DNA of 64,000 nt from an uncultured Salinisphaerales bacterium (GTDB taxonomy: Bacteria; Pseudomonadota; Gammaproteobacteria; Nevskiales; CAJXLF01): the NCBI GenBank assembly GCA_913055805.1, contig CAJXLF010000004.1:62001-126000 (forward strand). Direction: 5' to 3'. The translations under genes and the position numbers were made by a program. The notes under the pieces are model-generated. The model was not told the DNA's origin. It worked only from the letters and a program-made list of their open reading frames with translations, and made no database searches. Below are positions 1-64,000 of the stretch, one piece after another; position 1 is the first letter of the stretch, and the number at the start of each line of letters is the position of its first letter.

Positions 1-867
1 CACACCGGCGTAGCCCAGGGTCAGGGCGTTGCGGTCGATACGTACCGGGAAGTCGAGGATCGGCGTGACCAGATCCTCGGCCACGTCGGAAATCTTGAAC
101 ACGTCAACGCCGGTTTCAATGCCCATGCGATTGCATACCGCCACGAACACCTCCATCGGTGTGTTGCCGGCGCCGGCGCCCATGCCACCGCAGGCGCAGT
201 CGATACGATTGGCTCCCGCTTCCACCGCGGCAATGGAATTCGCCACACCCATCGCAAGGTTGTGGTGACCATGGAAGCCGATCTCGGTGTTCGGATTGGC
301 TTTTTCACGCAACAGGCCCACGCGGGCTTTCACGTCATCCGGCAGCATATAGCCTGCCGAGTCGGTCACATACAGGCAGTTGGCGCCGTAGCTTTCCATG
401 AGCAGGGCCTGCTCGACGATTTCCTCGGGCGAAATCATATGCGCCATCATCAGGAAGCCTACGGTATCCAGGCCCATCCTGGCACCCAGATTGATGTGCT
501 GTTCGGAAACGTCGGCCTCGGTGCAATGCGTAGCCACGCGGATGGTGGTCACGCCGCAATCGGCGGCCATCTTCAGATGATCCACCGTACCAATGCCCGG
601 CAGCAGCAGGGCAGAAACCTTGGCCTGCTTGAGGTGCGGAATCACCGCGCGCAGGTATTCCTCGTCGGTTGCCGCCGGAAAACCGTAGTTCACCGAAGCG
701 CCGCCCAGGCCATCGCCATGGGTGACTTCGATCAGCGGTACGCCGGCAGCGTCCAGACCCTGCGAGATGCTCTGCATCTGCTCAATCGTGATCTGGTGCC
801 TCTTGGGATGCATGCCGTCACGCAACGACATGTCATGCACTGTTACTTTTCTACCTTCAAGATTCAT
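1..867 (-). CDS. dmpG: 4-hydroxy-2-oxovalerate/oxohexanoate aldolase, 3' truncated by window edge
   Basis: Class II pyruvate aldolase of the DmpG/BphI/HsaF/TesG family. It splits 4-hydroxy-2-oxo acids into pyruvate and an aldehyde in the last steps of meta-cleavage pathways. The minus-strand frame begins at ATG 867 behind an AGGGGGA ribosome site and stays open for 289 codons to the window edge; the family is usually about 340 residues, so the C-terminal lid is missing only because the window ends. Visible motifs are SLRDGMH near residues 14-20 (Arg16, Asp17, His20 of the active site) and [10 protein letters not shown] near residue 200 with the H-x-H metal ligands. It follows the acylating aldehyde dehydrogenase; the two normally form a channeling complex. 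In a steroid context the aldehyde would be propanal. Family assignment is firm; the exact substrate is inferred from neighbours. Confidence 0.93.
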
Positions 868-875
868 TTCTTTTC

Positions 876-911
876 CCCCTCACCCCAACCCTCTCCCGCC
901 AGGGGAGAGGA
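876..911. repeat. CCCTCACCCC...GGGGAGAGG palindromic intergenic repeat
   Basis: An 8-bp stem, CCTCTCCC (890-897) with GGGAGAGG (903-910), is preceded by a C-rich run. Similar CCCTCACCCC/GGGAGAGG elements occur between genes in many proteobacteria (general knowledge). It sits directly upstream of the aldolase ribosome site, between two genes of the same operon. Confidence 0.6.
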
Positions 912-936
912 GTTTGCTGCGGCGAGTTATTGACCC

Positions 937-964
937 ATCTGTGTAATCTGTGAAATCTGTGGAT
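937..964. repeat. 28-bp ATCTGTG-type intergenic repeat, copy 1
   Basis: This 28-bp unit, built of repeated ATCTGTG/AATCTGTG blocks, is the exact reverse complement of 1888-1915. The two copies bracket the aldehyde dehydrogenase gene. It ends a few bases before the stop codon of that gene, which reads leftward. Confidence 0.8.
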
Positions 965-970
965 TCAGCC

Positions 971-1879
971 CTATGCGGCTGGCTCGAAACTCAGCCGACC
1001 CGCCAGCATATCTTCAGCGAACATTTCGGCGGTGCGTGCCGCGGCGGCGGTCATGATGTCCAGGTTGCCGGCGTACTTGGGCAGGAAGTCGCCCAGGCCC
1101 TCCACCTCCACATAGGTCGTCACACGGTTGCCGTCGAACACCGGGCCGTTGACCAGCCGGTAGCCGGGCACGTATTTCTGCACCTCGGCAATCATGTCGT
1201 GCACGGACTTCGTGATGGCCTCCTGATCCGGCGCGTCCTCGGTCAGGCAATGAATGGTGTCACGCATGATCAGCGGCGGCTCGGCCGGATTGATCACGAT
1301 AATGGCCTTGCCCTGCTTGGCGCCGCCCACTTTCTCCACCGCGCCGGCAGTGGTGCGGGTGAACTCGTCGATGTTCTTGCGCGTGCCGGGGCCGACGGAT
1401 TTCGAAGCGACGGTGGCGACGATTTCGCCATACTTCACCGGCTGCACGCGGGACACGGCAGCGACCATCGGGATGGTGGCCTGACCGCCGCAGGTGACCA
1501 TGTTCACATTACGCTCATGACCACCAGCGTGATCCTTAAGATTCACGGGTGGCACGCAGTAGGGACCAATCGCTGCCGGGGTGAGATCAATCATCATCAC
1601 GCCCAGCGCGGTCAGCTTGTCGGAGTTTTCCTTGTGCACGTAAGCGCTGGTGGCGTCGAAGGCGATGCGGATTTCGTCTTCCTTTACATGCGGCACCAGG
1701 CCGTCTACACCTTCATGCGTGGTCTTCAGGCCGGCATCGCGGGCGCGGGCCAGGCCCTCGCTTTCCGCCTCGATACCCACCATCCAGGCCGGCTCCAGTA
1801 CCTCGGAACGCCGCAGCTTGTACAGCAGGTCGGTGCCGATATTGCCGGAACCGATAATGGCGCATTTGATCTTGCTCAT
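971..1879 (-). CDS. dmpF: Acetaldehyde/propanal dehydrogenase (acylating)
   Basis: NAD- and CoA-dependent acylating aldehyde dehydrogenase of the DmpF/BphJ/HsaG/TesF family. It turns the aldehyde released by the neighbouring aldolase into acetyl-CoA or propionyl-CoA. The protein has 302 residues, the normal family length. An N-terminal Rossmann motif ([11 protein letters not shown], residues 7-17) is followed by the catalytic cysteine in [11 protein letters not shown] (Cys130). The start is ATG 1879. Upstream sequence offers only a weak ribosome site because a 28-bp palindromic repeat begins 8 bp before the ATG. It lies between the hydratase and the aldolase in the order expected for a meta-cleavage operon. 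Function is secure; whether acetaldehyde or propanal is the natural substrate cannot be read from sequence. Confidence 0.95.
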
Positions 1880-1887
1880 AATTATCT

Positions 1888-1963
1888 ATCCACAGATTTC
1901 ACAGATTACACAGATTGATTTTCACGAAACCAGGCGTCATCGAGCCCTGTGTAATCCGTGGAT
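1888..1963. repeat. Palindromic repeat element with 28-bp arm (copy 2) and degenerate opposing arm
   Basis: The left arm (1888-1915) is the exact reverse complement of 937-964. A partial copy at 1947-1963 points the other way, so the spacer between hydratase and dehydrogenase genes is almost wholly a palindromic element that could fold in the operon mRNA. Repeats of the CACAGATTACACAGAT type are common in bacterial intergenic DNA (general knowledge). Confidence 0.75.
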
Positions 1964-1970
1964 GAACACA

Positions 1971-2768
1971 CTACTCCTCAAACCCTATTGCCGCTGAACC
2001 AATGCCTTCTATGGTCATGGTGAAGCGGTCGCCCGGCACGATCGGCAGCAGCGGCGCCAGCGAGCCGGACAGAATCAGTTCCCCGGCGAGAAACGGGATG
2101 CCGAACTCGCCCAGGGTATTGGCCAGCCAGGCCACGGCCGTGGCCGGGTGCCCCTGCACGGCGGAGCCCAGCCCCTTGGCGATATGCTCGCCGTTCTTTT
2201 CCACATTCATTTCCGCCGCGGCCAGATCCAGGCTACGGGGGTCGACCTTTTCCTCGCCGATCACGAACACGCCGCAGGAAGCGTTGTCCGCCACTGTGTC
2301 CTGGATCTTGATTTTCCAGTCGTGGATTCGCGAATCGACAATTTCAAAGCAGGCCGACACATATTCGGTGGCGTCGAGCACGTCTTCCTCGGTCACGCCC
2401 GGGCCCTGCAGGTCTTTCTTTAGCCTGAAGGCGATCTCGCCCTCGGCGCGTGGCTGGATCAGGCCGGCCTGGGCCAGACTCACGACACTGCCATTCTCCA
2501 CCTGCATGACGTTGGTCAGGAAACCGAAATCCGGCTGGTGCACGCCAAGCATGTCCTGCACCGGCTTGCTGGTGACACCGATTTTCTTGCCCACCACGAC
2601 CTCGCCGTCGGCCTTGCGACATTCCAGCATCTGCAGCGAGATGTGGTAGGCGTCATCAATGGTGATGGCCGACTCGCGTTCGGTGAGTGGCGCCAGTGTA
2701 CGGCGTGCACGCAAAGCTTCATAAAGCTCCGTGCCAAGACTGGCAATACGATCAGACGCCAACATCAT
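1971..2768 (-). CDS. 2-hydroxypenta/hexa-2,4-dienoate hydratase (FAH superfamily)
   Basis: 2-keto-4-pentenoate hydratase family (MhpD/BphH/HsaE/TesE). It adds water to the 2-hydroxydienoate released by the meta-cleavage hydrolase, giving the 4-hydroxy-2-oxo acid used by the aldolase. Length is 265 residues, normal for the family. The FAH-type core is visible: GKKIGVTSKP near residues 61-70, PRAEGEIAF near 107-115 with the E-x-E metal ligands, and the C-terminal LSGSLAPLLPI segment. The start is ATG 2768 with a GGAGAGG ribosome site; a second ATG follows at 2765. It sits downstream of the hydrolase gene and upstream of the dehydrogenase, each separated by repeat-filled spacers. In steroid degradation this would be the hydratase for 2-hydroxyhexa-2,4-dienoate (inference). 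Confidence 0.93.
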   Translation of the reverse strand: MMLASDRIASLGTELYEALRARRTLAPLTERESAITIDDAYHISLQMLECRKADGEVVVGKKIGVTSKPVQDMLGVHQPDFGFLTNVMQVENGSVVSLAQAGLIQPRAEGEIAFRLKKDLQGPGVTEEDVLDATEYVSACFEIVDSRIHDWKIKIQDTVADNASCGVFVIGEEKVDPRSLDLAAAEMNVEKNGEHIAKGLGSAVQGHPATAVAWLANTLGEFGIPFLAGELILSGSLAPLLPIVPGDRFTMTIEGIGSAAIGFEE

Positions 2769-2795
2769 GGCCTCTCCAGTAATGTGGAAGTGGCC

Positions 2796-2867
2796 TCACG
2801 CAAAGGCGCGAAGGCGCGAAAAGACCATGCTGCGGGTATTGCCTTGCGCCTTTGCGCCTTTGCGTGA
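2796..2867. repeat. Palindromic intergenic repeat with CACGCAAAGGCGC arms
   Basis: The arms at 2796-2817 and 2846-2867 are reverse complements of 22 bp with one mismatch; the left arm contains a tandem AAGGCGCG. The element occupies most of the spacer between the hydrolase and hydratase genes. CGCAAAGGCGC-type repeats are frequent intergenic elements in proteobacteria (general knowledge). Confidence 0.75.
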
Positions 2868-2880
2868 TGCATCTTCATTT

Positions 2881-3717
2881 TCAGCCGTGGCGCAGAAAAT
2901 CCAGCACAGTCCGATTAAACAATTCACGGTGTTCGATCATCACCCAGTGGCCGCAGTTGGGCACCAGCACCATGCGGCCGTTGGGCAGACCCTTGGCCAG
3001 GCGCATGATACCGCTGTCCGGCATCATGTTTTCGTTGAGGCCCCAGAGCGTCAGCGCCGGTGTCTTGATCTCGCCCAGACGCTCGGTCATGTTCGGCACT
3101 TTCAGGGTCTGCATCAGACGGGCATTCTGCAGCTTCATCATTTCGAAACGCTCATGCACCAGTTCGTCGTCCACGCAGGAGGCATCCACCACGAAGGCCT
3201 TGATGAAGAACTGCTTCATGCGCTCTTCGGTCACCGGTTCTTCTGACTGGAACAGCGCGAACATGTCGGCCATGCCCGGCATTTCCAGGTAATCCGGCAG
3301 CTCGTTGAGCCCGCCCGGCGCCATCAGCACCAGCCGCTCGAGCCGGTCCGGGTGCGCCAGGGCAAAACCCAGCGCCACGGCCCCGCCAAGCGAATTGCCG
3401 ACCAGGGTGACCTTGCTTATAGAGAGCGCATCGAGTGACTGTTTCAGCGTCTCGACGAAATAATCCAGGTGGTATTCCACGTCTTCAGGCTTGTCGGAAT
3501 AACCGAAGCCCACCATGTCCGGCACAATGCAGCGGTAACCGGCGTCGGCCAGTACCGGGTAGTTGCCCTTGAAGTTGCTGTAGCCGGAGGCGCCGTTGCC
3601 GGAACCATGCAGAAACAGCACAGCTTCACCGTCCGCAGGACCGGCTTCCAGATAATGGATGCGCAGACCATCGGCCGTGCTGAGGTATTGTCCTTCCGGT
3701 ATCGGCTTGTTCGACAT
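2881..3717 (-). CDS. Meta-cleavage product C-C hydrolase (HsaD/BphD/TesD-like)
   Basis: Alpha/beta hydrolase of the meta-cleavage product hydrolase group, which cuts the C-C bond of the ring-fission product. It has 278 residues. The oxyanion-hole segment FLHGSGNGASGYSNF (about 35-49) has the family layout; the nucleophile is Ser109 in GNSLGG, and the catalytic His lies in NCGHWVMIEH near the C-terminus. The acid position reads WGLNENMMP, so the usual Asp of WGxxD is Glu. ATG 3717 is preferred over a TTG five codons upstream because the latter lies in the T-run of a hairpin. This gene probably heads the operon hydrolase-hydratase-dehydrogenase-aldolase. A steroid seco-intermediate is the inferred substrate given the ketosteroid isomerase and KshA-like genes; a monoaromatic or biphenyl substrate is the alternative. 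Confidence 0.85.
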   Translation of the reverse strand: MSNKPIPEGQYLSTADGLRIHYLEAGPADGEAVLFLHGSGNGASGYSNFKGNYPVLADAGYRCIVPDMVGFGYSDKPEDVEYHLDYFVETLKQSLDALSISKVTLVGNSLGGAVALGFALAHPDRLERLVLMAPGGLNELPDYLEMPGMADMFALFQSEEPVTEERMKQFFIKAFVVDASCVDDELVHERFEMMKLQNARLMQTLKVPNMTERLGEIKTPALTLWGLNENMMPDSGIMRLAKGLPNGRMVLVPNCGHWVMIEHRELFNRTVLDFLRHG

Positions 3718-3730
3718 GCTGACTGGGCTC

Positions 3731-3761
3731 AAAAAACGGGAAAAGCCCCGTCATACGGGGC
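3731..3761 (-). terminator. Terminator-like hairpin in the leader of the meta-cleavage operon (possible attenuator)
   Basis: Read on the minus strand, GCCCCGT pairs with ACGGGGC (7 bp, loop ATG) and is followed by TTTT, CCCG and TTTTTT. It lies just upstream of the hydrolase start codon, where no other minus-strand gene needs a terminator. Attenuation is an inference. Confidence 0.4.
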
Positions 3762-3845
3762 GAGAATATGTTCCCCGATAAGGGCTTGAATGCCTTCGTC
3801 CCTTTGGACTACATCAAAAAAGGCGCAATCCCGTAAGCTTTGCGC

Positions 3846-4628
3846 ATGGTTGAATCAGTCCTGCACAAAGACAAGGTAGTCCTCGTCACCGGCGGCGCCA
3901 AAGGCATCGGGCGAGGCATCAGCGAGTGTTTTCTTCAGGCCGGCGCCACGGTGATCGTCTGTGGACGGGAAGAGCCGGATGATCTGCCCGAAATCGGCGG
4001 CCGCCGCGCCGAATTCATTACTGCGGATCTCAAGGACCCCGAAGCCGTCGAACAGCTCATGGCTGAAACCAGACGGCTCTACGGACGCCTGGATGTCCTT
4101 ATCAATAATGCGGGCGGCTCACCCTTCGCAATGTCGGCGGACACTTCGCACCGCTACAACGACTCGATTATCCGCCTGAACCTGCTTGCGCCCTTCCAGC
4201 TGGCGCAACTGGCCAACGGCATGATGCAGGAACAGGACAATGGCGGTGTCATTGTGTTCATTGCCAGCGTCAGTGGTTTGCGGGCCTCGCCGGGCACTGC
4301 CGCCTATGGTGCGGCCAAGGCCGGCATTCTGAACCTGACCAAATCGCTGGCGGTGGAATGGGCGCCGAAGGTGCGTGTGGTGGCGGTAAGCCCCGGCCTG
4401 ATCCGCACCGAGCAGTCGCATCTGCATTACGGGGATGAAGCCGGCATTGCCGCTGTCTCGGCCACCGTACCGCTGGGCCGCATGGGTCAACCGACGGATA
4501 TCGGCGCGGCCTGCGTATGGCTGGCCTCGGAAAATGCAGCCTATGCGTCGGGAACCAATCTGGTGCTGGACGGGGGCGGTGAAAGACCGTCATTCCTGGA
4601 CGCATCCAACGTTAACAAAACGACTTGA
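3846..4628 (+). CDS. SDR family NAD(P)-dependent oxidoreductase (classical)
   Basis: Classical short-chain dehydrogenase/reductase of 260 residues starting at ATG 3846; a TTG two codons earlier is possible, and no strong ribosome site is seen. The cofactor motif TGGAKGIG lies near residue 14, NNAG follows in LINNAGGSP, and the catalytic Ser and Tyr-x3-Lys are present (IASVSG; AAYGAAKAG). The C-terminus has the usual LASENAAYASGTNLVLDGG substrate-loop pattern. It is divergent from the ring-cleavage operon and begins a long plus-strand run. In steroid degraders such SDRs oxidise ring or side-chain hydroxyls or work on CoA intermediates; the substrate is not evident here. Confidence 0.85.
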   Translation: MVESVLHKDKVVLVTGGAKGIGRGISECFLQAGATVIVCGREEPDDLPEIGGRRAEFITADLKDPEAVEQLMAETRRLYGRLDVLINNAGGSPFAMSADTSHRYNDSIIRLNLLAPFQLAQLANGMMQEQDNGGVIVFIASVSGLRASPGTAAYGAAKAGILNLTKSLAVEWAPKVRVVAVSPGLIRTEQSHLHYGDEAGIAAVSATVPLGRMGQPTDIGAACVWLASENAAYASGTNLVLDGGGERPSFLDASNVNKTT

Positions 4629-4718
4629 ACAGGCGTATAACTGACATACCGCCTCCCTAGAAGGCGGGTAAACAGTGGAATGCACGGCATTCCGCATAAC
4701 GTGCGAGAGGTGGAGGAG

Positions 4719-6779
4719 ATGATCCACGTAAACTGGCGGCCCTTGTGCATGGCCTGGCTGTCCGCGCCCCTGCTGGCTCTGTGCCTGACAGGCTGTGGCG
4801 ACGATTCGGACGATGAAACCGTCATTGGCGGTGGAGGCGGAGGCGGTGGCTCCCAGGCCGGTCGTTGCAGTCATTTTGACGCCCAGCGCCAACCCTTCTT
4901 TGGCGACCTGCATGTGCACACGGTGTATTCCCTGGATGCCAATACCCAGGGCACGCTGACCACGCCACACCAGGCCTATCAGTTTGCCCTCGGTGAGGAA
5001 CTGGGTGTACAGCCTTTCCTCGAAGACGGCACGGCAACCCGCTCTACCCAGCTGGAGCGTCCGCTGGATTTTGCCGCCGTCACCGACCATGCCGAACTGT
5101 TCGGCGAGGTGGAAATCTGCACCAATCCGGACTATCTGGAATACAACACCCTGGAATGCCTGTTTTATCGCAGCGATCCTGAAAACAGTTTCATTATCTT
5201 CAACCTGGTGTCCGTCGGCCTGCCGGAGCTGCCACAGTTTCCCGTACCCGAGGGCATTCCGCTGGTCTCCGACCTGCCTGTCATCGGCAGCAACGGCACC
5301 ATTCCGCGCCTGCCATTCTGCGGCCTGAATGGCGCCACCTGTCTGGAGGCGGCCAAAACCCCCTGGAACGATACCCAGGCGGCTGCCGAAGCCTATTACG
5401 ACCGCAGCAGTGATTGCAGTTTCACCACATTTGTCGGTTATGAGTACACCGGGGCACCGCTGTCCAACAATCTGCACCGCAACGTGATCTTCAAGACTGA
5501 AGTGGTGCCTGAACTGCCGCCGGCCTATCAGGAATACCCGCGCGAAGAACTGCTGTGGGCCACCCTGTCGGAAAAATGCAAAACCGAGGATGGCTGCGAG
5601 TACCTGACCATTCCGCATAACTCCAACCTCAGTGCCGGCATGATGTTCGAGACCACGGACCGCTTCGGCAACCCCTACGACGCTGAATTCGCTGCCACCC
5701 GCCAGGCCAATGAGCCCTTGGCAGAAATCTATCAGCACAAGGGGCAGTCCGAATGCCTGGGCACCATGGGCGCCGGCGCCAATGATGAACTCTGCGGCTT
5801 TGAGTTGCTGCCCTATAACAATCTCACGGGTGACCGTTTCAATGGCCTGAACACCGGACCGCCCATGGAACAGGACTTCCTGCGCGAAGCCATGAAAAAG
5901 GGCCTGGCCATGGAAAAGGATCTGGGCGTGAATCCCTTCAAGTACGGTTTCATCGGCAGTTCCGACACACATCTGGGCACTCCCGGCAATGTTGAGGAAA
6001 GCGACTTTCCCGGCCATGCCGGCGCCGGTGAAAACCCGGCGGACGGTATTGAAGGCCTGACCGATGTGATCGAGGCCAGCCCCGGCGGCCTGGCCGTGCT
6101 GTGGGCCGAGGAGAACACCCGCGAATCGCTGTTTGACGCCATGCGTCGTCGCGAAGCCTATGCCACCAGCGGCAATCGCCCGGTGGTGCGTTTCTTCGGT
6201 GGCTGGGATCTGCCGGCCAATGCCTGCGGCCGCAATGATTTCGTCGAACTGGGTTACGCCAACGGCGTACCCATGGGGGGCGACCTGCCGCTGCAACCGA
6301 ATGTGGGCGCAGCGCCCGTATTCGCGGTATCGGCCCTGCGTGATCCGGGCGGCGCGGGTATTGCTGCGGAGCCCCTGCAACGCATACAAATCATCAAGGG
6401 CTGGGTGGATGCAAACGGTGATCAGCAGGAAGCCGTCTTCGAAGTCGCCGGCGACCCCAACAATGGCGCCAGCGTGGACCTGAACAGCTGCGCCACCTCT
6501 GGCGACGGCTTCGCCAGCCTATGCGCCGTGTGGCAGGATCCCGGCTTCGATCCGGACCAGCATGCCTTCTACTATGCACGTGTTGTGGACAACCCCAGCT
6601 GCCGCTGGTCGACCTACCAGTGCCTGGCCGCCGGTGTTGACTGTGATGCGCCGGAAACCGTGCCGGAGGCCATGGCTGACTGCTGCAACGCCGATTATCC
6701 CAAAACCATTCAGGAACGCGCCTGGACCTCGCCCATCTGGTACCGGCCGGCCGAACCGGTGGCCGAGGAAAACAGCTGA
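4719..6779 (+). CDS. DUF3604 family PHP-like metallohydrolase lipoprotein
   Basis: Large protein of 686 residues matching the DUF3604 family, which carries PHP-like metal-binding motifs; biochemical function is not established. The N-terminus is a lipoprotein signal ending in LCLTGC (Cys about residue 26), followed by an acidic stretch and a run of eight Gly, a flexible tether typical of exported lipoproteins. The first metal motif is GDLHVHT, followed by TDHAE, IPHNSN and GSSDTHLG, the last being a second conserved metal-site signature. Many paired Cys suggest disulfides. ATG 4719 is chosen because the signal peptide begins there; GGTGGAGGAG lies directly upstream. The isomerase gene follows after 5 bp and a HupE/UreJ gene overlaps that, suggesting one transcription unit. 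Outer-membrane anchoring is inferred (position +2 is Gly). Confidence 0.85.
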   Translation: MIHVNWRPLCMAWLSAPLLALCLTGCGDDSDDETVIGGGGGGGGSQAGRCSHFDAQRQPFFGDLHVHTVYSLDANTQGTLTTPHQAYQFALGEELGVQPFLEDGTATRSTQLERPLDFAAVTDHAELFGEVEICTNPDYLEYNTLECLFYRSDPENSFIIFNLVSVGLPELPQFPVPEGIPLVSDLPVIGSNGTIPRLPFCGLNGATCLEAAKTPWNDTQAAAEAYYDRSSDCSFTTFVGYEYTGAPLSNNLHRNVIFKTEVVPELPPAYQEYPREELLWATLSEKCKTEDGCEYLTIPHNSNLSAGMMFETTDRFGNPYDAEFAATRQANEPLAEIYQHKGQSECLGTMGAGANDELCGFELLPYNNLTGDRFNGLNTGPPMEQDFLREAMKKGLAMEKDLGVNPFKYGFIGSSDTHLGTPGNVEESDFPGHAGAGENPADGIEGLTDVIEASPGGLAVLWAEENTRESLFDAMRRREAYATSGNRPVVRFFGGWDLPANACGRNDFVELGYANGVPMGGDLPLQPNVGAAPVFAVSALRDPGGAGIAAEPLQRIQIIKGWVDANGDQQEAVFEVAGDPNNGASVDLNSCATSGDGFASLCAVWQDPGFDPDQHAFYYARVVDNPSCRWSTYQCLAAGVDCDAPETVPEAMADCCNADYPKTIQERAWTSPIWYRPAEPVAEENS

Positions 6780-6784
6780 GTGTG

Positions 6785-7732
6785 ATGATGAAGCGGCTGC
6801 TGCGCGAACCCCTGCTGCATTTCCTGCTCATCGGCGCACTGGCGCTGCTGTTGCAGGCAACCGGATTCGACCTGCTGCGTAATTTTCTGACACCACCGCG
6901 TATCGAAATCAGCCAGGCAGACCGCGAACGGCTGGCCGCCCGCTGGCTGAACGAAACCGGACGCCATCCGACCAGCGCCGAGCTGCAAGCCATGCTGCGG
7001 CAATACATTGATGAGGAACTGATGTTCCGCGAGGCCCTGCGGCTGGGCCTGCATGAACACGACGTCGTGGTACACCAGCGGCTGATTCTCAACATGCGCT
7101 TTGCCGAACAGACCCCGCAGGCCGATGCCGGAGAGTTACTGCAGGCCGCCCTCCATCTGGGCATGTTGCACAGCGATCCGGTCGTGCGCCGCCGGCTTAT
7201 CCAGCGCATGCGCCACCAGATCGAAAATCAGGTTGAGGTGAGCGAAAACGACGCCCGGCAATATTTTCAACGGCATCGGACAAGTTTTCAGACGCCGGAG
7301 CGCTACAGTTTCGAACAACGCTTTTTCAGCGCCGACCAACCCGGCGCGCTGAACCGCGCGCTTGCCGCCCGGCAGACACTGACCACGGACGATAAGGCAG
7401 TCGGCGGCGATGTTTTTCTGCTCGGCAACCACTTTGAACACCTGAGCCTGGCCGACATTCGCCGCCGCCTGGGCGACGATATCGCGCAAAGCATTGCTGC
7501 CGCGACGCCCGGTGAATGGCTGGGGCCGGTGTCCTCGGCCTATGGTCAGCACCTGCTGCGCGTGCAAGCCGTGAGCGATGGCGACATGCCTGATTACAGT
7601 CAGCTGCAGGCGCGCGTGGCGGCACAGCTCTATACCGAACGGGAACGCGCGGCCCTGGGTGAATGGCTGCAATCCCGTCGTCAGCTTTACCGCATAAACA
7701 TTGCCCCCGCGCAGACCGGAGACGCGGCGTGA
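6785..7732 (+). CDS. Parvulin-type (PpiC/SurA-like) peptidylprolyl isomerase, membrane-anchored
   Basis: Protein of about 315 residues with one N-terminal membrane segment (FLLIGALALLLQATGF, about residues 12-27) and a periplasmic remainder resembling SurA/PpiC-type foldases: an alpha-helical part with YIDEELMFREALRLGL near residue 80, then a parvulin-like domain (EVSENDARQYFQRHRTSF; GDVFLLGNHFE; GEWLGPVSSAYGQHLLRV). It lies 5 bp after the DUF3604 stop and overlaps the next gene by 4 bp. ATG 6785 is taken as start; GTG 6782 and ATG 6788 are equally possible. The likely role is folding of exported proteins, perhaps the lipoprotein encoded just upstream (inference from position). Confidence 0.8.
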   Translation: MMKRLLREPLLHFLLIGALALLLQATGFDLLRNFLTPPRIEISQADRERLAARWLNETGRHPTSAELQAMLRQYIDEELMFREALRLGLHEHDVVVHQRLILNMRFAEQTPQADAGELLQAALHLGMLHSDPVVRRRLIQRMRHQIENQVEVSENDARQYFQRHRTSFQTPERYSFEQRFFSADQPGALNRALAARQTLTTDDKAVGGDVFLLGNHFEHLSLADIRRRLGDDIAQSIAAATPGEWLGPVSSAYGQHLLRVQAVSDGDMPDYSQLQARVAAQLYTERERAALGEWLQSRRQLYRINIAPAQTGDAA

Positions 7733-8742
7733 AACGCTATCTGGCCGGCGCTGCTGCCGCAGTTCTATGGCTGCTGAGCCTTTCGGCCAGCGCGCATCCT
7801 CTCGCGCCTGCATTACTGGAACTGAAACAGACCGGTCCGTCCAGTTACGATGTGCTGTGGCGCCTGTCCGCCCTGCAAGGCAGCCGGCGGGCGCCGCAAC
7901 CGGTGCTGCCTGCCCATTGCCGATCCGGGCCTGCGACACTTAAACAGGAGAACGGCGCAGCCGTCGCCAGCCACTGGCAACTGGACTGTGATCATGCACT
8001 GGCGGGCGATCTGATCACGGTCGAGGGCCTGGACAGCAGCGGCATCAATGTCATCGTTCGGCTGCAGCAGCTGAATGGCGATCTGCAGCAGAGTCTGCTG
8101 GATGCCCGCCGGCCGGTGTTCCAGGTCGCCTCGCCGGATCAGGCGGATGCCTGGTCCACGCTGCAAAACTACCTTGTCCTGGGCGCCGAGCACCTCTGGT
8201 TTGGCCCCGATCATCTGCTATTCGTTCTGGGCCTGATGCTGCTGGTGCGTCGCTTTACACGGCTGCTACTGACCCTGACCGCCTTCACGCTTGGTCACAG
8301 CGTGACGCTGTCTCTGGCCACGCTCGGCTGGATCAACGTCAATCCGGCCCTCATGGAATTCGGCATTGCCCTGAGCCTGGTGGTGCTGGCGCGGGAATTG
8401 CTCGCAAAGAAAATGAGCGTGCTGGGCCGTCACCCGGGAACCATGGCTTTCGGCTTCGGCCTGCTGCATGGCCTGGGGTTTGCCGGCGCGCTGGCCGATG
8501 TTGGCCTGCCACAGAACAGCATCGTGACCGCCCTGCTGGCCTTCAACGTCGGTATTGAGCTGGGCCAGCTGGTGGTCGTCGCCGCTGTATTGGCCCTGTT
8601 ATATCTGTGGCATAAGCTGCGGCAAGCGCCAGCGACAGACCCCCATGGCTGGCGGCTGATGTTACCGGCCTACGTCATTGGCGGCATGGCTTCACTATGG
8701 TGTCTGGAACGCTTTGGACCTGTCCTTGAGAGCATGATTTAG
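7729..8742 (+). CDS. HupE/UreJ family membrane protein
   Basis: Protein of 337 residues starting at GTG 7729, which overlaps the previous stop codon as GTGA, so translation is probably coupled. A signal peptide (cleavage near SASA/HPLA) is followed by a soluble N-terminal domain of about 130 residues and then a HupE/UreJ-type membrane domain of six or seven helices. Conserved His/Asp-rich motifs are visible: GAEHLWFGPDHLLF, FTLGHSVTLS and FGLLHGLGFAGAL. HupE/UreJ proteins are associated with nickel or cobalt uptake for hydrogenase and urease, but no hydrogenase or urease gene is seen here. A role in metal supply to the upstream DUF3604 metallohydrolase is inference. Confidence 0.82.
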   Translation: MKRYLAGAAAAVLWLLSLSASAHPLAPALLELKQTGPSSYDVLWRLSALQGSRRAPQPVLPAHCRSGPATLKQENGAAVASHWQLDCDHALAGDLITVEGLDSSGINVIVRLQQLNGDLQQSLLDARRPVFQVASPDQADAWSTLQNYLVLGAEHLWFGPDHLLFVLGLMLLVRRFTRLLLTLTAFTLGHSVTLSLATLGWINVNPALMEFGIALSLVVLARELLAKKMSVLGRHPGTMAFGFGLLHGLGFAGALADVGLPQNSIVTALLAFNVGIELGQLVVVAAVLALLYLWHKLRQAPATDPHGWRLMLPAYVIGGMASLWCLERFGPVLESMI

Positions 8743-8804
8743 GGGGAACACAATCCTGCCGGATGTCGGAACCTGCCGACATGGCGGCTATGGAGGACAC
8801 GAAC

Positions 8805-9614
8805 ATGAAACAACAGCTAAAAGTAACGATTCTGGCCGCCTTACTGCTAGGCGCGGCGTTGCCGTCCGCGGCTGAACCGGCGCCGGACACGAATCAGATC
8901 ATGGAATGCGTGCGCGGCAATTTTCCGACTGCCGTCAGCATTCGCCGGGTAACCTTCATAACCACCGGCCCAGCCGGTGAATCCTCGACGCTTTCAGGGC
9001 GGGTTTACGCCACGCTCGAGGCGCAGGAGGAAGGCAATCGACTCATGCGCGCCACGTTGGTTATCGACGGGCCACCCAATATGCGCGGCGCGGCCTATCT
9101 GGTGCGTGAAACCGACGACTTCCTGCGCGATGGCATGTTTGTCTATCTGCCCTCAGTCGGGCGGGTACGGCGCATCACCGGCAATCTCTCGGACAACCCG
9201 CTGATGGGCACCGAATTCAGTTACTTTGAATTCAAACAGCTGGCCAATGCCTTTGGTGATCTGCAGGGCGATTACCAGCGCAAGGAAACCGTGGCTGGTC
9301 GCCCGGCCCTGGTCATGGAGTTCAAACCCCTGCCGGGCCTGGACACCCGTTACACCTCGGTCACCGCCTGGGTAGACCAGAAAACCTGCCTGATCCTGGG
9401 CGCGGAATTCTTCGAGGCGGACAAGATCATCAAGCGACTCACCGCCCCGGCCAGCGGTATCAGCAAATCCGGCGAACACCTGTATCTGAAAGAGATTCGC
9501 ATGTCGGATCTGATCGATGGTTCGGAAACGGTGATGTTCATCGACCAGGTGACCATCAACGACGAACCTTCGAACGTATATTTCAGCCCCAAGACTTTTT
9601 ACCTGATTAAATAA
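8805..9614 (+). CDS. Outer-membrane lipoprotein-sorting (LolA-like) periplasmic protein
   Basis: Exported protein of 269 residues. A signal peptide (start ATG 8805, GGAGG upstream, cleavage near PSAA/EPAP) precedes a LolA-like beta-barrel domain of the outer-membrane lipoprotein-sorting type. Typical segments are TLSGRVYATLEAQEEGNRLM, FVYLPSVGRVRRI and YTSVTAWVDQKTCLILGAEFF. This family usually lies beside an MMPL/RND exporter and is thought to handle lipids or hydrophobic compounds; here its neighbours are a HupE gene and an SDR, and the nearest MMPL gene is 23 kb away. It lies 11 bp upstream of the next SDR, so it may serve steroid traffic (inference). A second start at 8763 is open but lacks the signal-peptide fit. 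Confidence 0.8.
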   Translation: MKQQLKVTILAALLLGAALPSAAEPAPDTNQIMECVRGNFPTAVSIRRVTFITTGPAGESSTLSGRVYATLEAQEEGNRLMRATLVIDGPPNMRGAAYLVRETDDFLRDGMFVYLPSVGRVRRITGNLSDNPLMGTEFSYFEFKQLANAFGDLQGDYQRKETVAGRPALVMEFKPLPGLDTRYTSVTAWVDQKTCLILGAEFFEADKIIKRLTAPASGISKSGEHLYLKEIRMSDLIDGSETVMFIDQVTINDEPSNVYFSPKTFYLIK

Positions 9615-9625
9615 GGAAGAGACGA

Positions 9626-10399
9626 ATGAGCAATAAGGACTTTCCGGAAGGCGTGGCTCTGGTTTTCGGCGGTAGCGGCGGCATTGGCCGCGGTGTCGTT
9701 AAAACCCTGGCCGAGGCGGGCACTGATGTCGCCATCGCCTACCGCTCCAAACAGGATGTTGCGGAAAAAGTGGCCGACGAAGTGCGGGCCGGCAACGTAA
9801 AAGCCAGCACCCATGCCACCGACGTTACCGATCCCGATAAGGTGAAGGCCACCATCGACGCGGTCGCGGCCGAGCATGGCCGCATCCATACCATCGTCTT
9901 TGGCGCCGGCCCGCTGGTGGAACAGGTATTCCTGGCCGACCTGACGCCGGAACTGTGGCAGCGCGCCATCGATACCGAAACCAAGGGTTTCTTCAATGTG
10001 GTCTCCGCCGGCCTGCCGCATCTCAAGCAGGGCGGTGGCGGTTCCTTCGTGCACATGGGTTCCGCCGGGCATATGTACTACCCGCCCAAGGACGGCCTGT
10101 CGGTGATCCCGAAAGCCGCCAACGAAGCGCTGGTAAAAGGCATTGCCAAGGAAGAAGGCGTGCACAACATTCGCGCCAACTCCGTGCTCATCGGTGTGAT
10201 TGATGCCGGCATGTTCCACACCCTTTCCGAGCAAGGCGTATTCGACGAGGAATGGATCAGGGAAACGCACAAGATGCTTTGCCTGAAGCGCTGGGGCGAA
10301 GCCGAGGAAGTGGGTCATGCCGTGACCTGGCTGGCGTCCAGCAAGGCAGCCTATATCACCGGCCAGCAGATCAACTGTTCCGGCGGCTTCGGCGTCTAG
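9626..10399 (+). CDS. SDR family protein with altered catalytic motif
   Basis: Short-chain dehydrogenase-like protein of 257 residues, start ATG 9626 behind AAGGAAGAG. The cofactor-binding motif FGGSGGIGRG (about residues 14-23) and the C-terminal WLASSKAAYITGQQINCSGGFGV are normal. The active-site helix is not: where classical SDRs have Tyr-x3-Lys before AA, this protein reads SVIPKAANEAL, so the expected Tyr is Ser. A Tyr-Tyr pair lies about ten residues earlier in HMYYPPKDG and could supply a shifted tyrosine, since YYPPK also fits Y-x3-K. The catalytic Ser is plausible in HMGSAGH. Gaps to both neighbours are under 12 bp, so it is part of the plus-strand operon. It may be an active enzyme with a rearranged site, or a non-redox SDR. 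Confidence 0.8.
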   Translation: MSNKDFPEGVALVFGGSGGIGRGVVKTLAEAGTDVAIAYRSKQDVAEKVADEVRAGNVKASTHATDVTDPDKVKATIDAVAAEHGRIHTIVFGAGPLVEQVFLADLTPELWQRAIDTETKGFFNVVSAGLPHLKQGGGGSFVHMGSAGHMYYPPKDGLSVIPKAANEALVKGIAKEEGVHNIRANSVLIGVIDAGMFHTLSEQGVFDEEWIRETHKMLCLKRWGEAEEVGHAVTWLASSKAAYITGQQINCSGGFGV

Positions 10400-10408
10400 G
10401 AGAAAAAC

Positions 10409-11410
10409 ATGCAGGTCACGGTAACCGGTGGTGGCGGACGCCTGGGTTGTGCACTGGTACGTGCACTTCTGCAACGCGGCGACCAGGTGCGGGTTCTCGA
10501 ACCCGGTAACAACTGCCCGCCCTCCCTGCAGGGCCTGGCAGTGGAACTGGTGCATGGCTCGGTGCTGGACGCCGGGGCCGTAGCCAGGGCGGTCGAAGGC
10601 AGCGAGATGGTCTATCACCTGGCCGCCAAGGTGGAACTGGACCGCGACCTGGATGGCAGTGTGCAGGCCGTGAATGTGGAGGGCACCCGCACCGTGGCCG
10701 AGGCCTGCCTGGCGCGTGGCCTGCGCATGGTGCACACCTCTTCGCATCATGCCCTGGTGCTGGAACCCCTCAGCCAGCCGCTGGACGAGTCCAAGCCGCT
10801 GGCCCTGGATCACAAGTGCTTCTACCACCGCTCCAAGGCGCAGGGTGAAAAGCTGGTCACCGACATGGTGCGTGAACGCGGACTCAATGCCGTGATCGTC
10901 AATCCGGGCACTCTGACCGGTCCTTATGACTTCGAACCCTCCATGCTGGGCCGTGGTCTGATCGACCTCTATCACGGCAAGATGCCGGCTTTGCTGTCCA
11001 TCAGCAGTGACTGTGCCGATGCCCGTGACGTAGCCGCCGCCATGATTGCAGCGGCCGAGCGGGGGCGCACCGGTGAACGCTACCTGCTCACCGGCGATCC
11101 GGTACCCATGCAGGAAATGGCCGCCATCTGGGGTGAACTGACCGGTGCGAAAATACCGCGTGTACAGCTGCCCCTGTGGTTTGGCTGGCTGGCCATTCCC
11201 TTCACTATCGGCGTAGCCCGCCTCACGCGGCAGAAACCCCTGTTCACGCCCAATATGTTGCGCGCCAGTATTTCCAATGACTCGGTGGACTACAGCAAGG
11301 CGGCGCGCGAACTGGGTTACAACCCGCGCCCGATTCGCGAATCGCTGAAAGACGCCTATGAATTCTATCGCCAGCAGGGCTGGCTGGAAGCGCAGAAAGA
11401 AGCCGCCTAG
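10409..11410 (+). CDS. Extended SDR, 3-beta-hydroxysteroid dehydrogenase/NAD-epimerase-like
   Basis: Extended short-chain dehydrogenase of 333 residues with an AGGAG ribosome site before ATG 10409. The N-terminal glycine motif is VTGGGGRLG (about 4-12), acidic Glu follows the second strand (VLEPG), and the catalytic Tyr-x3-Lys is YHRSK (about residue 145) preceded by HTSSHHAL. The C-terminal half resembles the 3-beta-HSD/NAD-dependent epimerase group (LTGDPVPMQEMAAIWGELTG; LFTPNMLRAS). In a locus with a ketosteroid isomerase, oxidation of a 3-beta-hydroxyl to a 3-ketone is a natural role, but sugar-nucleotide or other alcohol substrates cannot be excluded. It is the last gene of the plus-strand run and is convergent, only 6 bp apart, with the next SDR. 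Confidence 0.78.
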   Translation: MQVTVTGGGGRLGCALVRALLQRGDQVRVLEPGNNCPPSLQGLAVELVHGSVLDAGAVARAVEGSEMVYHLAAKVELDRDLDGSVQAVNVEGTRTVAEACLARGLRMVHTSSHHALVLEPLSQPLDESKPLALDHKCFYHRSKAQGEKLVTDMVRERGLNAVIVNPGTLTGPYDFEPSMLGRGLIDLYHGKMPALLSISSDCADARDVAAAMIAAAERGRTGERYLLTGDPVPMQEMAAIWGELTGAKIPRVQLPLWFGWLAIPFTIGVARLTRQKPLFTPNMLRASISNDSVDYSKAARELGYNPRPIRESLKDAYEFYRQQGWLEAQKEAA

Positions 11411-11416
11411 TTGAAT

Positions 11417-12373
11417 TTATTCTTTGAAGCTGAAATCGACGCCGGTCATTTCGCGTGACGCATGCCAGAGCCGCTGACGCTGGCTGCTGTCGCGGGCAGT
11501 GCGGCAGGGTTTGACGCGGGTCGGGTAACCGGCGAACTGCGCAAAGCCGTCAGGCCCGTAAAAACCGCCGCCAATGGCCTTTTCCGCAGTAGCCGCAAAC
11601 AGTATCGGCCACGCCCCGTGGTCCGGTGATTGCCCGAAAAAGCGCATCGCCATCGCCTGCGCCAAGTCCTCGGCCCGGTCACGCAATCCGCGTTTCTGCT
11701 GCTTGCGCTCTTTACCAATCGTGGTGCGCGCAATACCCGGATGCGCCACCATGCTCTGCAGATGGCTGCCCGAGGTACGGGCGCGCCGCTGCAGCTCAAT
11801 ACCGAACATCAGGCAAGCCAGCTTGGCCTGCGCATAAACCCGGTTGGGCTGATACTTCATTTCCGACTGCAAATCATCGAAGTCGATGCGGGCCATGGCC
11901 TGCACGATGCTGGAAATACTCACCACCCGCGGCGCCTCGCTCTTCAGCAGAACAGGTAGCAGCCGGCCGGTAAGTGCGAAATGCCCCAGATGATTGATAC
12001 CAAACTTCAGCTCGAAACCGTCGGCCGTGGTGGTGCGCCGCGCCGGTGGATAGATACCAGCGATATTGATGAGCATGTCCAGCGGCCGGTCTTCGCCGCA
12101 GAGCTGTTCGGCAAACGCCTGGATATGACCCAGATCGGAAAGATCGAGCTGACGGAATTCAATGGACTGGGTGACGCCGTTGGCCAGGAAGCTGGCCAGG
12201 GCCTCACCATCGGTCTGGTTGATATCCGCCAGAATCAGCTCGGCGCCGTGTTCGGCCAAGGCTTCGGCGGTGGCCTGCCCCAGACCGCCGGCGGCGCCGG
12301 TCACCAGGGCACGCCTGCCTCGCAGGTCGGGAATGTCTGCCGCGGTCCATCGGGTTGTTGAGGTTGGCGGCAT
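11417..12373 (-). CDS. SDR family oxidoreductase (retinol dehydrogenase-like)
   Basis: Short-chain dehydrogenase of 318 residues. The frame is open further upstream, but ATG 12373 is chosen because translation before it is non-SDR sequence overlapping the ferredoxin gene. Motifs: VTGAAGGLGQ (about residues 25-34), INIAGIYPP in place of NNAG, the typical INHLGHFALTG of retinol-dehydrogenase-like SDRs, SISSIVQ for the catalytic Ser and VYAQAKLA with Tyr-x3-Lys. The C-terminal extension (about 40 residues) is longer than in compact SDRs. It follows the ferredoxin by 31 bp on the same strand, so the unit Rieske oxygenase-ferredoxin-SDR is likely co-transcribed. A steroid or polycyclic alcohol is a reasonable but unproven substrate. 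Confidence 0.83.
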   Translation of the reverse strand: MPPTSTTRWTAADIPDLRGRRALVTGAAGGLGQATAEALAEHGAELILADINQTDGEALASFLANGVTQSIEFRQLDLSDLGHIQAFAEQLCGEDRPLDMLINIAGIYPPARRTTTADGFELKFGINHLGHFALTGRLLPVLLKSEAPRVVSISSIVQAMARIDFDDLQSEMKYQPNRVYAQAKLACLMFGIELQRRARTSGSHLQSMVAHPGIARTTIGKERKQQKRGLRDRAEDLAQAMAMRFFGQSPDHGAWPILFAATAEKAIGGGFYGPDGFAQFAGYPTRVKPCRTARDSSQRQRLWHASREMTGVDFSFKE

Positions 12374-12404
12374 AAAGCTCAGGCCGGGCGGAAACCGTAT
12401 CTGC

Positions 12405-12728
12405 TCAGGCGACCGGCCCGATTTCCACGCTGAGTCCGTCCAGCGAGTCGTCAATTTCAATCTGGCAGGACAGACGTGAAGTCGGACGCAGCTCTACCAC
12501 TTCGCCAATGGCTTCCAGCATCATGTCCTCATCCTCGCCCTTGGCCGGAACCCGGCCGGCCCAGTCTTCACTGACATAGACATGGCAGGTACCACAGGAG
12601 CAAATGCCGCCACAGGTGCCCTCCACATCGAGGTCCTCATCCCGCAGCAGTTCCATCAAGGTGGTGCCGCTGGGCGCCTCCAGTGAGTGTTCCGCGCCGT
12701 CGCGGTCCTTGATCTGTATTTTGGCCAT
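12405..12728 (-). CDS. [2Fe-2S] ferredoxin (adrenodoxin/plant-type)
   Basis: Small iron-sulfur protein of 107 residues. ATG 12728 is chosen because MAKIQIKD begins the beta-grasp fold; a longer frame would run into the upstream hairpin. The cluster ligands are Cys39, Cys45, Cys48 (C-x5-C-x2-C in GTCGGICSCGTCHVY) and Cys88 (RLSCQI), the adrenodoxin-type spacing. It lies 79 bp behind the Rieske oxygenase gene on the same strand and most likely supplies it, or the KshA-like protein, with electrons. No reductase is encoded nearby, so the NAD(P)H-dependent partner must be elsewhere; KshA systems normally use a fused FAD/[2Fe-2S] reductase (KshB), unlike this separate ferredoxin. Confidence 0.9.
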   Translation of the reverse strand: MAKIQIKDRDGAEHSLEAPSGTTLMELLRDEDLDVEGTCGGICSCGTCHVYVSEDWAGRVPAKGEDEDMMLEAIGEVVELRPTSRLSCQIEIDDSLDGLSVEIGPVA

Positions 12729-12745
12729 AGTGCGTATAAGAAAAC

Positions 12746-12769
12746 GCACCCCGGCAGGCGCCGGGGTGC
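12746..12769. terminator. Strong hairpin between Rieske oxygenase and ferredoxin genes
   Basis: GCACCCCGGC (12746-12755) pairs perfectly with GCCGGGGTGC (12760-12769) around a 4-nt loop. On the minus strand it is followed by GTTTTCT, on the plus strand by TTTATT. Within the minus-strand operon it could cause partial termination, giving less ferredoxin than oxygenase mRNA, or protect the upstream transcript end. Confidence 0.6.
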
Positions 12770-12807
12770 TTTATTGTCGGAAACCGGGTTTATTTTACCC
12801 GGCAGGC

Positions 12808-13812
12808 TTATTCCGCGTAACCGCTGCCTTCGTAGAACTTGCTGAAGAACTTGCGGTACTGGATGATCGGGCCGTCGCCGTCGCACAGCAGCGGGTTCGG
12901 GCGATACTTCTTGTGGTTCCAGACGATGAAGTCCACGCTTTCAAAGCCTGCGCTGTCCTTGCCGTCGGCCTCGCCCACCATGTGCTGCACCAGGTGCTGG
13001 GCAATCATGGCTTCCTTGGTGCCTTCTTCATACTTCTTGTGCGTGAAGCTCATGCGGATCACGCTGGAATCCGCGGTCATCGGCGTGGTGTAGTTCACCA
13101 TGGTGGCGGTTACGCCTTCATGGCTGAAGCGGTACACATTCAGACCCGGACCGTGCATGCGGCCGACGATGTAGCCATTGTTCATGTTCACATCGTAGTG
13201 CGGCCAGTCGAAGCTGTACTCGGCCGGCGGAATTTCCTTTTCGCCGTGCAGGAACTTCAGATGGGCGAAATCCACACCGTTTTCGGCGATTTCCTGGACG
13301 GCGGTGCCCGTTTCCCACTCGCCACGATGCGGTTTGACGTGGTTTTCGGTGTCTTCCAGTTCCGGCACCGACGGCAATTCCCACTTGGGCGCTTCGCCCT
13401 TGGGGTGATACCAGCACCAGATCATGCCCCATTTTTCCTCCACCGGCAGGGCGCGCAGAATCGGCTGCTTCTTGCAGATCGGCGGCGTCACCTTGGCGTA
13501 GGGAATGTCCTTGTTCCAGCCTTCGGAATCGAATTGCCAATGGTGGAAGGGGCAACGGATGTTATCGCCACAGACCTTGCCGCCATGGCCCATATGCGCA
13601 CCCAGGTGCGGGCAATAGGGATCGGTCATGCCGACCTTGCCCGTCTCGCCGCGAAACAGCACCCACTCCTGATCAAGCAGATTGACGTTACGGATTTCTT
13701 CCTTGGCCAGGTTTTCGGAATAGTCCACGAAATACCAGCCCATGGGAACCGGGAACGGACAACGGGGCAGATCTTTGGCGCCCTTGTTCAAATTGGCATG
13801 TGAATCGCTCAC
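12808..13812 (-). CDS. Rieske non-heme iron oxygenase, Neverland/DAF-36-like (KshA relative)
   Basis: Rieske oxygenase of 334 residues starting at GTG 13812 (GGAGAG upstream). The [2Fe-2S] ligands are Cys67-His69 (YCPHLGAHMG) and Cys87-His90 (CPFHHW). The mononuclear iron site is Asp181, His184, His189 in QEIAENGVDFAHLKFLH. The entry motif CPFPVPMGWYFV and the EIxENGxDxAHLxxLH iron-site pattern recall the Neverland/DAF-36 cholesterol 7-desaturases, while NPLLCDGDGP at the C-terminus is shared with the neighbouring KshA-like protein (from memory of the families; no alignment was run). It probably hydroxylates or desaturates a steroid nucleus or side chain. It is the first gene of a minus-strand operon with ferredoxin and SDR and is divergent from the KshA-like gene. 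Confidence 0.88.
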   Translation of the reverse strand: MSDSHANLNKGAKDLPRCPFPVPMGWYFVDYSENLAKEEIRNVNLLDQEWVLFRGETGKVGMTDPYCPHLGAHMGHGGKVCGDNIRCPFHHWQFDSEGWNKDIPYAKVTPPICKKQPILRALPVEEKWGMIWCWYHPKGEAPKWELPSVPELEDTENHVKPHRGEWETGTAVQEIAENGVDFAHLKFLHGEKEIPPAEYSFDWPHYDVNMNNGYIVGRMHGPGLNVYRFSHEGVTATMVNYTTPMTADSSVIRMSFTHKKYEEGTKEAMIAQHLVQHMVGEADGKDSAGFESVDFIVWNHKKYRPNPLLCDGDGPIIQYRKFFSKFYEGSGYAE

Positions 13813-14059
13813 TTCTTTCTCTCCTGTCTCGCGGCGCCCGGCATGTTTGATGCCAGGCGGAAGTGTGTAGGGCCTAGCATGCCCGTTTAAAACGGCGCAT
13901 ACATACTCCGAAAGCAGCAGATGCCGCCTTGCAGGCCTTTTCGACGGAAAGCAGCTTATCGGTTTTCAGGATAGAGGGTATTCACTCAAATGGATGAAGC
14001 CAGCTTGCATGCATGCGGCCACACTGATCCGCGTCACAGAATGAATTCAGGAAGCTGTC
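13813..14059. promoter_or_regulatory. Divergent promoter region between two Rieske oxygenase genes
   Basis: This 247-bp spacer must carry promoters for both oxygenase genes. It contains a 13-bp inverted repeat, CCGTTT-A-AAACGG (13883-13895), as a candidate operator, the self-complementary GCATGCATGC near 14007-14016, and an AGGAAGC ribosome site before ATG 14060. Neither promoter could be assigned with confidence. Confidence 0.45.
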
Positions 14060-15160
14060 ATGGCCACCGCAATCAAATCGAAAGCCGCATATACGATTGA
14101 ATCCGCTGCCCCGCCCGAACGTTTTGCCCGCGGCTGGCATTGCCTGGGCCTGGTCTCGGATTACAAGGACGGCAAGATCCATGGTATCGACATCTTCGGT
14201 ACGCGCGTCATTATTTTCCAGAAGGCCGACGGCAGCCTGGCCGCCATGGATGCCTGGTGTCCGCATATGGGCGCCGACCTGGCGCTGGGCAAGGTGGAAA
14301 ATGACTCCGTGGTGTGCAAATTCCACGGCTGGTCCTGGGGCTGCGACGGCGTCTGTAACGACATTCCCTACGCCAAGACCATACCGCCCAAGGCGCGTAT
14401 CAATACCTGGGAAATCTGCGAACAGAACAAGTTGCTGTTCATCTGGAATGACCCGGAGGGCAACGGCCCGACCGAGGATGTGGCCATCCCGCGCATGGAC
14501 CAGGTCTTCTCCGACGAATGGTCGGAATGGTCCACCGTCAAGTGGAACATCAACATCAACTGCCGCGAGCTGATCGACAACGTGGCCGACATGGCCCACT
14601 TCGGCCCGGTACATGGCGGCACCGGCACGGTGTACTTCGCCAACATCTTCGAGAAACACAAGGCCACCCAGATCATGGTCGGCACCTTCCCGAACCTGAG
14701 CGAAGATGATTTCCTGACCACGGTCGCTACCTATTACGGGCCGGCCTACCAGATCACCCACATGTTCGGGCAGATGCAGGGCATGCCGGTTGAATCCATC
14801 CTCATGAATTCACACACGCCGGTAGACAGCAACAGTTTCGAACTGCGTTTCGGCGTTATCGTGAAGAAATTCCCGGGCATGACCGAAGAACAGTGCAACG
14901 AAATGGTTCAGGGCTATGTGGACGCTACCAACAAGGCCTTCGGCGAAGACGTCGAGATCTGGCACAACAAGGTGCGTGTCGATAACCCGCTGCTGTGCGA
15001 CGGCGACGGCCCGGTGATCCGCCTGCGCCAGTGGTACGATCAGTTCTACCAGGATGCCGATGCCGTTCCCGCCAAGGTCCGGGAGCGCAAGGAAATGGAA
15101 ATCGACAAGGGTGTGCCGGCGGATGTAAAACCAGCGATGGCGCATGCCTTTGAAGCCTGA
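14060..15160 (+). CDS. kshA: KshA-like 3-ketosteroid 9-alpha-hydroxylase oxygenase component
   Basis: Rieske oxygenase of 366 residues, close in layout to KshA, which adds the 9-alpha-hydroxyl to 3-ketosteroids so that ring B opens. The N-terminal FARGWHCLG leads into the Rieske domain with Cys67-His69 (WCPHMGADL) and Cys86-His89 (CKFHGW). The W-G-x-DGxCxxIPYAKxIPPKAR stretch after it is characteristic of KshA. The catalytic iron ligands are Asp177, His180, His185 in CRELIDNVADMAHFGPVH. The gene stands alone, followed by a strong terminator, and is divergent from the second Rieske gene. No KshB-type reductase is in the window. Assignment to the KshA group is by recognised sequence pattern plus the nearby ketosteroid isomerase; 9-alpha regiospecificity itself is inferred. 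Confidence 0.85.
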   Translation: MATAIKSKAAYTIESAAPPERFARGWHCLGLVSDYKDGKIHGIDIFGTRVIIFQKADGSLAAMDAWCPHMGADLALGKVENDSVVCKFHGWSWGCDGVCNDIPYAKTIPPKARINTWEICEQNKLLFIWNDPEGNGPTEDVAIPRMDQVFSDEWSEWSTVKWNININCRELIDNVADMAHFGPVHGGTGTVYFANIFEKHKATQIMVGTFPNLSEDDFLTTVATYYGPAYQITHMFGQMQGMPVESILMNSHTPVDSNSFELRFGVIVKKFPGMTEEQCNEMVQGYVDATNKAFGEDVEIWHNKVRVDNPLLCDGDGPVIRLRQWYDQFYQDADAVPAKVRERKEMEIDKGVPADVKPAMAHAFEA

Positions 15161-15172
15161 TTACTGGCCACA

Positions 15173-15204
15173 TTAAAAAAGGCGCCTTCCGGCGCCTTTT
15201 TTAA
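15173..15204. terminator. Bidirectional rho-independent terminator
   Basis: An A-run, GGCGCC-TTCC-GGCGCC and a T-run form a nearly perfect palindrome. It follows the KshA-like gene (stop at 15160) and lies downstream of the convergent isomerase gene (stop at 15294), so it can serve both. Confidence 0.9.
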
Positions 15205-15293
15205 TTGAACTATGAAAATCTGGACTTAGGTAAGCAACCTCTTACGGCAGCCTGACAGGGATTTTTTGACCCAGAGGCCAATAAACAACCCTA

Positions 15294-15671
15294 TCAAACC
15301 GGCTTCATATCCTCAGGACCCCAGTAGGCTTTCATTGAGCTGTACTTGCCCTGGTCGTTGAAGGTCATCACGTCGATCACATGAATCACCATATCCTGCC
15401 CCTGGTAATTCAGGGCCACTTCAAAAGCCATGGCGGCGGCATTGCCGTGCGAAGCCCGGATGGGGGCTGAAAGCGTCAGCCGGGCGCCCGTTTCCAGAGC
15501 GGTCTGGTAGAAGGCGTGAATTTCATCCCGGCCCGCCTTGGGCGGCGAACCCACGGGGTCTTCCACCGTGGCATCGTCGGCATAGAGATCCACAATGGCC
15601 TCCAGATCCTGCCTGTTGAAGTTGTCGATATAGGCCTGCATGGCCGCACGCATCTGTGCCTCGGTGGTCAT
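15294..15671 (-). CDS. ksi: Steroid delta5-3-ketosteroid isomerase
   Basis: NTF2-fold isomerase of 125 residues that moves the double bond of delta5-3-ketosteroids to delta4, an early step of sterol and steroid catabolism. All classical catalytic residues are present at the classical numbers: Tyr14 (QAYIDN), Asp38 (TVEDP) and Asp100 (HVIDVM). The segments YADDATVEDPxGxPPxxGR, RASH and MKAYWGPED closely follow the Pseudomonas and Comamonas enzymes. ATG 15671 is chosen since the open frame upstream is unrelated to the family and contains the promoter and a 21-bp palindrome. It is divergent from the LuxR-type regulator and convergent with the KshA-like gene. This is the most specific marker for steroid metabolism in the window. 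Confidence 0.93.
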   Translation of the reverse strand: MTTEAQMRAAMQAYIDNFNRQDLEAIVDLYADDATVEDPVGSPPKAGRDEIHAFYQTALETGARLTLSAPIRASHGNAAAMAFEVALNYQGQDMVIHVIDVMTFNDQGKYSSMKAYWGPEDMKPV

Positions 15672-15716
15672 TTGTGTCTCCTTGAATTCTCTGCCTGAAT
15701 GCCTGCAGCAGACTTT

Positions 15717-15737
15717 AGCAGAGGGTGACCCTCTGCT
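15717..15737. promoter_or_regulatory. Perfect 21-bp inverted repeat, candidate operator between ksi and LuxR-type regulator
   Basis: Two 10-bp arms, AGCAGAGGGT and ACCCTCTGCT, are exact reverse complements around one central G. The site lies 46-66 bp upstream of the isomerase start and 146 bp upstream of the regulator. A loop of at most three bases makes an RNA hairpin less natural than a dimer-binding DNA site. Confidence 0.6.
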
Positions 15738-15882
15738 TTGTACTGCAATCGGGTGAACGCCCATCCGGGGCGTCGGGTGTTTTGCTGTGGCCTTTTGCCC
15801 TATGCTATAAGCTGTTGGTTGTGCAGTAGTTTGATCACCCGAACGGGTCATACACCAGCGGCGAGCGTAACCCAGACATAAT

Positions 15883-17085
15883 ATGGCGACTTCCCCTCAC
15901 TCCTTGAACATTTCCGGCCGCGATGCCGAGGCACGCGTGTTGAAGGATGCGGATTACGCCCTGGGTCCGGCCGAACTGGATCGCGTGATCAGCGATATCT
16001 ACGAAGGCATCACCGAGACGCCGCCGTGGAACAGCGCCCTGGAACATATGCGCACGCTGATGAATGCCGCCCACGTCACCCTCATGCTGCGCCCGCCCTC
16101 CAGCGAGTCCACCGGCGTCATGATCAATGCGGGTGAAGTGGATGATCAGGCCACGCATTCCTACGAAACGCATTTCTTTGCCATCGATCCCTTCGTTGGC
16201 CTGCCCGAAGGCGAGGTCATTTCCGCCGAGGACCTGATCGGCAAGGAGAAGTGGCTGGAAAGCCCGATGTATCTCGAATACCTCAAGCCGCTGGGCATCC
16301 GGCATTTACTCGGCGCCGACATCTATACCGAAGAAGGCATCGAATGCCGGCTGCGTGTCACCCGCCAACCCGACGGCAGCCGCTTCTCGAAAAAGGACAT
16401 AACGCTGGTGCACATCCTGCTGCCGCACCTGCGCCGGTCTATTCAGCTGCATTTCAAGATGGACTACCTGGAATCCGAACGGCAGCTGTTCTCGGGCACC
16501 ATGAACCGCATGCTGCTGGGCGTGGTGTTCCTGGACCAGAACGGCTCGGTGCTGGAAATGAATCAGGAGGCGGAACGCATCCTGGCCGAGAAAGACGGCC
16601 TCATCCTGACCAACAAGGGTCTGACCGCCAACAAGCGCAGTGAAAACCAGGAGCTGCAGGCCATGATCCAGGAAGCCATTGCCGGCGGCCTCACGGATAG
16701 CGGCCCGGCAGTGGCCGAGGCCATGTCCATCACCCGCGAATTCGACCGCAGCCGTCTGGGCCTGGTGGTGCGCACTATTCCCATGGGCCCCTGGTCCGAG
16801 GCCGGGCGGCGCCCGGCAGCGGCCATCTTCCTGCGCGACCCCGACTACAACAGCGCCGAACCGGTGCAAGAAGTGGTGCAGCGCGTGTTCGGCCTGACCC
16901 GCATGGAAGCCGCCCTGGCGGTTTACCTGGCCAAGGGCTATACGCTGGACGAGGCTGCAGAGAAGCTCAACGTACGGCGCAACACCGCCCGTACCCATTT
17001 GCGCTCCATATTTGGCAAGACCGGTGTTTCACGTCAGACCATGCTGGTACGCCTGTTGCTCAAGAGCGTCGTTTCCCTGGGCTGA
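15883..17085 (+). CDS. LuxR-family transcriptional regulator (TeiR-like)
   Basis: Regulator of 400 residues, start ATG 15883. The C-terminal LuxR-type helix-turn-helix is at about 330-395 (FGLTRMEAALAVYLAKGYTLDEAAEKLNVRRNTARTH in its recognition part, then LRSIFGKTGVSRQ). The N-terminal 200 residues and a middle PAS-like part (MNRMLLGVVFLDQNGSVLEMN; about 205-230) form a sensory region; no response-regulator receiver is present. Length, architecture and location beside a ketosteroid isomerase resemble TeiR, the testosterone-inducible activator of Comamonas testosteroni (family knowledge). It probably binds a steroid or a catabolite and controls part of this locus, perhaps through the palindrome at 15717. 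The ligand is not predictable from the sequence. Confidence 0.82.
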   Translation: MATSPHSLNISGRDAEARVLKDADYALGPAELDRVISDIYEGITETPPWNSALEHMRTLMNAAHVTLMLRPPSSESTGVMINAGEVDDQATHSYETHFFAIDPFVGLPEGEVISAEDLIGKEKWLESPMYLEYLKPLGIRHLLGADIYTEEGIECRLRVTRQPDGSRFSKKDITLVHILLPHLRRSIQLHFKMDYLESERQLFSGTMNRMLLGVVFLDQNGSVLEMNQEAERILAEKDGLILTNKGLTANKRSENQELQAMIQEAIAGGLTDSGPAVAEAMSITREFDRSRLGLVVRTIPMGPWSEAGRRPAAAIFLRDPDYNSAEPVQEVVQRVFGLTRMEAALAVYLAKGYTLDEAAEKLNVRRNTARTHLRSIFGKTGVSRQTMLVRLLLKSVVSLG

Positions 17086-17182
17086 GCACCCCACCCTGAA
17101 GCTGCCCGACTGTCTGCCGTAACTTGTAATACATGGTGTGTTCAGTTTTGACTAAACAAACTATATAAAAGATAATGGCACG

Positions 17183-17641
17183 ATGAGCACGCAGCAACAG
17201 CAGGCCGTTGAGGCCTTTATCGAACGCATGGGCCTGTCCTCGGAGTCCGAGGGCCTGCCCCGTATTGCCGGCCGCATGTGGGGTTTCTTCATTATTCATG
17301 GCGGCCCCTGCAGCTTCGGCGAACTGGCCGAAAGGCTGCAGGTCTCCCGTGGCAGCATCAGCACCAATGCCCGCATCCTGCGTGATCTCGGGATTATCGA
17401 GCGTGTGGCCCGGCCCGGCGACCGGCAGGACTACTACCAGCTCACGGAGAACCCCTATCACCGCCTGCTCGAGGGTTATGTCGAACGCATGCGCGGTACG
17501 TTGTCGAGTGTGCAGCAACTGCAGGCTTCGCTGAACAGCGAATGGCCGGACACCTGCAAACGGCTGGATGACATGCAGCGCTTCTATGATGCGGCCGCCA
17601 GCACCACCGAAAAACTGATCAAAGAATTACGCAACTCATGA
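17183..17641 (+). CDS. GbsR/MarR family transcriptional regulator
   Basis: Winged-helix regulator of 152 residues, start ATG 17183. The pattern GLPRIAGRMWGFFIIHG followed by SFGELAERLQVSRGSISTNARILRDLGIIERV is typical of the GbsR branch of the MarR superfamily. A C-terminal helical part (about 100-150) likely dimerises. It is the first gene of a three-gene operon: its TGA overlaps the ATG of the MFP gene (ATGA at 17638), and the MFP stop overlaps the RND start in the same way. This implies that it senses a substrate of the pump and represses its own operon. GbsR proteins are best known from glycine-betaine control, so an RND-linked member is of interest. Confidence 0.85.
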   Translation: MSTQQQQAVEAFIERMGLSSESEGLPRIAGRMWGFFIIHGGPCSFGELAERLQVSRGSISTNARILRDLGIIERVARPGDRQDYYQLTENPYHRLLEGYVERMRGTLSSVQQLQASLNSEWPDTCKRLDDMQRFYDAAASTTEKLIKELRNS

Positions 17642-18774
17642 AAACGCTTCGTTCACTGCATCCGGCATGGATTGCCACCATTATCGCCATCGCTGTATTG
17701 ATCTGGCTGGCTTCCGGCCTGTTCAAGTCCGGGCCCGAACCTGCCGGGTCGGACGCGCCCGCCGCTGCAAAGACGGCCAGCGATGCAGCGGAGCTGGTGA
17801 AAGTGAAAGTCACTGCCAGCCAGGGCGAAATGATCAGTCGTGAGGCGGTAATCAGCGGCCGCACCGCACCCATGCGCAGTGTGCGCGTGAAGGCACAGAC
17901 CACCGGCCGTGTGGCGGCGGTAGTCGCGGAGCGCGGCGCCTTCGTCAAAGAGGGCGCGGTGATCGCACGGCTGGCGCCGGACGACCGCCCTGCCCAGCTA
18001 CGCCAGGCCAGGGCTGTGCTGGAGCAACGCAAGCTGCAATATGAAGCTGCCCAGCGGCTGCGCAAACAGGATTACATGACCGAAGTGGACCTGGCCCAGT
18101 CCAAGGCCAACCTGGAAATTGCGCAAGCCGATGTCGAGCGTATTCAACAGGACATCAGCCATACGGTAATCCGTGCGCCCTTTGCCGGCATTCTGGAACA
18201 GCGCCCGGTGGAAGTCGGCGATTTCGTTTCCGTCGGCGATGAAATCGGCTACGTGCTGCAACAGAACCCGTTCATCGTGCGCGGCAGTGTTTCCGAAGAC
18301 GTGGTGAGTTATCTTGAAGTGGGCGGCGCCGGCAGCGTGACCCTGATCGACGGCGAGGCGAAGCAAGGCGCCCTGCGCTATATCGCTGCCGAAGCAGATG
18401 AACAGACCCGCACCTATGCCGTGGAACTGGAAGTGCCCAATGCGGAGGGCCGCCTGATCGCGGGTACCTCTGCCGAGATGCGTCTGCCGCTGGAAGAAGT
18501 GCTGGCGCATGAACTGGAACCGGCGACTCTCACCCTGAACGAAGCGGGCCAGTTTGGCATCAAGACCGTCGATGAGCAGGACCGTGTGCATTTCTACGCC
18601 GCCGACGTGGTGCGCAATGAAGACGGCAAGGTCTGGCTCGCCGGTCTGCCGCAAGCGCTGCGGGTCATTACCGTTGGCCAGGGTTTCGTCAGCGAAGGGG
18701 ACCGGGTGGACGTATCTACGGATGCGCCGGCCGGCATGGATAACGAAGAAGAACTGGTCGAGACCCAGCCGTGA
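17638..18774 (+). CDS. RND efflux periplasmic adaptor (HlyD/MFP family)
   Basis: Membrane-fusion protein of 378 residues with an N-terminal anchor (WIATIIAIAVLIWLASGLF, about residues 10-28), a barrel-sandwich lipoyl segment (VRVKAQTTGRVAAVVAERGAFVKEGAVIARL) split by an alpha-hairpin (about 120-170), and beta-barrel and membrane-proximal domains. It bridges the RND permease encoded next to an outer-membrane channel that is not in this operon; the TolC-like gene at 26288 belongs to another unit. Start ATG 17638 overlaps the regulator stop by 4 bp. The family is clear; the exported substrate is unknown. Confidence 0.88.
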   Translation: MKTLRSLHPAWIATIIAIAVLIWLASGLFKSGPEPAGSDAPAAAKTASDAAELVKVKVTASQGEMISREAVISGRTAPMRSVRVKAQTTGRVAAVVAERGAFVKEGAVIARLAPDDRPAQLRQARAVLEQRKLQYEAAQRLRKQDYMTEVDLAQSKANLEIAQADVERIQQDISHTVIRAPFAGILEQRPVEVGDFVSVGDEIGYVLQQNPFIVRGSVSEDVVSYLEVGGAGSVTLIDGEAKQGALRYIAAEADEQTRTYAVELEVPNAEGRLIAGTSAEMRLPLEEVLAHELEPATLTLNEAGQFGIKTVDEQDRVHFYAADVVRNEDGKVWLAGLPQALRVITVGQGFVSEGDRVDVSTDAPAGMDNEEELVETQP

Positions 18775-21700
18775 ACGGTGTACTGAATACGGCGTTCACG
18801 CGCCCGCGGACGATTCTGGTCGGCCTGATCACGATTCTGATCGCCGGCGCCATGAGCTACGCCGGCATTTCCAAGGAAGCGGAGCCGGACGTCAGCATTC
18901 CCACCATCTATGTTTCGATGGTGCATCAGGGCATTTCGCCCGAAGACGCGGTACGCCTGCTGATCAAGCCCATGGAGCAGGAATTGCGCTCGCTGGAAGG
19001 CCTCAAGGAAATGACCTCCACCGCCGCCGAAGGTTACGGCAGCATCAAGCTGGAGTTCGAATCCGGTTTCGATCCGGACGAGGCCATTGACGATGTGCGG
19101 GTCAAGGTTGACCTGGCCCGGCCCGAATTGCCGGAAGAAACCGAAGAACCGACCATCCAGGAAATCAACATCGCACTGCTGCCCATGATGGTGGTGAATC
19201 TGTATGGCGACGTTTCCGAACGTACCCTGGTCAGCATTGCCCGCGACCTGAAGGACCGCCTGGAATCCATCACCGAGGTGCTGGAAGCCGAGGTGGCTGG
19301 CGACCGCGACGAAATGATCGAAATCAATATCGATCCGGTGCGCCTGGAAACCTACAACCTGTCGATGGAAGCCGTGCTCAACGCCGTGCAGCGCAATAAC
19401 CAGCTGGTGGCGGCCGGCTCGGTATCCACCGGCAGCGGCCGCTTCTCCATCAAGGTGCCGGGCATTATCGATAATGTCGACAAGCTGCTGAACCTGGCCA
19501 TCAAGGAAGCCAACAACGAGGTGGTGAAGGTCAGCGATGTCGCCACCGTGCGTCGTACCTACGTGGACCCCGAAGGCTATGCCCGCCTCAATGGCAAACG
19601 CACCGTGGCGCTGGAAGTCTCCAAACGGCTGGGCGCCAACATCATCGAGACCAGCGCCAGGGTGCGCGAAGTCGTCGCCCAGACCAGCAAGGCCTGGCCC
19701 GGCGCCGTGCAGGTGAATTATTCGCAGGACAAGTCAATCGACACCCAGCGCAATCTGGACGACCTGCAGAACAACGTGCTGTCCGGCGTGGTGCTGGTGA
19801 TGATCGTGGTCGTTGCCTTCCTGGGACTGCGTGCCGGCACCCTGGTGGGCGTGTCCATTCCCGGCTCTTTCCTGCTGGGTATCATGGTGATTGGCGCCAT
19901 GGGGCTCACCATCAACATGGTGGTGTTGTTTGGCCTGATTCTGGCCCTGGGTCTGCTGGTGGACAGCACTATTATTATTGTGGAACTGGCCGATCGTTAT
20001 CAGGCCGAGGGCCAGGGACGCACTTCAGCCTATATGCATGCCGCCCAGCGCATGGCCTGGCCGGTGATCGCCTCCACCAGCACCACGCTGGCCGCCTTCG
20101 TGCCGCTCATTTTCTGGCCGGGTGTGATGGGCGATTTCATGAGTTATCTGCCCATCACCCTGATCTGCGTACTCAGCGCCTCGCTGCTGATGGCGCTGCT
20201 GTTCATCCCCAACCTGGGCGCGGTGATTGGCGGCACACCTCCCGCTGGCGGCAAACCCGCCTGGCGCCCCGGCGAGCCCCTCAGCGGCTGGACCGGGCGC
20301 TACGTGGGACTGCTGCAATCGGTACTGCCTCACGCCGGCAAGGTATTGCTGTTTGCGCTCACCGCCCTGGTCGGCACCTTCATGCTCTACAGCGCCGTGG
20401 GTAAAGGTGTGGAGTTCTTCCCCGAAGTGAACATGGACAATGCCGTGGTCAAGGTGCATGCCCGCGGCGCACTGTCGGCGCAGGAAACCGACCGCCTTGT
20501 GAGCGAAGTCGAAGCCCTGCTGGCCGATATCGACGGCGTCGAATCGATCTACACCCGTTCCGGCGTGGCCTTCCGCCGCGGCGACAACAAGGAAGACACC
20601 ATCGGCATCATCCAGGTGCGCTTCAAGGACTGGCAGCACCGCCCGCATGCACGTGAAATGCTGGCGACGATTCGTGAACGCATAGGCAATCCGGCCGGCC
20701 TGGACGTGGAAGTGCTGGAGCCGCAGGCCGGACCCCAGGAAGGCAAGCCGGTGCAGGTGGAAATCTATGGCCCCTCCATCGATGAGCTTGACGAAGCGGT
20801 GACCTGGTTGCGCAAGGGCATGCAGCAGGTTGGCGGCTTTGTGGATGTGACAGATACCCTGCCGCACCCTGGCCTGGAATGGCGCATTGAAATCGACCGC
20901 GCCGAGGCAGCGCGTTATGGTGCCGACATTGCCACCGTCGGTCAGTTCATCCAGCTCCTGACCCAGGGCATCAAGGTCGGCGAATACCGGGCGCCCGATG
21001 CCGCGGACGAGATGGACATCCGCGTGCGTCTGTCCGAGGAATATCGCGACCTGGACAAGCTATCGCGTCTGCGGGTCAACACCACGACGGGGCAGACACC
21101 TATCGCCAACTTCGTGGAACGCATTCCGGCGCAAAAAGTGGCCAGCATCAGCCGTATCGACGGACATCGAGCAGTGAAGGTGGAATCCTATGTGGAGGAC
21201 GGTCTGGTGGTCGCCACCCAGTTGCAGAAACTGGGCGAATGGGTCAAGGCGAATTACGAACAGGCCGACCTGCACCCCTCCCTGCATATCGCGTTCAAGG
21301 GCGAGGATGAGGATATCCGCGAAGCCGAGGCTTTCCTGAGCAAGGCCTTCCTGGTGGCGCTGGCCATGATCGCCGTCATCCTGCTGACCCAGTTCAACAG
21401 TTTCTATCAGTCATTCCTGATCCTGACTGCGATCGTCTTCTCCACCATCGGCGTGCTGATCGGCCTGATGGTCACGGGCCAGCCGTTCGGCGTCATCATG
21501 TCCGGTATCGGCGTGATTTCCCTGGCCGGTATCGTGGTCAACAACAACATTGTGCTGATCGACACCTATAACCTGCTGCGTGACGAGGGCCTGAATGCCA
21601 TTGATGCCGTGCTGCAGACCGGCGCCGAACGTCTGCGCCCGGTGCTGCTGACCACGGTGACCACGGTTTTGGGGCTGATGCCCATGGTGATGAAAATGAA

Positions 21701-21920
21701 TGTCGACCTGTTTGCCCGCGACATCACCTTCGGCGCACCTTCCACTCAGTACTGGGCACAGCTGGCCTCGGCCATTGTCGGTGGTCTGATCTTCGCCACC
21801 ATGTTGACGCTGGTGCTTACGCCCTGCCTGCTGGTACTGGGTGAGCGCATGAATCGGCGCCTGGGCCTGAGGCGCCGCAAAGTACATCAGGCCACTGTGG
21901 AAGAACTGGAAGAAGCCTGA
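18771..21920 (+). CDS. RND family efflux permease with altered proton-relay residues
   Basis: Inner-membrane RND transporter of 1049 residues starting at GTG 18771, overlapping the adaptor stop (GTGA). Architecture is standard: TM1 near residues 12-30, two large periplasmic loops, and TM clusters around 340-480 and 860-1030. The fourth TM reads LGLLVDSTIIIVE, so the first Asp of the AcrB pair (D407) is kept but the second (D408) is Ser. The tenth-TM segment reads GIVVNNNIVLIDTYN, where AcrB has Lys940, so the key Lys is Asn. The pump therefore couples ions with a modified relay, as seen in some RND subfamilies, or works differently. It is the last gene of the GbsR-MFP-RND operon and ends next to a palindromic repeat. 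Confidence 0.9.
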   Translation: MNGVLNTAFTRPRTILVGLITILIAGAMSYAGISKEAEPDVSIPTIYVSMVHQGISPEDAVRLLIKPMEQELRSLEGLKEMTSTAAEGYGSIKLEFESGFDPDEAIDDVRVKVDLARPELPEETEEPTIQEINIALLPMMVVNLYGDVSERTLVSIARDLKDRLESITEVLEAEVAGDRDEMIEINIDPVRLETYNLSMEAVLNAVQRNNQLVAAGSVSTGSGRFSIKVPGIIDNVDKLLNLAIKEANNEVVKVSDVATVRRTYVDPEGYARLNGKRTVALEVSKRLGANIIETSARVREVVAQTSKAWPGAVQVNYSQDKSIDTQRNLDDLQNNVLSGVVLVMIVVVAFLGLRAGTLVGVSIPGSFLLGIMVIGAMGLTINMVVLFGLILALGLLVDSTIIIVELADRYQAEGQGRTSAYMHAAQRMAWPVIASTSTTLAAFVPLIFWPGVMGDFMSYLPITLICVLSASLLMALLFIPNLGAVIGGTPPAGGKPAWRPGEPLSGWTGRYVGLLQSVLPHAGKVLLFALTALVGTFMLYSAVGKGVEFFPEVNMDNAVVKVHARGALSAQETDRLVSEVEALLADIDGVESIYTRSGVAFRRGDNKEDTIGIIQVRFKDWQHRPHAREMLATIRERIGNPAGLDVEVLEPQAGPQEGKPVQVEIYGPSIDELDEAVTWLRKGMQQVGGFVDVTDTLPHPGLEWRIEIDRAEAARYGADIATVGQFIQLLTQGIKVGEYRAPDAADEMDIRVRLSEEYRDLDKLSRLRVNTTTGQTPIANFVERIPAQKVASISRIDGHRAVKVESYVEDGLVVATQLQKLGEWVKANYEQADLHPSLHIAFKGEDEDIREAEAFLSKAFLVALAMIAVILLTQFNSFYQSFLILTAIVFSTIGVLIGLMVTGQPFGVIMSGIGVISLAGIVVNNNIVLIDTYNLLRDEGLNAIDAVLQTGAERLRPVLLTTVTTVLGLMPMVMKMNVDLFARDITFGAPSTQYWAQLASAIVGGLIFATMLTLVLTPCLLVLGERMNRRLGLRRRKVHQATVEELEEA

Positions 21921-21927
21921 TATCCCC

Positions 21928-22000
21928 GTCATTGCGAGGCGCGCGGCGACGAAGCAATCTCACCGACGCAAGATTGCTTCGCTTCGCTCGCAATGACAGA
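21928..22000. repeat. CGTCATTGCGAG-type palindromic repeat between convergent RND genes
   Basis: GTCATTGCGAG near the left end pairs with CTCGCAATGAC at the right, and an internal GAAGCAATCT pairs with AGATTGCTTC, giving a long hairpin of about 73 bp. It fills the spacer between two convergent RND genes and may end transcription in both directions. Similar CATTGCGAG elements are widespread in bacterial intergenic DNA (general knowledge). Confidence 0.8.
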
Positions 22001-22002
22001 TT

Positions 22003-25000
22003 TCAGGCTTCCTGGACTGCCTCTATAACCGCGGCCTTATTCGCACTGTAATCCCGGCCAATGTAGAGATACATGGCCGGCACCACGTACAGCGTGAAGA
22101 GCGTGCCGATGGTCATGCCGGCGGTGATCACCATACCCATGGAGAAGCGCGCGGCGGCGCCCGGACCATCAGACAGCAGCAGCGGGAACATGGCCACCAC
22201 CAGGGCCGCGGTGGTCATCAGGATCGGTCGCATGCGAATCGCCGCGGCCTCCTCGATGGCTTCACGCTTGGAACGGCCCTGCTCCTGCAGCTTGTTGGCG
22301 AATTCCACGATCAGGATGCCGTGCTTGGAGATCACACCGATCAGCGTCACCAGGCCCACCTGGGTATAGATATTCAGGGTCATGCCCGGGAAGGACGTCA
22401 TCTGGAAATTGTTGGTCAATGCAAACAGATTGATGAACAACAATGCCCCGCAGATCGACATGGGCACCGTCACCAGCATGATCAGCGGATCGCGGAAGGA
22501 CTCGAACTGCGCCGCCAGCACCAGGTAGATGATGATCAGGGCGAAGGCGAAAGTCGCAGCCAGAGCCGCCCCCTCCTGCTTGAACTGACGTGACGGTCCC
22601 GCATAGTCGATCTGGAAGTTGGCCGGCGCCAGCTCGGCGGACAGATCTTCAAACAGTTTCAGGGCATCGCCCTGAGTCACGCCCGGCTTGGGCACGGCAA
22701 TAATGGTGTCCGCATTCAGTTGCTGGAAATGCTCGATCGTGCGCGGCACGGTGCGCTCACTGAGCGTAACCAGCGTGGAAATCGGAATCAGGTCGCCATT
22801 GGCAGCACGCGTGTAATAACCTTCGAGCTGCGCCGGGTTCAGACGCTCGCCGCGTTCCACCTGCTGGATCACCTTGTAGGAACGGCTCTGGTAATCGAAG
22901 CGGTTGACCTCGCCGCCCGCCAGCAGCGCTGACAGGTCCGCACTCAGACGCCCCATATCCACGCCCAGCAATGCCGCCTTGTCCCGGTCTATGTTGAGGG
23001 CTGCTTCAGGCCGGTCGATACGCAGACGCGGAGCCACGAACCAGAACTGCTTCGTCGCCATTGCACGCGCGACGATTTCCTGGGTGACCTCACTGATTTC
23101 GCGTGGCGATGACGTCGACTTGAGCACGAATTCCACGGGATATCCCTGCCCCGGCGTCGGCAATGCCGGCGGCTGCAGGCCCGCCCAGCGAATACCCGGT
23201 ATCTGCTCGAGCTTCGGCGTCAGAGACTGCAGAATGTTGCTGGTGGTGCGGTCACGCTCTGTCCAGGGACGCATCACCATGCCCATGAAGCCGGTATTGG
23301 TGCTACCGGTTTCGCCGACGCTGAAAGTAAAGATGTGATCTACATCCGGGTCTTCCAGGGTTATTTTCTGCGCCTCGGCAAAATACTGATCAAGGTATTC
23401 CTGCGAAGAATAGCCATCGGTTTCGGTAATGGAGAAAGCAAAACCGAAATCCTCTTCCGGCGCCAGCTCCTGGGGGGCGCCCAGGTAGAGAAAAACGCAA
23501 GAACCGAAGACGATGCTACCGAACACCAGAATGACAAATTTGGTTTCAAGCGCGCCATGCAACCGCCGCTGGTAAGCATTTTTCCAACTCTCGAACTTCT
23601 CGTCCAGCCAGTCGGCCAGCCGGCCTTCACCATGCGCCGGCTTGAGAATCCGGGCGCACATCATGGGTGTGAGGGTCAGCGCGATAATGCCGGAAATCAG
23701 CACTGCACCGGCCAGGGTAAAGGCGAATTCGGTAAACAACTTGCCGGTAATGCCGGAAAGGAAGCCGATAGGGGCATACACCGCCACCAGCGTAATGGTC
23801 ATGGCGATCACCGGACCCACCAGTTCACGCGCACCCTTGATGGCCGCATCGAAAGGCTGCATGCCTTCCTCGATATGCCGATGCACGTTCTCCAGCACGA
23901 TGATGGCGTCATCCACCACCATGCCGATGGCCAGCACCATCGCCAGCAAGGTCAGCAAGTTGATGGTGAACCCCATCAGGAACATCAGGAACAACGCGCC
24001 CACCAGCGACAACGGCACCGTCACCGCCGGAATCAGCGAACTGCGCATCGAGCCGAGGAAGAGGAAAATCACGATCACGACAATCAACACGGCTTCGAGC
24101 AATGTCATCTGGACTTCGCTGATAGCCTCTCTGATGTAGACCGTACTGTCATAGCCGATCTCGGCGTCGAGCCCTTCCGGCAGCTGACTCTTGATATCCG
24201 GCCAGACGGCATTCACTTCGGCAATGACATCCAGCACATTGGATTCGGGACGCACGTCGATGCCGATGAATATGGCCGGGTCGCCATCCCAGCCCGCGCC
24301 ACCGTCATAGGTTTCCGAGCCGAGGATAACCTCGGCCACATCACCGAGCCGTACCACTGATTCGCCATCGCTCTTCACCACGAGCTGCTTGAACTCGTCG
24401 ACCGTGCGCAGATCGGTGCGCGCGGACAGACCGATGCGCACATAGTTGCCCTTGGTTTCGCCCACCGCGGACAGCACGTTCTGCTCACGTACGCGCGAGA
24501 AGACTTCGCTCGCCGTCAGATCATGGGCCGTAAGGCGATCCGCCTTCAGCCAGATACGCATGGCATAGGTCCGTGCGCCGAGAATATTCGCCTTCTCCAC
24601 CCCGGCAATCGAGGAAATCTGCGGTTCCACGACTCGAATCAGATAGTCCGTGATCTGACTCTTGTCGAGCAAGGTGGAGTAGAACGACATGTACATGGCC
24701 GAAGTGCCACCCCCTTCCGCCACCTCGATCACCGGATCCTCGGAACCTTCCGGCAACTGGTTACGCAGCTTGTTGACCTTGGCCGAAATCTCGGTCATGG
24801 CCTCATTCGGGTCCTTGTCCAGACGCAGGTTGGCCGTAATGCTGCTCACGCCCGGCCCGGTGCTGGAGGTAAGAAAATCAATACCGTCGGCGGTCGCAAT
24901 CTGACGCTCCAGCGGCGTGGTAACAAAGCCGTCCATGAGCGCCGGGTCGGCCCCCGGATACGGCACCGTTACGGTGATCTGGGCGTTTTGCAGCTCCGGG

Positions 25001-25110
25001 TATTCACGCACTGTCAGGTCGAGCCCGGCCCGTATGCCCAGCAGCAGAATAACCAGACTGACCACGGTGGCCAACACCGGCCGCCGGATAAAGATATCTG
25101 TGAATTGCAT
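22003..25110 (-). CDS. RND family multidrug efflux permease (HAE1, MdtC/MexK type)
   Basis: Inner-membrane drug/proton antiporter of 1035 residues beginning MQFTDIFIRRPVLATVVSL, the usual HAE1 opening. Proton-relay residues are intact: AIGMVVDDAIIVLEN in TM4 (both Asp) and GVISKHGILIVEF in TM10 (Lys). Two periplasmic porter loops contain typical repeats (GVEKANILGARTYAMRIWL). It is the last gene of the minus-strand operon TetR-TolC-MFP-RND, 13 bp behind the adaptor. Together these make a complete tripartite pump. Substrates are not evident; location near steroid genes suggests export of hydrophobic toxins or intermediates (inference). Confidence 0.93.
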   Translation of the reverse strand: MQFTDIFIRRPVLATVVSLVILLLGIRAGLDLTVREYPELQNAQITVTVPYPGADPALMDGFVTTPLERQIATADGIDFLTSSTGPGVSSITANLRLDKDPNEAMTEISAKVNKLRNQLPEGSEDPVIEVAEGGGTSAMYMSFYSTLLDKSQITDYLIRVVEPQISSIAGVEKANILGARTYAMRIWLKADRLTAHDLTASEVFSRVREQNVLSAVGETKGNYVRIGLSARTDLRTVDEFKQLVVKSDGESVVRLGDVAEVILGSETYDGGAGWDGDPAIFIGIDVRPESNVLDVIAEVNAVWPDIKSQLPEGLDAEIGYDSTVYIREAISEVQMTLLEAVLIVVIVIFLFLGSMRSSLIPAVTVPLSLVGALFLMFLMGFTINLLTLLAMVLAIGMVVDDAIIVLENVHRHIEEGMQPFDAAIKGARELVGPVIAMTITLVAVYAPIGFLSGITGKLFTEFAFTLAGAVLISGIIALTLTPMMCARILKPAHGEGRLADWLDEKFESWKNAYQRRLHGALETKFVILVFGSIVFGSCVFLYLGAPQELAPEEDFGFAFSITETDGYSSQEYLDQYFAEAQKITLEDPDVDHIFTFSVGETGSTNTGFMGMVMRPWTERDRTTSNILQSLTPKLEQIPGIRWAGLQPPALPTPGQGYPVEFVLKSTSSPREISEVTQEIVARAMATKQFWFVAPRLRIDRPEAALNIDRDKAALLGVDMGRLSADLSALLAGGEVNRFDYQSRSYKVIQQVERGERLNPAQLEGYYTRAANGDLIPISTLVTLSERTVPRTIEHFQQLNADTIIAVPKPGVTQGDALKLFEDLSAELAPANFQIDYAGPSRQFKQEGAALAATFAFALIIIYLVLAAQFESFRDPLIMLVTVPMSICGALLFINLFALTNNFQMTSFPGMTLNIYTQVGLVTLIGVISKHGILIVEFANKLQEQGRSKREAIEEAAAIRMRPILMTTAALVVAMFPLLLSDGPGAAARFSMGMVITAGMTIGTLFTLYVVPAMYLYIGRDYSANKAAVIEAVQEA

Positions 25111-25123
25111 GCCTGTGCCTCCG

Positions 25124-26284
25124 TCAGCCTTGCGGAGGTGCAGGGTTCATCTCCACCTTCGGCGCCATGTCATTGTTGATGATCACTGGTTGCTGATTGC
25201 GGAGCTTGAGCAGACCGGAAGTGGCGACCTGATCACCCTCCGACAGGCCTTCGACGATAGTGACGAAATCACCCCGGGCCTCAGCCGTTTTGACAAAACG
25301 CTGCACCACTTCCAGGTCCGTGTAGGCAGGCATGCCCGGCGCCTGGGTTTCAGGCTTGGCTGGTGGCTCCTTCATTTTCTGTACTACGAATACCGAGCTG
25401 CCATAGGAGTTGTAGCTGATCGAGGTGCGGGGCACTACGAGCACTTCCTTGGCGCCGGGCAGTTCAATATTTACCCGTGCGAACACTCCCGGACGCAACA
25501 GGCCGGCAACGTTGGCCACCTGGGCACGTACCCGAAAATTGCGTGTCGCCTCTTCCACCCGCGAATCGATGGCCTGCACCTCACCTTCGAACACCTCGCC
25601 CGGGTAGAGATCCACCATCACCGAGATTCTCTGGCCTTTCTGTATACGGCTGATGTTCTGTTCGGGCAGGTTGAAGTCTACGTACAGCGGATCCAGCGCC
25701 TGCAGACTGACAATGGGCGTGCCGGGTGAAATGTATTGGCCAAGATCAATATTGCGAATGCCCAGTTCACCCGCGAACGGCGCCCGGATGACTTTCTGGG
25801 CCACGCGTGCACGCTGGGCCTGGACGCGGGCCTTGGCCTGCGCCGCTTCACTTTCCGCCTTATCCAGCTCCGACTTGGAAATACTTTCCAGCTCAAACAG
25901 CTTGTGAATGCGCTGCAGCTCGGTTTCGGCCAACTGCGCCTGGGCCTCCAGGGTCCGCAGATCACCAACATCGGTATCCGCATCCAGTCGAATGAGAATA
26001 GCGCCCTTACTCACCCGGTCGCCGGATTCGAATTCAATCGACTTGACGATGCCGGCCGCCTCGGTGGTGACCTCAATCCCGTTGACGGCCGTCAGGCTGC
26101 CGACGGTTTCGATCTGCTGCTGCCAGGTTTCCACCCGCGCACCCGTCGCACTTATGGTGACCGGCGGCGTCGGCATGGAATCCAGGTACTGGTTCATCAT
26201 CACGTTGCCGAAGTACTTGCCGCCGAATACCGTCCCGAAAATGACGAGACACAGCGCCAGCATGATTATCATTCTTTTCCACAT
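25124..26284 (-). CDS. RND efflux periplasmic adaptor (MFP family)
   Basis: Membrane-fusion protein of 386 residues with an N-terminal membrane anchor (MLALCLVIFGTVFGGKYFG, about 8-26). The barrel-sandwich halves are VTTEAAGIVKSIEFESGDRV and KVIRAPFAGELGIRNIDLG, separated by an alpha-hairpin (about 115-165). The following FNLPEQNISRIQKGQ is typical of MdtA/MexH-like adaptors. It starts 3 bp after the TolC-like gene stop and precedes the RND gene by 13 bp, so it belongs to one transcript. The long Pro-rich loop (PPAKPETQAPGMPAYT) near residue 310 is unusual in length. Confidence 0.92.
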   Translation of the reverse strand: MWKRMIIMLALCLVIFGTVFGGKYFGNVMMNQYLDSMPTPPVTISATGARVETWQQQIETVGSLTAVNGIEVTTEAAGIVKSIEFESGDRVSKGAILIRLDADTDVGDLRTLEAQAQLAETELQRIHKLFELESISKSELDKAESEAAQAKARVQAQRARVAQKVIRAPFAGELGIRNIDLGQYISPGTPIVSLQALDPLYVDFNLPEQNISRIQKGQRISVMVDLYPGEVFEGEVQAIDSRVEEATRNFRVRAQVANVAGLLRPGVFARVNIELPGAKEVLVVPRTSISYNSYGSSVFVVQKMKEPPAKPETQAPGMPAYTDLEVVQRFVKTAEARGDFVTIVEGLSEGDQVATSGLLKLRNQQPVIINNDMAPKVEMNPAPPQG

Positions 26285-26287
26285 GAC

Positions 26288-27655
26288 TTATTCCTCAGTT
26301 TTAACCTCAGCCGGCATCTGCAACAGCCGGTCGATGGTTTCGAAATCCTTTTCACTTAGTTCAGCGGACAACTGCTTGAGCTGCAGCAAGCTTAAAAGCA
26401 GGTTGTAACGGGTTTGTGAATAGTCGCGGCGCGCACTGATCAAGGCGCTGCGCGCATTGAGCACATCGGTAATCGTGCGGGTACCAGCCTGATAACCATT
26501 ACGCGTGGCCTCTTCCGCGGCTTCTGCGGAGGTAACGGCCAGCTTGAGCGCCCGTTCCTGGGCATAGGCCGCCTGCAGTTCGCGGAACTGCTGACGGGTC
26601 TGGCGCACGGTTTCCATCACGATCCGGTCACGATCGGCCTGGGCAGCCCGCATGCGGGCTGCGGCCTCACGCGAACGGGCGCGCTTCACGCCGCCCTGAT
26701 AAATGGGCACATTCAACTCCAGGCCCAGGCGCCCCTCATCGCTTTCCGAACCGATGCGTGACTCGCTGTTGTCGTTGTGCCGGTAGCTGGCGACCGCATC
26801 TACGGTGGGCAACAGATCCGAACTGGCGGTTCTGGATTCGGCCTCGGCGACGGCCACCTTTTCATTGGCCAGCAGGATGTTGGGATTCCGGGCCTGCACT
26901 TTCTTCACCCAGATATCCACGTCAGCCGGATCCAGCGGCGGCAAGGGCGCGGACGCCGGCAATTCCGGCAGGCGCACATAGCCGCTGCCGGTGGATTCAT
27001 CCAGGGCATCCTGTGCGGATGACAACTGCTGACGGGCAAGAATCAGCTGTGCCTCGGCCAGGTCATTGCGGGCCTGCGCCTCTTTCAGGTCAGTGCCTGG
27101 CACCAATCCGACTTCATGGCGCTTCTGGGTATCAGACAGCGATTCACCGATGGCCTGCGCTTCCGCCTTGGCCTGCTTGAGTTCATCCTGGGCCAGCAGC
27201 ACCCCGAAATAACGTTCCACTACACGAACGAAAAAGCGCATCTTGCGATCCACCACGCCGGCCTCGGCCTGGGCATCCAGGGCATCGGCCTGCCGGCCAC
27301 GGGCAAACCAGTCGAAACGCAGCAGGGGCTGGCGCACACTGATACCCGCGCCGTAACCCTCGTAGCTTTCCTCGAAGGTGCCGAAGAAGTCGCTCTCGCT
27401 CTCGTTATCGTTGTAGGTAGCCGTGCCATCCAGCGTGACCGTCGGCATCAAGGTGCCTGAAACCTGAGTGCCCAGTTCCTTTTCCGCCTCATAAGTGGCG
27501 ATCGCCAGAGGAATCGCCGGGTCATGCTCAATGGCCCGCTCCAGCGCCTCGCTGAGCGTCATCGCCTGGGCCGGCCCGCTCAGCAGGGTCATTAGCAGCC
27601 CCAGCGTTACCGACACACCCAGTCCCTTCTTTGTCTTAGCCGCAATCCAGGTCAT
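26288..27655 (-). CDS. TolC family outer-membrane efflux channel
   Basis: Outer-membrane channel protein of 455 residues. A signal peptide (GVSVTLGLLMTLLSGPAQA, cleavage before MTLSEAL) leads to the duplicated TolC fold with two long helical hairpins: ALERAIEHDPAIPLA at the start of the first repeat and RARSREAAARMRAAQADRDR in the second. ATG 27655 is chosen over a GTG four codons upstream because of a GAGG ribosome site. It overlaps the end of the TetR gene by 20 bp, which implies translational coupling. The terminal stretch QLSAELSEKDFETIDRLLQMPAE lies in the periplasm. It provides the outer channel for the adaptor and RND encoded downstream and may also serve the other two RND systems of the window, which lack one. 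Confidence 0.9.
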   Translation of the reverse strand: MTWIAAKTKKGLGVSVTLGLLMTLLSGPAQAMTLSEALERAIEHDPAIPLAIATYEAEKELGTQVSGTLMPTVTLDGTATYNDNESESDFFGTFEESYEGYGAGISVRQPLLRFDWFARGRQADALDAQAEAGVVDRKMRFFVRVVERYFGVLLAQDELKQAKAEAQAIGESLSDTQKRHEVGLVPGTDLKEAQARNDLAEAQLILARQQLSSAQDALDESTGSGYVRLPELPASAPLPPLDPADVDIWVKKVQARNPNILLANEKVAVAEAESRTASSDLLPTVDAVASYRHNDNSESRIGSESDEGRLGLELNVPIYQGGVKRARSREAAARMRAAQADRDRIVMETVRQTRQQFRELQAAYAQERALKLAVTSAEAAEEATRNGYQAGTRTITDVLNARSALISARRDYSQTRYNLLLSLLQLKQLSAELSEKDFETIDRLLQMPAEVKTEE

Positions 27656-28361
27656 GAAACACCTCACTGCAAAGTTGTTCTATTTTTCTGTCCAACGCCG
27701 CGTCGTCGCTGGGATCAAAGTATGGCTTCCACCCCAGGCCGTTGAGCATGCTGTGCACATGCCTCAGCATCAGCCGGTAGGGGTCACGAATATCATATTG
27801 TTCAAGCACACCCTCGGTGTGCACCAGATTATGCGTGCCGAGCGTGACACTCCAGGGACCCATGGCCACTTCATTGGGTTTGAGGCCCTGCGCTTCCAGG
27901 TCACCACGCTCCACCGCCTCGGTCACCAGGGCCGCCACCAGTTCGCCGATGGGCTTGCCCGCTTCCAGCGACTGCCGCCGCCGTTCGGCCGAGGCCGCAC
28001 CCCAGATCACCTCCGTATAGGCAAACTGCACCAGCCTGAAATGTTCCGGGTAGCGGCGCACAAAAACCGTATCCGCCACGGCCAGGCCCGCCATACGGTC
28101 TCGCGTCGGGGCATCCCAGGCCATGACCTGGCGCAGCAGGTCCAGGCGGTTCTGTTCATTGATCGTGGCCAGCGCGATCAACAAATCCTCCTTGGAACAG
28201 AAATGCTGATACAGCGTGCCCACCGCATAATCGCAACGATCGGCAATGCGCGCCATGGCCAGGTTCAACAAGCCGTCCTGCCGGATCAAATCCCGGGCGG
28301 CTTCCAGAAACAGCAACTCGCGGTCAGCGATCTCCCGCTGACGCCGCTCTTTGGTGCCCAT
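27636..28361 (-). CDS. TetR family transcriptional regulator (efflux operon)
   Basis: Regulator of 241 residues. The N-terminal TetR helix-turn-helix is at about 15-60 (LFLEAARDLIRQDGLLNLAMARIADRCDYAVGTLYQHF in part, ending KEDLLIALA). The C-terminal ligand domain is less conserved. It is the first gene of a four-gene minus-strand operon and overlaps the TolC-like gene by 20 bp. A promoter of sigma-70 type lies upstream (28390-28418), so autorepression together with the pump genes is likely. The inducer is unknown. Confidence 0.88.
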   Translation of the reverse strand: MGTKERRQREIADRELLFLEAARDLIRQDGLLNLAMARIADRCDYAVGTLYQHFCSKEDLLIALATINEQNRLDLLRQVMAWDAPTRDRMAGLAVADTVFVRRYPEHFRLVQFAYTEVIWGAASAERRRQSLEAGKPIGELVAALVTEAVERGDLEAQGLKPNEVAMGPWSVTLGTHNLVHTEGVLEQYDIRDPYRLMLRHVHSMLNGLGWKPYFDPSDDAALDRKIEQLCSEVFHDLDCG

Positions 28362-28389
28362 TTCGGCTCACAACACAAAAGGGCCACAA

Positions 28390-28418
28390 ATTATGAACCT
28401 GATTCAAAAAATGATCAA
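28390..28418 (-). promoter_or_regulatory. Sigma-70-type promoter of the TetR-TolC-MFP-RND operon
   Basis: On the minus strand TTGATC (28413-28418) and CATAAT (28390-28395) are separated by 17 bp, close to consensus. An imperfect inverted repeat TGAAC-CTG-ATTCA (28394-28406) overlaps the -10 side and could bind the TetR protein. The start codon lies 28 bp downstream of the -10 box. Confidence 0.55.
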
Positions 28419-28439
28419 TGATTCACTTACACGCCTGCC

Positions 28440-29813
28440 TTAGCGCCGTGAACGCTTGCGCAGGGTCTGCGGACTGAAGTAATCGTCTTCCAGTTCGATA
28501 CGGAAGTCGCTGACCTTGTCCTCGTTCTGCATGGCGGTGACGAAATAACGGCCGCTCTGCAGGTCGTAGATGACTTCCGGTATGGCGGTGACAGTCGGAA
28601 TCATGGGATAGGTGCCCAGATGGCCCTCCTGGAACTTCCAGAATTCATCACGGTTGTCGTAGAGATCCACCGCTGCAATCGACCAACTGTCTTCATCAAT
28701 ATAGAAGCGCCGCTTGGCAAAAATATGACTGGTGCCTTCACGCAGATAGGCCTCCACCACCCAGACACGGTGCAACTCGTAGCGGGTCAGATCCTGGTTG
28801 ATAAAGCGCGGGTTTAGAATTTCTTCGAACTTCAGGCGCCGGTCGGCGATACCCCATGAGTTATAGGGGATATATAACTCCTTCTTGCCGATGAGCTTCC
28901 AGGTGTAACGCGACAGCGAGCCATTGAACATATCGATCTGGTCATAGGTCTGCTGATTGTCCGAGCCCTCGGTGGGGTTGTCGTAGCCGGCATCCGGCAG
29001 ACGCCGCACCCGCCGCACGGCAGGGTTGTAGACCCAGGCCTCACGCTGCCCCTCCACCGGGTCATGCGCCAGGATGAACTGACCGACGATGCGGGGCGGC
29101 GACAAATACTCGGAGAGGTACATCAGCAGCAGGGTGTTCTCCTGCGCAGCCGGCTCCTCGATATTGGCGTACTTGAACTTCACATCCTCGATCAGCTTGG
29201 TGAGGGTGTACTTGCCATCCAGCTGCACGATGGCCTGATTGTTGTAGCGCCGCACCGCGGTGCCACGGAATTTCATCTTGTGGTTCCAGATGACTTCCTC
29301 CGCCCGCTTGGGGATCGGAAACGGAAACCCCAGTTTGGCGCCGATGACATCATCGGTGCCTTGCAACTCCGCGCGGGTTGCGTTGCTGATGGTGGCCTGC
29401 TCGATTTGCGGCGGGAAATACCCAGAACGATTGGAGGGATACACCGGCATTTTGTATTCCGGGTACTGGGCAAACATGCGCTTATGCCCTTCGGTAAGCC
29501 GTGCCTCGTACTGGCCCAGGTTGTCCCGGGTGATGGTGAACTGCGGCGACTCCACCCGACCGCCGCCGAAGATTTTCGCCAGCTCATCGGCCGGCATGGC
29601 CTCGATCTGCTCTGGGGTCAGATTGCGCTGTTCATCGGTGAAGTTGGCGGGCCCCGTCCATACCGGAATGCTGCCGTCTTCATTAGCGGCTTTCTCCGCA
29701 CCCACAGGCGTCAAGTCTTTGCCCAGGCGGGCAGCCTCCTCTTGTGGCACCTTGGCCCAGGCCGATCCTGATAGCAGAGTCAGGCCCATCAGCACCGCCG
29801 TTTTATTTCGCAT
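28440..29813 (-). CDS. DUF1329 family exported protein
   Basis: Exported protein of 457 residues with signal peptide MRNKTAVLMGLTLLSGSAWA. ATG 29813 is preferred because the GGTGAG ribosome site then sits at 6 bp; ATG 29816 is adjacent. Features of DUF1329 are visible: LGKDLTPVGAEKAANEDGSIP near the start, GFPFPIPKRAEEVIWNHKMKFRG in part mid-protein, and VWVVEAYLREGTSHIFAKRRFYIDEDSW in part near the end. DUF1329 proteins are periplasmic or outer-membrane-associated with a LolB-like fold prediction and often occur with DUF1302 barrels in degraders of hydrophobic compounds (family knowledge). Here the DUF1302 gene lies about 8 kb away. A role in moving lipophilic substrates is inferred. It is followed by the separately promoted TetR operon. 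Confidence 0.85.
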   Translation of the reverse strand: MRNKTAVLMGLTLLSGSAWAKVPQEEAARLGKDLTPVGAEKAANEDGSIPVWTGPANFTDEQRNLTPEQIEAMPADELAKIFGGGRVESPQFTITRDNLGQYEARLTEGHKRMFAQYPEYKMPVYPSNRSGYFPPQIEQATISNATRAELQGTDDVIGAKLGFPFPIPKRAEEVIWNHKMKFRGTAVRRYNNQAIVQLDGKYTLTKLIEDVKFKYANIEEPAAQENTLLLMYLSEYLSPPRIVGQFILAHDPVEGQREAWVYNPAVRRVRRLPDAGYDNPTEGSDNQQTYDQIDMFNGSLSRYTWKLIGKKELYIPYNSWGIADRRLKFEEILNPRFINQDLTRYELHRVWVVEAYLREGTSHIFAKRRFYIDEDSWSIAAVDLYDNRDEFWKFQEGHLGTYPMIPTVTAIPEVIYDLQSGRYFVTAMQNEDKVSDFRIELEDDYFSPQTLRKRSRR

Positions 29814-30011
29814 CATAATCTCACCAGCATTTTTCTCCTGCGGCTGCACAGCATACAAGCGCGAATTACATAATTTCTACTAACGTTGCATGCGTTTATG
29901 CGCTACCGGCGCCGCGCTCCGGCGCTTAAGCTGTACGATTGCGGTTTCGTCAATACAAACCGGCACTTATCAAATCAGAAGCAAATCAGAACACGTTTAC
30001 AGGGAGCGTAA

Positions 30012-32387
30012 ATGAACAGGATTCTGGCAGGATTCGCCTTCACTTTTATTCTTGGCCTGAGTGCCTGCGGCGGGGATTCCGATAACGACGGCCGCCGCAC
30101 ACCCGGCAAACAATCCGACAACAGTAGCGCACCCATCTACGCGGTGGCCAAACAGTGCATTCACCTCAAGGCACAGAGCGGTCAGTATGTGGCCCTGGGC
30201 AACGGCGGTTACACCGCCAATGCCACCTCTGCCGGAGAAGCGGCATCCTTTTATATGCAACCCACGGCCCTGGCCAGCTATCTGCTGCTGTCCGGCTATA
30301 ACCGTGAAGCCAACCTGTTGCTGGATAACGCCACGGGCGGGGGCGATCCGGGCCAGAAGGAATTACTGGGCATCACCGATCCGGCCGGCGAATTTCTTGA
30401 TCAGGCCGGCAACCTGGTAGGGAATGTGGGCGAAATTGTCAGTAGTGTCGGCGACATCCTCGATCTGGTGCTCGACCCCGTCGCGCCGCTGGGCCAGGCG
30501 GTCAACAATGTCGGCGACAACGTCGGCGTCATTGGAGAAACCCTGGCCAATACCGACCTGGGGCCGGCACTGGGTGTGGTCGACCAGGCCAGTGATCTGG
30601 CCACCTGGCAACTCAGCGAACCCGAGCCGGGTCTGTTCCAGCTGACTTCGCTGGAAACCGGCCTCAAGCTGGCCGAGAACAATGGTCATCTGGGACTGAC
30701 CAGCACCGGCGACAACAACCCCGCCACCCTGTTCAGTATCGAAGAAGCCCGCGATTGCGCCAGCTATCCGGAAGCCGGGCTGAATGCCGAACTGGTGGAT
30801 GAGCGCGGACCGAAGATCTTCTGGAACGACCAGGCTGGCGATGTCTATGGCTGGGTGGACGACCATGCCCACATCACGGCTTATGAATTCATTGGCGGAC
30901 GCGTCAACTACGGCAAGAATTTCCACAAGTTCGGCGTTGAACACGCCCTTGACAACTGCCAGGAGAACCACGGTCCGGAAGGCACCCTGGGTATTCTGGA
31001 AATGGTGACTTCGGACGCCATCGGGCCGCATGAAACCGTCGGCTGGCCGACCTACAACGAATGGCCGCGATCCAGCTCCCTGCAACATCACCAGACCTAC
31101 TACCGCTGGATCGAGCGATCCTTCCTGGCCGGCCAGAAGATCCTGGTCAACCTGATCACGCATAACGAAGTGCTGTGCCAGATCTATCCGCTCAAGCAGA
31201 ACGACTGTGACGGCATGGAGAATGTGCGCCTGCAGGCGAAGCGCACCTATGAATTGCAGGATTACATCGACGCCCAGCATGGCGGACCCGGCCGCGGCTG
31301 GTTCCGGGTAACGGAAACACCTGAGGAAGCCCGCGCCGCCATTGCCAAAGGGCAGATGGCCGTGGTGCTGGGCATTGAGCTGTCCAAGGTACTCAACTGC
31401 GGCGAGTTCCTGGATCAGCCCGAATGTACGCGCGAGCAAATCCAGCAACGCCTGGACGAAGTGGAAAGCCTGGGCGTACGCGTGATCTTCCCGGTGCACA
31501 AGTTCGATAATGCCTTTGGCGGCCATCTGCCCCACTCCGGCTTCGGTCTGGGCACCTTCCTTACCGCCGGCAATCTGCTGGAAACCGGCCACCCGATCGA
31601 GGTGGAGCAGTGCCCGCTGGACGACGCCGGCGACGACAATTTCGTGGAACCGGCCAACAACCCGCGCGAAAACCCGGCCGGCATCTTCGAGTGGCTGCAG
31701 GCCGTGCTTGAATACAACGTGGCCCAGGTCAATCCGACCGGCTCCGACACCACCCATCTGTGCAATATCCGCGGCCTGACCGATCTCGGCTTTTACCTGC
31801 TCGACCAGCTGGTGCAGCGCGGCATGCTGGTGGACGTGGATCACATGAGCCGCCGCGCGGCCGATGCCACCATCGACTATCTGGCCAGCCGCGGCTATCC
31901 CATGATCAGTTCGCATGACTGGCTCGGTTCGGAAACCCTGCTCAACAAACTGGCCGACAGCAATGGCTTCCTCGGCCGCTTCGCCCGCGGCGGACGCGAT
32001 CAGTGGGTGGAACGCCTGACCGGCATGGCGGCCCGTTACGATGACCGGCCCTTCTTTGGCGGCGGTATTGCCTCCGACGTCAACGGCATTGCCCATCTGC
32101 CACACGATCCGCGTGATGGCGCCGCCGACAGCGAAGGCATGATCAGCTACCCCTTCCGCTCCTACGACGGCCGCGTGGAATTCGACAAACAGGTTACCGG
32201 CGATCGCGTATTCGGCCTCTATGACGGCCGCGGTGTAGCCCATTACGGCCTGTATGCGGATTACATTGCCGACACCGAACAATTCGGCGGCCCCGATGCC
32301 AGAAAAGGGCTGGACGTGTTCTTCCGTTCAGCCGAAGCCTGGCTGCGCATGTGGGAGCAGGCGGAATCGGTGGCGGGTAGCAACTGA
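30012..32387 (+). CDS. Lipoprotein related to membrane dipeptidases (M19-like amidohydrolase) with N-terminal beta-trefoil-like region
   Basis: Secreted lipoprotein of 791 residues, start ATG 30012 with GGGAGCG upstream; lipobox LGLSAC at about residues 14-19, followed by a Gly/Asp/Ser-rich linker. The region about 45-250 has beta-trefoil- or fascin-like segments (LKAQSGQYVALGNGGY; FQLTSLETGLKLAENNGHLGL) interrupted by an amphipathic part rich in Val-Gly-Asn repeats (about 125-190). The C-terminal 500 residues resemble metallo-amidohydrolases of the membrane dipeptidase superfamily: VDDHAHI (H-x-H metal pair), VLGIELS, VDVDHMSRRA and MISSHDW. Substrate is unknown; the location outside the cell or at the outer membrane is inferred. 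No close characterised relative is recognised. Confidence 0.7.
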   Translation: MNRILAGFAFTFILGLSACGGDSDNDGRRTPGKQSDNSSAPIYAVAKQCIHLKAQSGQYVALGNGGYTANATSAGEAASFYMQPTALASYLLLSGYNREANLLLDNATGGGDPGQKELLGITDPAGEFLDQAGNLVGNVGEIVSSVGDILDLVLDPVAPLGQAVNNVGDNVGVIGETLANTDLGPALGVVDQASDLATWQLSEPEPGLFQLTSLETGLKLAENNGHLGLTSTGDNNPATLFSIEEARDCASYPEAGLNAELVDERGPKIFWNDQAGDVYGWVDDHAHITAYEFIGGRVNYGKNFHKFGVEHALDNCQENHGPEGTLGILEMVTSDAIGPHETVGWPTYNEWPRSSSLQHHQTYYRWIERSFLAGQKILVNLITHNEVLCQIYPLKQNDCDGMENVRLQAKRTYELQDYIDAQHGGPGRGWFRVTETPEEARAAIAKGQMAVVLGIELSKVLNCGEFLDQPECTREQIQQRLDEVESLGVRVIFPVHKFDNAFGGHLPHSGFGLGTFLTAGNLLETGHPIEVEQCPLDDAGDDNFVEPANNPRENPAGIFEWLQAVLEYNVAQVNPTGSDTTHLCNIRGLTDLGFYLLDQLVQRGMLVDVDHMSRRAADATIDYLASRGYPMISSHDWLGSETLLNKLADSNGFLGRFARGGRDQWVERLTGMAARYDDRPFFGGGIASDVNGIAHLPHDPRDGAADSEGMISYPFRSYDGRVEFDKQVTGDRVFGLYDGRGVAHYGLYADYIADTEQFGGPDARKGLDVFFRSAEAWLRMWEQAESVAGSN

Positions 32388-32455
32388 CGGAACTGCCGCT
32401 TGCCCTGGGCGCTTACAGCTGCTTTAGTACAGCGATAGCGAATGGAGGCAGTGTT

Positions 32456-32866
32456 ATGGAATCCGATCACCCCGTCATGCTCTTCGATGGTGAATGCGCC
32501 CTGTGCAACGGCACGGTGAATTTCGTACTGGATCACGACCACAGCGGCTCTATTCATTTCGCCCCGCTGCAATCGGAGGTGGGTCAGGCCTACCTGCGCA
32601 AATTCGGGCTGCCGACGGAGGACTTCCAGTCTTACGTCATCGTGGAAGGCGACGAATTTTCGCTCAAGTCCCGGGCCGTGCAGCGCATGGGCTATCACAT
32701 GGGCGGCATCTGGCGTTTTCTGGCCGCCGTCTCGAAAATCATTCCCCGCCCGCTCAACGACGCCATCTACGACCTGGGCTTTCGCAACCGCATCAAATGG
32801 TTCGGCAAGGCCGACCAGTGCCGCGTCCTCGACCCTCAGACCAGGAAGCGTTTTCTGGCGCTGTAA
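32456..32866 (+). CDS. DUF393 (DCC) family thiol-disulfide oxidoreductase-like protein
   Basis: Small protein of 136 residues with the DCC hallmark FDGECALCNG near residues 10-19 (Asp-Gly-x-Cys-x-x-Cys). The DCC family (DUF393) is predicted to have a thioredoxin-like fold; function is not established. It also shows the family-typical SRAVQRMGYHMGG and DLGFRNRIKWFGKADQCRV. There is no signal peptide, so it is probably cytosolic. It starts 68 bp after the dipeptidase-like lipoprotein gene with GGAGG upstream and is convergent with the MMPL gene. Confidence 0.85.
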   Translation: MESDHPVMLFDGECALCNGTVNFVLDHDHSGSIHFAPLQSEVGQAYLRKFGLPTEDFQSYVIVEGDEFSLKSRAVQRMGYHMGGIWRFLAAVSKIIPRPLNDAIYDLGFRNRIKWFGKADQCRVLDPQTRKRFLAL

Positions 32867-32892
32867 CTACCGGACATATCTGCCGTTGCCAA

Positions 32893-35283
32893 TCAGCCCT
32901 CGCAACAGCGAGTAATTCTGCTTTTCAGTGAAGTGATCAACGGCCTGGAGGATTCCAGCTGTATCAGAAGCGCCGGCAGCAGGAGCAAATCGGTCAGTAA
33001 CGCGAAGAGAACGAACAGCGAGCACATATAGCCCACGGTCTGGTTGGCCAGGAACCCTGACTGGGCCGTGGTTATAAATCCGGTGAGCAATACCAGTGAA
33101 GTCATGATCATGGCGCTGCCAACGGAGTCCAGGGCATGCCGTACCGCCTCCCGGGCAGACAGACCAAGCTTCTGCGCATCACGATAGGCACTGAGGAAAT
33201 GGATGGTATCGTCCACGATGATTCCGAACATCATGCCCATGACAACCGACAACGCAAAGTTGATCTCCCCGACCAACAACGCCCAGGCGCCGAAAGCCAT
33301 TATCGGCGGTATGAAGTTCGGTACCAGACTGATGATGCCAAGACGCAGACTGCCCAGCGTCAACACCAGCACCACGGAAATAACGGCCAGGGCAATCAGC
33401 GTGCTGATGCTCATGGACTGAAAATTACGATTGGAAATATCCGAAAACAACAGCGGCGGACTCACGGCCCGGTTGGCCATTTCCGGCGCCTGCTGCCGCA
33501 GCCATGCCTCCGCACGTTCGGCAAACGCCCGCAGACTGTCGGAGTCCATGTTTTCCATGGTCACGGTGACCCGACTGCCGGATTTGTCCAGATTGATCTC
33601 GGCGGTCAGATCACGCCCCACCGGCAGAGACAACTCATACAAAAGGAGATACTGGGCAGCCAGTTCACCACTGGCCGGCAGGCTGTAAAAGGCCGGGTCG
33701 TCCGCATGCATGCTGCGATTGAGCCGCTTCATGGTGGGCACCAGCGTATTCACCTGGATAACGCCCGCCTGTTTACGCAACCAGTTTTCGAAGGCTTCCA
33801 GTTTGGCCAGATACGTGGGCGTGCTGACCGCGCCCGGCGTATCCGTATCGAGGGAAAACTCCACTATGTAGATGCCGGTCAGATGCTCGGCGGTGTAATC
33901 CGTCGCTGCCCGGAACTCAATACTGGGATCGAACCACTCCACCCAGTTATCGTTGATCTTGTTGCGCGGAATCACGGCGGCCAGGACCAGCCCCAGCAAA
34001 ACCACCGACACCAGAATCAGGCGCCCGTGACTGATCACGACATCGCCCAACCAGGTGGTCAGACGATCCAGAGGGCTGCGTACATCCCTGGACGGGTTCA
34101 ACGGCAGCAAACTGGCCAGCGCCGGCAGCAGCGTAATGGACAGTATCCAGGCAAAAATGACCCCGCTGGCCACGATGTTTCCGTATTCCCGCAGTGGCGG
34201 GGAATCACTGGCATTGAGACTGAGCAAGCCCAGGGCGGTGGTAAAACTGGTCAGGAACAGGGGCGTAAACTTGACCTGCAAGGTCTCGGCCAGCGCCCCC
34301 GCCTGCAGGGTGCCATCGCGCATGCGCGACATGGCGCCATTCATCAGATGTACGCCATCGGCCACCGCCAGCGTCATGACCGTAATCGGCGCCATGGCCG
34401 TTACCGCTGTCAGCTCCACCCCGAAATAACCGGCCAGTCCCATGGCGGTGGCAGAAGAACAGCCCACCATGAAGAACAAGGCAGAAGCGCCGGAAAAGGA
34501 ACGCAACAGGAAAAGCTGCATCAGAAAAGTCAGCACAATCATCAGCGGCACATGATTCTTCAGCGTTGTCATGGTCGCCTCGCCGAAAGCGACATCAATC
34601 ATGGTTCCGCCGGTCAGATAGACGGAGATAGCGGGATAGGCCTGCTCGATCTCATCGCGTAATGCACGGGCCGCGGCCACGACCTTTGACGCCGCCTGAT
34701 TATCGCCCGACGGCAGAACCAGGCTGACGCTGATCCCGGTATGGCTGGCATCGGCCGAAATCAGCCGATTGGCCAGCAGAGGTTCGTTCAACGCCACCGC
34801 TTCCGCCGCCTTCAATTCGCTGGTCGACATGCTTGACGGCTCGGGCGCCAGCTCACTCACCTCCAGGGAATCCGCGCTGGCACGGGTATGCGGAAAATTG
34901 GTGACGGAATCCACACGTCCGGCATAGGGCATCTGCCAGGCGCGTTGCGTCAGGGCGCTCACGGCCTCGAGGGCATCACGGCTGAAGACCTGCCCATTTT
35001 CGGGCGCCAGAACGAAGAGCAGATAGTCACCGGGTGCATATTCGTCCTGCAACTCATCCAGCGCCTGAATCTGGGGGTGTTCAGGCCCGATCATGACCCG
35101 CGTGTCGTTGGTAAAGCCCAGACCGCCTGCGCCCATGGCGAGCAGACCGATGCCCAGCAGACAGGAAACGAGCACCCGCTTCGGGTGACTTACGACCCAG
35201 GCGCTGTAGGCCGCGACCAGTTGGCGATAGCGTTGAAGGATTGGGTATGGCATTGCGGTTTTCCCGGACTTTCTGGTTTCCAT
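32893..35283 (-). CDS. MMPL/RND superfamily transporter
   Basis: Integral membrane protein of 796 residues with the duplicated RND layout: one TM (about 35-55), a periplasmic domain, five TMs (about 240-410), then the same again (TM near 430, domain, TMs about 640-780). TM4-like motifs are APITVMTLAVADGVHLMNG and MMFGIIVDDTIHFLSAY. It belongs to the short MMPL/hydrophobe exporter branch rather than tripartite HAE1 pumps, and members move lipids or sterol-like compounds in several bacteria (family knowledge). Its ATG shares bases with the stop of the CocE-like gene (TAATG at 35281-35285), so translation is coupled. It is the last gene of a four-gene operon with DUF1302, SDR and hydrolase. Direction of transport is undetermined. 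Confidence 0.88.
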   Translation of the reverse strand: METRKSGKTAMPYPILQRYRQLVAAYSAWVVSHPKRVLVSCLLGIGLLAMGAGGLGFTNDTRVMIGPEHPQIQALDELQDEYAPGDYLLFVLAPENGQVFSRDALEAVSALTQRAWQMPYAGRVDSVTNFPHTRASADSLEVSELAPEPSSMSTSELKAAEAVALNEPLLANRLISADASHTGISVSLVLPSGDNQAASKVVAAARALRDEIEQAYPAISVYLTGGTMIDVAFGEATMTTLKNHVPLMIVLTFLMQLFLLRSFSGASALFFMVGCSSATAMGLAGYFGVELTAVTAMAPITVMTLAVADGVHLMNGAMSRMRDGTLQAGALAETLQVKFTPLFLTSFTTALGLLSLNASDSPPLREYGNIVASGVIFAWILSITLLPALASLLPLNPSRDVRSPLDRLTTWLGDVVISHGRLILVSVVLLGLVLAAVIPRNKINDNWVEWFDPSIEFRAATDYTAEHLTGIYIVEFSLDTDTPGAVSTPTYLAKLEAFENWLRKQAGVIQVNTLVPTMKRLNRSMHADDPAFYSLPASGELAAQYLLLYELSLPVGRDLTAEINLDKSGSRVTVTMENMDSDSLRAFAERAEAWLRQQAPEMANRAVSPPLLFSDISNRNFQSMSISTLIALAVISVVLVLTLGSLRLGIISLVPNFIPPIMAFGAWALLVGEINFALSVVMGMMFGIIVDDTIHFLSAYRDAQKLGLSAREAVRHALDSVGSAMIMTSLVLLTGFITTAQSGFLANQTVGYMCSLFVLFALLTDLLLLPALLIQLESSRPLITSLKSRITRCCEG

Positions 35284-37103
35284 TATTGCGACATCGGCGC
35301 TATGGCGTCAGCAAGACTGCTGCCCGGCAATACCGGCACGAGCAATCTTGATGGCGTATCCCCGCCCAATGACGCCAGATTGATATTAGGCGCCGGCAAC
35401 ATGTAAAGCGGTGAACCGACCAGGTAGAGTCTGAGCCGATGCCCGGCCTGGAATCGATTCCCCAGCGGCCAGAACTCGACTTTGTACTCACGCATCTCGC
35501 CGGGAATGGCCGGGGTCTTGCTGCTGTGGTCCGGATAGGGCTGCACCACCTCGCCGTTGCCGTCACGCACAGAACGTTCCTCGACAATGTTTGGGTAGCT
35601 CGTCCGCAGCCTGCCGATACCGACGGCATGGCTGCTGCCATCAGGCCAGACATCGGCTATCACGGCATGGATATCGGCTTCGGGCAGAACCGTGGTGACG
35701 AAGATATCCAGACTGGCCGGCCCCACGACATCAACGGCCTCGCTGAAGGGCGCGGTTGTGTAGGTAATCGACAACGGCTCCATCAATGCAAGCTGCGTCA
35801 GAAAGGGTACCGAATCATAGAAAGTAGACAGTACGGTTGCCGTGGTATTCGGGTCGGTCGCTGTTGGCAGCGAAGTCAGTGAAAGCCAGGGCTGCGAAAC
35901 CGACTGTGCCGGCAACTCAAGACCAAGGCTGCCGTCATTGGAAGAATTGGCCGTGCCACTGCGCTCCGGGTTCAGATACAGGGCTTGCCAGGTCGTGCCG
36001 GGTACTGGCCAATCCGCGGCATCCATTTTGGTCAGGTTACCCTTGATGAGTTCCCCGTAGCCGCCATGCCCGACCAGGAGTTGTACCGGGGGTTCTTCGT
36101 CGATGCCATTTGACTTGCCCAGCAGGAAACGGTCGTACCATCGCTTGAATTCCGGCGTGGCGCCCGTGGTACCTTCCGGAAATCCATCGTGCCCGCCAAA
36201 CAGGCGCAGATGCACCGGCACTCCCTGGTCACGCAGCATCTTGTAGCTCTCGAACGGGCCGCGTGACTCAACATCGTAAAAACCGGTGATGGCCAACACC
36301 GGAAAACTGTCCTGGTTCGGACGCTGCGCACGTTCCTGCCAGAATTCGTCTTCGGTGGTATGCAACAAGACTTCAAGAATAGTCCCCATGAACCCGAGCC
36401 CGGAAAGTATGGGATCTACGGGCGGTTGTGCGGCCAGAAACAGATCCAGAAACCCGCCGGCAATGATGGGTGCGCCCACACCCAGGGAAACGGCGGCGCC
36501 CGGCGCCAGGTTGAACATGCCACCGGGATAGAGCAGATCGCGGTACAGGTCGTTGGTCCCCGCCAGCAATCCGGCCGCTTCCACACAGGGCATGGGCAGA
36601 TGCATGGCGTTATACACGGCTATAGCGCTGGCGGAAAAACCGTAAAGCCCGAAGTGGCCATCACTCCAGGGCTGTTCACAGGCCCAGGTCAGAAACTCCG
36701 AAATATCCTGCTGGTCACGGGGGCCAATGGCGGACCATGTGCCATTGCTCTGCCCTGTGCCGCGCACGTTGACATAGACATGGTTATATTCAGGGCCGAA
36801 ATCCGGAAGATCCCGGCCAATATCGCCATAGGGGCTGAACTGGATGATCGCAGGCCGGGGCTTTATTTCCTCACTACCCTGCACAGTGAAATGCAATGCC
36901 ACGCCATCACTGGTGAGAAACTCGTGTGTCTCCTCAACGGGCTGCTGTGTTTCTCCGTTATCGCTGTCCTCACCCTGCGGCGGGCTGGCAGCGGCATTGT
37001 CTTGCCCGGCAATAACGGGATCATTCGAGGCGTCTCCATTACAGCCGGCAGTCCACAGGACAAGCCCGGCTATCAGCAGTTGAAGTATCGACCGCAACAT
37101 CAT
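35283..37103 (-). CDS. CocE/NonD family hydrolase, lipoprotein
   Basis: X-Pro dipeptidyl-peptidase/cocaine esterase-like hydrolase of 606 residues. A lipoprotein signal (LLIAGLVLWTAGC, Cys about residue 21) is followed by a linker rich in Asp, Ser, Pro and Gln. The alpha/beta core shows IIQFSPYGDIG, the nucleophile Ser in YGFSASAIAVYN, the acid Asp in TGFYDVESRG and the His in FGGHDGFPEG; a C-terminal jelly-roll domain (about 400-600) completes the CocE fold. ATG 37103 overlaps the stop of the upstream SDR as ATGA. These enzymes split esters, amides or lactones; with a barrel and an MMPL transporter in the same operon, extracellular release of a hydrophobic alcohol or acid from an ester is a plausible role (inference). 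Confidence 0.87.
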   Translation of the reverse strand: MMLRSILQLLIAGLVLWTAGCNGDASNDPVIAGQDNAAASPPQGEDSDNGETQQPVEETHEFLTSDGVALHFTVQGSEEIKPRPAIIQFSPYGDIGRDLPDFGPEYNHVYVNVRGTGQSNGTWSAIGPRDQQDISEFLTWACEQPWSDGHFGLYGFSASAIAVYNAMHLPMPCVEAAGLLAGTNDLYRDLLYPGGMFNLAPGAAVSLGVGAPIIAGGFLDLFLAAQPPVDPILSGLGFMGTILEVLLHTTEDEFWQERAQRPNQDSFPVLAITGFYDVESRGPFESYKMLRDQGVPVHLRLFGGHDGFPEGTTGATPEFKRWYDRFLLGKSNGIDEEPPVQLLVGHGGYGELIKGNLTKMDAADWPVPGTTWQALYLNPERSGTANSSNDGSLGLELPAQSVSQPWLSLTSLPTATDPNTTATVLSTFYDSVPFLTQLALMEPLSITYTTAPFSEAVDVVGPASLDIFVTTVLPEADIHAVIADVWPDGSSHAVGIGRLRTSYPNIVEERSVRDGNGEVVQPYPDHSSKTPAIPGEMREYKVEFWPLGNRFQAGHRLRLYLVGSPLYMLPAPNINLASLGGDTPSRLLVPVLPGSSLADAIAPMSQ

Positions 37104-37972
37104 CCGGCCTCTTTTCCGTAATGCAGTGATCTGGCGACAGCAGCGTGCATGCCCCGGTTCAGCAGGCGCATCACCCACTCATAGGGCCAGGCGCATTTAC
37201 GCTGAAACCAGTATCCAAGGCGGATATCGAAGGATGTGAAGATCATGTACTTACCCGCCTTCACACCGCGAATGATGGCGCTCGCGGCCTGTTCGGGACT
37301 GACGGCACGCTTGCGGAAATGCGCCCGGAGTTTCGTGAACACCGGGCCCTGGCTGTCGACACCCGAGATATTCAGGGTATTCACCAGACCGGTATCCACG
37401 CCACCGGGACACACCAGGCTCACCTTGATGCCATGCCGCCGCAGGTCGAAACGCAGCACCTCGGAAACGCCCCGCAGGCCAAACTTGCTGGCGCTGTAGG
37501 CTGCATGCCAGGGCAATCCGAACAAGCCGGCGGCCGAGGAAACGTTAACCAGGTGCCCACCTTTCCCGGCCTGAATCATGGCGGGAACGAAGTTTTCTAT
37601 AACGTGAATCGGGCCCATGAGATTGACGTCGACGGTTTTGCGCCAATCGCCGTGCGTCAGGGTCTCGACACTGCCCCAGATAGCGATGCCGGCAACATTC
37701 ATGATGACGTCGAGACTGCCATGCTGGTCATGAATATTCTCCGCAAAACCCTTCACCGCCTCGTAGTCCGATATGTCGAAGGCTCTGAAAGCAGCAACGC
37801 TCCCGCCTGCCTTGCGAATATCGGCCACCACCTTGTCCAGCGCTGATGTATTGATATCCGTCAGAAACAACTGCGCGCCTTCGGCCGCGGCCTGCCGTGC
37901 AATCGCCTCCCCGATACCACTCGCAGCACCGGTAACGAGACATTTTCTGTCTCTGAAAAAAGTTTTAGGCAT
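37100..37972 (-). CDS. SDR family NAD(P)-dependent oxidoreductase (classical)
   Basis: Classical SDR of 290 residues. The cofactor motif VTGAASGIGEA is near residue 13, N-V-A-G replaces NNAG (MNVAGIAIWG), the catalytic Ser is in NVSSAAG and the Tyr-x3-Lys in AAYSASKFGLRG. The C-terminal extension (about 240-290) is rich in aromatic and basic residues (YWFQRKCAWPYEWVMRLL) and may bind membranes, as in several SDRs acting on lipophilic alcohols. The start ATG 37972 lies 14 bp after the DUF1302 stop; the stop overlaps the hydrolase start. Its substrate may be the alcohol produced by the hydrolase encoded next (inference). Confidence 0.87.
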   Translation of the reverse strand: MPKTFFRDRKCLVTGAASGIGEAIARQAAAEGAQLFLTDINTSALDKVVADIRKAGGSVAAFRAFDISDYEAVKGFAENIHDQHGSLDVIMNVAGIAIWGSVETLTHGDWRKTVDVNLMGPIHVIENFVPAMIQAGKGGHLVNVSSAAGLFGLPWHAAYSASKFGLRGVSEVLRFDLRRHGIKVSLVCPGGVDTGLVNTLNISGVDSQGPVFTKLRAHFRKRAVSPEQAASAIIRGVKAGKYMIFTSFDIRLGYWFQRKCAWPYEWVMRLLNRGMHAAVARSLHYGKEAG

Positions 37973-37986
37973 CTAAATCCCCTGTC

Positions 37987-40170
37987 TCAGAACGAATAAG
38001 CGATGTGCGCTGTCAGGTGATCCCTGTCACGCATTGTGTCGTTATCCCCGGTTGATCCCCGGTAGAAAAGTCCACCCGACCAGTTTTCCCGGAACGTGAA
38101 TTCAGAACCCACCTGGAAGAATTTGCGCCCCTCGGCAAAACCCTGGTATCCCGATTTGGGCAGAGGAGAAATTCCCTTCACATCGTGACCAAAAATCAGC
38201 CAGGGCCGGAAATTGATTCCCCAGAACAGATCGTTGTATTCCATCAGCACATTCACCCGGTAGCCCCAGGCAAAGTCGTCGGCAAAGCCCTCGGTTTGCT
38301 GAGTCGGATTCAGGCGCAGGTCTGGTACACCGCCCGCCCCGGTGCCATCTGCGCCGGGGCTGGCATGGGTGTTCTTATGCAGGATATAGCCTTCGAACTG
38401 CAGTTCGTCCTGATCCGGCATATCCTCCACATGAGTAAAACCGGTTTCCAGAAACAGAATCACCTGCTCAGCGCCCAAGGGAAAGGGAATATCTGAAGGT
38501 GAAAATACCTTGATACCCGTGATATCAAGTTGTCCCACATTCAATCGTTCGAAACCCCGCACGATTTGGCCCTCCTGGATCGAACGCTCCGGAATACTGT
38601 TGTCGTAACCACGATAAACACTCAGAAAATCCGGTATAAAACGGCGGGCAGCGGGCAGGGTCGCCAACTGAGGTACGCCCACAACAATATCCTCACGCGG
38701 GAACAGCGGTTGTGAGCCCGCCATAACCACATCTGTGAGACTCACCTGGAGAGGCATGTTCGGGCGATAGGCGTATTCCCCGGATAGAGACCAGCCACCG
38801 TAGGTGGTATTGAAGCTAACACCATAGAGCTGAATATCTTCAGGATAATCCAGGAATATTTTCGGCGTATCGAACGGCAGGGCATCTTGACCGCCTGATA
38901 ATTCCAGGTCCACGGGCGGCAAGATTTCGCCCACATCCTCACCCAGATAGTGGAAGATGATGTTACGGAGATCGAGGGAGCCGCTGATGAGTAAAGGGCA
39001 ATCGGCTATGGCTTCCACCAAATTACCGGATTCCCGTGCACAGGAATCCTCGCCTGCAACCATACCCAGGTAGGGAATCCGGCTGTGGTAGTTCATCGCA
39101 AAGAAAGCGAGCTCCGTACCGCCAAGCAACGCATCCGTATACCAGCTCACTTTCAGCCCGAATTGCCCGCTATCACTTGCGTCTCCGAAGCCATCGAGAA
39201 CCTGGGCCGTCGCTGAACTGTCTGTTACAACACCCCCCAGGCCAGACAATCTATGCTCCCTGTTGGGATCTTCCGGCGTCTGTGACTGGGTGAGAAGCAC
39301 CCAGTCCTTGCCATTGGCAGCTTCAAACAAGGACATGAACCCCCCGGTCGCGGCTGCACGCGCCGGCTTCCATTTGAGCTGATAGAAAAACTCGGCGCTG
39401 ATGTCCTGCGTTAAATCCGCAGAGAAAACGACCAGAGGAATCGGTTGATAGGCTTCGGTGAAATCGGCGCCAGGTATCCAGACACGATTTTCATCAGGCG
39501 GGTTGATTTCGTTAATGCTATTGAGGGCAATGAAATTGCTTTCCCCCCATCGCAAATACTGACTACCCAGCGAGAAATTGACCGTACGGTCCCAGAGCTC
39601 GAAATGGGTGCTTACGAATGCTTCAAGCAGATCAACGTCGGCGCCGATGTCCCTGTCCACAGACTTTGGGCGCCGGGTTTTTGCCGGTTGGTGAATCGTG
39701 TTGGTATGGCGGTCAAAAGCGTTTTTGTTGACGGGGTCATAAAATCCGACACCGCTAAACTTTAACCGGAAGTCCTTCCAGATGGCTGTCAGATCGGTAT
39801 TCAGCTTTAGCGCAGCAGCGGTCACATCATATTGATCATAATTGAGATTGCCGTCGTCAAACGCCCAGCCGAGAAAAGCACCCTCGGCATCCACCAACCG
39901 CTGGTTGGGCTCCGGATCACCACCCAGGTCCAGGCAGTCATCCTGGGCACAGAGGTTTTGTTGTCCCGGTACGTTAAGTTTGCCGATAAGGGCGTTTTCA
40001 CGTTCTTCCATACGCCAGGTGGCCCCCAGACTCACACGGCCGCCGACCTCGATATCTATATCGTTCCAGCTATATTCAAAGGCCCACAATGACGGCGCAA
40101 GGCAGCTCATGACAGCGGCCAGCACACATGGCATGAAGCCCGGTAACGCTTTTCGGAATAAAGATTTCAT
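37987..40170 (-). CDS. DUF1302 family outer-membrane barrel protein
   Basis: Outer-membrane protein of 727 residues. The signal peptide ends near PSLWA/FEYSW and the protein ends in an aromatic residue (HIAYSF), as barrels do. The N-terminus IDIEVGGRVSLGATWRMEER and mid-part FSLGSQYLRWGESNFI are typical of DUF1302, a family linked to degradation of alkanes, steroids and polyesters (family knowledge). Several Cys pairs are in predicted extracellular loops. ATG 40170 is chosen for its GAGAGG ribosome site. It is the first gene of the operon with SDR, CocE-like hydrolase and MMPL transporter, and divergent from an AraC regulator that may control it. The likely role is passage or binding of a hydrophobic compound at the cell surface. 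Confidence 0.87.
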   Translation of the reverse strand: MKSLFRKALPGFMPCVLAAVMSCLAPSLWAFEYSWNDIDIEVGGRVSLGATWRMEERENALIGKLNVPGQQNLCAQDDCLDLGGDPEPNQRLVDAEGAFLGWAFDDGNLNYDQYDVTAAALKLNTDLTAIWKDFRLKFSGVGFYDPVNKNAFDRHTNTIHQPAKTRRPKSVDRDIGADVDLLEAFVSTHFELWDRTVNFSLGSQYLRWGESNFIALNSINEINPPDENRVWIPGADFTEAYQPIPLVVFSADLTQDISAEFFYQLKWKPARAAATGGFMSLFEAANGKDWVLLTQSQTPEDPNREHRLSGLGGVVTDSSATAQVLDGFGDASDSGQFGLKVSWYTDALLGGTELAFFAMNYHSRIPYLGMVAGEDSCARESGNLVEAIADCPLLISGSLDLRNIIFHYLGEDVGEILPPVDLELSGGQDALPFDTPKIFLDYPEDIQLYGVSFNTTYGGWSLSGEYAYRPNMPLQVSLTDVVMAGSQPLFPREDIVVGVPQLATLPAARRFIPDFLSVYRGYDNSIPERSIQEGQIVRGFERLNVGQLDITGIKVFSPSDIPFPLGAEQVILFLETGFTHVEDMPDQDELQFEGYILHKNTHASPGADGTGAGGVPDLRLNPTQQTEGFADDFAWGYRVNVLMEYNDLFWGINFRPWLIFGHDVKGISPLPKSGYQGFAEGRKFFQVGSEFTFRENWSGGLFYRGSTGDNDTMRDRDHLTAHIAYSF

Positions 40171-40387
40171 GACCCCTCTCAGCACACACAACTAACGACG
40201 GAAGATGGCCGCGGGCAGGATACCGGCTGGCCCCGTTCTCTAATCTGATGCGACATGCTAGAAAAAGGCTTTAAAGCAGAGCAGTCCCCAAAACGGACAA
40301 GCGAAGTCTCTATTTGAGCCACCCCTTACATACTGACTTTATTTATTTCAGAATCTACGCAGTTATTTTTCTCAGCCAGACAGGGAT

Positions 40388-41437
40388 ATGCCGAGATCAG
40401 ACATCGTAAGATGGGTTTCCACGCGCCACCTGCAGCATTTTCTTTCTCAGGGGCAGCGTGCCGGGCTTGGCGTGGAAGACTGGCTGAAAGAAGCCGGCGT
40501 CAATCCCGAGGTCCTGCGCGATGCGGAATCCGCCGTGCCGCTGTCGGCGCTGGAATCCCTGCTGACCATCCTCTCCAAGCATCAGCCCCTGCCGTTGATC
40601 GGCCTGCATCTGGCCAACGACATCCAACCGGCAACACTCGGCCCACTGGGACTGATTGCCCAGGCCTGTTCCACGCTCGGTGACGTTTTTGATATGGCCG
40701 TTCAGTTCAACGGCCTGTTGAGCAATATCGGCGAGTTCTCCATTGAGCATCATCCCGGCACCGTTGAATTGCGCTGGAAATGCCTGGCAGGTAGCGAAGC
40801 GTTTCAGCGACAAGCGCACGAATACGTCATTGGCGCCCTGGTGGTACTGGCCAGATTTCTTCTGCCCGAGGAAAAGGAACTGCCCCTGTTTGTAAATTTT
40901 CCACACCCCAGACCCGAGGACAGCGCACACAACCGCGGCTATTTCACCTTCTTCCGTTGCCCGGTCTACTTTGACAAGGAAGCGGCTTCCGCCACCATTC
41001 CCGCCCGCCTGATGGATGTCCGCATGCCGCACGGCGATGCCTATATCAAGAACCTCATAGAACAGCATGCCGAAACAACCCTGCGTGAACGCGCGCTGGA
41101 ATATTCACTCAGTCATGAGGTACGCCACCTGATCAAGGGCATGATCATCGACGGCGTTCCCACCAAGGAAATGGTTGCCATACAACTCGGCATGAGTGGC
41201 CGCACCTTGCAAAGAAAACTTGACGAACACGGCACCAGTTACCGGGAACTGTTGCACCTGGTACGTCTCGACCTAACGCACGAATATCTCAACGATCCGA
41301 AAACGTCTGTTGATAACATCGCGGGCCGCATGGGTTTTGCCTCGCGGCAGGCTTTCCTGCGCTGGTTCAAACAAAGTACCGGCTATACCCCCACGCAATA
41401 CCGGAAGGAAAAGGCATGCCAGCAAACGCAGAACTGA
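40388..41437 (+). CDS. AraC family transcriptional regulator
   Basis: Regulator of 349 residues of the OruR-like group: the N-terminal arabinose-binding-like domain (about 20-210; PLPLIGLHLANDIQPATLGPLG) is followed by a C-terminal AraC helix-turn-helix pair (about 240-345; VAIQLGMSGRTLQRKLDEHG and NIAGRMGFASRQAFLRWFKQ, each a partial quotation). It is divergent from the DUF1302 operon across 217 bp and overlaps the following AhpD-like gene by 22 bp. It probably activates one or both in response to a small hydrophobic ligand. Start ATG 40388 has only a weak ribosome site. Confidence 0.88.
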   Translation: MPRSDIVRWVSTRHLQHFLSQGQRAGLGVEDWLKEAGVNPEVLRDAESAVPLSALESLLTILSKHQPLPLIGLHLANDIQPATLGPLGLIAQACSTLGDVFDMAVQFNGLLSNIGEFSIEHHPGTVELRWKCLAGSEAFQRQAHEYVIGALVVLARFLLPEEKELPLFVNFPHPRPEDSAHNRGYFTFFRCPVYFDKEAASATIPARLMDVRMPHGDAYIKNLIEQHAETTLRERALEYSLSHEVRHLIKGMIIDGVPTKEMVAIQLGMSGRTLQRKLDEHGTSYRELLHLVRLDLTHEYLNDPKTSVDNIAGRMGFASRQAFLRWFKQSTGYTPTQYRKEKACQQTQN

Positions 41438-42036
41438 CCCCGCCTCAGGGCTGGATCCTGACGGACGGGGTACGCATCCCGCCGCCACCACCCGCCGAAC
41501 GCGGACTCGGGTTCCGCATGATTGGCGGGCTTGCCCGCTTCATGGGACGTGACCAGGTACCGGACATCTTCACCGTCCTGCAGATTCACGGGCGGCTGTT
41601 CTGGGCCTGGTTGTTCTTCGCCTCCCGCCTGATGCCCTACGGCAAGCTGTCTGCACGCACACGCGAACTGATCATCCTGCGTACCGGCTGGAACTGCCGC
41701 TGCCGCTACGAATGGGGCCAGCACGTAGAAGTCGGATTGCGAAGCGGTGTCACTGACGAGGATATTCTCAACGTTTCCTGTGGGCCCGAGGCTTTCGCCG
41801 ACGCCCCGGACAGAGCAGCCATGTTTGCCTGCGATGAGCTGTGCACACAGCAGCATCTCAGCGACGCCACCTGGGAATTATTGAAGGAAAACTACAGTAC
41901 CAAGCTGGCCATCGAAATCATGATCCTCACCGGCCACTACGTGATGCTGGCCGGTTTCCTGAACAGCACCGGTATTCGGCTGGAAGCTTCGATCGAAGGT
42001 GAGCTCGCCGCCTTCAATCAGCGCGTTGCTCACTGA
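41416..42036 (+). CDS. Carboxymuconolactone decarboxylase/AhpD-like protein
   Basis: Protein of 206 residues of the CMD/AhpD-like superfamily. The core motif is LSARTRELIILRTGWNCRCRYEWGQH in part, near residues 75-100, with a Cys-x-Cys pair in place of the redox Cys-x-x-Cys and a His in EWGQH. It overlaps the AraC gene by 22 bp, which implies coupled translation. It ends in a 7-bp overlap with the convergent TetR gene. Many such proteins sit beside catabolic genes without known function; peroxidase-like or decarboxylase activity is possible. Confidence 0.8.
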   Translation: MPANAELTPPQGWILTDGVRIPPPPPAERGLGFRMIGGLARFMGRDQVPDIFTVLQIHGRLFWAWLFFASRLMPYGKLSARTRELIILRTGWNCRCRYEWGQHVEVGLRSGVTDEDILNVSCGPEAFADAPDRAAMFACDELCTQQHLSDATWELLKENYSTKLAIEIMILTGHYVMLAGFLNSTGIRLEASIEGELAAFNQRVAH

Positions 42037-42662
42037 CGGAAGGCTGCCGAGTGCCGCAGCATGTCGAAATAGGCATCCACCAATGATTCGGCGTCCCGTT
42101 CCAGATTGAAGTTTTCGGGCAGCAACAGCCAGTTGGTAATGAGGCCGCGGATATAGGCGTGCAGTGCGGTAGTAGCCTTGCGGGTGTCCAGCGCTTCTGG
42201 CAACTGGCCGCGGGTGATGGCGTTTTCCAGCGCGCGCCGGGTGCGATCCATGGCTTCCTGATGGTAACGGGTCTGACGCTCTACCAGTGCGCCCATCTGG
42301 CTGATGAATTCACAACGCAGAAACAGAATATCCAGCACTCGCTGTTGATGCGGATTACGCACGGTGTCCTTCAGTACTGTTACCAGCAGTTCGCGCAGCC
42401 GACCCAGCGGATCGGGTTCCACGCGGTTGGCGCTCTCTTCGGCCAGCGCCTGGATTGGCAGATAGATGCGCTCGTGCATCTGGTTGAATAAATCGATCTT
42501 GTTCTTGAAGTGCCAGTAAATGGCGCCGCGTGTCACCCCGGCCGCCTCGGCGATGTCGGTCAAGGTGGTATGTGATACCCCTTTTTCGCGAAACACATGC
42601 TCGGCCGCATCCAGTATCTGGCCGCGGGTTTCCAGGGCTTCCTGTTTGGTTTTTCTTGCCAT
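42030..42662 (-). CDS. TetR family repressor (AcrR/TtgR-like)
   Basis: TetR regulator of 210 residues close in pattern to AcrR, MtrR and TtgR. The N-terminus MARKTKQEALETRGQILDAA and the helix-turn-helix TTLTDIAEAAGVTRGAIYWHF (about 32-52) are typical of repressors of RND pumps. It is divergent from the MexA/MexB-like genes, with an AcrR-like palindrome in the shared spacer. The ligand domain (about 80-205) would bind pump substrates. Repression of the adaptor-RND operon is a strong inference from family, position and operator. Confidence 0.92.
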   Translation of the reverse strand: MARKTKQEALETRGQILDAAEHVFREKGVSHTTLTDIAEAAGVTRGAIYWHFKNKIDLFNQMHERIYLPIQALAEESANRVEPDPLGRLRELLVTVLKDTVRNPHQQRVLDILFLRCEFISQMGALVERQTRYHQEAMDRTRRALENAITRGQLPEALDTRKATTALHAYIRGLITNWLLLPENFNLERDAESLVDAYFDMLRHSAAFRQ

Positions 42663-42737
42663 CGCTTCACATCCGTCAGGTCGAAAACAGGCTCAACTGC
42701 CCGACTACTCCAAGAGGTGCTTTCTCTATGAAAAATC

Positions 42738-42767
42738 TTGATATACATTCATGAATGTATGTATATT
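42738..42767 (+). promoter_or_regulatory. Promoter with AcrR-like operator in front of the MexAB-like operon
   Basis: TTGATA (42738-42743) and TATATT (42762-42767) are 18 bp apart. The spacer is almost entirely the perfect palindrome ATACATTCATGAATGTAT (42743-42760), which closely resembles the known AcrR/TtgR operators. Repressor binding would cover the promoter. The adaptor ATG lies 31 bp downstream of the -10 box. Confidence 0.85.
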
Positions 42768-42797
42768 ACGCCTATCTTTAAGGACTTTGGAAGAACC

Positions 42798-44012
42798 ATG
42801 CTGAAAAGGATGTTTCAGTACACTGCTCCCCGCTTGTCGCGCCGAACGCGTCGCGCACTTCCCGCCGGCTTCGTGGGAATGCTGGGGCTTGTGCTCTTCG
42901 CCACAGGCTGCGAGCAAAGTACCGGCATGTCCTCAGAGGCTGGTCCGGTAGAAGTCGCCATTGTGACGCTGCAGGCGCAGCCGGTGGAACTGTTCGATGA
43001 ACTCAATGGCCGTACTTCGGCTTATCGGGTCGCCGAAGTCCGCCCGCAGATCAACGGCATTATTCAGAAGCGCCTCTTTGAGGAAGGCTCGCAGGTCAAG
43101 GCCGGCCAGACGCTGTATCAGATTGACCCGAAGCCCTATCGCGCCGAAGTGGAAAGAGCCGGCGCGGAACTGGCCAAGGCACGCGCAGCGGTCAGAGCCA
43201 TCGAGTTGCGCACTCAGCGTTTCGAGCAATTGCTGGAGAACAGCGCCGTCAGCAAACAGGAGTATGACGATGCGCTATCCAATCTCGAGCAAAGCAAGGC
43301 TCAGGTACAGGTGGCGGCCGCCGCTCTGCAGGCCGCCCGCATCAATCTCGACTACACCACGGTCAAATCGCCCATCGATGGCAATATCGGTCGCTCATTT
43401 GTTACTGAAGGCGCGCTGGTCACAGCCAACCAGTCTCAGGCGCTGGCCCAGGTCACGCAGCTGGACCCGATCTACGTGGATATCTCCCGTTCCAGTGATG
43501 AATTACTGCGCCTGAAGAAGGCGCTTGCCGAAGGCAATCTGAAAGATGCGGCACCCGATCAGGCACCCGTAACCCTGCTGCTTGAAAACAGCCAGCAGTA
43601 CCCGCTTGCCGGGCAGTTGCAGTTTTCCGATGTCACGGTTGATCAGGGAACTGGCACCGTCACCTTGCGCGCCCTGTTCCCCAACCCGGATCATGATCTG
43701 CTGCCGGGCATGTTCGTACGCGCACGCCTCTCCGAGGGCGTGAAACAGAACGCTCTGCTCGTCCCGCAACAGGGCGTGACACACAATCGCCAGGGACAGG
43801 CAACGGCTCTGGTGGTGAACAGCGAAGGAAAGGTTGAGAAACGCAGGCTGGAAGCGCCTCGTACCATTGGCAGCTTCTGGCTGGTTACAGCCGGACTGCA
43901 GGCGGGCGACCAGTTGATCGTGACCGGCCTGCAACATGTGCAGCCGGGTGATCCGGTCATCACCGTGCCGGCCGATATTCCGAACCATCCTCAAGCCGAC
44001 AATCATGGTTGA
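42798..44012 (+). CDS. RND efflux periplasmic adaptor lipoprotein (AcrA/MexA-like)
   Basis: Membrane-fusion protein of 404 residues. The start is ATG 42798 (GGAAG upstream); an in-frame TTG at 42738 lies inside the promoter and is rejected. A lipoprotein signal ends in LVLFATGC (Cys about residue 35). The AcrA-type order follows: [20 protein letters not shown] (first lipoyl half), alpha-hairpin (about 125-190), [20 protein letters not shown] (second half), and beta-barrel [17 protein letters not shown]. It overlaps the RND gene by 8 bp. It is lipid-anchored in the inner membrane periplasmic leaflet if the avoidance signal holds (position +2 is Glu), as in AcrA. Confidence 0.94.
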
Positions 44013-47000
44013 TTTTTTTATCGACCGGCCCATCTTCGCCTGGGTGCTGGCCATCGTGACCATGATGACCGGCGCGCTGGCCATGCGCACACTGCCGGTA
44101 GAACGGTATCCGACTGTGGCGCCCCCTGCCGTGGAGATCCAGGCCACTTATCCGGGCGCTTCGGCCGAGACCCTGTCGCAGTCAGTCACTCAGGTGATCG
44201 AACAACAGATGACCGGGGTGGATAACCTGCTGTACATGGGCTCGCTGAGCGAGGCCAACGGTTCGGCCCGCATTATTCTCACCTTCGAACCGGGCACCGA
44301 TCCGGATATTGCCCAGGTTCAGGTGCAAAACAAGATGCAGTTGGCGGAAGCCCAGTTACCGCAGCCGGTACAGACGCAGGGCATTCGCGTGGTCAAGGCC
44401 AACTCCAACTTCATGATGGTGCTGGCGCTGATTTCCAATGACGGGCGGCTGGACCGCACCGACCTCGCCGACTTCATCGCCGCCCGCATACAGGAACCCA
44501 TTGCCCGCGTGCAGGGTGTGGGCAGTACCCAGCTGTTCGGCTCGCAGTACGCAATGCGTATCTGGCTGGACCCCAACAAGCTGACCCAGTTCGGACTGGT
44601 GGCTGGCGACGTGGTTGAGGCCATCGAGGTACAGAACAATCAGGTCACTGCCGGCCAGCTGGGCGGTTTGCCCTCGGTGCAAGGCCAGCAACTCAACGCC
44701 ACCATCGTTGCCCAGAACCGGCTGTCCTCGGTGGAAGAGTTCAAACGCATCCTGCTCAAGACCAAGGCCGATGGTTCGCGCGTCACCTTGTCTGACGTGG
44801 CCCGCGTGGAGCTGGGCAGCGAGAACTACGACATCATCTCCTATTACAAGGGCAAGCCCTCTGCCGGGCTCGGCATCAACCTGGCGCCGGATGCCAACGC
44901 CATGGACACCGCCGAGCGGGTGCGCAAACGCATGGCTGAGCTGAAGCCCTTCCTGCCGGACGGCGTAACCGTCGAATACCCCTACGACACCACGCCGTTT
45001 GTCCGCGTAGCCATCCATGAGGTTTACAAAACCCTGTTCGAGGCCATCGCGCTGGTGTTCCTGGTGATGTTGCTGTTCCTGCAGAACCTGCGCGCCACCC
45101 TGATCCCGACCATTGCCGTGCCGGTTGTGCTGCTGGGCACCTTCGCGGTGATGGCGGCCGCCGGGTTCTCCATCAATATGCTGACCATGTTTGGCATGGT
45201 GCTGGCCATCGGCCTGTTGGTGGACGACGCCATTGTGGTGGTGGAAAACGTCGAGCGTGTGATGCACGAGGACAACCTCGGGCCTTACGAGGCAACCCGG
45301 CGGTCCATGGGTCAGATCAAGGGTGCGCTGGTCGGTATCGGCGTGGTGCTGTCGGCCGTGTTTGTACCCATGGCCTTTTTTCCCGGCAGTACCGGCGCCA
45401 TTTACCGGCAGTTCTCACTGACTATCGTTTCCGCCATGGCGCTGTCGGTGATCGTGGCGTTGATTCTGAGCCCGGCGCTGTGCGCCACCATGCTCAAACC
45501 GCCGGCCGAAGAAGACCGTGGTTTCCTCAAGCGCCTGTTCGGCGGTTTCAATCGCTTTCTGGAGCGCTGCACCCGTGGTTACAGGGCCTCGGTCAGACAC
45601 ATCGGCAGCCGCCCGAAGCGTTATGGACTGATCTATCTGGGCATCTTCGCTCTGCTGGCGGTGCTGTTTGTGCGCCTGCCCACCGCATTTCTGCCGGATG
45701 AAGACCAGGGTCTGCTGCTGGCTCAAGCCACCCTGCCGGCCGGCGCCACCCAGCAACGCACCCAGGCTGTGCTCAATGAAATCCGTGGCCACCTGGAATC
45801 CGAGTCCATGGTGGAGGGTGTGTTTACCCTGGCCGGTTTCGGTTTTGCCGGACGCGGCCAGAATAATGGCCTGGCTTTCGTGAATCTGAAACCCTGGGAC
45901 GAACGCGACCCGGATACCGAAAGCGCCCAGGCGCTGCTGGCGCGCGTGACACCGCCCTTTTCCAAAATCAAGGATGGCCAGGCCTTCGCCTTCAACCTGC
46001 CGGCGGTACGCGGGCTGGGCAACGCCACCGGCTTTGACCTGCAATTGCAGGATTACGGCAGCGCAGGCCATGCAGCCTTGCTGGAGGCACGTGACGAACT
46101 GGTGCGGCGCGCCAACCAGAATCCCGCCCTGATACGTGTGCGTCCCAGCGGCCAGGACGACAACCCGCAGTTCCGCATCACGGTCGATTACGAAAAAGCC
46201 CGCGCGCTGGGTGTGCCGCTGGCCGACATCAACGACATGCTGTCCACCGCCTGGGGCTCGAACTACGTCAACGATTTTGTCGACCAGGGCCGGATCAAAC
46301 GCGTTTATGTACAGGCCGATGCGCCTTTCCGCATGTCGCCCGAGGATATGTCTCTCTGGCATCTTCGCAACCAGGACGGCGCCATGGTGCCGTTCAGCAC
46401 CTTGATATCCACGGAATGGGATTACGGCTCTCCCCGTCTGGAGCGCTACAACGGCGTCCCCACCATGCGCATACTCGGCGAGCCGGCGCCGGGCTACAGC
46501 TCCGGCGCCGCCATGCAGGAAATGGAAAAACTGGTGGACGACCTGGGCTCCGGCTTCGGTCTGGAGTGGACCGGCGTCTCCTACCAGCAAAAACAGTCTG
46601 GCTCGCAGGCGCCCTTTCTCTACGCCATTTCACTTATCGTGGTTTTCCTGGCGCTGGCGGCACTGTATGAAAGCTGGTCGATTCCCTTCTCGGTCATGCT
46701 GGTTGTGCCATTGGGTGTACTGGGCGCCGTACTGGCCGCCATGTCACGCGGCCTGACCAATGATGTGTTCTTCCAGGTCGGCGTGCTGACCACCATAGGC
46801 CTGGTCGCCAAAAACGCCATCCTTATTGTCGAGTTCGCCAAGAGTCTTCAGGACCAGGGGCATGACCTGCTTGATGCCGTGATGGAAGCCGCCCGCATCC
46901 GCCTGCGGCCCATACTGATGACATCCATGGCGTTCTCGCTCGGGGTGGTGCCGCTGGCATTCAGTTCGGGCGCCGGTGCAGCCGCACGTATTGCTATCGG

Positions 47001-47169
47001 CTCCGCGGTACTGGGCGGCATGCTGTCCGCCACTTTCCTGGCCATCTTCTTTATCCCGCTGTTCTATCTGCTGATCCGCCGCATGGCCGGTGACCTGCGC
47101 CCCGGCGGAGACGATGCGGACAGGCTCAAAGAAAATGACAGCCCAGACTTGCCAGCACGCACCACATGA
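44005..47169 (+). CDS. RND multidrug efflux permease (AcrB/MexB-like)
   Basis: Drug/proton antiporter of 1054 residues beginning [18 protein letters not shown], the AcrB/MexB signature. ATG 44005 is used; upstream frame overlaps the adaptor gene. Proton-relay residues are intact: [19 protein letters not shown] (TM4) and [14 protein letters not shown] (TM10). Porter domains and two TM bundles are complete. It forms an operon with the adaptor but has no channel gene of its own; the TolC-like protein of the 26-kb operon or a distant one must serve. Its 3' end overlaps the convergent chrA gene by 44 bp. Confidence 0.95.
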
Positions 47170-48310
47170 CCACATAAATGGCTGACCGCCCCCAGGCCGT
47201 CAGTATCAGCCAGCCCACCAGCGCAATCGCCACATCAACGGGCTGGTGGATAGCGCTGACCCACACCGGGTCGTACAGGGCGGCGGCCAGCAGCCCCACA
47301 ACGGCTGCATTCACGCCCGCAATAGCCCTGCCGGCATAGGCATGCGCCGTCACCCGGTTCCAGAACGGCAGTACGCCGGCCACCAGTAAAAACCCCGGCA
47401 TGAAAATAAACAGCAGGGCGATAACTGCAGCCGCCCAGCCACCCGTATCTTGCATGCCGGCGCCGAGAAAGGCGGCAAAGCTGAACAGCGGACCTGGCAC
47501 GGCCTGGGCAGCCCCATAACCGGCAAGGAAGGTATCTGCAGCCATCCAGCCACGCCCGACCACCGACTCTTCCAGCAGGGGCAGCACCACATGCCCGCCG
47601 CCGAACACCAATGCGCCCGCCCGGTAGAACACCTCGGCAATGGAAGCCCAGCCACCCACGCTTTGCGCAAGGAATGGCAAGCACAACAGCAAAACAGAAA
47701 ACAGCAGCAACAGCGCAAGACCGACGCGTGGACCATGCGGTGGAGCAAAACCTTCCGCCGATTCCGTCTGCCCCACCCGGCACAGCGTGATGCCCAACCC
47801 CGCGCCTGCAGCGATCACCAGCAACTGCGCCCAGGCACTGGCCGAGAGCAGCATGATGGCGGCCGCAGCGACGGCGATGCTCTGGCGGCTGACATCAGGA
47901 CACAGCTTGCGGGCCATACCGGAAACTGCATGCGCCACAACGACTACGGCCACGATCTTCAGCCCGTGAATAACGGCAACGCCGGTGTCGTTATCCAGAT
48001 AAGGCAACAGCAGGGCCACCGCAACAAGCAATAGTGCGGACGGCAGTGTAAACGCAACAAACGCGGCCAGCGCACCCAACCAGCCTCCGCGTAACAGGCC
48101 CAGGCAGAAACCCAACTGGCTGCTGGCCGGTCCCGGCAGGAACTGACATATTGCGAGTAGCTGTGCGTACTGCGCCTCACTCAACCAGCGGCGCCGGACA
48201 ATCAACTCCTGATGGAAATACGCCAGGTGCGCAACGGGACCACCGAAAGACGTAAGCCCCAGTCTGCTAAATACGCGAAAGACCTCACCTGCCGATCCGG
48301 GTGATTTCAT
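47126..48310 (-). CDS. chrA: Chromate transporter ChrA
   Basis: CHR family transporter of 394 residues, the long two-domain form. Each half carries the family motifs: [21 protein letters not shown] and [16 protein letters not shown] in the first, [17 protein letters not shown] and [17 protein letters not shown] in the second. About ten to twelve hydrophobic helices are visible. It exports chromate by a proton-linked mechanism in known relatives and confers resistance. The gene is convergent with the RND gene and overlaps it by 44 bp, an unusually deep antisense overlap. No ChrB-type regulator is adjacent. Confidence 0.93.
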
Positions 48311-48548
48311 TGAATTGAACTGTTGCCAGTCTCTTGCCAGGTCATTATCAGCTTTACCCTGGGGAATGTTAGGCGTATCTGATTACATTCCGGTTTCAGA
48401 ACACAACAAACTCTTGCATGCACGCTGCCGGACAGGTCTGCAACTACCAATATCGCTTTGCCAGAATCCGCAGTTGAAAAAATGCGCCTGACGTCTATCT
48501 TTAATCCCACACTGTCCATATAACTCAATAATCAAGGAGGTGTTGCAT

Positions 48549-49580
48549 ATGGATGGCTCTCAAACCCATATCATCGGAGACCGTAATATCTCGGTCCTGA
48601 TCGAGAATCTCACGGATATCATCACTATTCTGGATGATCAGGGCGTCATCCAGTACATCAGCCCGGCCTGCAAGGAAATTCTGGGTTATCAGCCTGAAGA
48701 AATGTCAGGCCATTCCTTCATGGAATATGTCCCGGAATCTGAATTACTGGCAGCACAAAACGACCTGGGGCGCAGCCTGCAGAATCCACAGAAAACCATC
48801 ATTTCCATATTACATTTCCGGGCCAAGGACGGTTCGATCCATATTCTGCAGTCCAGAGCCAAATACAATCCGCACAAGGATCCGCAACACCTGAGCGGCA
48901 TCTTTGTCACCAGCCGCGACATCACCCGGGAACGGGAGCATGCAGAAGCCTTCCAGACCGCCCAGAAACTGTTAATGGAGAACCTGCAGCAGACTATTGC
49001 GGTGGTAGCTGCAACCGCTGGCGCACGTGATACCTATACCGCCGGCCACCAGGAGAGGGTTGCCGATCTGTCCGTGAAAATCGCCAAAACCATGGGGATC
49101 ACTGGCGATCAACTCCAGGGTTTGAAACTGGCCGCCACCATTCACGACGTCGGCAAGGTGCAGATACCTTCGGAGTTACTCACCAAGCCCATGCGTCTGT
49201 CGGAACTGGAATATGCGCTGGTCAAGACACATGCCGAAGCCGGCTACCAGATTCTGAAGGACACACATCTGCCCTGGCCGATTGCCGAAATCGTACGCCA
49301 GCATCATGAGCAGATTGACGGTTCCGGATATCCTCGAGGATTAATGGATGGCGACATACTCATAGAGGCCAAGATCATTGCGATAGCTGACACCATGGAG
49401 GCCATGACCAACGATCGGCCCTATCGCAAATCCCCTGGGCTCGATATGGCGCTGGATGAAATAAAACGCAAGCGCGGCGTCTCGTATGACCGGGAGGCGG
49501 TGGACATATGCCTGCATTTGTTCGAAAAGGAAGACTACGCTTTTCCGGCGCCTTCCTTTCAAACCACCCTCAATCAGTAG
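48549..49580 (+). CDS. PAS-HD-GYP domain protein (probable cyclic-di-GMP phosphodiesterase)
   Basis: Signalling protein of 343 residues. ATG 48549 has AGGAGG at 8 bp. The N-terminal PAS domain (about 12-130) reads NLTDIITILDDQGVIQYIS and HLSGIFVTSRDITRERE. After a helical linker comes an HD-GYP domain (about 155-325): AGHQERVADLS, HDVGKVQIPSELL, HHEQIDGSGYPRGL and IADTMEAMTNDRPYR, with metal and catalytic residues present. The output is expected to be hydrolysis of cyclic-di-GMP, gated by a ligand or redox change sensed by PAS. It overlaps a convergent globin gene by 7 bp. Confidence 0.9.
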   Translation: MDGSQTHIIGDRNISVLIENLTDIITILDDQGVIQYISPACKEILGYQPEEMSGHSFMEYVPESELLAAQNDLGRSLQNPQKTIISILHFRAKDGSIHILQSRAKYNPHKDPQHLSGIFVTSRDITREREHAEAFQTAQKLLMENLQQTIAVVAATAGARDTYTAGHQERVADLSVKIAKTMGITGDQLQGLKLAATIHDVGKVQIPSELLTKPMRLSELEYALVKTHAEAGYQILKDTHLPWPIAEIVRQHHEQIDGSGYPRGLMDGDILIEAKIIAIADTMEAMTNDRPYRKSPGLDMALDEIKRKRGVSYDREAVDICLHLFEKEDYAFPAPSFQTTLNQ

Positions 49581-49981
49581 TACTTGATCATGTGATGGAT
49601 GACGTGCCCGAGGATCGTATTCCAGGCCTCTTCTATGTCCGGACTCCATAGCTCGTCATATTCACGGGCCGTCTTGATAATCGCGTCCAACCAAAGATCG
49701 TACAGCTCCGGCCGGATATTCAGGTGTTGGCGGTCATGGGTTTCTGCCCGCTCCCTGAGTTCACGCAGAGCCGCAAGGTCACCTGCCGTTGCACCTGCGC
49801 AGAGCCTCAAAGACTTGAGCAACATCCTGTTCTGGCGGGTAAAGTCGGTTTCTGCGAACTTTTCCCTGACTTCCTCGGATGCGCCCAGGAAGTTGTCGTA
49901 AAACGAGGCTATGAAGTCTTCGTCTTCGGAACAGCGCTCCAGACTTTGCAGGAACAGGTTTTTGGGTATCGCCTCTGTCAT
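49574..49981 (-). CDS. Single-domain bacterial globin
   Basis: Haem-binding globin-like protein of 135 residues; ATG 49981 gives the best fit. Helical pattern and the segment RERAETHDRQHLNIRPELYD in the F-helix region carry the proximal His (His82 or His86). QNRML (about 50-54) is at the distal side, and WLDAIIKTAREYDELW and AWNTILGHVIHHMIKYY form the G and H helices. Such proteins bind oxygen or nitric oxide. It overlaps the HD-GYP gene tail by 7 bp in convergent orientation. A functional link, gas binding next to a cyclic-di-GMP enzyme, is possible but not shown by the sequence. Confidence 0.78.
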   Translation of the reverse strand: MTEAIPKNLFLQSLERCSEDEDFIASFYDNFLGASEEVREKFAETDFTRQNRMLLKSLRLCAGATAGDLAALRELRERAETHDRQHLNIRPELYDLWLDAIIKTAREYDELWSPDIEEAWNTILGHVIHHMIKYY

Positions 49982-50212
49982 GACCTTGAATATAGCCACT
50001 ATCCGGCACGCGTCCAAACCACAGATTCAGACCCAACCGCTACTCTTGAATAACCGCTTACTGGTGTCTGGTCTGCTGCCTTTAGGCGTACCACTGTTAC
50101 ACAAACGGGAAAGGGTTCGGCCCCTCTCTCGCAGACTCTTCTGGAAGAGATCACATTGATTCCCGACGCCCGGAATCAGGAAACATTTTCGGTTGAGGTA
50201 GGAACCTGCACC

Positions 50213-51022
50213 CTACTCTTCTGTTACCGGGTCGTTGGCGAGCATTAATACTGCGGCAGCGCCTACAAGGGAGGCATGCTTTTGTTTGCTTGTAGGCATG
50301 GTGATGCTTAATTGACCATCGCCATTAAGGTCCACAAGCGCTAAAACCGAGCTGCCCTGACGCACTTCGTAGCTGGAAGTCAGGCCCATGGATCCGATGC
50401 TGGTTGCCTTGGTGCCGGCCACCTCGAATACAGAACCTTCAATGCTAAGGTTGCCTTTGAATGGCGCAGCCTCATAGGTTTCCAGGTTCATGTCCCATTG
50501 TGGCCAATCAGCGCTTAAAGACTTGGACCGACAGCTGAGGGAGGCTTTGTAACCTGTTTTTTGTAAAATGCTCCAGCTATCTTCGCCTTTACTGTTGGTG
50601 CCGCCGATTTGATCGCTGGTCGATTTCAGGTATTGGCGACAACGCACATGAGCTAACGGCCCGGAAGGTGCTGACAGACGAAAATCAATAGCCCCTTCGT
50701 TGCTGGTTGTGCTGGTACCGATACCAATCTCCTTGCCACTGTCATGATCCACAGCGACACCAAAGCGCGTACTGTCCGTAGTTGTTGTGGATATGCCTCC
50801 CCCTGTAAATGCGGAACTGGGCTGCACCGTGTACTGGCCGATCACCAGGGGCTTGTTGGTAAGCCGGGCCCATGCCCCCTTACCCGAGACAGGCAGACGC
50901 TGAACGTCCTGGTCGACCCAGTCAACAGGCTCAATAGCCTTGGGAGTGGCGCAAGCTGAAATTGACAACAACAAAGCGATCGCCACCAAGACACGTGGCG
51001 GGGCAGTTACCTGATCTCTCAT
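50213..51022 (-). CDS. Uncharacterised lipoprotein
   Basis: Protein of 269 residues beginning at ATG 51022. The N-terminus has a lipoprotein signal (VLVAIALLLSISAC, Cys about residue 24). The body is rich in Ser, Thr and Gly; two Cys (VRCRQY, LSCRSK) might pair. A region near the end (LALVDLNGDGQLSITMP) reads like a beta-strand pair. No family is recognised. Neighbours (globin, small SmpA-like lipoprotein) give no function. Outer-membrane attachment is expected from Ala at +2. Confidence 0.75.
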   Translation of the reverse strand: MRDQVTAPPRVLVAIALLLSISACATPKAIEPVDWVDQDVQRLPVSGKGAWARLTNKPLVIGQYTVQPSSAFTGGGISTTTTDSTRFGVAVDHDSGKEIGIGTSTTSNEGAIDFRLSAPSGPLAHVRCRQYLKSTSDQIGGTNSKGEDSWSILQKTGYKASLSCRSKSLSADWPQWDMNLETYEAAPFKGNLSIEGSVFEVAGTKATSIGSMGLTSSYEVRQGSSVLALVDLNGDGQLSITMPTSKQKHASLVGAAAVLMLANDPVTEE

Positions 51023-51323
51023 GGGGTGTTTTCTGTAGTTGTAGTGGGTGAAGGCAAGATATCTATTTCCGGGGTGCGCCGCCAGCTTTATTTGGCATTC
51101 CCAAATTGATATGAGCCCCTGTGTGCGCTACGCCGATTTACTTCAAGGGGGGGTCATTGTGAAAGTATGGACCACCTTTCTGAATCAACCATATAATCTT
51201 GCCCATAATCAAAATTACCGAGCCATGTTCACCCACTCTCACGGCGGCAACAGAGGTTCGTATCCCCTGCGGGACGCCGTCTAAACCATGGTCTTCTGGA
51301 AACTGTTATCGGGAGAGGGTGTT
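51023..51323. other. Intergenic region between two divergent lipoprotein genes
   Basis: About 300 bp with no convincing gene. A short open frame from 51048 lacks a ribosome site and codon pattern. The region should hold promoters for both flanking genes; a GGGAGAGGG ribosome site lies before 51324. Sequence is more AT-rich than its surroundings by eye. Confidence 0.5.
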
Positions 51324-51722
51324 ATGTTCAAGGCAATAATCCTGTCAGGTTCACTGTTAATAACCATTGGATTGGCAGCTTGTGCCAGCAATGGCAATAA
51401 GTCTCTCAAGGATGAATCTGAAACATCGGTTCAAAACAAAATGGTGGAAGGCAAGACGACCAAGGTGGAAGTCCAGGCAATGTTTGGCGCCCCATTGAAA
51501 ACCTCATTCACCGATGACGGCCTGGAGGCCTGGACCTATGAATTCAAGGACCTCTCTGCAGACGGGATGTCATATGTGCCGTTTGCAAACTGGTTCACGG
51601 CAACCTCCTCTGGAACAAAAAAAGAACTTGTCGTTGAATTTGATACGCAAAATGTGGTGAAGCGTTATTCAATGAATGAGTCAGAAGTCACCGAAAAGAC
51701 CGGGGCATTCAATCGAGAATAG
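51324..51722 (+). CDS. SmpA/OmlA (BamE-like) domain small lipoprotein
   Basis: Lipoprotein of 132 residues. ATG 51324 is chosen for the GGGAGAGGG site and the signal peptide LLITIGLAAC. The segment VEGKTTKVEVQAMFGAP followed by EAWTYEF matches the SmpA/OmlA (BamE-like) fold, a two-strand plus helix module that starts with a turn ahead of V-x-x-x-F-G-x-P. BamE itself is part of the outer-membrane barrel assembly complex; this protein is a more distant member. A terminator follows at 51759. Confidence 0.8.
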   Translation: MFKAIILSGSLLITIGLAACASNGNKSLKDESETSVQNKMVEGKTTKVEVQAMFGAPLKTSFTDDGLEAWTYEFKDLSADGMSYVPFANWFTATSSGTKKELVVEFDTQNVVKRYSMNESEVTEKTGAFNRE

Positions 51723-51758
51723 GTCAACAACCCAGCCTTGAATCCTGAACCACAACGA

Positions 51759-51785
51759 AAAAACCCCTGCTTTGCAGGGGTTTTA
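51759..51785. terminator. Rho-independent terminator after the SmpA-like gene
   Basis: CCCCTGC (51764-51770) and GCAGGGG (51774-51780) form a stem with a TTT loop, flanked by an A-run and a T-run, so it can act in both directions. It separates the lipoprotein gene from the tRNA gene transcribed towards it. Confidence 0.9.
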
Positions 51786-51789
51786 TATA

Positions 51790-51807
51790 TGGCGCGCCCG
51801 GAGGGAT
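51790..51807. repeat. 18-bp copy of the tRNA-Arg 3' end
   Basis: This direct repeat is identical to the first 18 bp of the tRNA gene as read on the plus strand (51907-51924), that is acceptor 3' strand, CCA and the end of the T arm. It lies 117 bp downstream of the intact end, which is the arrangement left by site-specific integration at a tRNA gene or by degenerated tandem duplication. Confidence 0.7.
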
Positions 51808-51906
51808 GAGCCGAAACCGGACGAGCATCGCTCGGCCACGGCGAACGCCCGAGGCCTGCCAGCCGAGGGCCGGGAATCACGATGGGCAAGCTACGAACGA
51901 AGTGAG

Positions 51907-51983
51907 TGGCGCGCCCGGAGGGATTCGAACCCCCGACTTCCACCTCCGGAGGGTGGCGCTCTATCCAGCTGAGCTACGGGCGC
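51907..51983 (-). tRNA. tRNA-Arg (anticodon CCG), CCA encoded
   Basis: The minus-strand sequence folds into a standard cloverleaf of 77 nt. The acceptor stem pairs GCGCCCG with CGGGCGC, the D arm contains AGCTCAGCTGGATAGAGC, the anticodon stem CCACC/GGTGG encloses the loop CTCCGGA with anticodon CCG, and the T arm holds GGTTCGAATCC. Discriminator G and the encoded CCA end at 51907. It reads the CGG codon. Parts of both its ends are repeated in flanking DNA. Confidence 0.97.
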
Positions 51984-52108
51984 ATTAATCGGATTGTCTG
52001 GAACCGCCGTCCCTGGCAACACCTGGCCGCCTTGGTTGAATACCGGCCCGGCCATCCATGGCCGGTCGTTCGCGCCAATGAAGCCATGCTTCATCTCAAT
52101 GGGCTCAC

Positions 52109-52127
52109 CCAGCTGAGCTACGGGCGC
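52109..52127. repeat. 19-bp copy of the tRNA-Arg 5' half
   Basis: This direct repeat matches 51965-51983, the 5' acceptor strand and most of the D arm of the tRNA gene. It lies 144 bp upstream of the intact copy and has no anticodon or T arm behind it, so it is a fragment, not a gene. Confidence 0.7.
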
Positions 52128-52175
52128 TTTGGGCGCGGTAGCATAACGCCACCGGACCCGGCTTGCCAGCATGTA

Positions 52176-52730
52176 TCAAGCCGCTGAGCGTAGGGGCTCG
52201 GCGCAGCGGCGGCAGGTGTAGACAAGTCCGCGATGAATACGGGCGTTGATCTGGGCGCCGACCAGATGCTCCTGGCAACCACAGAGATAACGATACTTTT
52301 TGTGTTGTCTGGCCGGCCGGGCCTGCATCTGATGGCAGCGTGTCGGTGGTTTGCCGAAGTAACGCATGATCGACTGCCACTCTTCGCCGTGATCGGTTTT
52401 GCGGTACAGCGCATAGGCCACCAGGTGCGCAACCTCATGCGGCACGGTGTGCTGAATCATTTCCCTGGGGTAACGGCGTAGCAAATCTTCATTGATACGG
52501 ATGCGGCCGGGCGAGGTGCGCCGACCGGAAAAAACCGCCATGCCGGCATTCAGCCCGCGGAGATTGAACTCCACTTCCGGCATAGGCAGATCGGAGGCGC
52601 GACTGTGTGAAATGCGGCGGGCTCTCTTCAGCCAGTGCTCGACTGCCTGCTCACAGCGGCGGTACAAGTAGTCTGGCCGGTAGCGTTGTGCGCCCGGTTC
52701 GTGCGGTAACTGGAAGAGGCTATCCGGCAT
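52176..52730 (-). CDS. sprT: SprT family zinc metalloprotease-like protein
   Basis: Protein of 184 residues. The HExxH zinc motif is HEVAH (His98, Glu99, His102) with a downstream HGEEW supplying the third ligand. A C-terminal zinc ribbon is made of YLCGCQEH and YTCRRC. This layout is that of the SprT family, a SPRTN-like fold. Function in bacteria is not well defined; a role in DNA-protein repair is suggested for eukaryotic relatives. ATG 52730 is taken as start. It is divergent from the cytochrome gene. Confidence 0.88.
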   Translation of the reverse strand: MPDSLFQLPHEPGAQRYRPDYLYRRCEQAVEHWLKRARRISHSRASDLPMPEVEFNLRGLNAGMAVFSGRRTSPGRIRINEDLLRRYPREMIQHTVPHEVAHLVAYALYRKTDHGEEWQSIMRYFGKPPTRCHQMQARPARQHKKYRYLCGCQEHLVGAQINARIHRGLVYTCRRCAEPLRSAA

Positions 52731-52905
52731 GCCAACAGTTTACCCAAACCCGCAAAAAATTCTTCTATCATTCGGCCAATGCACAGCATGAATATGGTAA
52801 AACCTGGCTTTCAACGGGTGGAACATAGCCCATGCAGCGCGGCGTCGTTTATAATCTGCGCTTCAGTTTCGGAGCGTTACGCTCAAACAAGCAAGGGGAA
52901 GCTTC

Positions 52906-53388
52906 GTGTCCGCCAACCACGATAAAGTTTTTGTAGTTACATTTGCGGGCGTGCTCGCTTTTCTGATTGGCCTGGCCGTAGTGATCTATTTCACCGCTGG
53001 CGCCATTCAGGCAAATACCATCGAACAGGGCGAAGACCCGGCGCGTCTGGCGCGCATTGCCGAACGCATTCAGCCAGTCGGCCAGGTCAACACCGATCCC
53101 AACGCCGCTGTCACCCAGCCGCCGGTTGACGAGGGCGCGGCCGACAAGACACCGGAACAGGTGGTTGCCGAAGTATGCGCCGGCTGCCATGCTAGCGGCG
53201 TGATGAATTCGCCGAAGATTGGTGACAAGGCAGCCTGGTCGGCACTTATGTCCGCCGGACTGGATACCATGGTCAGTAATGCCATCAATGGTAAAAATGC
53301 CATGCCGCCGCGCGGCGGCAGCCCCGGCCTCACGGATGAGCAGGTGCGGGGAGCCGTAGAATTCATGTTGAGCGAGAGCGGCCTCTAG
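52906..53388 (+). CDS. Membrane-anchored class I cytochrome c (c5-like)
   Basis: Cytochrome c of 160 residues starting at GTG 52906 with AAGGGGAAG upstream. A membrane segment (FVVTFAGVLAFLIGLAVVIYF, about 9-29, quoted to show hydrophobicity only in part of its length) anchors it, followed by a linker of about 60 residues. The haem site CAGCH is at 91-95, and the sixth ligand is the Met in NAMPPRGG. Cytochrome c5-type proteins carry electrons to terminal oxidases. The gene is followed after 32 bp by a small barrel gene. Confidence 0.9.
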   Translation: MSANHDKVFVVTFAGVLAFLIGLAVVIYFTAGAIQANTIEQGEDPARLARIAERIQPVGQVNTDPNAAVTQPPVDEGAADKTPEQVVAEVCAGCHASGVMNSPKIGDKAAWSALMSAGLDTMVSNAINGKNAMPPRGGSPGLTDEQVRGAVEFMLSESGL

Positions 53389-53420
53389 GTCGCTCTTTTC
53401 TTGTGCAACAAGGAGTGGAG

Positions 53421-54002
53421 ATGAAAAAATCAATTGCGATTGTCGGCTTATTGGCTTGTGCCCCGGTCTGGGCAGCTGAGGGTTTGAGTTACAACTATGT
53501 GCAGGCGAACTGGATCGCAGACAGTGAGCTTGATGGCACCGTTTCAACGGATGGCGACGGGTTTGATGTAGGCGGCGTATTCAGCTTCTCGGACACTTTT
53601 TATGTTCTGGGTGAATACAAGGATCTAAGCTATGACGGTGGCGATCTTGAAGAAACCAGTGTCGGCGTAGGCGCCCATAGCAACACTTTCACCGGTGGAA
53701 TTGATGTATTCGGGAACCTGACTTTTGAAAATGTTGACGCCGGCGCGCTAGGCGACGATAGCGGTTTCGGTATCGAAGTGGGTGCACGTACTGCACTTGG
53801 TGCTTCGGCTGATGGCTACATCAGCTATGAATACGATGATGTCGGAGACCTGGAAGGCAACTTCTTCAAAATCGGTGGTTCATTTGCCTTTAATCCGAAC
53901 TGGGCGATTACCGGTGAGTACCTTACCGGCGACTACGAAAACGATAACGTAGGCGAAAGCGATCGCGACGATCTGCGGGTTGGCGTACGTTACAACTTCT
54001 AA
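53421..54002 (+). CDS. Small outer-membrane beta-barrel protein
   Basis: Exported protein of 193 residues with signal peptide MKKSIAIVGLLACAPVWA (start ATG 53421, GGAG upstream). Alternating hydrophobic strands and glycine/aspartate turns, with a C-terminal RVGVRYNF ending in Phe, mark an 8-stranded barrel of the OmpA/OmpX size class. Loops are rich in Asp and Gly (DGTVSTDGDGFDVG). It resembles the next gene product in size and end, so the two may be old paralogs. Function is unknown. Confidence 0.8.
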   Translation: MKKSIAIVGLLACAPVWAAEGLSYNYVQANWIADSELDGTVSTDGDGFDVGGVFSFSDTFYVLGEYKDLSYDGGDLEETSVGVGAHSNTFTGGIDVFGNLTFENVDAGALGDDSGFGIEVGARTALGASADGYISYEYDDVGDLEGNFFKIGGSFAFNPNWAITGEYLTGDYENDNVGESDRDDLRVGVRYNF

Positions 54003-54020
54003 ACGTAATTTCGTCCGATA

Positions 54021-54050
54021 AAAACCGGGGCGCTGCCCCGGTTTTTTTTT
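54021..54050 (+). terminator. Rho-independent terminator after the first barrel gene
   Basis: CCGGGGC and GCCCCGG form a stem with loop GCT, preceded by AAAA and followed by nine or more T. It closes the cytochrome-barrel transcript. Confidence 0.92.
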
Positions 54051-54102
54051 GCGTATGCCGACGCCGTTGGTATCCTAGGCGCACCTGTTGGAGGGGAGAG
54101 AA

Positions 54103-54699
54103 ATGAAACTTGCACATCTGTTTGCTGCGGCGGCCCTTTGCCTGCCGATGACTGCCATGGCTGAACTGAGCTATAGCTATCTGGAACTGGGTTACCGCTA
54201 CAGTGATTTTGGCGATGAGGAAGGTGACGGCTTCGACCTGGAAGTGAATTTCCTGGCCGGAGATACCTTCTTCTTCACCGCGAATACCGACGAAGTGGAA
54301 TACGACAACGACCTGCACCTGGACCGCTTTGGTCTGGGTTTTGGCGCGCATTTCAATATCTTCGAAAAGACTGACATCTATGGCATCGCCAGCTACGAGG
54401 ATTTCGAATTCGATATCCCCGGCGCTACCGATTTCCAGGACAAGGGCTGGGGCGGAGAGCTGGGCCTGCGCTATTCATTGAATGACGACTGGGAATTCCG
54501 TGCGGCCGGCAAGTACAGCGAACTGGAGGACGAGTCTTTCGAAATCGAAAGTTCGCAGTTTATTGGCACAGCCGTGTATAACCTTTCTCCGCGTTGGGCG
54601 GTAGTCGGTGAATACATCGGCGGCGAAATGGACTTCACCACCATCGACCGCACGCTGTCGGAAAACAACTTCCGCGTGGCTCTGCGCACCCAGTTCTGA
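54103..54699 (+). CDS. Small outer-membrane beta-barrel protein (second copy type)
   Basis: Exported protein of 198 residues: signal peptide MKLAHLFAAAALCLPMTAMA, then amphipathic strands and a C-terminal FRVALRTQF ending in Phe. GGAGGGGAGAG lies upstream of ATG 54103. Strand layout (YLELGYRYSDFGDEEGDGFDLE) parallels the preceding barrel protein, and both begin with a segment of the form SYxYxxxxY. Loops are strongly acidic. A terminator between the two genes implies independent promoters. Function is unknown; such proteins may be adhesion- or stress-related. Confidence 0.8.
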   Translation: MKLAHLFAAAALCLPMTAMAELSYSYLELGYRYSDFGDEEGDGFDLEVNFLAGDTFFFTANTDEVEYDNDLHLDRFGLGFGAHFNIFEKTDIYGIASYEDFEFDIPGATDFQDKGWGGELGLRYSLNDDWEFRAAGKYSELEDESFEIESSQFIGTAVYNLSPRWAVVGEYIGGEMDFTTIDRTLSENNFRVALRTQF

Positions 54700-54715
54700 G
54701 CGGGCCTGCCGAATA

Positions 54716-54967
54716 GTGGAGAACAGTCAGTTTGACGATCTCGCCCGGCGGCTCAGCCAGCTGCTGCCGCCGGGTCTTGCCGGTATGCGCGACGAACTGG
54801 AGCGCAACGTACGTGCCGTACTGCAACAGAGTCTGGCCCGTATGGACCTCGTCAGCCGCGAGGAATTCGAGGTGCAGCAGGCGGTGCTGGCACGCAGCCG
54901 TTCCCGGCTGGAAGCCCTGGAGAAGCAGGTCGCAGAGCTGGAAAAACGTCTGACCGAATCCGAATAA
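54716..54967 (+). CDS. ubiK: Ubiquinone biosynthesis accessory factor UbiK (BMFP family)
   Basis: Small protein of 83 residues read from GTG 54716; a longer frame starts inside the barrel gene and is rejected. The N-terminal FDDLARRLSQLLPPGL and the C-terminal coiled coil SREEFEVQQAVLARSRSRLE in part, then LEALEKQVAELEKRL, match the UbiK/YqiC (BMFP) family. In other gammaproteobacteria it is needed for efficient aerobic ubiquinone synthesis and binds the Ubi complex. The location directly upstream of a ComM-type gene is a common order in the class (family knowledge). Confidence 0.88.
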   Translation: MENSQFDDLARRLSQLLPPGLAGMRDELERNVRAVLQQSLARMDLVSREEFEVQQAVLARSRSRLEALEKQVAELEKRLTESE

Positions 54968-55050
54968 CAGCGGGGCGCTTTATCCCCGCTCGCCTGCCCG
55001 GCTTTCTAGTCAGGCGGGTTATTGAAGAACCATAATAAAAGGAGTGTCCT

Positions 55051-56574
55051 ATGGCACTGGCAACGGTTTTCAGCCGTGCGCGCCACGGCCTTGATGCGCC
55101 ACTGGTCAGCGTTGAAGTGCATCTGGCCAATGGCCTGCCCGGCCTGTCACTCGTCGGTCTGCCCGAAGCGGCTGTACGGGAGAGTAAGGATCGCGTAAAG
55201 GCGGCTATCATTAACAGCGGCTTCAGCTTTCCCGCACGCCGTATCACCGTAAACCTGGCTCCGGCTGACCTACCCAAGGATGGCGGACGTTTTGATCTGG
55301 CCATTGCCATCGGCATATTGGCTGCTGCCGGTGAAATTGCCACGGACCCGCTGAAGCAATATGAATTTCTGGGCGAACTGTCTCTCAGCGGTCATTTGCG
55401 CCCCATCATTGGCGCCCTGCCAGCCGCGCTCGCCTGTGCAAAACATAATCGGCAGCTCATTATCCCGGTAGACAATGGCGGGGAAGCTGCTTTGTCATCA
55501 GACAATGAAACCCTGACGGCGGATCACCTCCTGTCTGTCTGCGCCCATCTCGCCCAACGCGACCCGCTACCTCCCGCGGAGCAAGTCAGTTACCTGCCAG
55601 TGGAAACCGACCATCCTGATTTACGTGACGTTCGTGGTCAGCACCAGGCCAAACGGGCGCTGGAAGTGGCCGCAGCAGGCGGACATCACCTGCTGTTCGT
55701 GGGCCCTCCCGGCAGCGGCAAGAGCATGCTGGCCAGCCGTTTTGCGGGTCTGTTGCCGCCGTTATCCGAACCGCAGGCGCTGGAGGTGGCGGCGATTCAG
55801 TCCATCAGTCAGGGCGCTGTGGATTTGAAGGCCTGGAAGCGCCGGCCTTTTCGCCAGCCGCATCACACCGCCTCGGCGATAGCCCTGGCAGGCGGCGGCG
55901 GCATTCCACAACCAGGAGAAATCAGTCTGGCGCACCATGGGGTGCTCTTCCTGGATGAACTACCCGAGTTCAGCCGCCACGCCCTGGAAGTACTGCGTGA
56001 ACCGATGGAATCCGGGGTCATCACCATTTCACGCGCGGCCCGGCAAGCCGAATACCCGGCCCGATTTCAGCTGATTGCAGCCATGAACCCCTGCCCCTGT
56101 GGCTGGTGGGGCGATGCCAATGGCCGTTGCAGTTGCACCCGGGAACAAATGCTGCGATATGCCGCAAAGATTTCTGGCCCTTTACTTGATCGCATAGACT
56201 TGCAGCTCTATGTAAAACCGGTGGCCGCGGAACAGATCTCGGTCACGCATGGCCATGCGCCTTCAGAAGGCAGCGAACAGATACGACAACGGGTCACGTT
56301 GGCAAGACAACGCCAACTTGAACGCCAGGGAAAAGCGAATGCGGCGCTGCTGCCGGCAGAACTGGCCGGACATATTCAATTAACAGCGCCCGCTCTCGAT
56401 GTCGTGGACCAGGCCATGCAACGCCTGCAGCTTTCCGCAAGGGCCTATCACCGCATTCTGAAAGTAGCCCGCAGCATCGCCGATCTGGCCGACCGAGAGA
56501 CGGTCGATACCCAGCACATAGGCGAGGCCCTGCAATACCGGCAAATGGATCGCAACCTGAGATCGGCAGGCTAG
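55051..56574 (+). CDS. comM: YifB/ComM family Mg-chelatase-like AAA+ ATPase
   Basis: AAA+ helicase-like protein of 507 residues. An N-terminal ChlI-like domain (about 1-160; GLPGLSLVGLPEAAVRESKDR) is followed by the Walker A GPPGSGKSM (about 225), Walker B LFLDELPEF and sensor segments, and a C-terminal Mg-chelatase-associated domain. Cys-rich NPCPCGWWGDANGRCSC is typical of this family. In competent bacteria ComM promotes branch migration during natural transformation. It follows ubiK by 83 bp, with a hairpin between. The call is firm; involvement in transformation in this strain is not known. Confidence 0.92.
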   Translation: MALATVFSRARHGLDAPLVSVEVHLANGLPGLSLVGLPEAAVRESKDRVKAAIINSGFSFPARRITVNLAPADLPKDGGRFDLAIAIGILAAAGEIATDPLKQYEFLGELSLSGHLRPIIGALPAALACAKHNRQLIIPVDNGGEAALSSDNETLTADHLLSVCAHLAQRDPLPPAEQVSYLPVETDHPDLRDVRGQHQAKRALEVAAAGGHHLLFVGPPGSGKSMLASRFAGLLPPLSEPQALEVAAIQSISQGAVDLKAWKRRPFRQPHHTASAIALAGGGGIPQPGEISLAHHGVLFLDELPEFSRHALEVLREPMESGVITISRAARQAEYPARFQLIAAMNPCPCGWWGDANGRCSCTREQMLRYAAKISGPLLDRIDLQLYVKPVAAEQISVTHGHAPSEGSEQIRQRVTLARQRQLERQGKANAALLPAELAGHIQLTAPALDVVDQAMQRLQLSARAYHRILKVARSIADLADRETVDTQHIGEALQYRQMDRNLRSAG

Positions 56575-56729
56575 TGCATCATAATTGCGCAAACGCACCC
56601 AAATAGTGCATATATGCGCTCCGCACGCACTGGCCTGTAGTTGAGCCTGGTTGCGCCATAATGGGGCATGCGCCTGAATAAACTTGAACATTGCACGCTG
56701 CGCTACATGCCGGGGCAAATCACGCGCAC

Positions 56730-56757
56730 AAAAAAAGGCGGGCCAAGGCCCGCCTTT
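56730..56757 (-). terminator. Rho-independent terminator of the TorF-like porin gene
   Basis: GGCGGGCC pairs with GGCCCGCC around AA. On the minus strand it is followed by seven T, directly after the porin stop at 56776. On the plus strand the stem ends in TTTT, so it may also stop read-through from comM. Confidence 0.9.
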
Positions 56758-56775
56758 TCCATTCAGACGCTCTGT

Positions 56776-57576
56776 TTAGAGGTCGAATTCCTTGCTCAGG
56801 GATACCACAAACTTGGCATCGTCTGAGTAGTTTGCATCGTCTATACCATCATCATCCAGGTCCACGAAGCTGGAATCGATGTCAGTCTGGACATAAGCAA
56901 AGCTGGCACCCCAGCCGTTGCCAAGATCCTTACTGGTGGTGATACTCCAATCCACATAAGTATCATCCGTCGAGCCATAGAGGTCGAGAAGTGCGGCTTC
57001 AATGCCTTCGCCGGAGTTATGGCCAACTTGGAAGGTTATATCCAGGCCTTCCTTGATAGTAGCCGTATAGGCGAGGGTCAGGTAAACCATTGAACCGTCA
57101 CCCGTGGCACCGCCGGTACTGATCAGCGCACCGTCGTACGCAAAGAAATCATCGGCATAGTAAACACTGCCGGACAGGCCACCATAGGACAGACCACCGT
57201 AGATTTCCCAGTAGTCGATGTCTTCGTCCTGTCCTGGCTCATTGACTTCGCCATCCTCCGAAAACATGTAGTAAACAAAACCCAGGTCAACGCCCAGGCC
57301 GTTACCCATGTCACCGGCCCAGCCGAAATACAGGTCCAGTTCATTACCATCGACTGTGGGGGAAGTATTGGAAGCCCAGGCGCCGGCATAAACGCCGGTC
57401 GGGGAACTCCAGTCCAGGCTACCCTGAATGGCCGCACCGCCACTGCTTACAATACCGCGGAACATGTATTCACTGGTCAGATTCAGGCTACCGGTGGTTT
57501 CCGCCATTGCCTGAGTACTAAACAGGCCACCGGTGGCTACAACCACACCAGCCATCACCTTCTTCATGTCGAGCAT
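56776..57576 (-). CDS. TorF family putative porin (TIGR02001-like)
   Basis: Outer-membrane protein of 266 residues. The start is ATG 57576, 7 bp behind AGGAG. The signal peptide ends near TQAMA/ETTG. The N-terminal GSLNLTSEYMFRGIVSSGG is the hallmark of the TorF/TIGR02001 group of putative porins, and the C-terminus VVSLSKEFDL is strand-like. Asp- and Gly-rich loops fit a small barrel. Members commonly neighbour glnK-amt genes; here rep lies between the two. It could take up small nitrogen compounds, but this is only a positional guess. Confidence 0.85.
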   Translation of the reverse strand: MLDMKKVMAGVVVATGGLFSTQAMAETTGSLNLTSEYMFRGIVSSGGAAIQGSLDWSSPTGVYAGAWASNTSPTVDGNELDLYFGWAGDMGNGLGVDLGFVYYMFSEDGEVNEPGQDEDIDYWEIYGGLSYGGLSGSVYYADDFFAYDGALISTGGATGDGSMVYLTLAYTATIKEGLDITFQVGHNSGEGIEAALLDLYGSTDDTYVDWSITTSKDLGNGWGASFAYVQTDIDSSFVDLDDDGIDDANYSDDAKFVVSLSKEFDL

Positions 57577-57904
57577 GTCGTCTCTCCTTTTGCTCTCCAA
57601 ACTTACGAGCTAAATAGCGAACCCAAAAACTTCAAAACAAGTGCCCTGGGCATCCTCATACACCCCTAAACGTTTTCGTATAAGAATGCGCGGGTTATAA
57701 CGCATCTATACACGGCTGCCAAGTTAGGGGCCTCAATCCCACCGTGGTCTTGTATCAGTCCCCTCCGACAGCGACCCCGTCTACAGCACTGCATGGCTGA
57801 CACTTGGTCGCCAGGCCAGGCCTGATACAATGCCGCGCCCGACAAGCCTCGGTCTCGCCTGAAATAAAGCAATCCACATGCCAACGTTTACAGCCTGATA
57901 TTTC
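57577..57904. other. Intergenic region upstream of porin and rep genes
   Basis: A 328-bp spacer between divergent genes. No open frame with a usable ribosome site was found, and no tRNA or repeat was recognised. It is expected to hold promoters for the porin (left) and rep (right). Confidence 0.5.
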
Positions 57905-59902
57905 ATGGAACTTAATCCACAACAAAAACAAGCGGTTAGGAACGTCAGCAGCCCGTTATTGGTACTGGCTGGTGCGGGCAGTGGCAAGACCGGGGTCATT
58001 ACACGCAAGATCGCCCATCTCATAGAGCGCTGCGGATTCGACCCCGGCGAGGTGACCGCCGTTACCTTTACCAACAAGGCCGCACGTGAAATGCGCGAGC
58101 GCGTCAGCCGGCTGCTGCCCCCCGCCCGAACCCGTGGCCTGACGGTATCCACTTTCCATAGTCTGGGTCTGCGAATCCTGCAGGCCGAGCGCCAGACACT
58201 GGGTTATAAAACCGGCTTCAGTATTTTTGATGCCCAGGATGTGATGACCCTGCTCAAGGAGCTGGCCGGAGCGGCTGCCAATTTGCCGGAGGATGCCCAG
58301 TGGCAGATTTCCGGCTGGAAAAATGAACTGCTGAGCCCCGAAGCAGCCATGACGGCGGCGGCAGATGAGCGGCAGATGAAAATAGCCGCCCTGTATGGCG
58401 AATATCAACGCCACCTCAAGGCCTATAACGCTGTGGATTTCGACGACCTGCTGCGTCTGCCGGTGGAGCTGTTCAGCGAGCACCCGGATGTGCTCAAACG
58501 TTGGCAGGAACGCATCCGCTACTTGCTGGTAGATGAATACCAGGACACCAACGGCGCCCAGTACCGCCTGTTCTGTCAGCTGGTCGGCGCGGATGGCCGC
58601 TTTACCGTGGTAGGCGACGATGATCAGTCCATCTATGCCTGGCGCGGCGCAAGACCGGAAAACCTGGCCCAGCTGTCACAGGATTTTCCACGTCTGGAAG
58701 TGATCAAACTCGAGCAGAACTACCGCTCCTGCAACCGCATCCTCAAGGCGGCCAATCACCTGATCCAGCTCAATCCACGTCACTATGACAAGGCCCTGTG
58801 GAGCGAACTGGGCCAGGGCGAAAAAATCCGTGTACTGCCCTGCGAAGACAACGAGGACGAAGCCCGCCGCATCATTGATGAACTGGGTGTGCACCGCATT
58901 CGCAACCGCAAGACTTTCGGCGACTACGCCATTCTTTACCGCAGCAACCACCAGGCACAGCCCTTCGAAAAGATGCTGCGTGAGCGGAATGTGCCTTACA
59001 AGGTTTCCGGTGGCCAGTCGTTCTTCGAACGCGCCGAAGTCAAGGACGTGATTGCCTACCTGCGCCTGCTGGTGAATCCCGATGACGATCGCGCATTCCT
59101 GCGCGTGGTAAACATCCCGCGCCGCGAAATCGGCCCTTCCACGCTGGAAAAGCTCGGCGCCTATGCCCAGGAACGCCACCAGAGTCTGTTCGATGCTGCC
59201 CGCGGCATTCGCTGGTCAGGTCGCCTGGGCGAGCGCCCCATGGCGCGCCTGGAGCGTTTTGTGGAATGGCTGGAAGAATGGGCCCGGCGCGCCGAATCGG
59301 AATCCGCCCACGGCATAGTACGCGGTCTGCTGGAAGAAGCGGCCTACAGCGACTGGCTGCGCGAAACCAGCCGCGATGAGGGCCAGGCCAAACGCCGCAT
59401 TGAATACGTGGAAAACCTGCTGGACTGGATTCGACGCCTGTCCGCCGAAGACGGGCCGGACAAAAACCTGGCGGAGATCGTTGCCCACATGGGTCTGCTC
59501 GACCTGCTGGACAAGCAGGAAGACGATGACGGCGAAGGCAAGGTCCAGCTGATGACCCTGCACGCAGCCAAGGGCCTGGAATTCGACCAGGTCTACCTGG
59601 TGGGCGTGGAAGAAGAGATCCTGCCGCATAAGAACAGTCTGGAAGCGGACTCTCTCGAGGAAGAGCGGCGGCTGATGTACGTGGGCATTACCCGCGCGCG
59701 TCAGGGCCTGGCCTTGAGTTATGCGCGCAGCCGCCAGCAACGCGGCGAACGCTTCGACTGCTGCCCCAGCCGCTTTCTTGAGGAGCTGCCGGCCGAAGAA
59801 CTGGCCTGGGAAGGCAAGGATGAAATGCCCGCCGAGGACCTGCAGGCCCTGGGCGAATCCCATCTCACGGGCCTGCGCGCATTGCTCGGGGAATCAGGCT
59901 AG
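57905..59902 (+). CDS. rep: ATP-dependent DNA helicase Rep
   Basis: UvrD/Rep superfamily 1A helicase of 665 residues. Motifs in order: LAGAGSGKTGVI (motif I, about 21-32), TFTNKAAREM (Ia), LLVDEYQDTN (II), VGDDDQSIYAWRGA (III), EQNYRS (IV), LMTLHAAKGLEFDQV (V) and EEERRLMYVGITRA (VI). Length and the start MELNPQQKQAV agree with Rep rather than UvrD, which lacks this opening and is longer. Rep helps forks pass bound proteins. The gene is alone, 283 bp from glnK. Confidence 0.93.
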   Translation: MELNPQQKQAVRNVSSPLLVLAGAGSGKTGVITRKIAHLIERCGFDPGEVTAVTFTNKAAREMRERVSRLLPPARTRGLTVSTFHSLGLRILQAERQTLGYKTGFSIFDAQDVMTLLKELAGAAANLPEDAQWQISGWKNELLSPEAAMTAAADERQMKIAALYGEYQRHLKAYNAVDFDDLLRLPVELFSEHPDVLKRWQERIRYLLVDEYQDTNGAQYRLFCQLVGADGRFTVVGDDDQSIYAWRGARPENLAQLSQDFPRLEVIKLEQNYRSCNRILKAANHLIQLNPRHYDKALWSELGQGEKIRVLPCEDNEDEARRIIDELGVHRIRNRKTFGDYAILYRSNHQAQPFEKMLRERNVPYKVSGGQSFFERAEVKDVIAYLRLLVNPDDDRAFLRVVNIPRREIGPSTLEKLGAYAQERHQSLFDAARGIRWSGRLGERPMARLERFVEWLEEWARRAESESAHGIVRGLLEEAAYSDWLRETSRDEGQAKRRIEYVENLLDWIRRLSAEDGPDKNLAEIVAHMGLLDLLDKQEDDDGEGKVQLMTLHAAKGLEFDQVYLVGVEEEILPHKNSLEADSLEEERRLMYVGITRARQGLALSYARSRQQRGERFDCCPSRFLEELPAEELAWEGKDEMPAEDLQALGESHLTGLRALLGESG

Positions 59903-60104
59903 CCTGTTCACGCGAGCCGGAATCCACTTGCGGCAAACGATATATCATTCGCCGGCGCCTGTAGATTCCCGCCTGCACGGGCATGACGCCACCAGGTCGA
60001 CCGCCCCCTTGCCGATATAACCCCGTTTCGACCGTTCGCAACCTTTGCGGGCGAATCTGTTCCTGCAACTTTTTCAATACCTTACCCCACCCCTTGCCCC
60101 ATGT

Positions 60105-60120
60105 TGGCACAGGAAATGCT
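60105..60120 (+). promoter_or_regulatory. Sigma-54 (-24/-12) promoter upstream of glnK
   Basis: TGGCAC with GG at 60106-60107 and GC at 60118-60119 gives exact GG-N10-GC spacing. It lies 66 bp before the glnK start codon, as expected for NtrC-controlled glnK-amtB operons. No clear NtrC site was located upstream. Confidence 0.8.
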
Positions 60121-60182
60121 TGTTAGTCCTCGCAAGTTTTTGGGAGCGCCTGACGGGGCGTGTGACATACAAGAGGAGCTAA

Positions 60183-60524
<342 letters not shown>

Positions 60525-60546
60525 GGCTTTACGGGAGGATTAAACC

Positions 60547-61803
60547 GTGGAAATCGTAGACGTAAGAGAAGTCGCCTACGCCCTGGACACCTTTTATTTC
60601 CTGGTGATGGGCGCTCTGGTGATGTGGATGGCCGCCGGCTTTACCATGCTGGAAGCTGGTCTGGTCCGTTCCAAGAATACTGCCGAAATTCTGACCAAGA
60701 ACGTCGGCCTGTATTCCATTGCCTGCATCATGTACATGGTGTGTGGCTACAACCTGATGTATCCGGGCGACGGCAACGGCTATCTGCCGGTGCTGGACTG
60801 GATGCTTTCCGCTGACGACAACACGACTGAAGCGGTCCTGGCCGGTGGTGAGGATGCCCCTTACTATTCCAGCCTGTCGGACTTCTTCTTCCAGGTGGTG
60901 TTCGTGGCAACCGCCATGTCCATCGTGTCGGGCGCCGTAGCGGAACGCATGAAGCTGTGGAGCTTCTTTGTATTCGCCGTGTTCATGACCGGCCTGATCT
61001 ACCCGATCCAGGGTTACTGGAAATGGGGCGGCGGCTTCCTGGATGAAGCCGGCTTCCTGGACTTTGCAGGTTCGGGCGTGGTGCACATGTGTGGCGCCGC
61101 TGCCGCGCTGGCCGGTGTACTGCTGCTGGGTCCGCGTACCGGCAAATATGGCAAGGACGGCAAGATTCACCCGATCCCGGGCGCCAACCTGCCGCTGGCC
61201 GCCATCGGCACCCTGATCCTGTGGCTGGGCTGGTTCGGCTTTAACGGCGGTTCGGAACTGAAGGTTTCGAACGTGGAAGAAGCCAACGCCGTGGCCCGCG
61301 TGATCGTGAACACCAATATGGCTGCCGCCGGTGGCCTGGTCGCTGCCCTGCTGGTGGCGCATGCCGTGTTCACCAAGGCTGACCTGACCATGGCCCTGAA
61401 CGGCGCCCTGGCCGGCCTGGTGGCAATCACCGCTGAACCGCTGACCCCGACCCCGCTTGAGGCGACCCTCATCGGCGGCGTGGGCGGCATGATCGTGGTG
61501 TTCTCCATCATCCTGCTGGACAAGCTCAAGATCGACGATCCCGTCGGCGCCATCTCGGTGCATGGCGTGGTCGGCGTCTGGGGTCTGCTGGCGGTCTGCC
61601 TGACCAATGGCGACGCCACGCTCAAGGCTCAGCTGATGGGCATTGCCGCGATCTTCGTCTGGACGTTCGTCATGGCCTTTGTGGTCTGGTTCGTGATCAA
61701 GATGATCATGGGCATCCGCGTCAGCGAAGAAGACGAATACAACGGAGTGGACATTTCCGAGTGCGGCCTGGAGGCCTACCCGGAATTCACCAAGTCTTCG
61801 TAA
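60547..61803 (+). CDS. amt: Ammonium transporter (Amt/AmtB)
   Basis: Amt family channel of 418 residues starting at GTG 60547 (GGGAGG upstream) and co-transcribed with glnK. The usual 11 TM segments are present. The twin His of the pore are in LDFAGSGVVHM and AISVHGVVGVWG, and the C-terminal tail IRVSEEDEYNGVDISECGLEAY is the GlnK-interacting type. The first periplasmic loop (about 75-110) is longer than in E. coli AmtB. There is no cleavable signal peptide, unlike the second Amt in this window. A strong terminator follows. Confidence 0.95.
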   Translation: MEIVDVREVAYALDTFYFLVMGALVMWMAAGFTMLEAGLVRSKNTAEILTKNVGLYSIACIMYMVCGYNLMYPGDGNGYLPVLDWMLSADDNTTEAVLAGGEDAPYYSSLSDFFFQVVFVATAMSIVSGAVAERMKLWSFFVFAVFMTGLIYPIQGYWKWGGGFLDEAGFLDFAGSGVVHMCGAAAALAGVLLLGPRTGKYGKDGKIHPIPGANLPLAAIGTLILWLGWFGFNGGSELKVSNVEEANAVARVIVNTNMAAAGGLVAALLVAHAVFTKADLTMALNGALAGLVAITAEPLTPTPLEATLIGGVGGMIVVFSIILLDKLKIDDPVGAISVHGVVGVWGLLAVCLTNGDATLKAQLMGIAAIFVWTFVMAFVVWFVIKMIMGIRVSEEDEYNGVDISECGLEAYPEFTKSS

Positions 61804-61823
61804 CAACAGTTCCAAGCCGACTT

Positions 61824-61851
61824 GCGGGGGCTTCGGCCCCCGCTTTTTTTT
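61824..61851 (+). terminator. Rho-independent terminator of glnK-amt
   Basis: GCGGGGGC pairs with GCCCCCGC around TTCG, an especially stable tetraloop, and is followed by eight T. It closes the glnK-amt operon. Confidence 0.95.
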
Positions 61852-61870
61852 GTTTCCACAACCCCCTTTA

Positions 61871-61894
61871 ATCCCCCTTGACTCAAGGGGGAAT
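61871..61894. repeat. ATCCCCCTTGA-type palindromic repeat
   Basis: CCCCCTTGA (61873-61881) and TCAAGGGGG (61883-61891) form a near-perfect palindrome. Similar elements are common intergenic repeats. It lies between the amt terminator and the PhyH-like gene. Confidence 0.6.
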
Positions 61895-61976
61895 GTCGTT
61901 TTATTCACCAACGCTGCCATCCCCGGCTCACCGTGACATCTTTCACGGGTCGAGTTTTCTGACATACTCGGAGGCG

Positions 61977-63029
61977 ATGAAAAAGCCTGCCGGTTCACCG
62001 AAACGCCCTCTGCGCCAGCTTCTGCTGTGGCCGTTGTATCTGCCGACGCTGCTGACCGGCGCCAAATCCTTCAAGAAGAATCCCGTTATCGGCAACCGCC
62101 TGCTCAATCGTCTGGGTCTGCATGTGCTTCGTCTGTTATTGGCGGCCGCCATCTTCAAACTGCGGCGCTGGCAACTGGCCTGGATGCTGGACAGCACAGA
62201 CAGGCAGCAACTGCAGCGGCAGGGTTTTCTGGTCAAGGAAAGCTTTCTGCCTGCGGATATGTTTCAGCGCCTGGAGGAAGAGGCGCGCAATCGTCAGCTC
62301 GAGGCTCGCATCTGTCTGCAGGGCGATGCCATCACCCACCGGGTCCTGCTGGATCATGTTACCCAAGCGCAACTGCCCGCCTGTCGTGAATTGTTGGCCT
62401 ACCGGCCGTGGCGCCGCATGCTTGGTTATGCTGCCGGCCGTTACCGGGTACCGGGCGTCTGGATTCACCGTATCTATAATGGTGTGAATCCGGGCAAGCT
62501 GGATCCGCAACTCACCCTGCACAGCGACAGCTTTCATCCCACCATCAAGGCCTGGTTATTCCTGGATGATGTGGATGAACGCAATGGTCCCTTCACTTAT
62601 GTACCGGGTTCGCACCGTCTCAGCCTGCGTCGCCTGGTCTGGGAATACCGCCGCAGCGTGGGCATGACTGGCGAGGGTGATCACTACTCGGCCAGCGGCT
62701 CACTGCGCCTTGGGCCCGGCGACAGTGAATACCTGAACCTGCCGCCGCCGGTGGCCTGCAAGGTAGCACGTAATACCCTGGTCATTGCCGATACCCACGG
62801 TTTTCATTGCCGCGGCGCCTCTCAACCCGGCAGCTCACGGCTGGCCATCTGGTGCATTTCCCGAACCAATCCCTTCAACCCGCTGCCGGGTCTGCCCTTC
62901 CGTTTTCTTGATCGCATCGATCTGGCCATCTTCCGTGGCCACCTGGCCTGGCAGGACTGGCGGGCGGCACGGCGCGGCGGCAAGCCCAGCTGGCGCAAGA
63001 CGCCCCCCGAATGGAGACCCGATAGCTAA
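61977..63029 (+). CDS. Phytanoyl-CoA dioxygenase (PhyH)-like 2-oxoglutarate/Fe(II) oxygenase
   Basis: Protein of 350 residues with a PhyH-like double-stranded beta-helix. ATG 61977 follows GGAGG at 2 bp, a close spacing; an upstream frame overlaps the repeat and is rejected. The iron ligands are H-x-D in LHSDSFHPT (about 180) and the distal His in THGFHCRGAS (about 282). The N-terminal part (about 15-65) is basic and hydrophobic (LLLWPLYLPTLLTGAK), possibly membrane-associated. It lies between two amt genes, an unusual place. Substrate is unknown. Confidence 0.83.
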   Translation: MKKPAGSPKRPLRQLLLWPLYLPTLLTGAKSFKKNPVIGNRLLNRLGLHVLRLLLAAAIFKLRRWQLAWMLDSTDRQQLQRQGFLVKESFLPADMFQRLEEEARNRQLEARICLQGDAITHRVLLDHVTQAQLPACRELLAYRPWRRMLGYAAGRYRVPGVWIHRIYNGVNPGKLDPQLTLHSDSFHPTIKAWLFLDDVDERNGPFTYVPGSHRLSLRRLVWEYRRSVGMTGEGDHYSASGSLRLGPGDSEYLNLPPPVACKVARNTLVIADTHGFHCRGASQPGSSRLAIWCISRTNPFNPLPGLPFRFLDRIDLAIFRGHLAWQDWRAARRGGKPSWRKTPPEWRPDS

Positions 63030-63127
63030 GGCTTTGTTTCTGCCGGGAATCGGGCTAGACTGCGTGGCAATGCCCTGGGGGTAATAAGGGGCTGGTGTGA
63101 GGAAAACATGGAATTTTGGGGGAGGAG

Positions 63128-64000
63128 ATGATGCCCAATTCCGTCACAAGTCGGCTTGGAAACCGAATTAAAATCCTGATGGCTCTGGCCGGGCTTTTCC
63201 CGGCCACTGCCTTTGCCCAGGATTCGCTGAACGGCGCTGACACTGCTTGGATTCTGACATCCACGGCTCTGGTGCTGTTCATGACCATTCCCGGTCTGTC
63301 GCTGTTCTATGCCGGCCTGGTGCGTGCCCGCAACGTACTGTCGGTGCTCATGCAATGCTTTGCCATCACCTGCATGATTACCATCCTGTGGCTGGCTTAC
63401 GGTTACAGCGTTGCCTTTGCTGAGGGCGGCCCCTATTACGGCGGGCTTTCCAAGGCCTTCTTCGCCGGCATTACCGAAGATTCCCTGTCCGGAGGTATTC
63501 CGGAAAGCGTCTTCGCCATGTTCCAGCTTACCTTTGCCATCATTACACCGGCGCTGATTGTGGGCGGCTTTGCCGAACGCATGCGCTTCTCGGCCATGCT
63601 GTGGTTCTCGGCCCTGTGGTTCACGGTGGTCTATGCACCGATCACTCACTGGGTCTGGGGCGGCGGCTGGCTTGGCGAAATGGGCCTGCTGGATTTTGCA
63701 GGTGGCACGGTCGTGCACATTACTGCAGGCACCGCCGCTATTGTTGCTGCCCTGGTATTGGGCCGACGCACCGGCTTCCCAGACAAACCCATGCCGCCGC
63801 ATAACCTGACCATGACCGTCACTGGCGCCGGCATGCTGTGGGTGGGCTGGTTCGGTTTCAATGCCGGCAGCGCCCTGGCCGCCAACGGCGATGCCGGTAT
63901 GGCCATGCTGGTCACGCATATTTCCGCCGCCGCCGGCTCACTGGCCTGGATGTTCATGGAATGGTTCCGCTTCGGCAAACCCTCGGTGCTGGGCATAGTT
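63128..64000 (+). CDS. Ammonium transporter, second copy, with signal peptide (3' truncated by window edge)
   Basis: Amt family protein open for 291 codons to the window edge. ATG 63128 and ATG 63131 are both possible starts; GGAGGAG lies before them. A signal peptide (IKILMALAGLFPATAFA) is followed by ADTAWILTSTALVLFMTIPGL and the Amt core. Conserved residues include FYAGLVRARN, AERMRF, the pore His in GGTVVHITAG and WVGWFGFNAGS. It differs clearly from the first Amt and belongs to the group with a cleaved leader, like E. coli AmtB. No sigma-54 motif was found upstream. The end is beyond the window. Confidence 0.93.
   Translation, partial: MMPNSVTSRLGNRIKILMALAGLFPATAFAQDSLNGADTAWILTSTALVLFMTIPGLSLFYAGLVRARNVLSVLMQCFAITCMITILWLAYGYSVAFAEGGPYYGGLSKAFFAGITEDSLSGGIPESVFAMFQLTFAIITPALIVGGFAERMRFSAMLWFSALWFTVVYAPITHWVWGGGWLGEMGLLDFAGGTVVHITAGTAAIVAALVLGRRTGFPDKPMPPHNLTMTVTGAGMLWVGWFGFNAGSALAANGDAGMAMLVTHISAAAGSLAWMFMEWFRFGKPSVLGIV

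Follow-up and report, generated by a model that had tools for sequence, protein, structure and literature searches.

The operon of a DUF1302 gene, an SDR gene, a CocE/NonD-type hydrolase gene, and an MMPL transporter gene found in our window (the whole stretch of 64,000 nucleotides analysed here, from an uncultured Salinisphaerales bacterium) is one lineage's version of a real, conserved, and wider module that has its own promoter. The conserved unit is an SDR together with a CMD (AhpD/carboxymuconolactone-decarboxylase-like) protein, and its usual companions are a DUF1302 protein, a CocE lipoprotein, and a divergently encoded AraC regulator.

Organization of the operon

The four genes follow one another very closely on the minus strand (Table 1). 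A 14 bp gap (37986-37973) separates the DUF1302 and SDR genes, the SDR stop and the CocE start share an ATGA overlap at 37103, and the CocE and MMPL genes meet in a TAATG overlap at 35283. A previous reading of this DNA, made from its letters alone (hereafter the sequence-only reading), had described these four genes and three junctions; we could confirm all of them, and family scans confirmed the four kinds of protein. Its span (35283-40170) covers the DUF1302, SDR, and CocE genes but leaves out the MMPL gene announced in its title, and the divergent AraC-CMD pair (40388-42036), which is part of the module, was missing from its gene set. Because the next downstream gene is convergent, the minus-strand run ends at the MMPL gene. 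Scans for promoter and terminator consensus sequences gave matches at chance level only. We considered the DUF1329 gene as a fifth part of the operon and rejected it, as two plus-strand genes intervene.

Table 1. Features of the operon and its surroundings (window positions)
Feature	Position	Strand	Remarks
DUF1302 gene	40170 (ATG)-37987	-	First in operon; PF06980, E 1e-136, full length
SDR gene, NAD-type	37972-37100	-	PRK07832 equivalog (NCBIfam)
CocE/NonD-type serine hydrolase gene, predicted lipoprotein	37103 (ATG)-35283	-	PF02129 and PF08530, TIGR00976
MMPL/HAE3-like RND transporter gene	35283 (ATG)-32893	-	PF03176
DUF393-like gene (own reading)	32456-32866	+	Convergent, next downstream of MMPL
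Large predicted lipoprotein gene	30012-32387	+	Partial M19 dipeptidase match; just downstream of operon
DUF1329 gene	28440-29858	-	Free-standing; just downstream of operon
AraC-family regulator gene	40388-41437	+	Divergent; PF12625 N-terminal domain (profile match)
CMD gene	41416-42036	+	PF02627; core partner of SDR
Predicted AraC operator	40282-40321	-	Direct repeat, period 22 bp (motif discovery); proximal half 40299-40282, distal half 40321-40304 (weaker)
-10-like element TTTCTAGCAT	40255-40264	-	35 bp downstream of proximal repeat start

Conservation and reshuffling of the module

SDR orthologues (at least 59% identity) occur at 16 loci in 14 of the 85 genomes of the order, the 15 other loci being 59-70% identical to ours, and a CMD gene shares the cluster with the SDR at every one of the 16 (14 genomes). 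CocE orthologues (46-66% identity, the remaining paralogues lying at ~30%) were found at nine further loci, spread over eight further genomes, one of which carries two; counting our own genome, nine of the 85 possess this CocE subfamily. In a sample of 398 genomes of the phylum, our own genome alone gave a match to the subfamily. A tblastn search against plasmids retrieved, among the matches listed, only remote CocE relatives (~25-27%), and a CocE search of genome contigs only distant Streptomyces pieces.

The SDR adjoins CocE at eight of the nine other CocE loci, and CMD is present at the same eight. Six of these eight, in other genera and families, carry the ATGA overlap; CocE precedes the SDR in the two that do not. 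Since this overlap recurs in other genera and families, the SDR-CocE core is no chance arrangement. The divergent AraC-CMD pair and DUF1302 likewise come back at loci of further genera and families. The other companions are less constant at the nine loci (DUF1302 at 7/9, AraC at 6/9, DUF1329 at 2/9), and the place of DUF1302 varies: before the SDR (window, L045), after it (L047), behind CocE (L046), or beyond CMD (L042-L044, L049). The complete DUF1302-SDR-CocE-MMPL set was found in no other genome examined, and we looked for one flanking pathway gene recurring across loci and found none. The sequence-only reading had seen in the four genes a self-contained route for a hydrophobic ester, with a protein in each compartment. 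Gene neighbourhoods support its SDR-CocE core and not its four-gene order. An operon for a hydrophobic, hydrolysable substrate stands, together with its barrel, lipoprotein hydrolase, and oxidoreductase parts, but not its self-contained character, given that the other loci have no MMPL within the stretches read and that the order is reshuffled.

The SDR-CMD core can do without CocE, since six SDR loci in other genomes lack the hydrolase, as does a sister module in our own genome. The latter contains the second SDR copy of this genome (L119, 3560-12319; G000 C8:73559-82318), in the order esterase (PF00756)-GH3-SDR-DUF1302-DUF1329-CMD with a divergent TetR gene. Because this module of the same genome has an esterase and a GH3 glycosidase where the window has CocE, the hydrolase looks interchangeable. 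Three of the four CMD genes of our genome adjoin DUF1302 genes (binomial P ~0.001). The redox pair CxxC of AhpD is absent from the CMD alignment, which has CRC or CRS at that place.

Several other clusters were recorded in passing. A RoxA-like cytochrome gene lies ~4 kb downstream of the sister module. Elsewhere in our genome (L103:1138-11272, G000 C8), an S15-type hydrolase gene sits beside a DUF1302 gene and is followed by a divergent DUF1302-DUF1329-3HCDH-CMD run. In another genome (L139:8501-15479, G038), an SDR//CMD pair precedes genes for an FAD-binding oxidoreductase, a further SDR, a ferredoxin-type reductase, and a CoA ligase of the FadD3 family that scores above its cut-off. Over its 3.4 Mb, the whole genome of our organism (G000) has 23 matches to DUF1302 and 28 of the DUF1329/LolA-like kind, many for its size.

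A predicted AraC operator in the divergent gap

The DUF1302 and AraC genes are separated by 217 bp, and AraC orthologues adjoin the module in eight other genomes. An unsupervised motif search in the AraC gaps of five loci from five genera yielded the operator motif with a score of 83.3, against 66.4 +/- 1.6 for shuffled sequences. One run returned a half-site, TGGCCgaTTTcGaGcCTG, and a separate run a downstream CTA[CG]CAT element. The spacing between them is 35 bp (34 in L046), staying at 34-35 bp across seven AraC loci. A second half-site 22 bp upstream is weak in some loci, the window among them. The gap thus contains a conserved direct-repeat operator, a predicted site of the kind expected of an AraC-regulated promoter. 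The gene behind the promoter varies: it is DUF1302 in the window and the SDR or DUF1329 at other loci.

Searched across the 85 genomes, the composite pattern had perfect matches at six AraC loci only, all at the module and all used in defining the pattern or close kin of loci that were, and a single further match, with two mismatches. The perfect matches are therefore built in by construction, unlike the absence of further sites. Two held-out AraC loci also carry the operator: none of 300 shuffles reached the score of L138, and one of 300 that of L140. The operator is absent from seven of the eight loci devoid of AraC, and the eighth, L142, beats its shuffles via the -10 part alone.

Predicted properties of the proteins

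The CocE hydrolase scores well above the cut-off of its family (TIGR00976, 163.9 versus 66.3 bits), and in profile comparisons it comes closest, among solved structures, to CocE/NonD hydrolases and cocaine esterase. It is a predicted lipoprotein with a signal segment and a lipobox cysteine, Cys21, which is invariant in 10 orthologues, as are Ser157, Asp277, and His305. These three residues form the probable catalytic triad, Ser and Asp being aligned to cocaine esterase and His assigned by motif, where the profile alignment is not clean. Enzymes of the CocE/S15 family also include amidases and peptidases. The SDR exceeds the equivalog cut-off of PRK07832 (454 versus 296 bits) and conserves a TD[IV][ND] motif after beta-2 and a YSASK-type motif. 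An acidic residue after beta-2 favours NAD(H) in the SDR superfamily. The conserved aromatic C-terminal part of the enzyme may touch the membrane. The DUF1302 protein has an N-terminal signal-like segment ending in LWA and no relative in the PDB, and by analogy with its family it would be an outer-membrane beta-barrel (PMC10866462, PMC6394551). Single-sequence AlphaFold models had pLDDT values too low for a fold search (38 for CocE and 28 for DUF1302).

The MMPL transporter, a probable lineage-specific recruit

An MMPL gene belongs to the module operon in our own genome only, the sole representative of its family among the genomes examined. No MMPL gene occurs at the nine other CocE loci within the 16-20 kb read, seven of the eight other CocE genomes have no match genome-wide at E<1e-60, and the stretches read around the six CocE-less SDR loci contain none either. 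The nearest kin of the window MMPL (~43%) mostly adjoin a LolA-like gene, in many cases accompanied by a TetR gene and a gene of barrel size; here the neighbours are CocE and the convergent gene, and no LolA_like gene stands beside it. Phylogenetic analysis placed the window MMPL within this LolA-partnered group, separated (100/100) from the AmeD-like copy of its own genome (L102), in a tree where AmeD itself is not included, L102 has a long branch, and the placement inside the group is tentative. Given its position among LolA-partnered MMPLs, away from the AmeD-like copy, the MMPL was probably recruited into the operon in our organism's own lineage. It falls below the cut-off of TIGR00921 (124.5 versus 351.9 bits) and weakly matches HpnN models and structures. 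The L102 copy itself lies in an AmeABCD-like YCF48-MMPL-DUF1302 run (L102:4988-10728, G000 C5) without an adjacent DUF1329 gene.

Hints about the substrate

The substrate is perhaps a polycyclic, steroid- or terpenoid-like compound, a weak hint given by the presence of KstD-like genes (E < 1e-100) in all 14 module genomes. They occur in 32 of the 71 others (Fisher P 6e-5), an association that is weaker when family f6 is left out (P = 0.002) and when counted by genus (P = 0.04), genome relatedness being only partly controlled. In two genomes (G038 and G058), the distance from the module to KstD-like and HsaA-like genes is ~15-16 kb. All the KstD-like and HsaA-like proteins score below their curated cut-offs (KstD-like at most 617 bits versus 788, HsaA-like 360-378 versus 450); in our own genome they are not near the module but on another contig. 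DUF1302 operons have been tied to monoterpenes, as in AmeABCD (PMC6394551), and to aromatic regulons (PMC6449761). Growth of Pseudomonas putida on Tween 20 needs the DUF1302/DUF1329 genes PP_0765/PP_0766 (PMC10866462). According to a survey from 2016, no steroid uptake system had been identified outside the mycolic-acid bacteria (PMC4810484). The ester bond of the sequence-only reading is itself an inference, and the hydrolytic enzymes of the sister module are an esterase and a GH3 glycosidase.

Proposed function and alternatives

We propose, at slightly below even odds, an AraC-controlled catabolic module in which a hydrophobic alcohol is freed from a conjugate and then oxidized. An inducer would activate the divergent AraC, which would bind the 22 bp direct repeat and turn on the barrel-SDR-hydrolase operon; the operator is conserved, and from it we infer the binding, the activation, and the inducer. 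The DUF1302 barrel, judging from its family, would pass the lipophile across the outer membrane. The envelope-anchored CocE lipoprotein would cleave the conjugate, here an ester or an amide; its cysteine and Ser/Asp/His residues are invariant, and its substrate and membrane side are presumptive. The NAD-type SDR would then oxidize the freed alcohol, and CMD would act on that alcohol or on what it is turned into, reactions conjectured for two proteins whose genes share a cluster at all 16 loci. Added in our organism's lineage, the MMPL of the LolA-partnered class might move substrate or product between the inner membrane and the periplasm, a step at which other lineages have a DUF1329 protein or nothing.

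MMPL-type RND transporters usually export, and the operon might accordingly serve efflux or detoxification, the barrel and the MMPL expelling a toxic hydrophobe that CocE and the SDR inactivate. In agreement with this reading, AmeABCD was described as a monoterpene efflux system with an HAE3 RND pump (PMC6394551), and the products of DUF1302/COG1033 operons have been discussed as solvent-stress proteins (PMC6449761). Export by the MMPL cannot, however, be the common function of a module that lacks it at other loci, and the parts kept across loci (SDR, CMD, and CocE) are enzymatic, so we regard efflux as improbable. A better chance, albeit still a minor one, goes to the MMPL being a recent passenger brought in by rearrangement, with a function unrelated to CocE and the SDR, which would leave the rest of the catabolic reading compatible. 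No MMPL match occurs at the other loci and the normal LolA-like partner of its clade is missing here; against this stand the translational coupling of the MMPL and CocE genes through TAATG and the existence of related DUF1302-MMPL operons, one of them in the same genome (L102).

Two further alternatives concern the chemistry. Glutaryl-amidase and X-Pro peptidase activities are known in the S15/CocE family, and CocE could be an amidase or peptidase whose substrate is an amide conjugate, for example an N-acyl amino acid, from which it would release a lipophilic acyl group. The Pfam domain names (Peptidase_S15 and PepX_C) fit this option, and a neighbouring alcohol dehydrogenase does not prove an ester. 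We nevertheless find it quite unlikely: by profile, the solved structures closest to it are those of CocE/NonD hydrolases and cocaine esterase, and the partners of the SDR in the sister module, an esterase and a GH3 glycosidase, are enzymes that release alcohols. Least probable of all, in our opinion, is a role in the biosynthesis or remodelling of envelope lipids, with an HpnN-like MMPL exporting a lipid modified by CocE and the SDR. Hopanoids are transported by HAE3/MMPL proteins like HpnN, which the window MMPL matches weakly, but the patchy occurrence of the module (SDR in 14/85 genomes), the inducible-type AraC promoter, and the DUF1302 protein point to catabolism, and no lipid-synthesis genes were recognized nearby.

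Extending the catabolic reading, we consider it a long shot that Gram-negative bacteria handle conjugated steroid-like alcohols by a modular route of this kind, with a fixed SDR-CMD core, swappable envelope hydrolases, CMD as a new post-oxidation step, and MMPL or DUF1329 proteins bridging the periplasm. If true, an SDR-CMD core usually accompanied by DUF1302 would be served by either CocE or an esterase with a GH3 glycosidase. DUF1302 proteins are abundant in some bacteria, and the module ties one of them to a hydrolase, a dehydrogenase, a CMD protein, and a dedicated promoter, whose regulator's inducer, once found, would point to the substrate. More generally, the case shows that a seemingly self-contained operon may turn out, once other genomes are compared, to be the local form of a larger module whose gene order is reshuffled.

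Comparison with known systems

AmeABCD of Castellaniella defragrans (DUF1302-DUF1329-YCF48-HAE3 RND), interpreted as an efflux system (PMC6394551), likewise unites DUF1302 and an MMPL/HAE3-type RND in one operon tied to hydrophobic compounds. The window operon differs in lacking DUF1329 (AmeB) and YCF48 (AmeC), the module adds the CocE hydrolase, SDR, CMD, and AraC, and the MMPL falls outside the branch of the genome's own AmeD-like copy (L102). We accordingly rejected its identification as AmeABCD, on the absence of DUF1329 and YCF48 and the different MMPL group. The MMPL belongs instead with the MMPL-LolA_like operons (L104-L111), often accompanied by TetR and barrel genes, in place of which, and of the LolA partner, the window has CocE, SDR, and DUF1302. 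In Betaproteobacteria, the COG4447-COG1033-PF07044-DUF1302 operons of the AphR/AphS/AphT regulons also bring DUF1302 and a COG1033 transporter into catabolic regulons, and one of them lies near an esterase/lipase operon. They differ in having other regulator types and, in the available part of their description, neither a fixed coupled hydrolase-SDR pair nor a CMD (PMC6449761). PP_0765/PP_0766 of P. putida resemble our case in that a DUF1302 protein is required for the use of a fatty ester, but the transport genes are scattered (PP_2018/2019) and no CocE-SDR-CMD cluster is reported (PMC10866462). The BstABC sterol transport system of Methylococcus capsulatus shares an MMPL-family inner-membrane protein that handles sterol; its periplasmic and outer-membrane parts are different and it serves a sterol-making organism (PMC10942540). 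Compared with neighbourhoods of the steroid 9,10-seco pathway, the window module has no KstD and HsaA above curated cut-offs nearby. In some of its parts the module is like AmeABCD and the DUF1302 operons found in aromatic regulons, and it is a variant of the DUF1302 modules for hydrophobic compounds.
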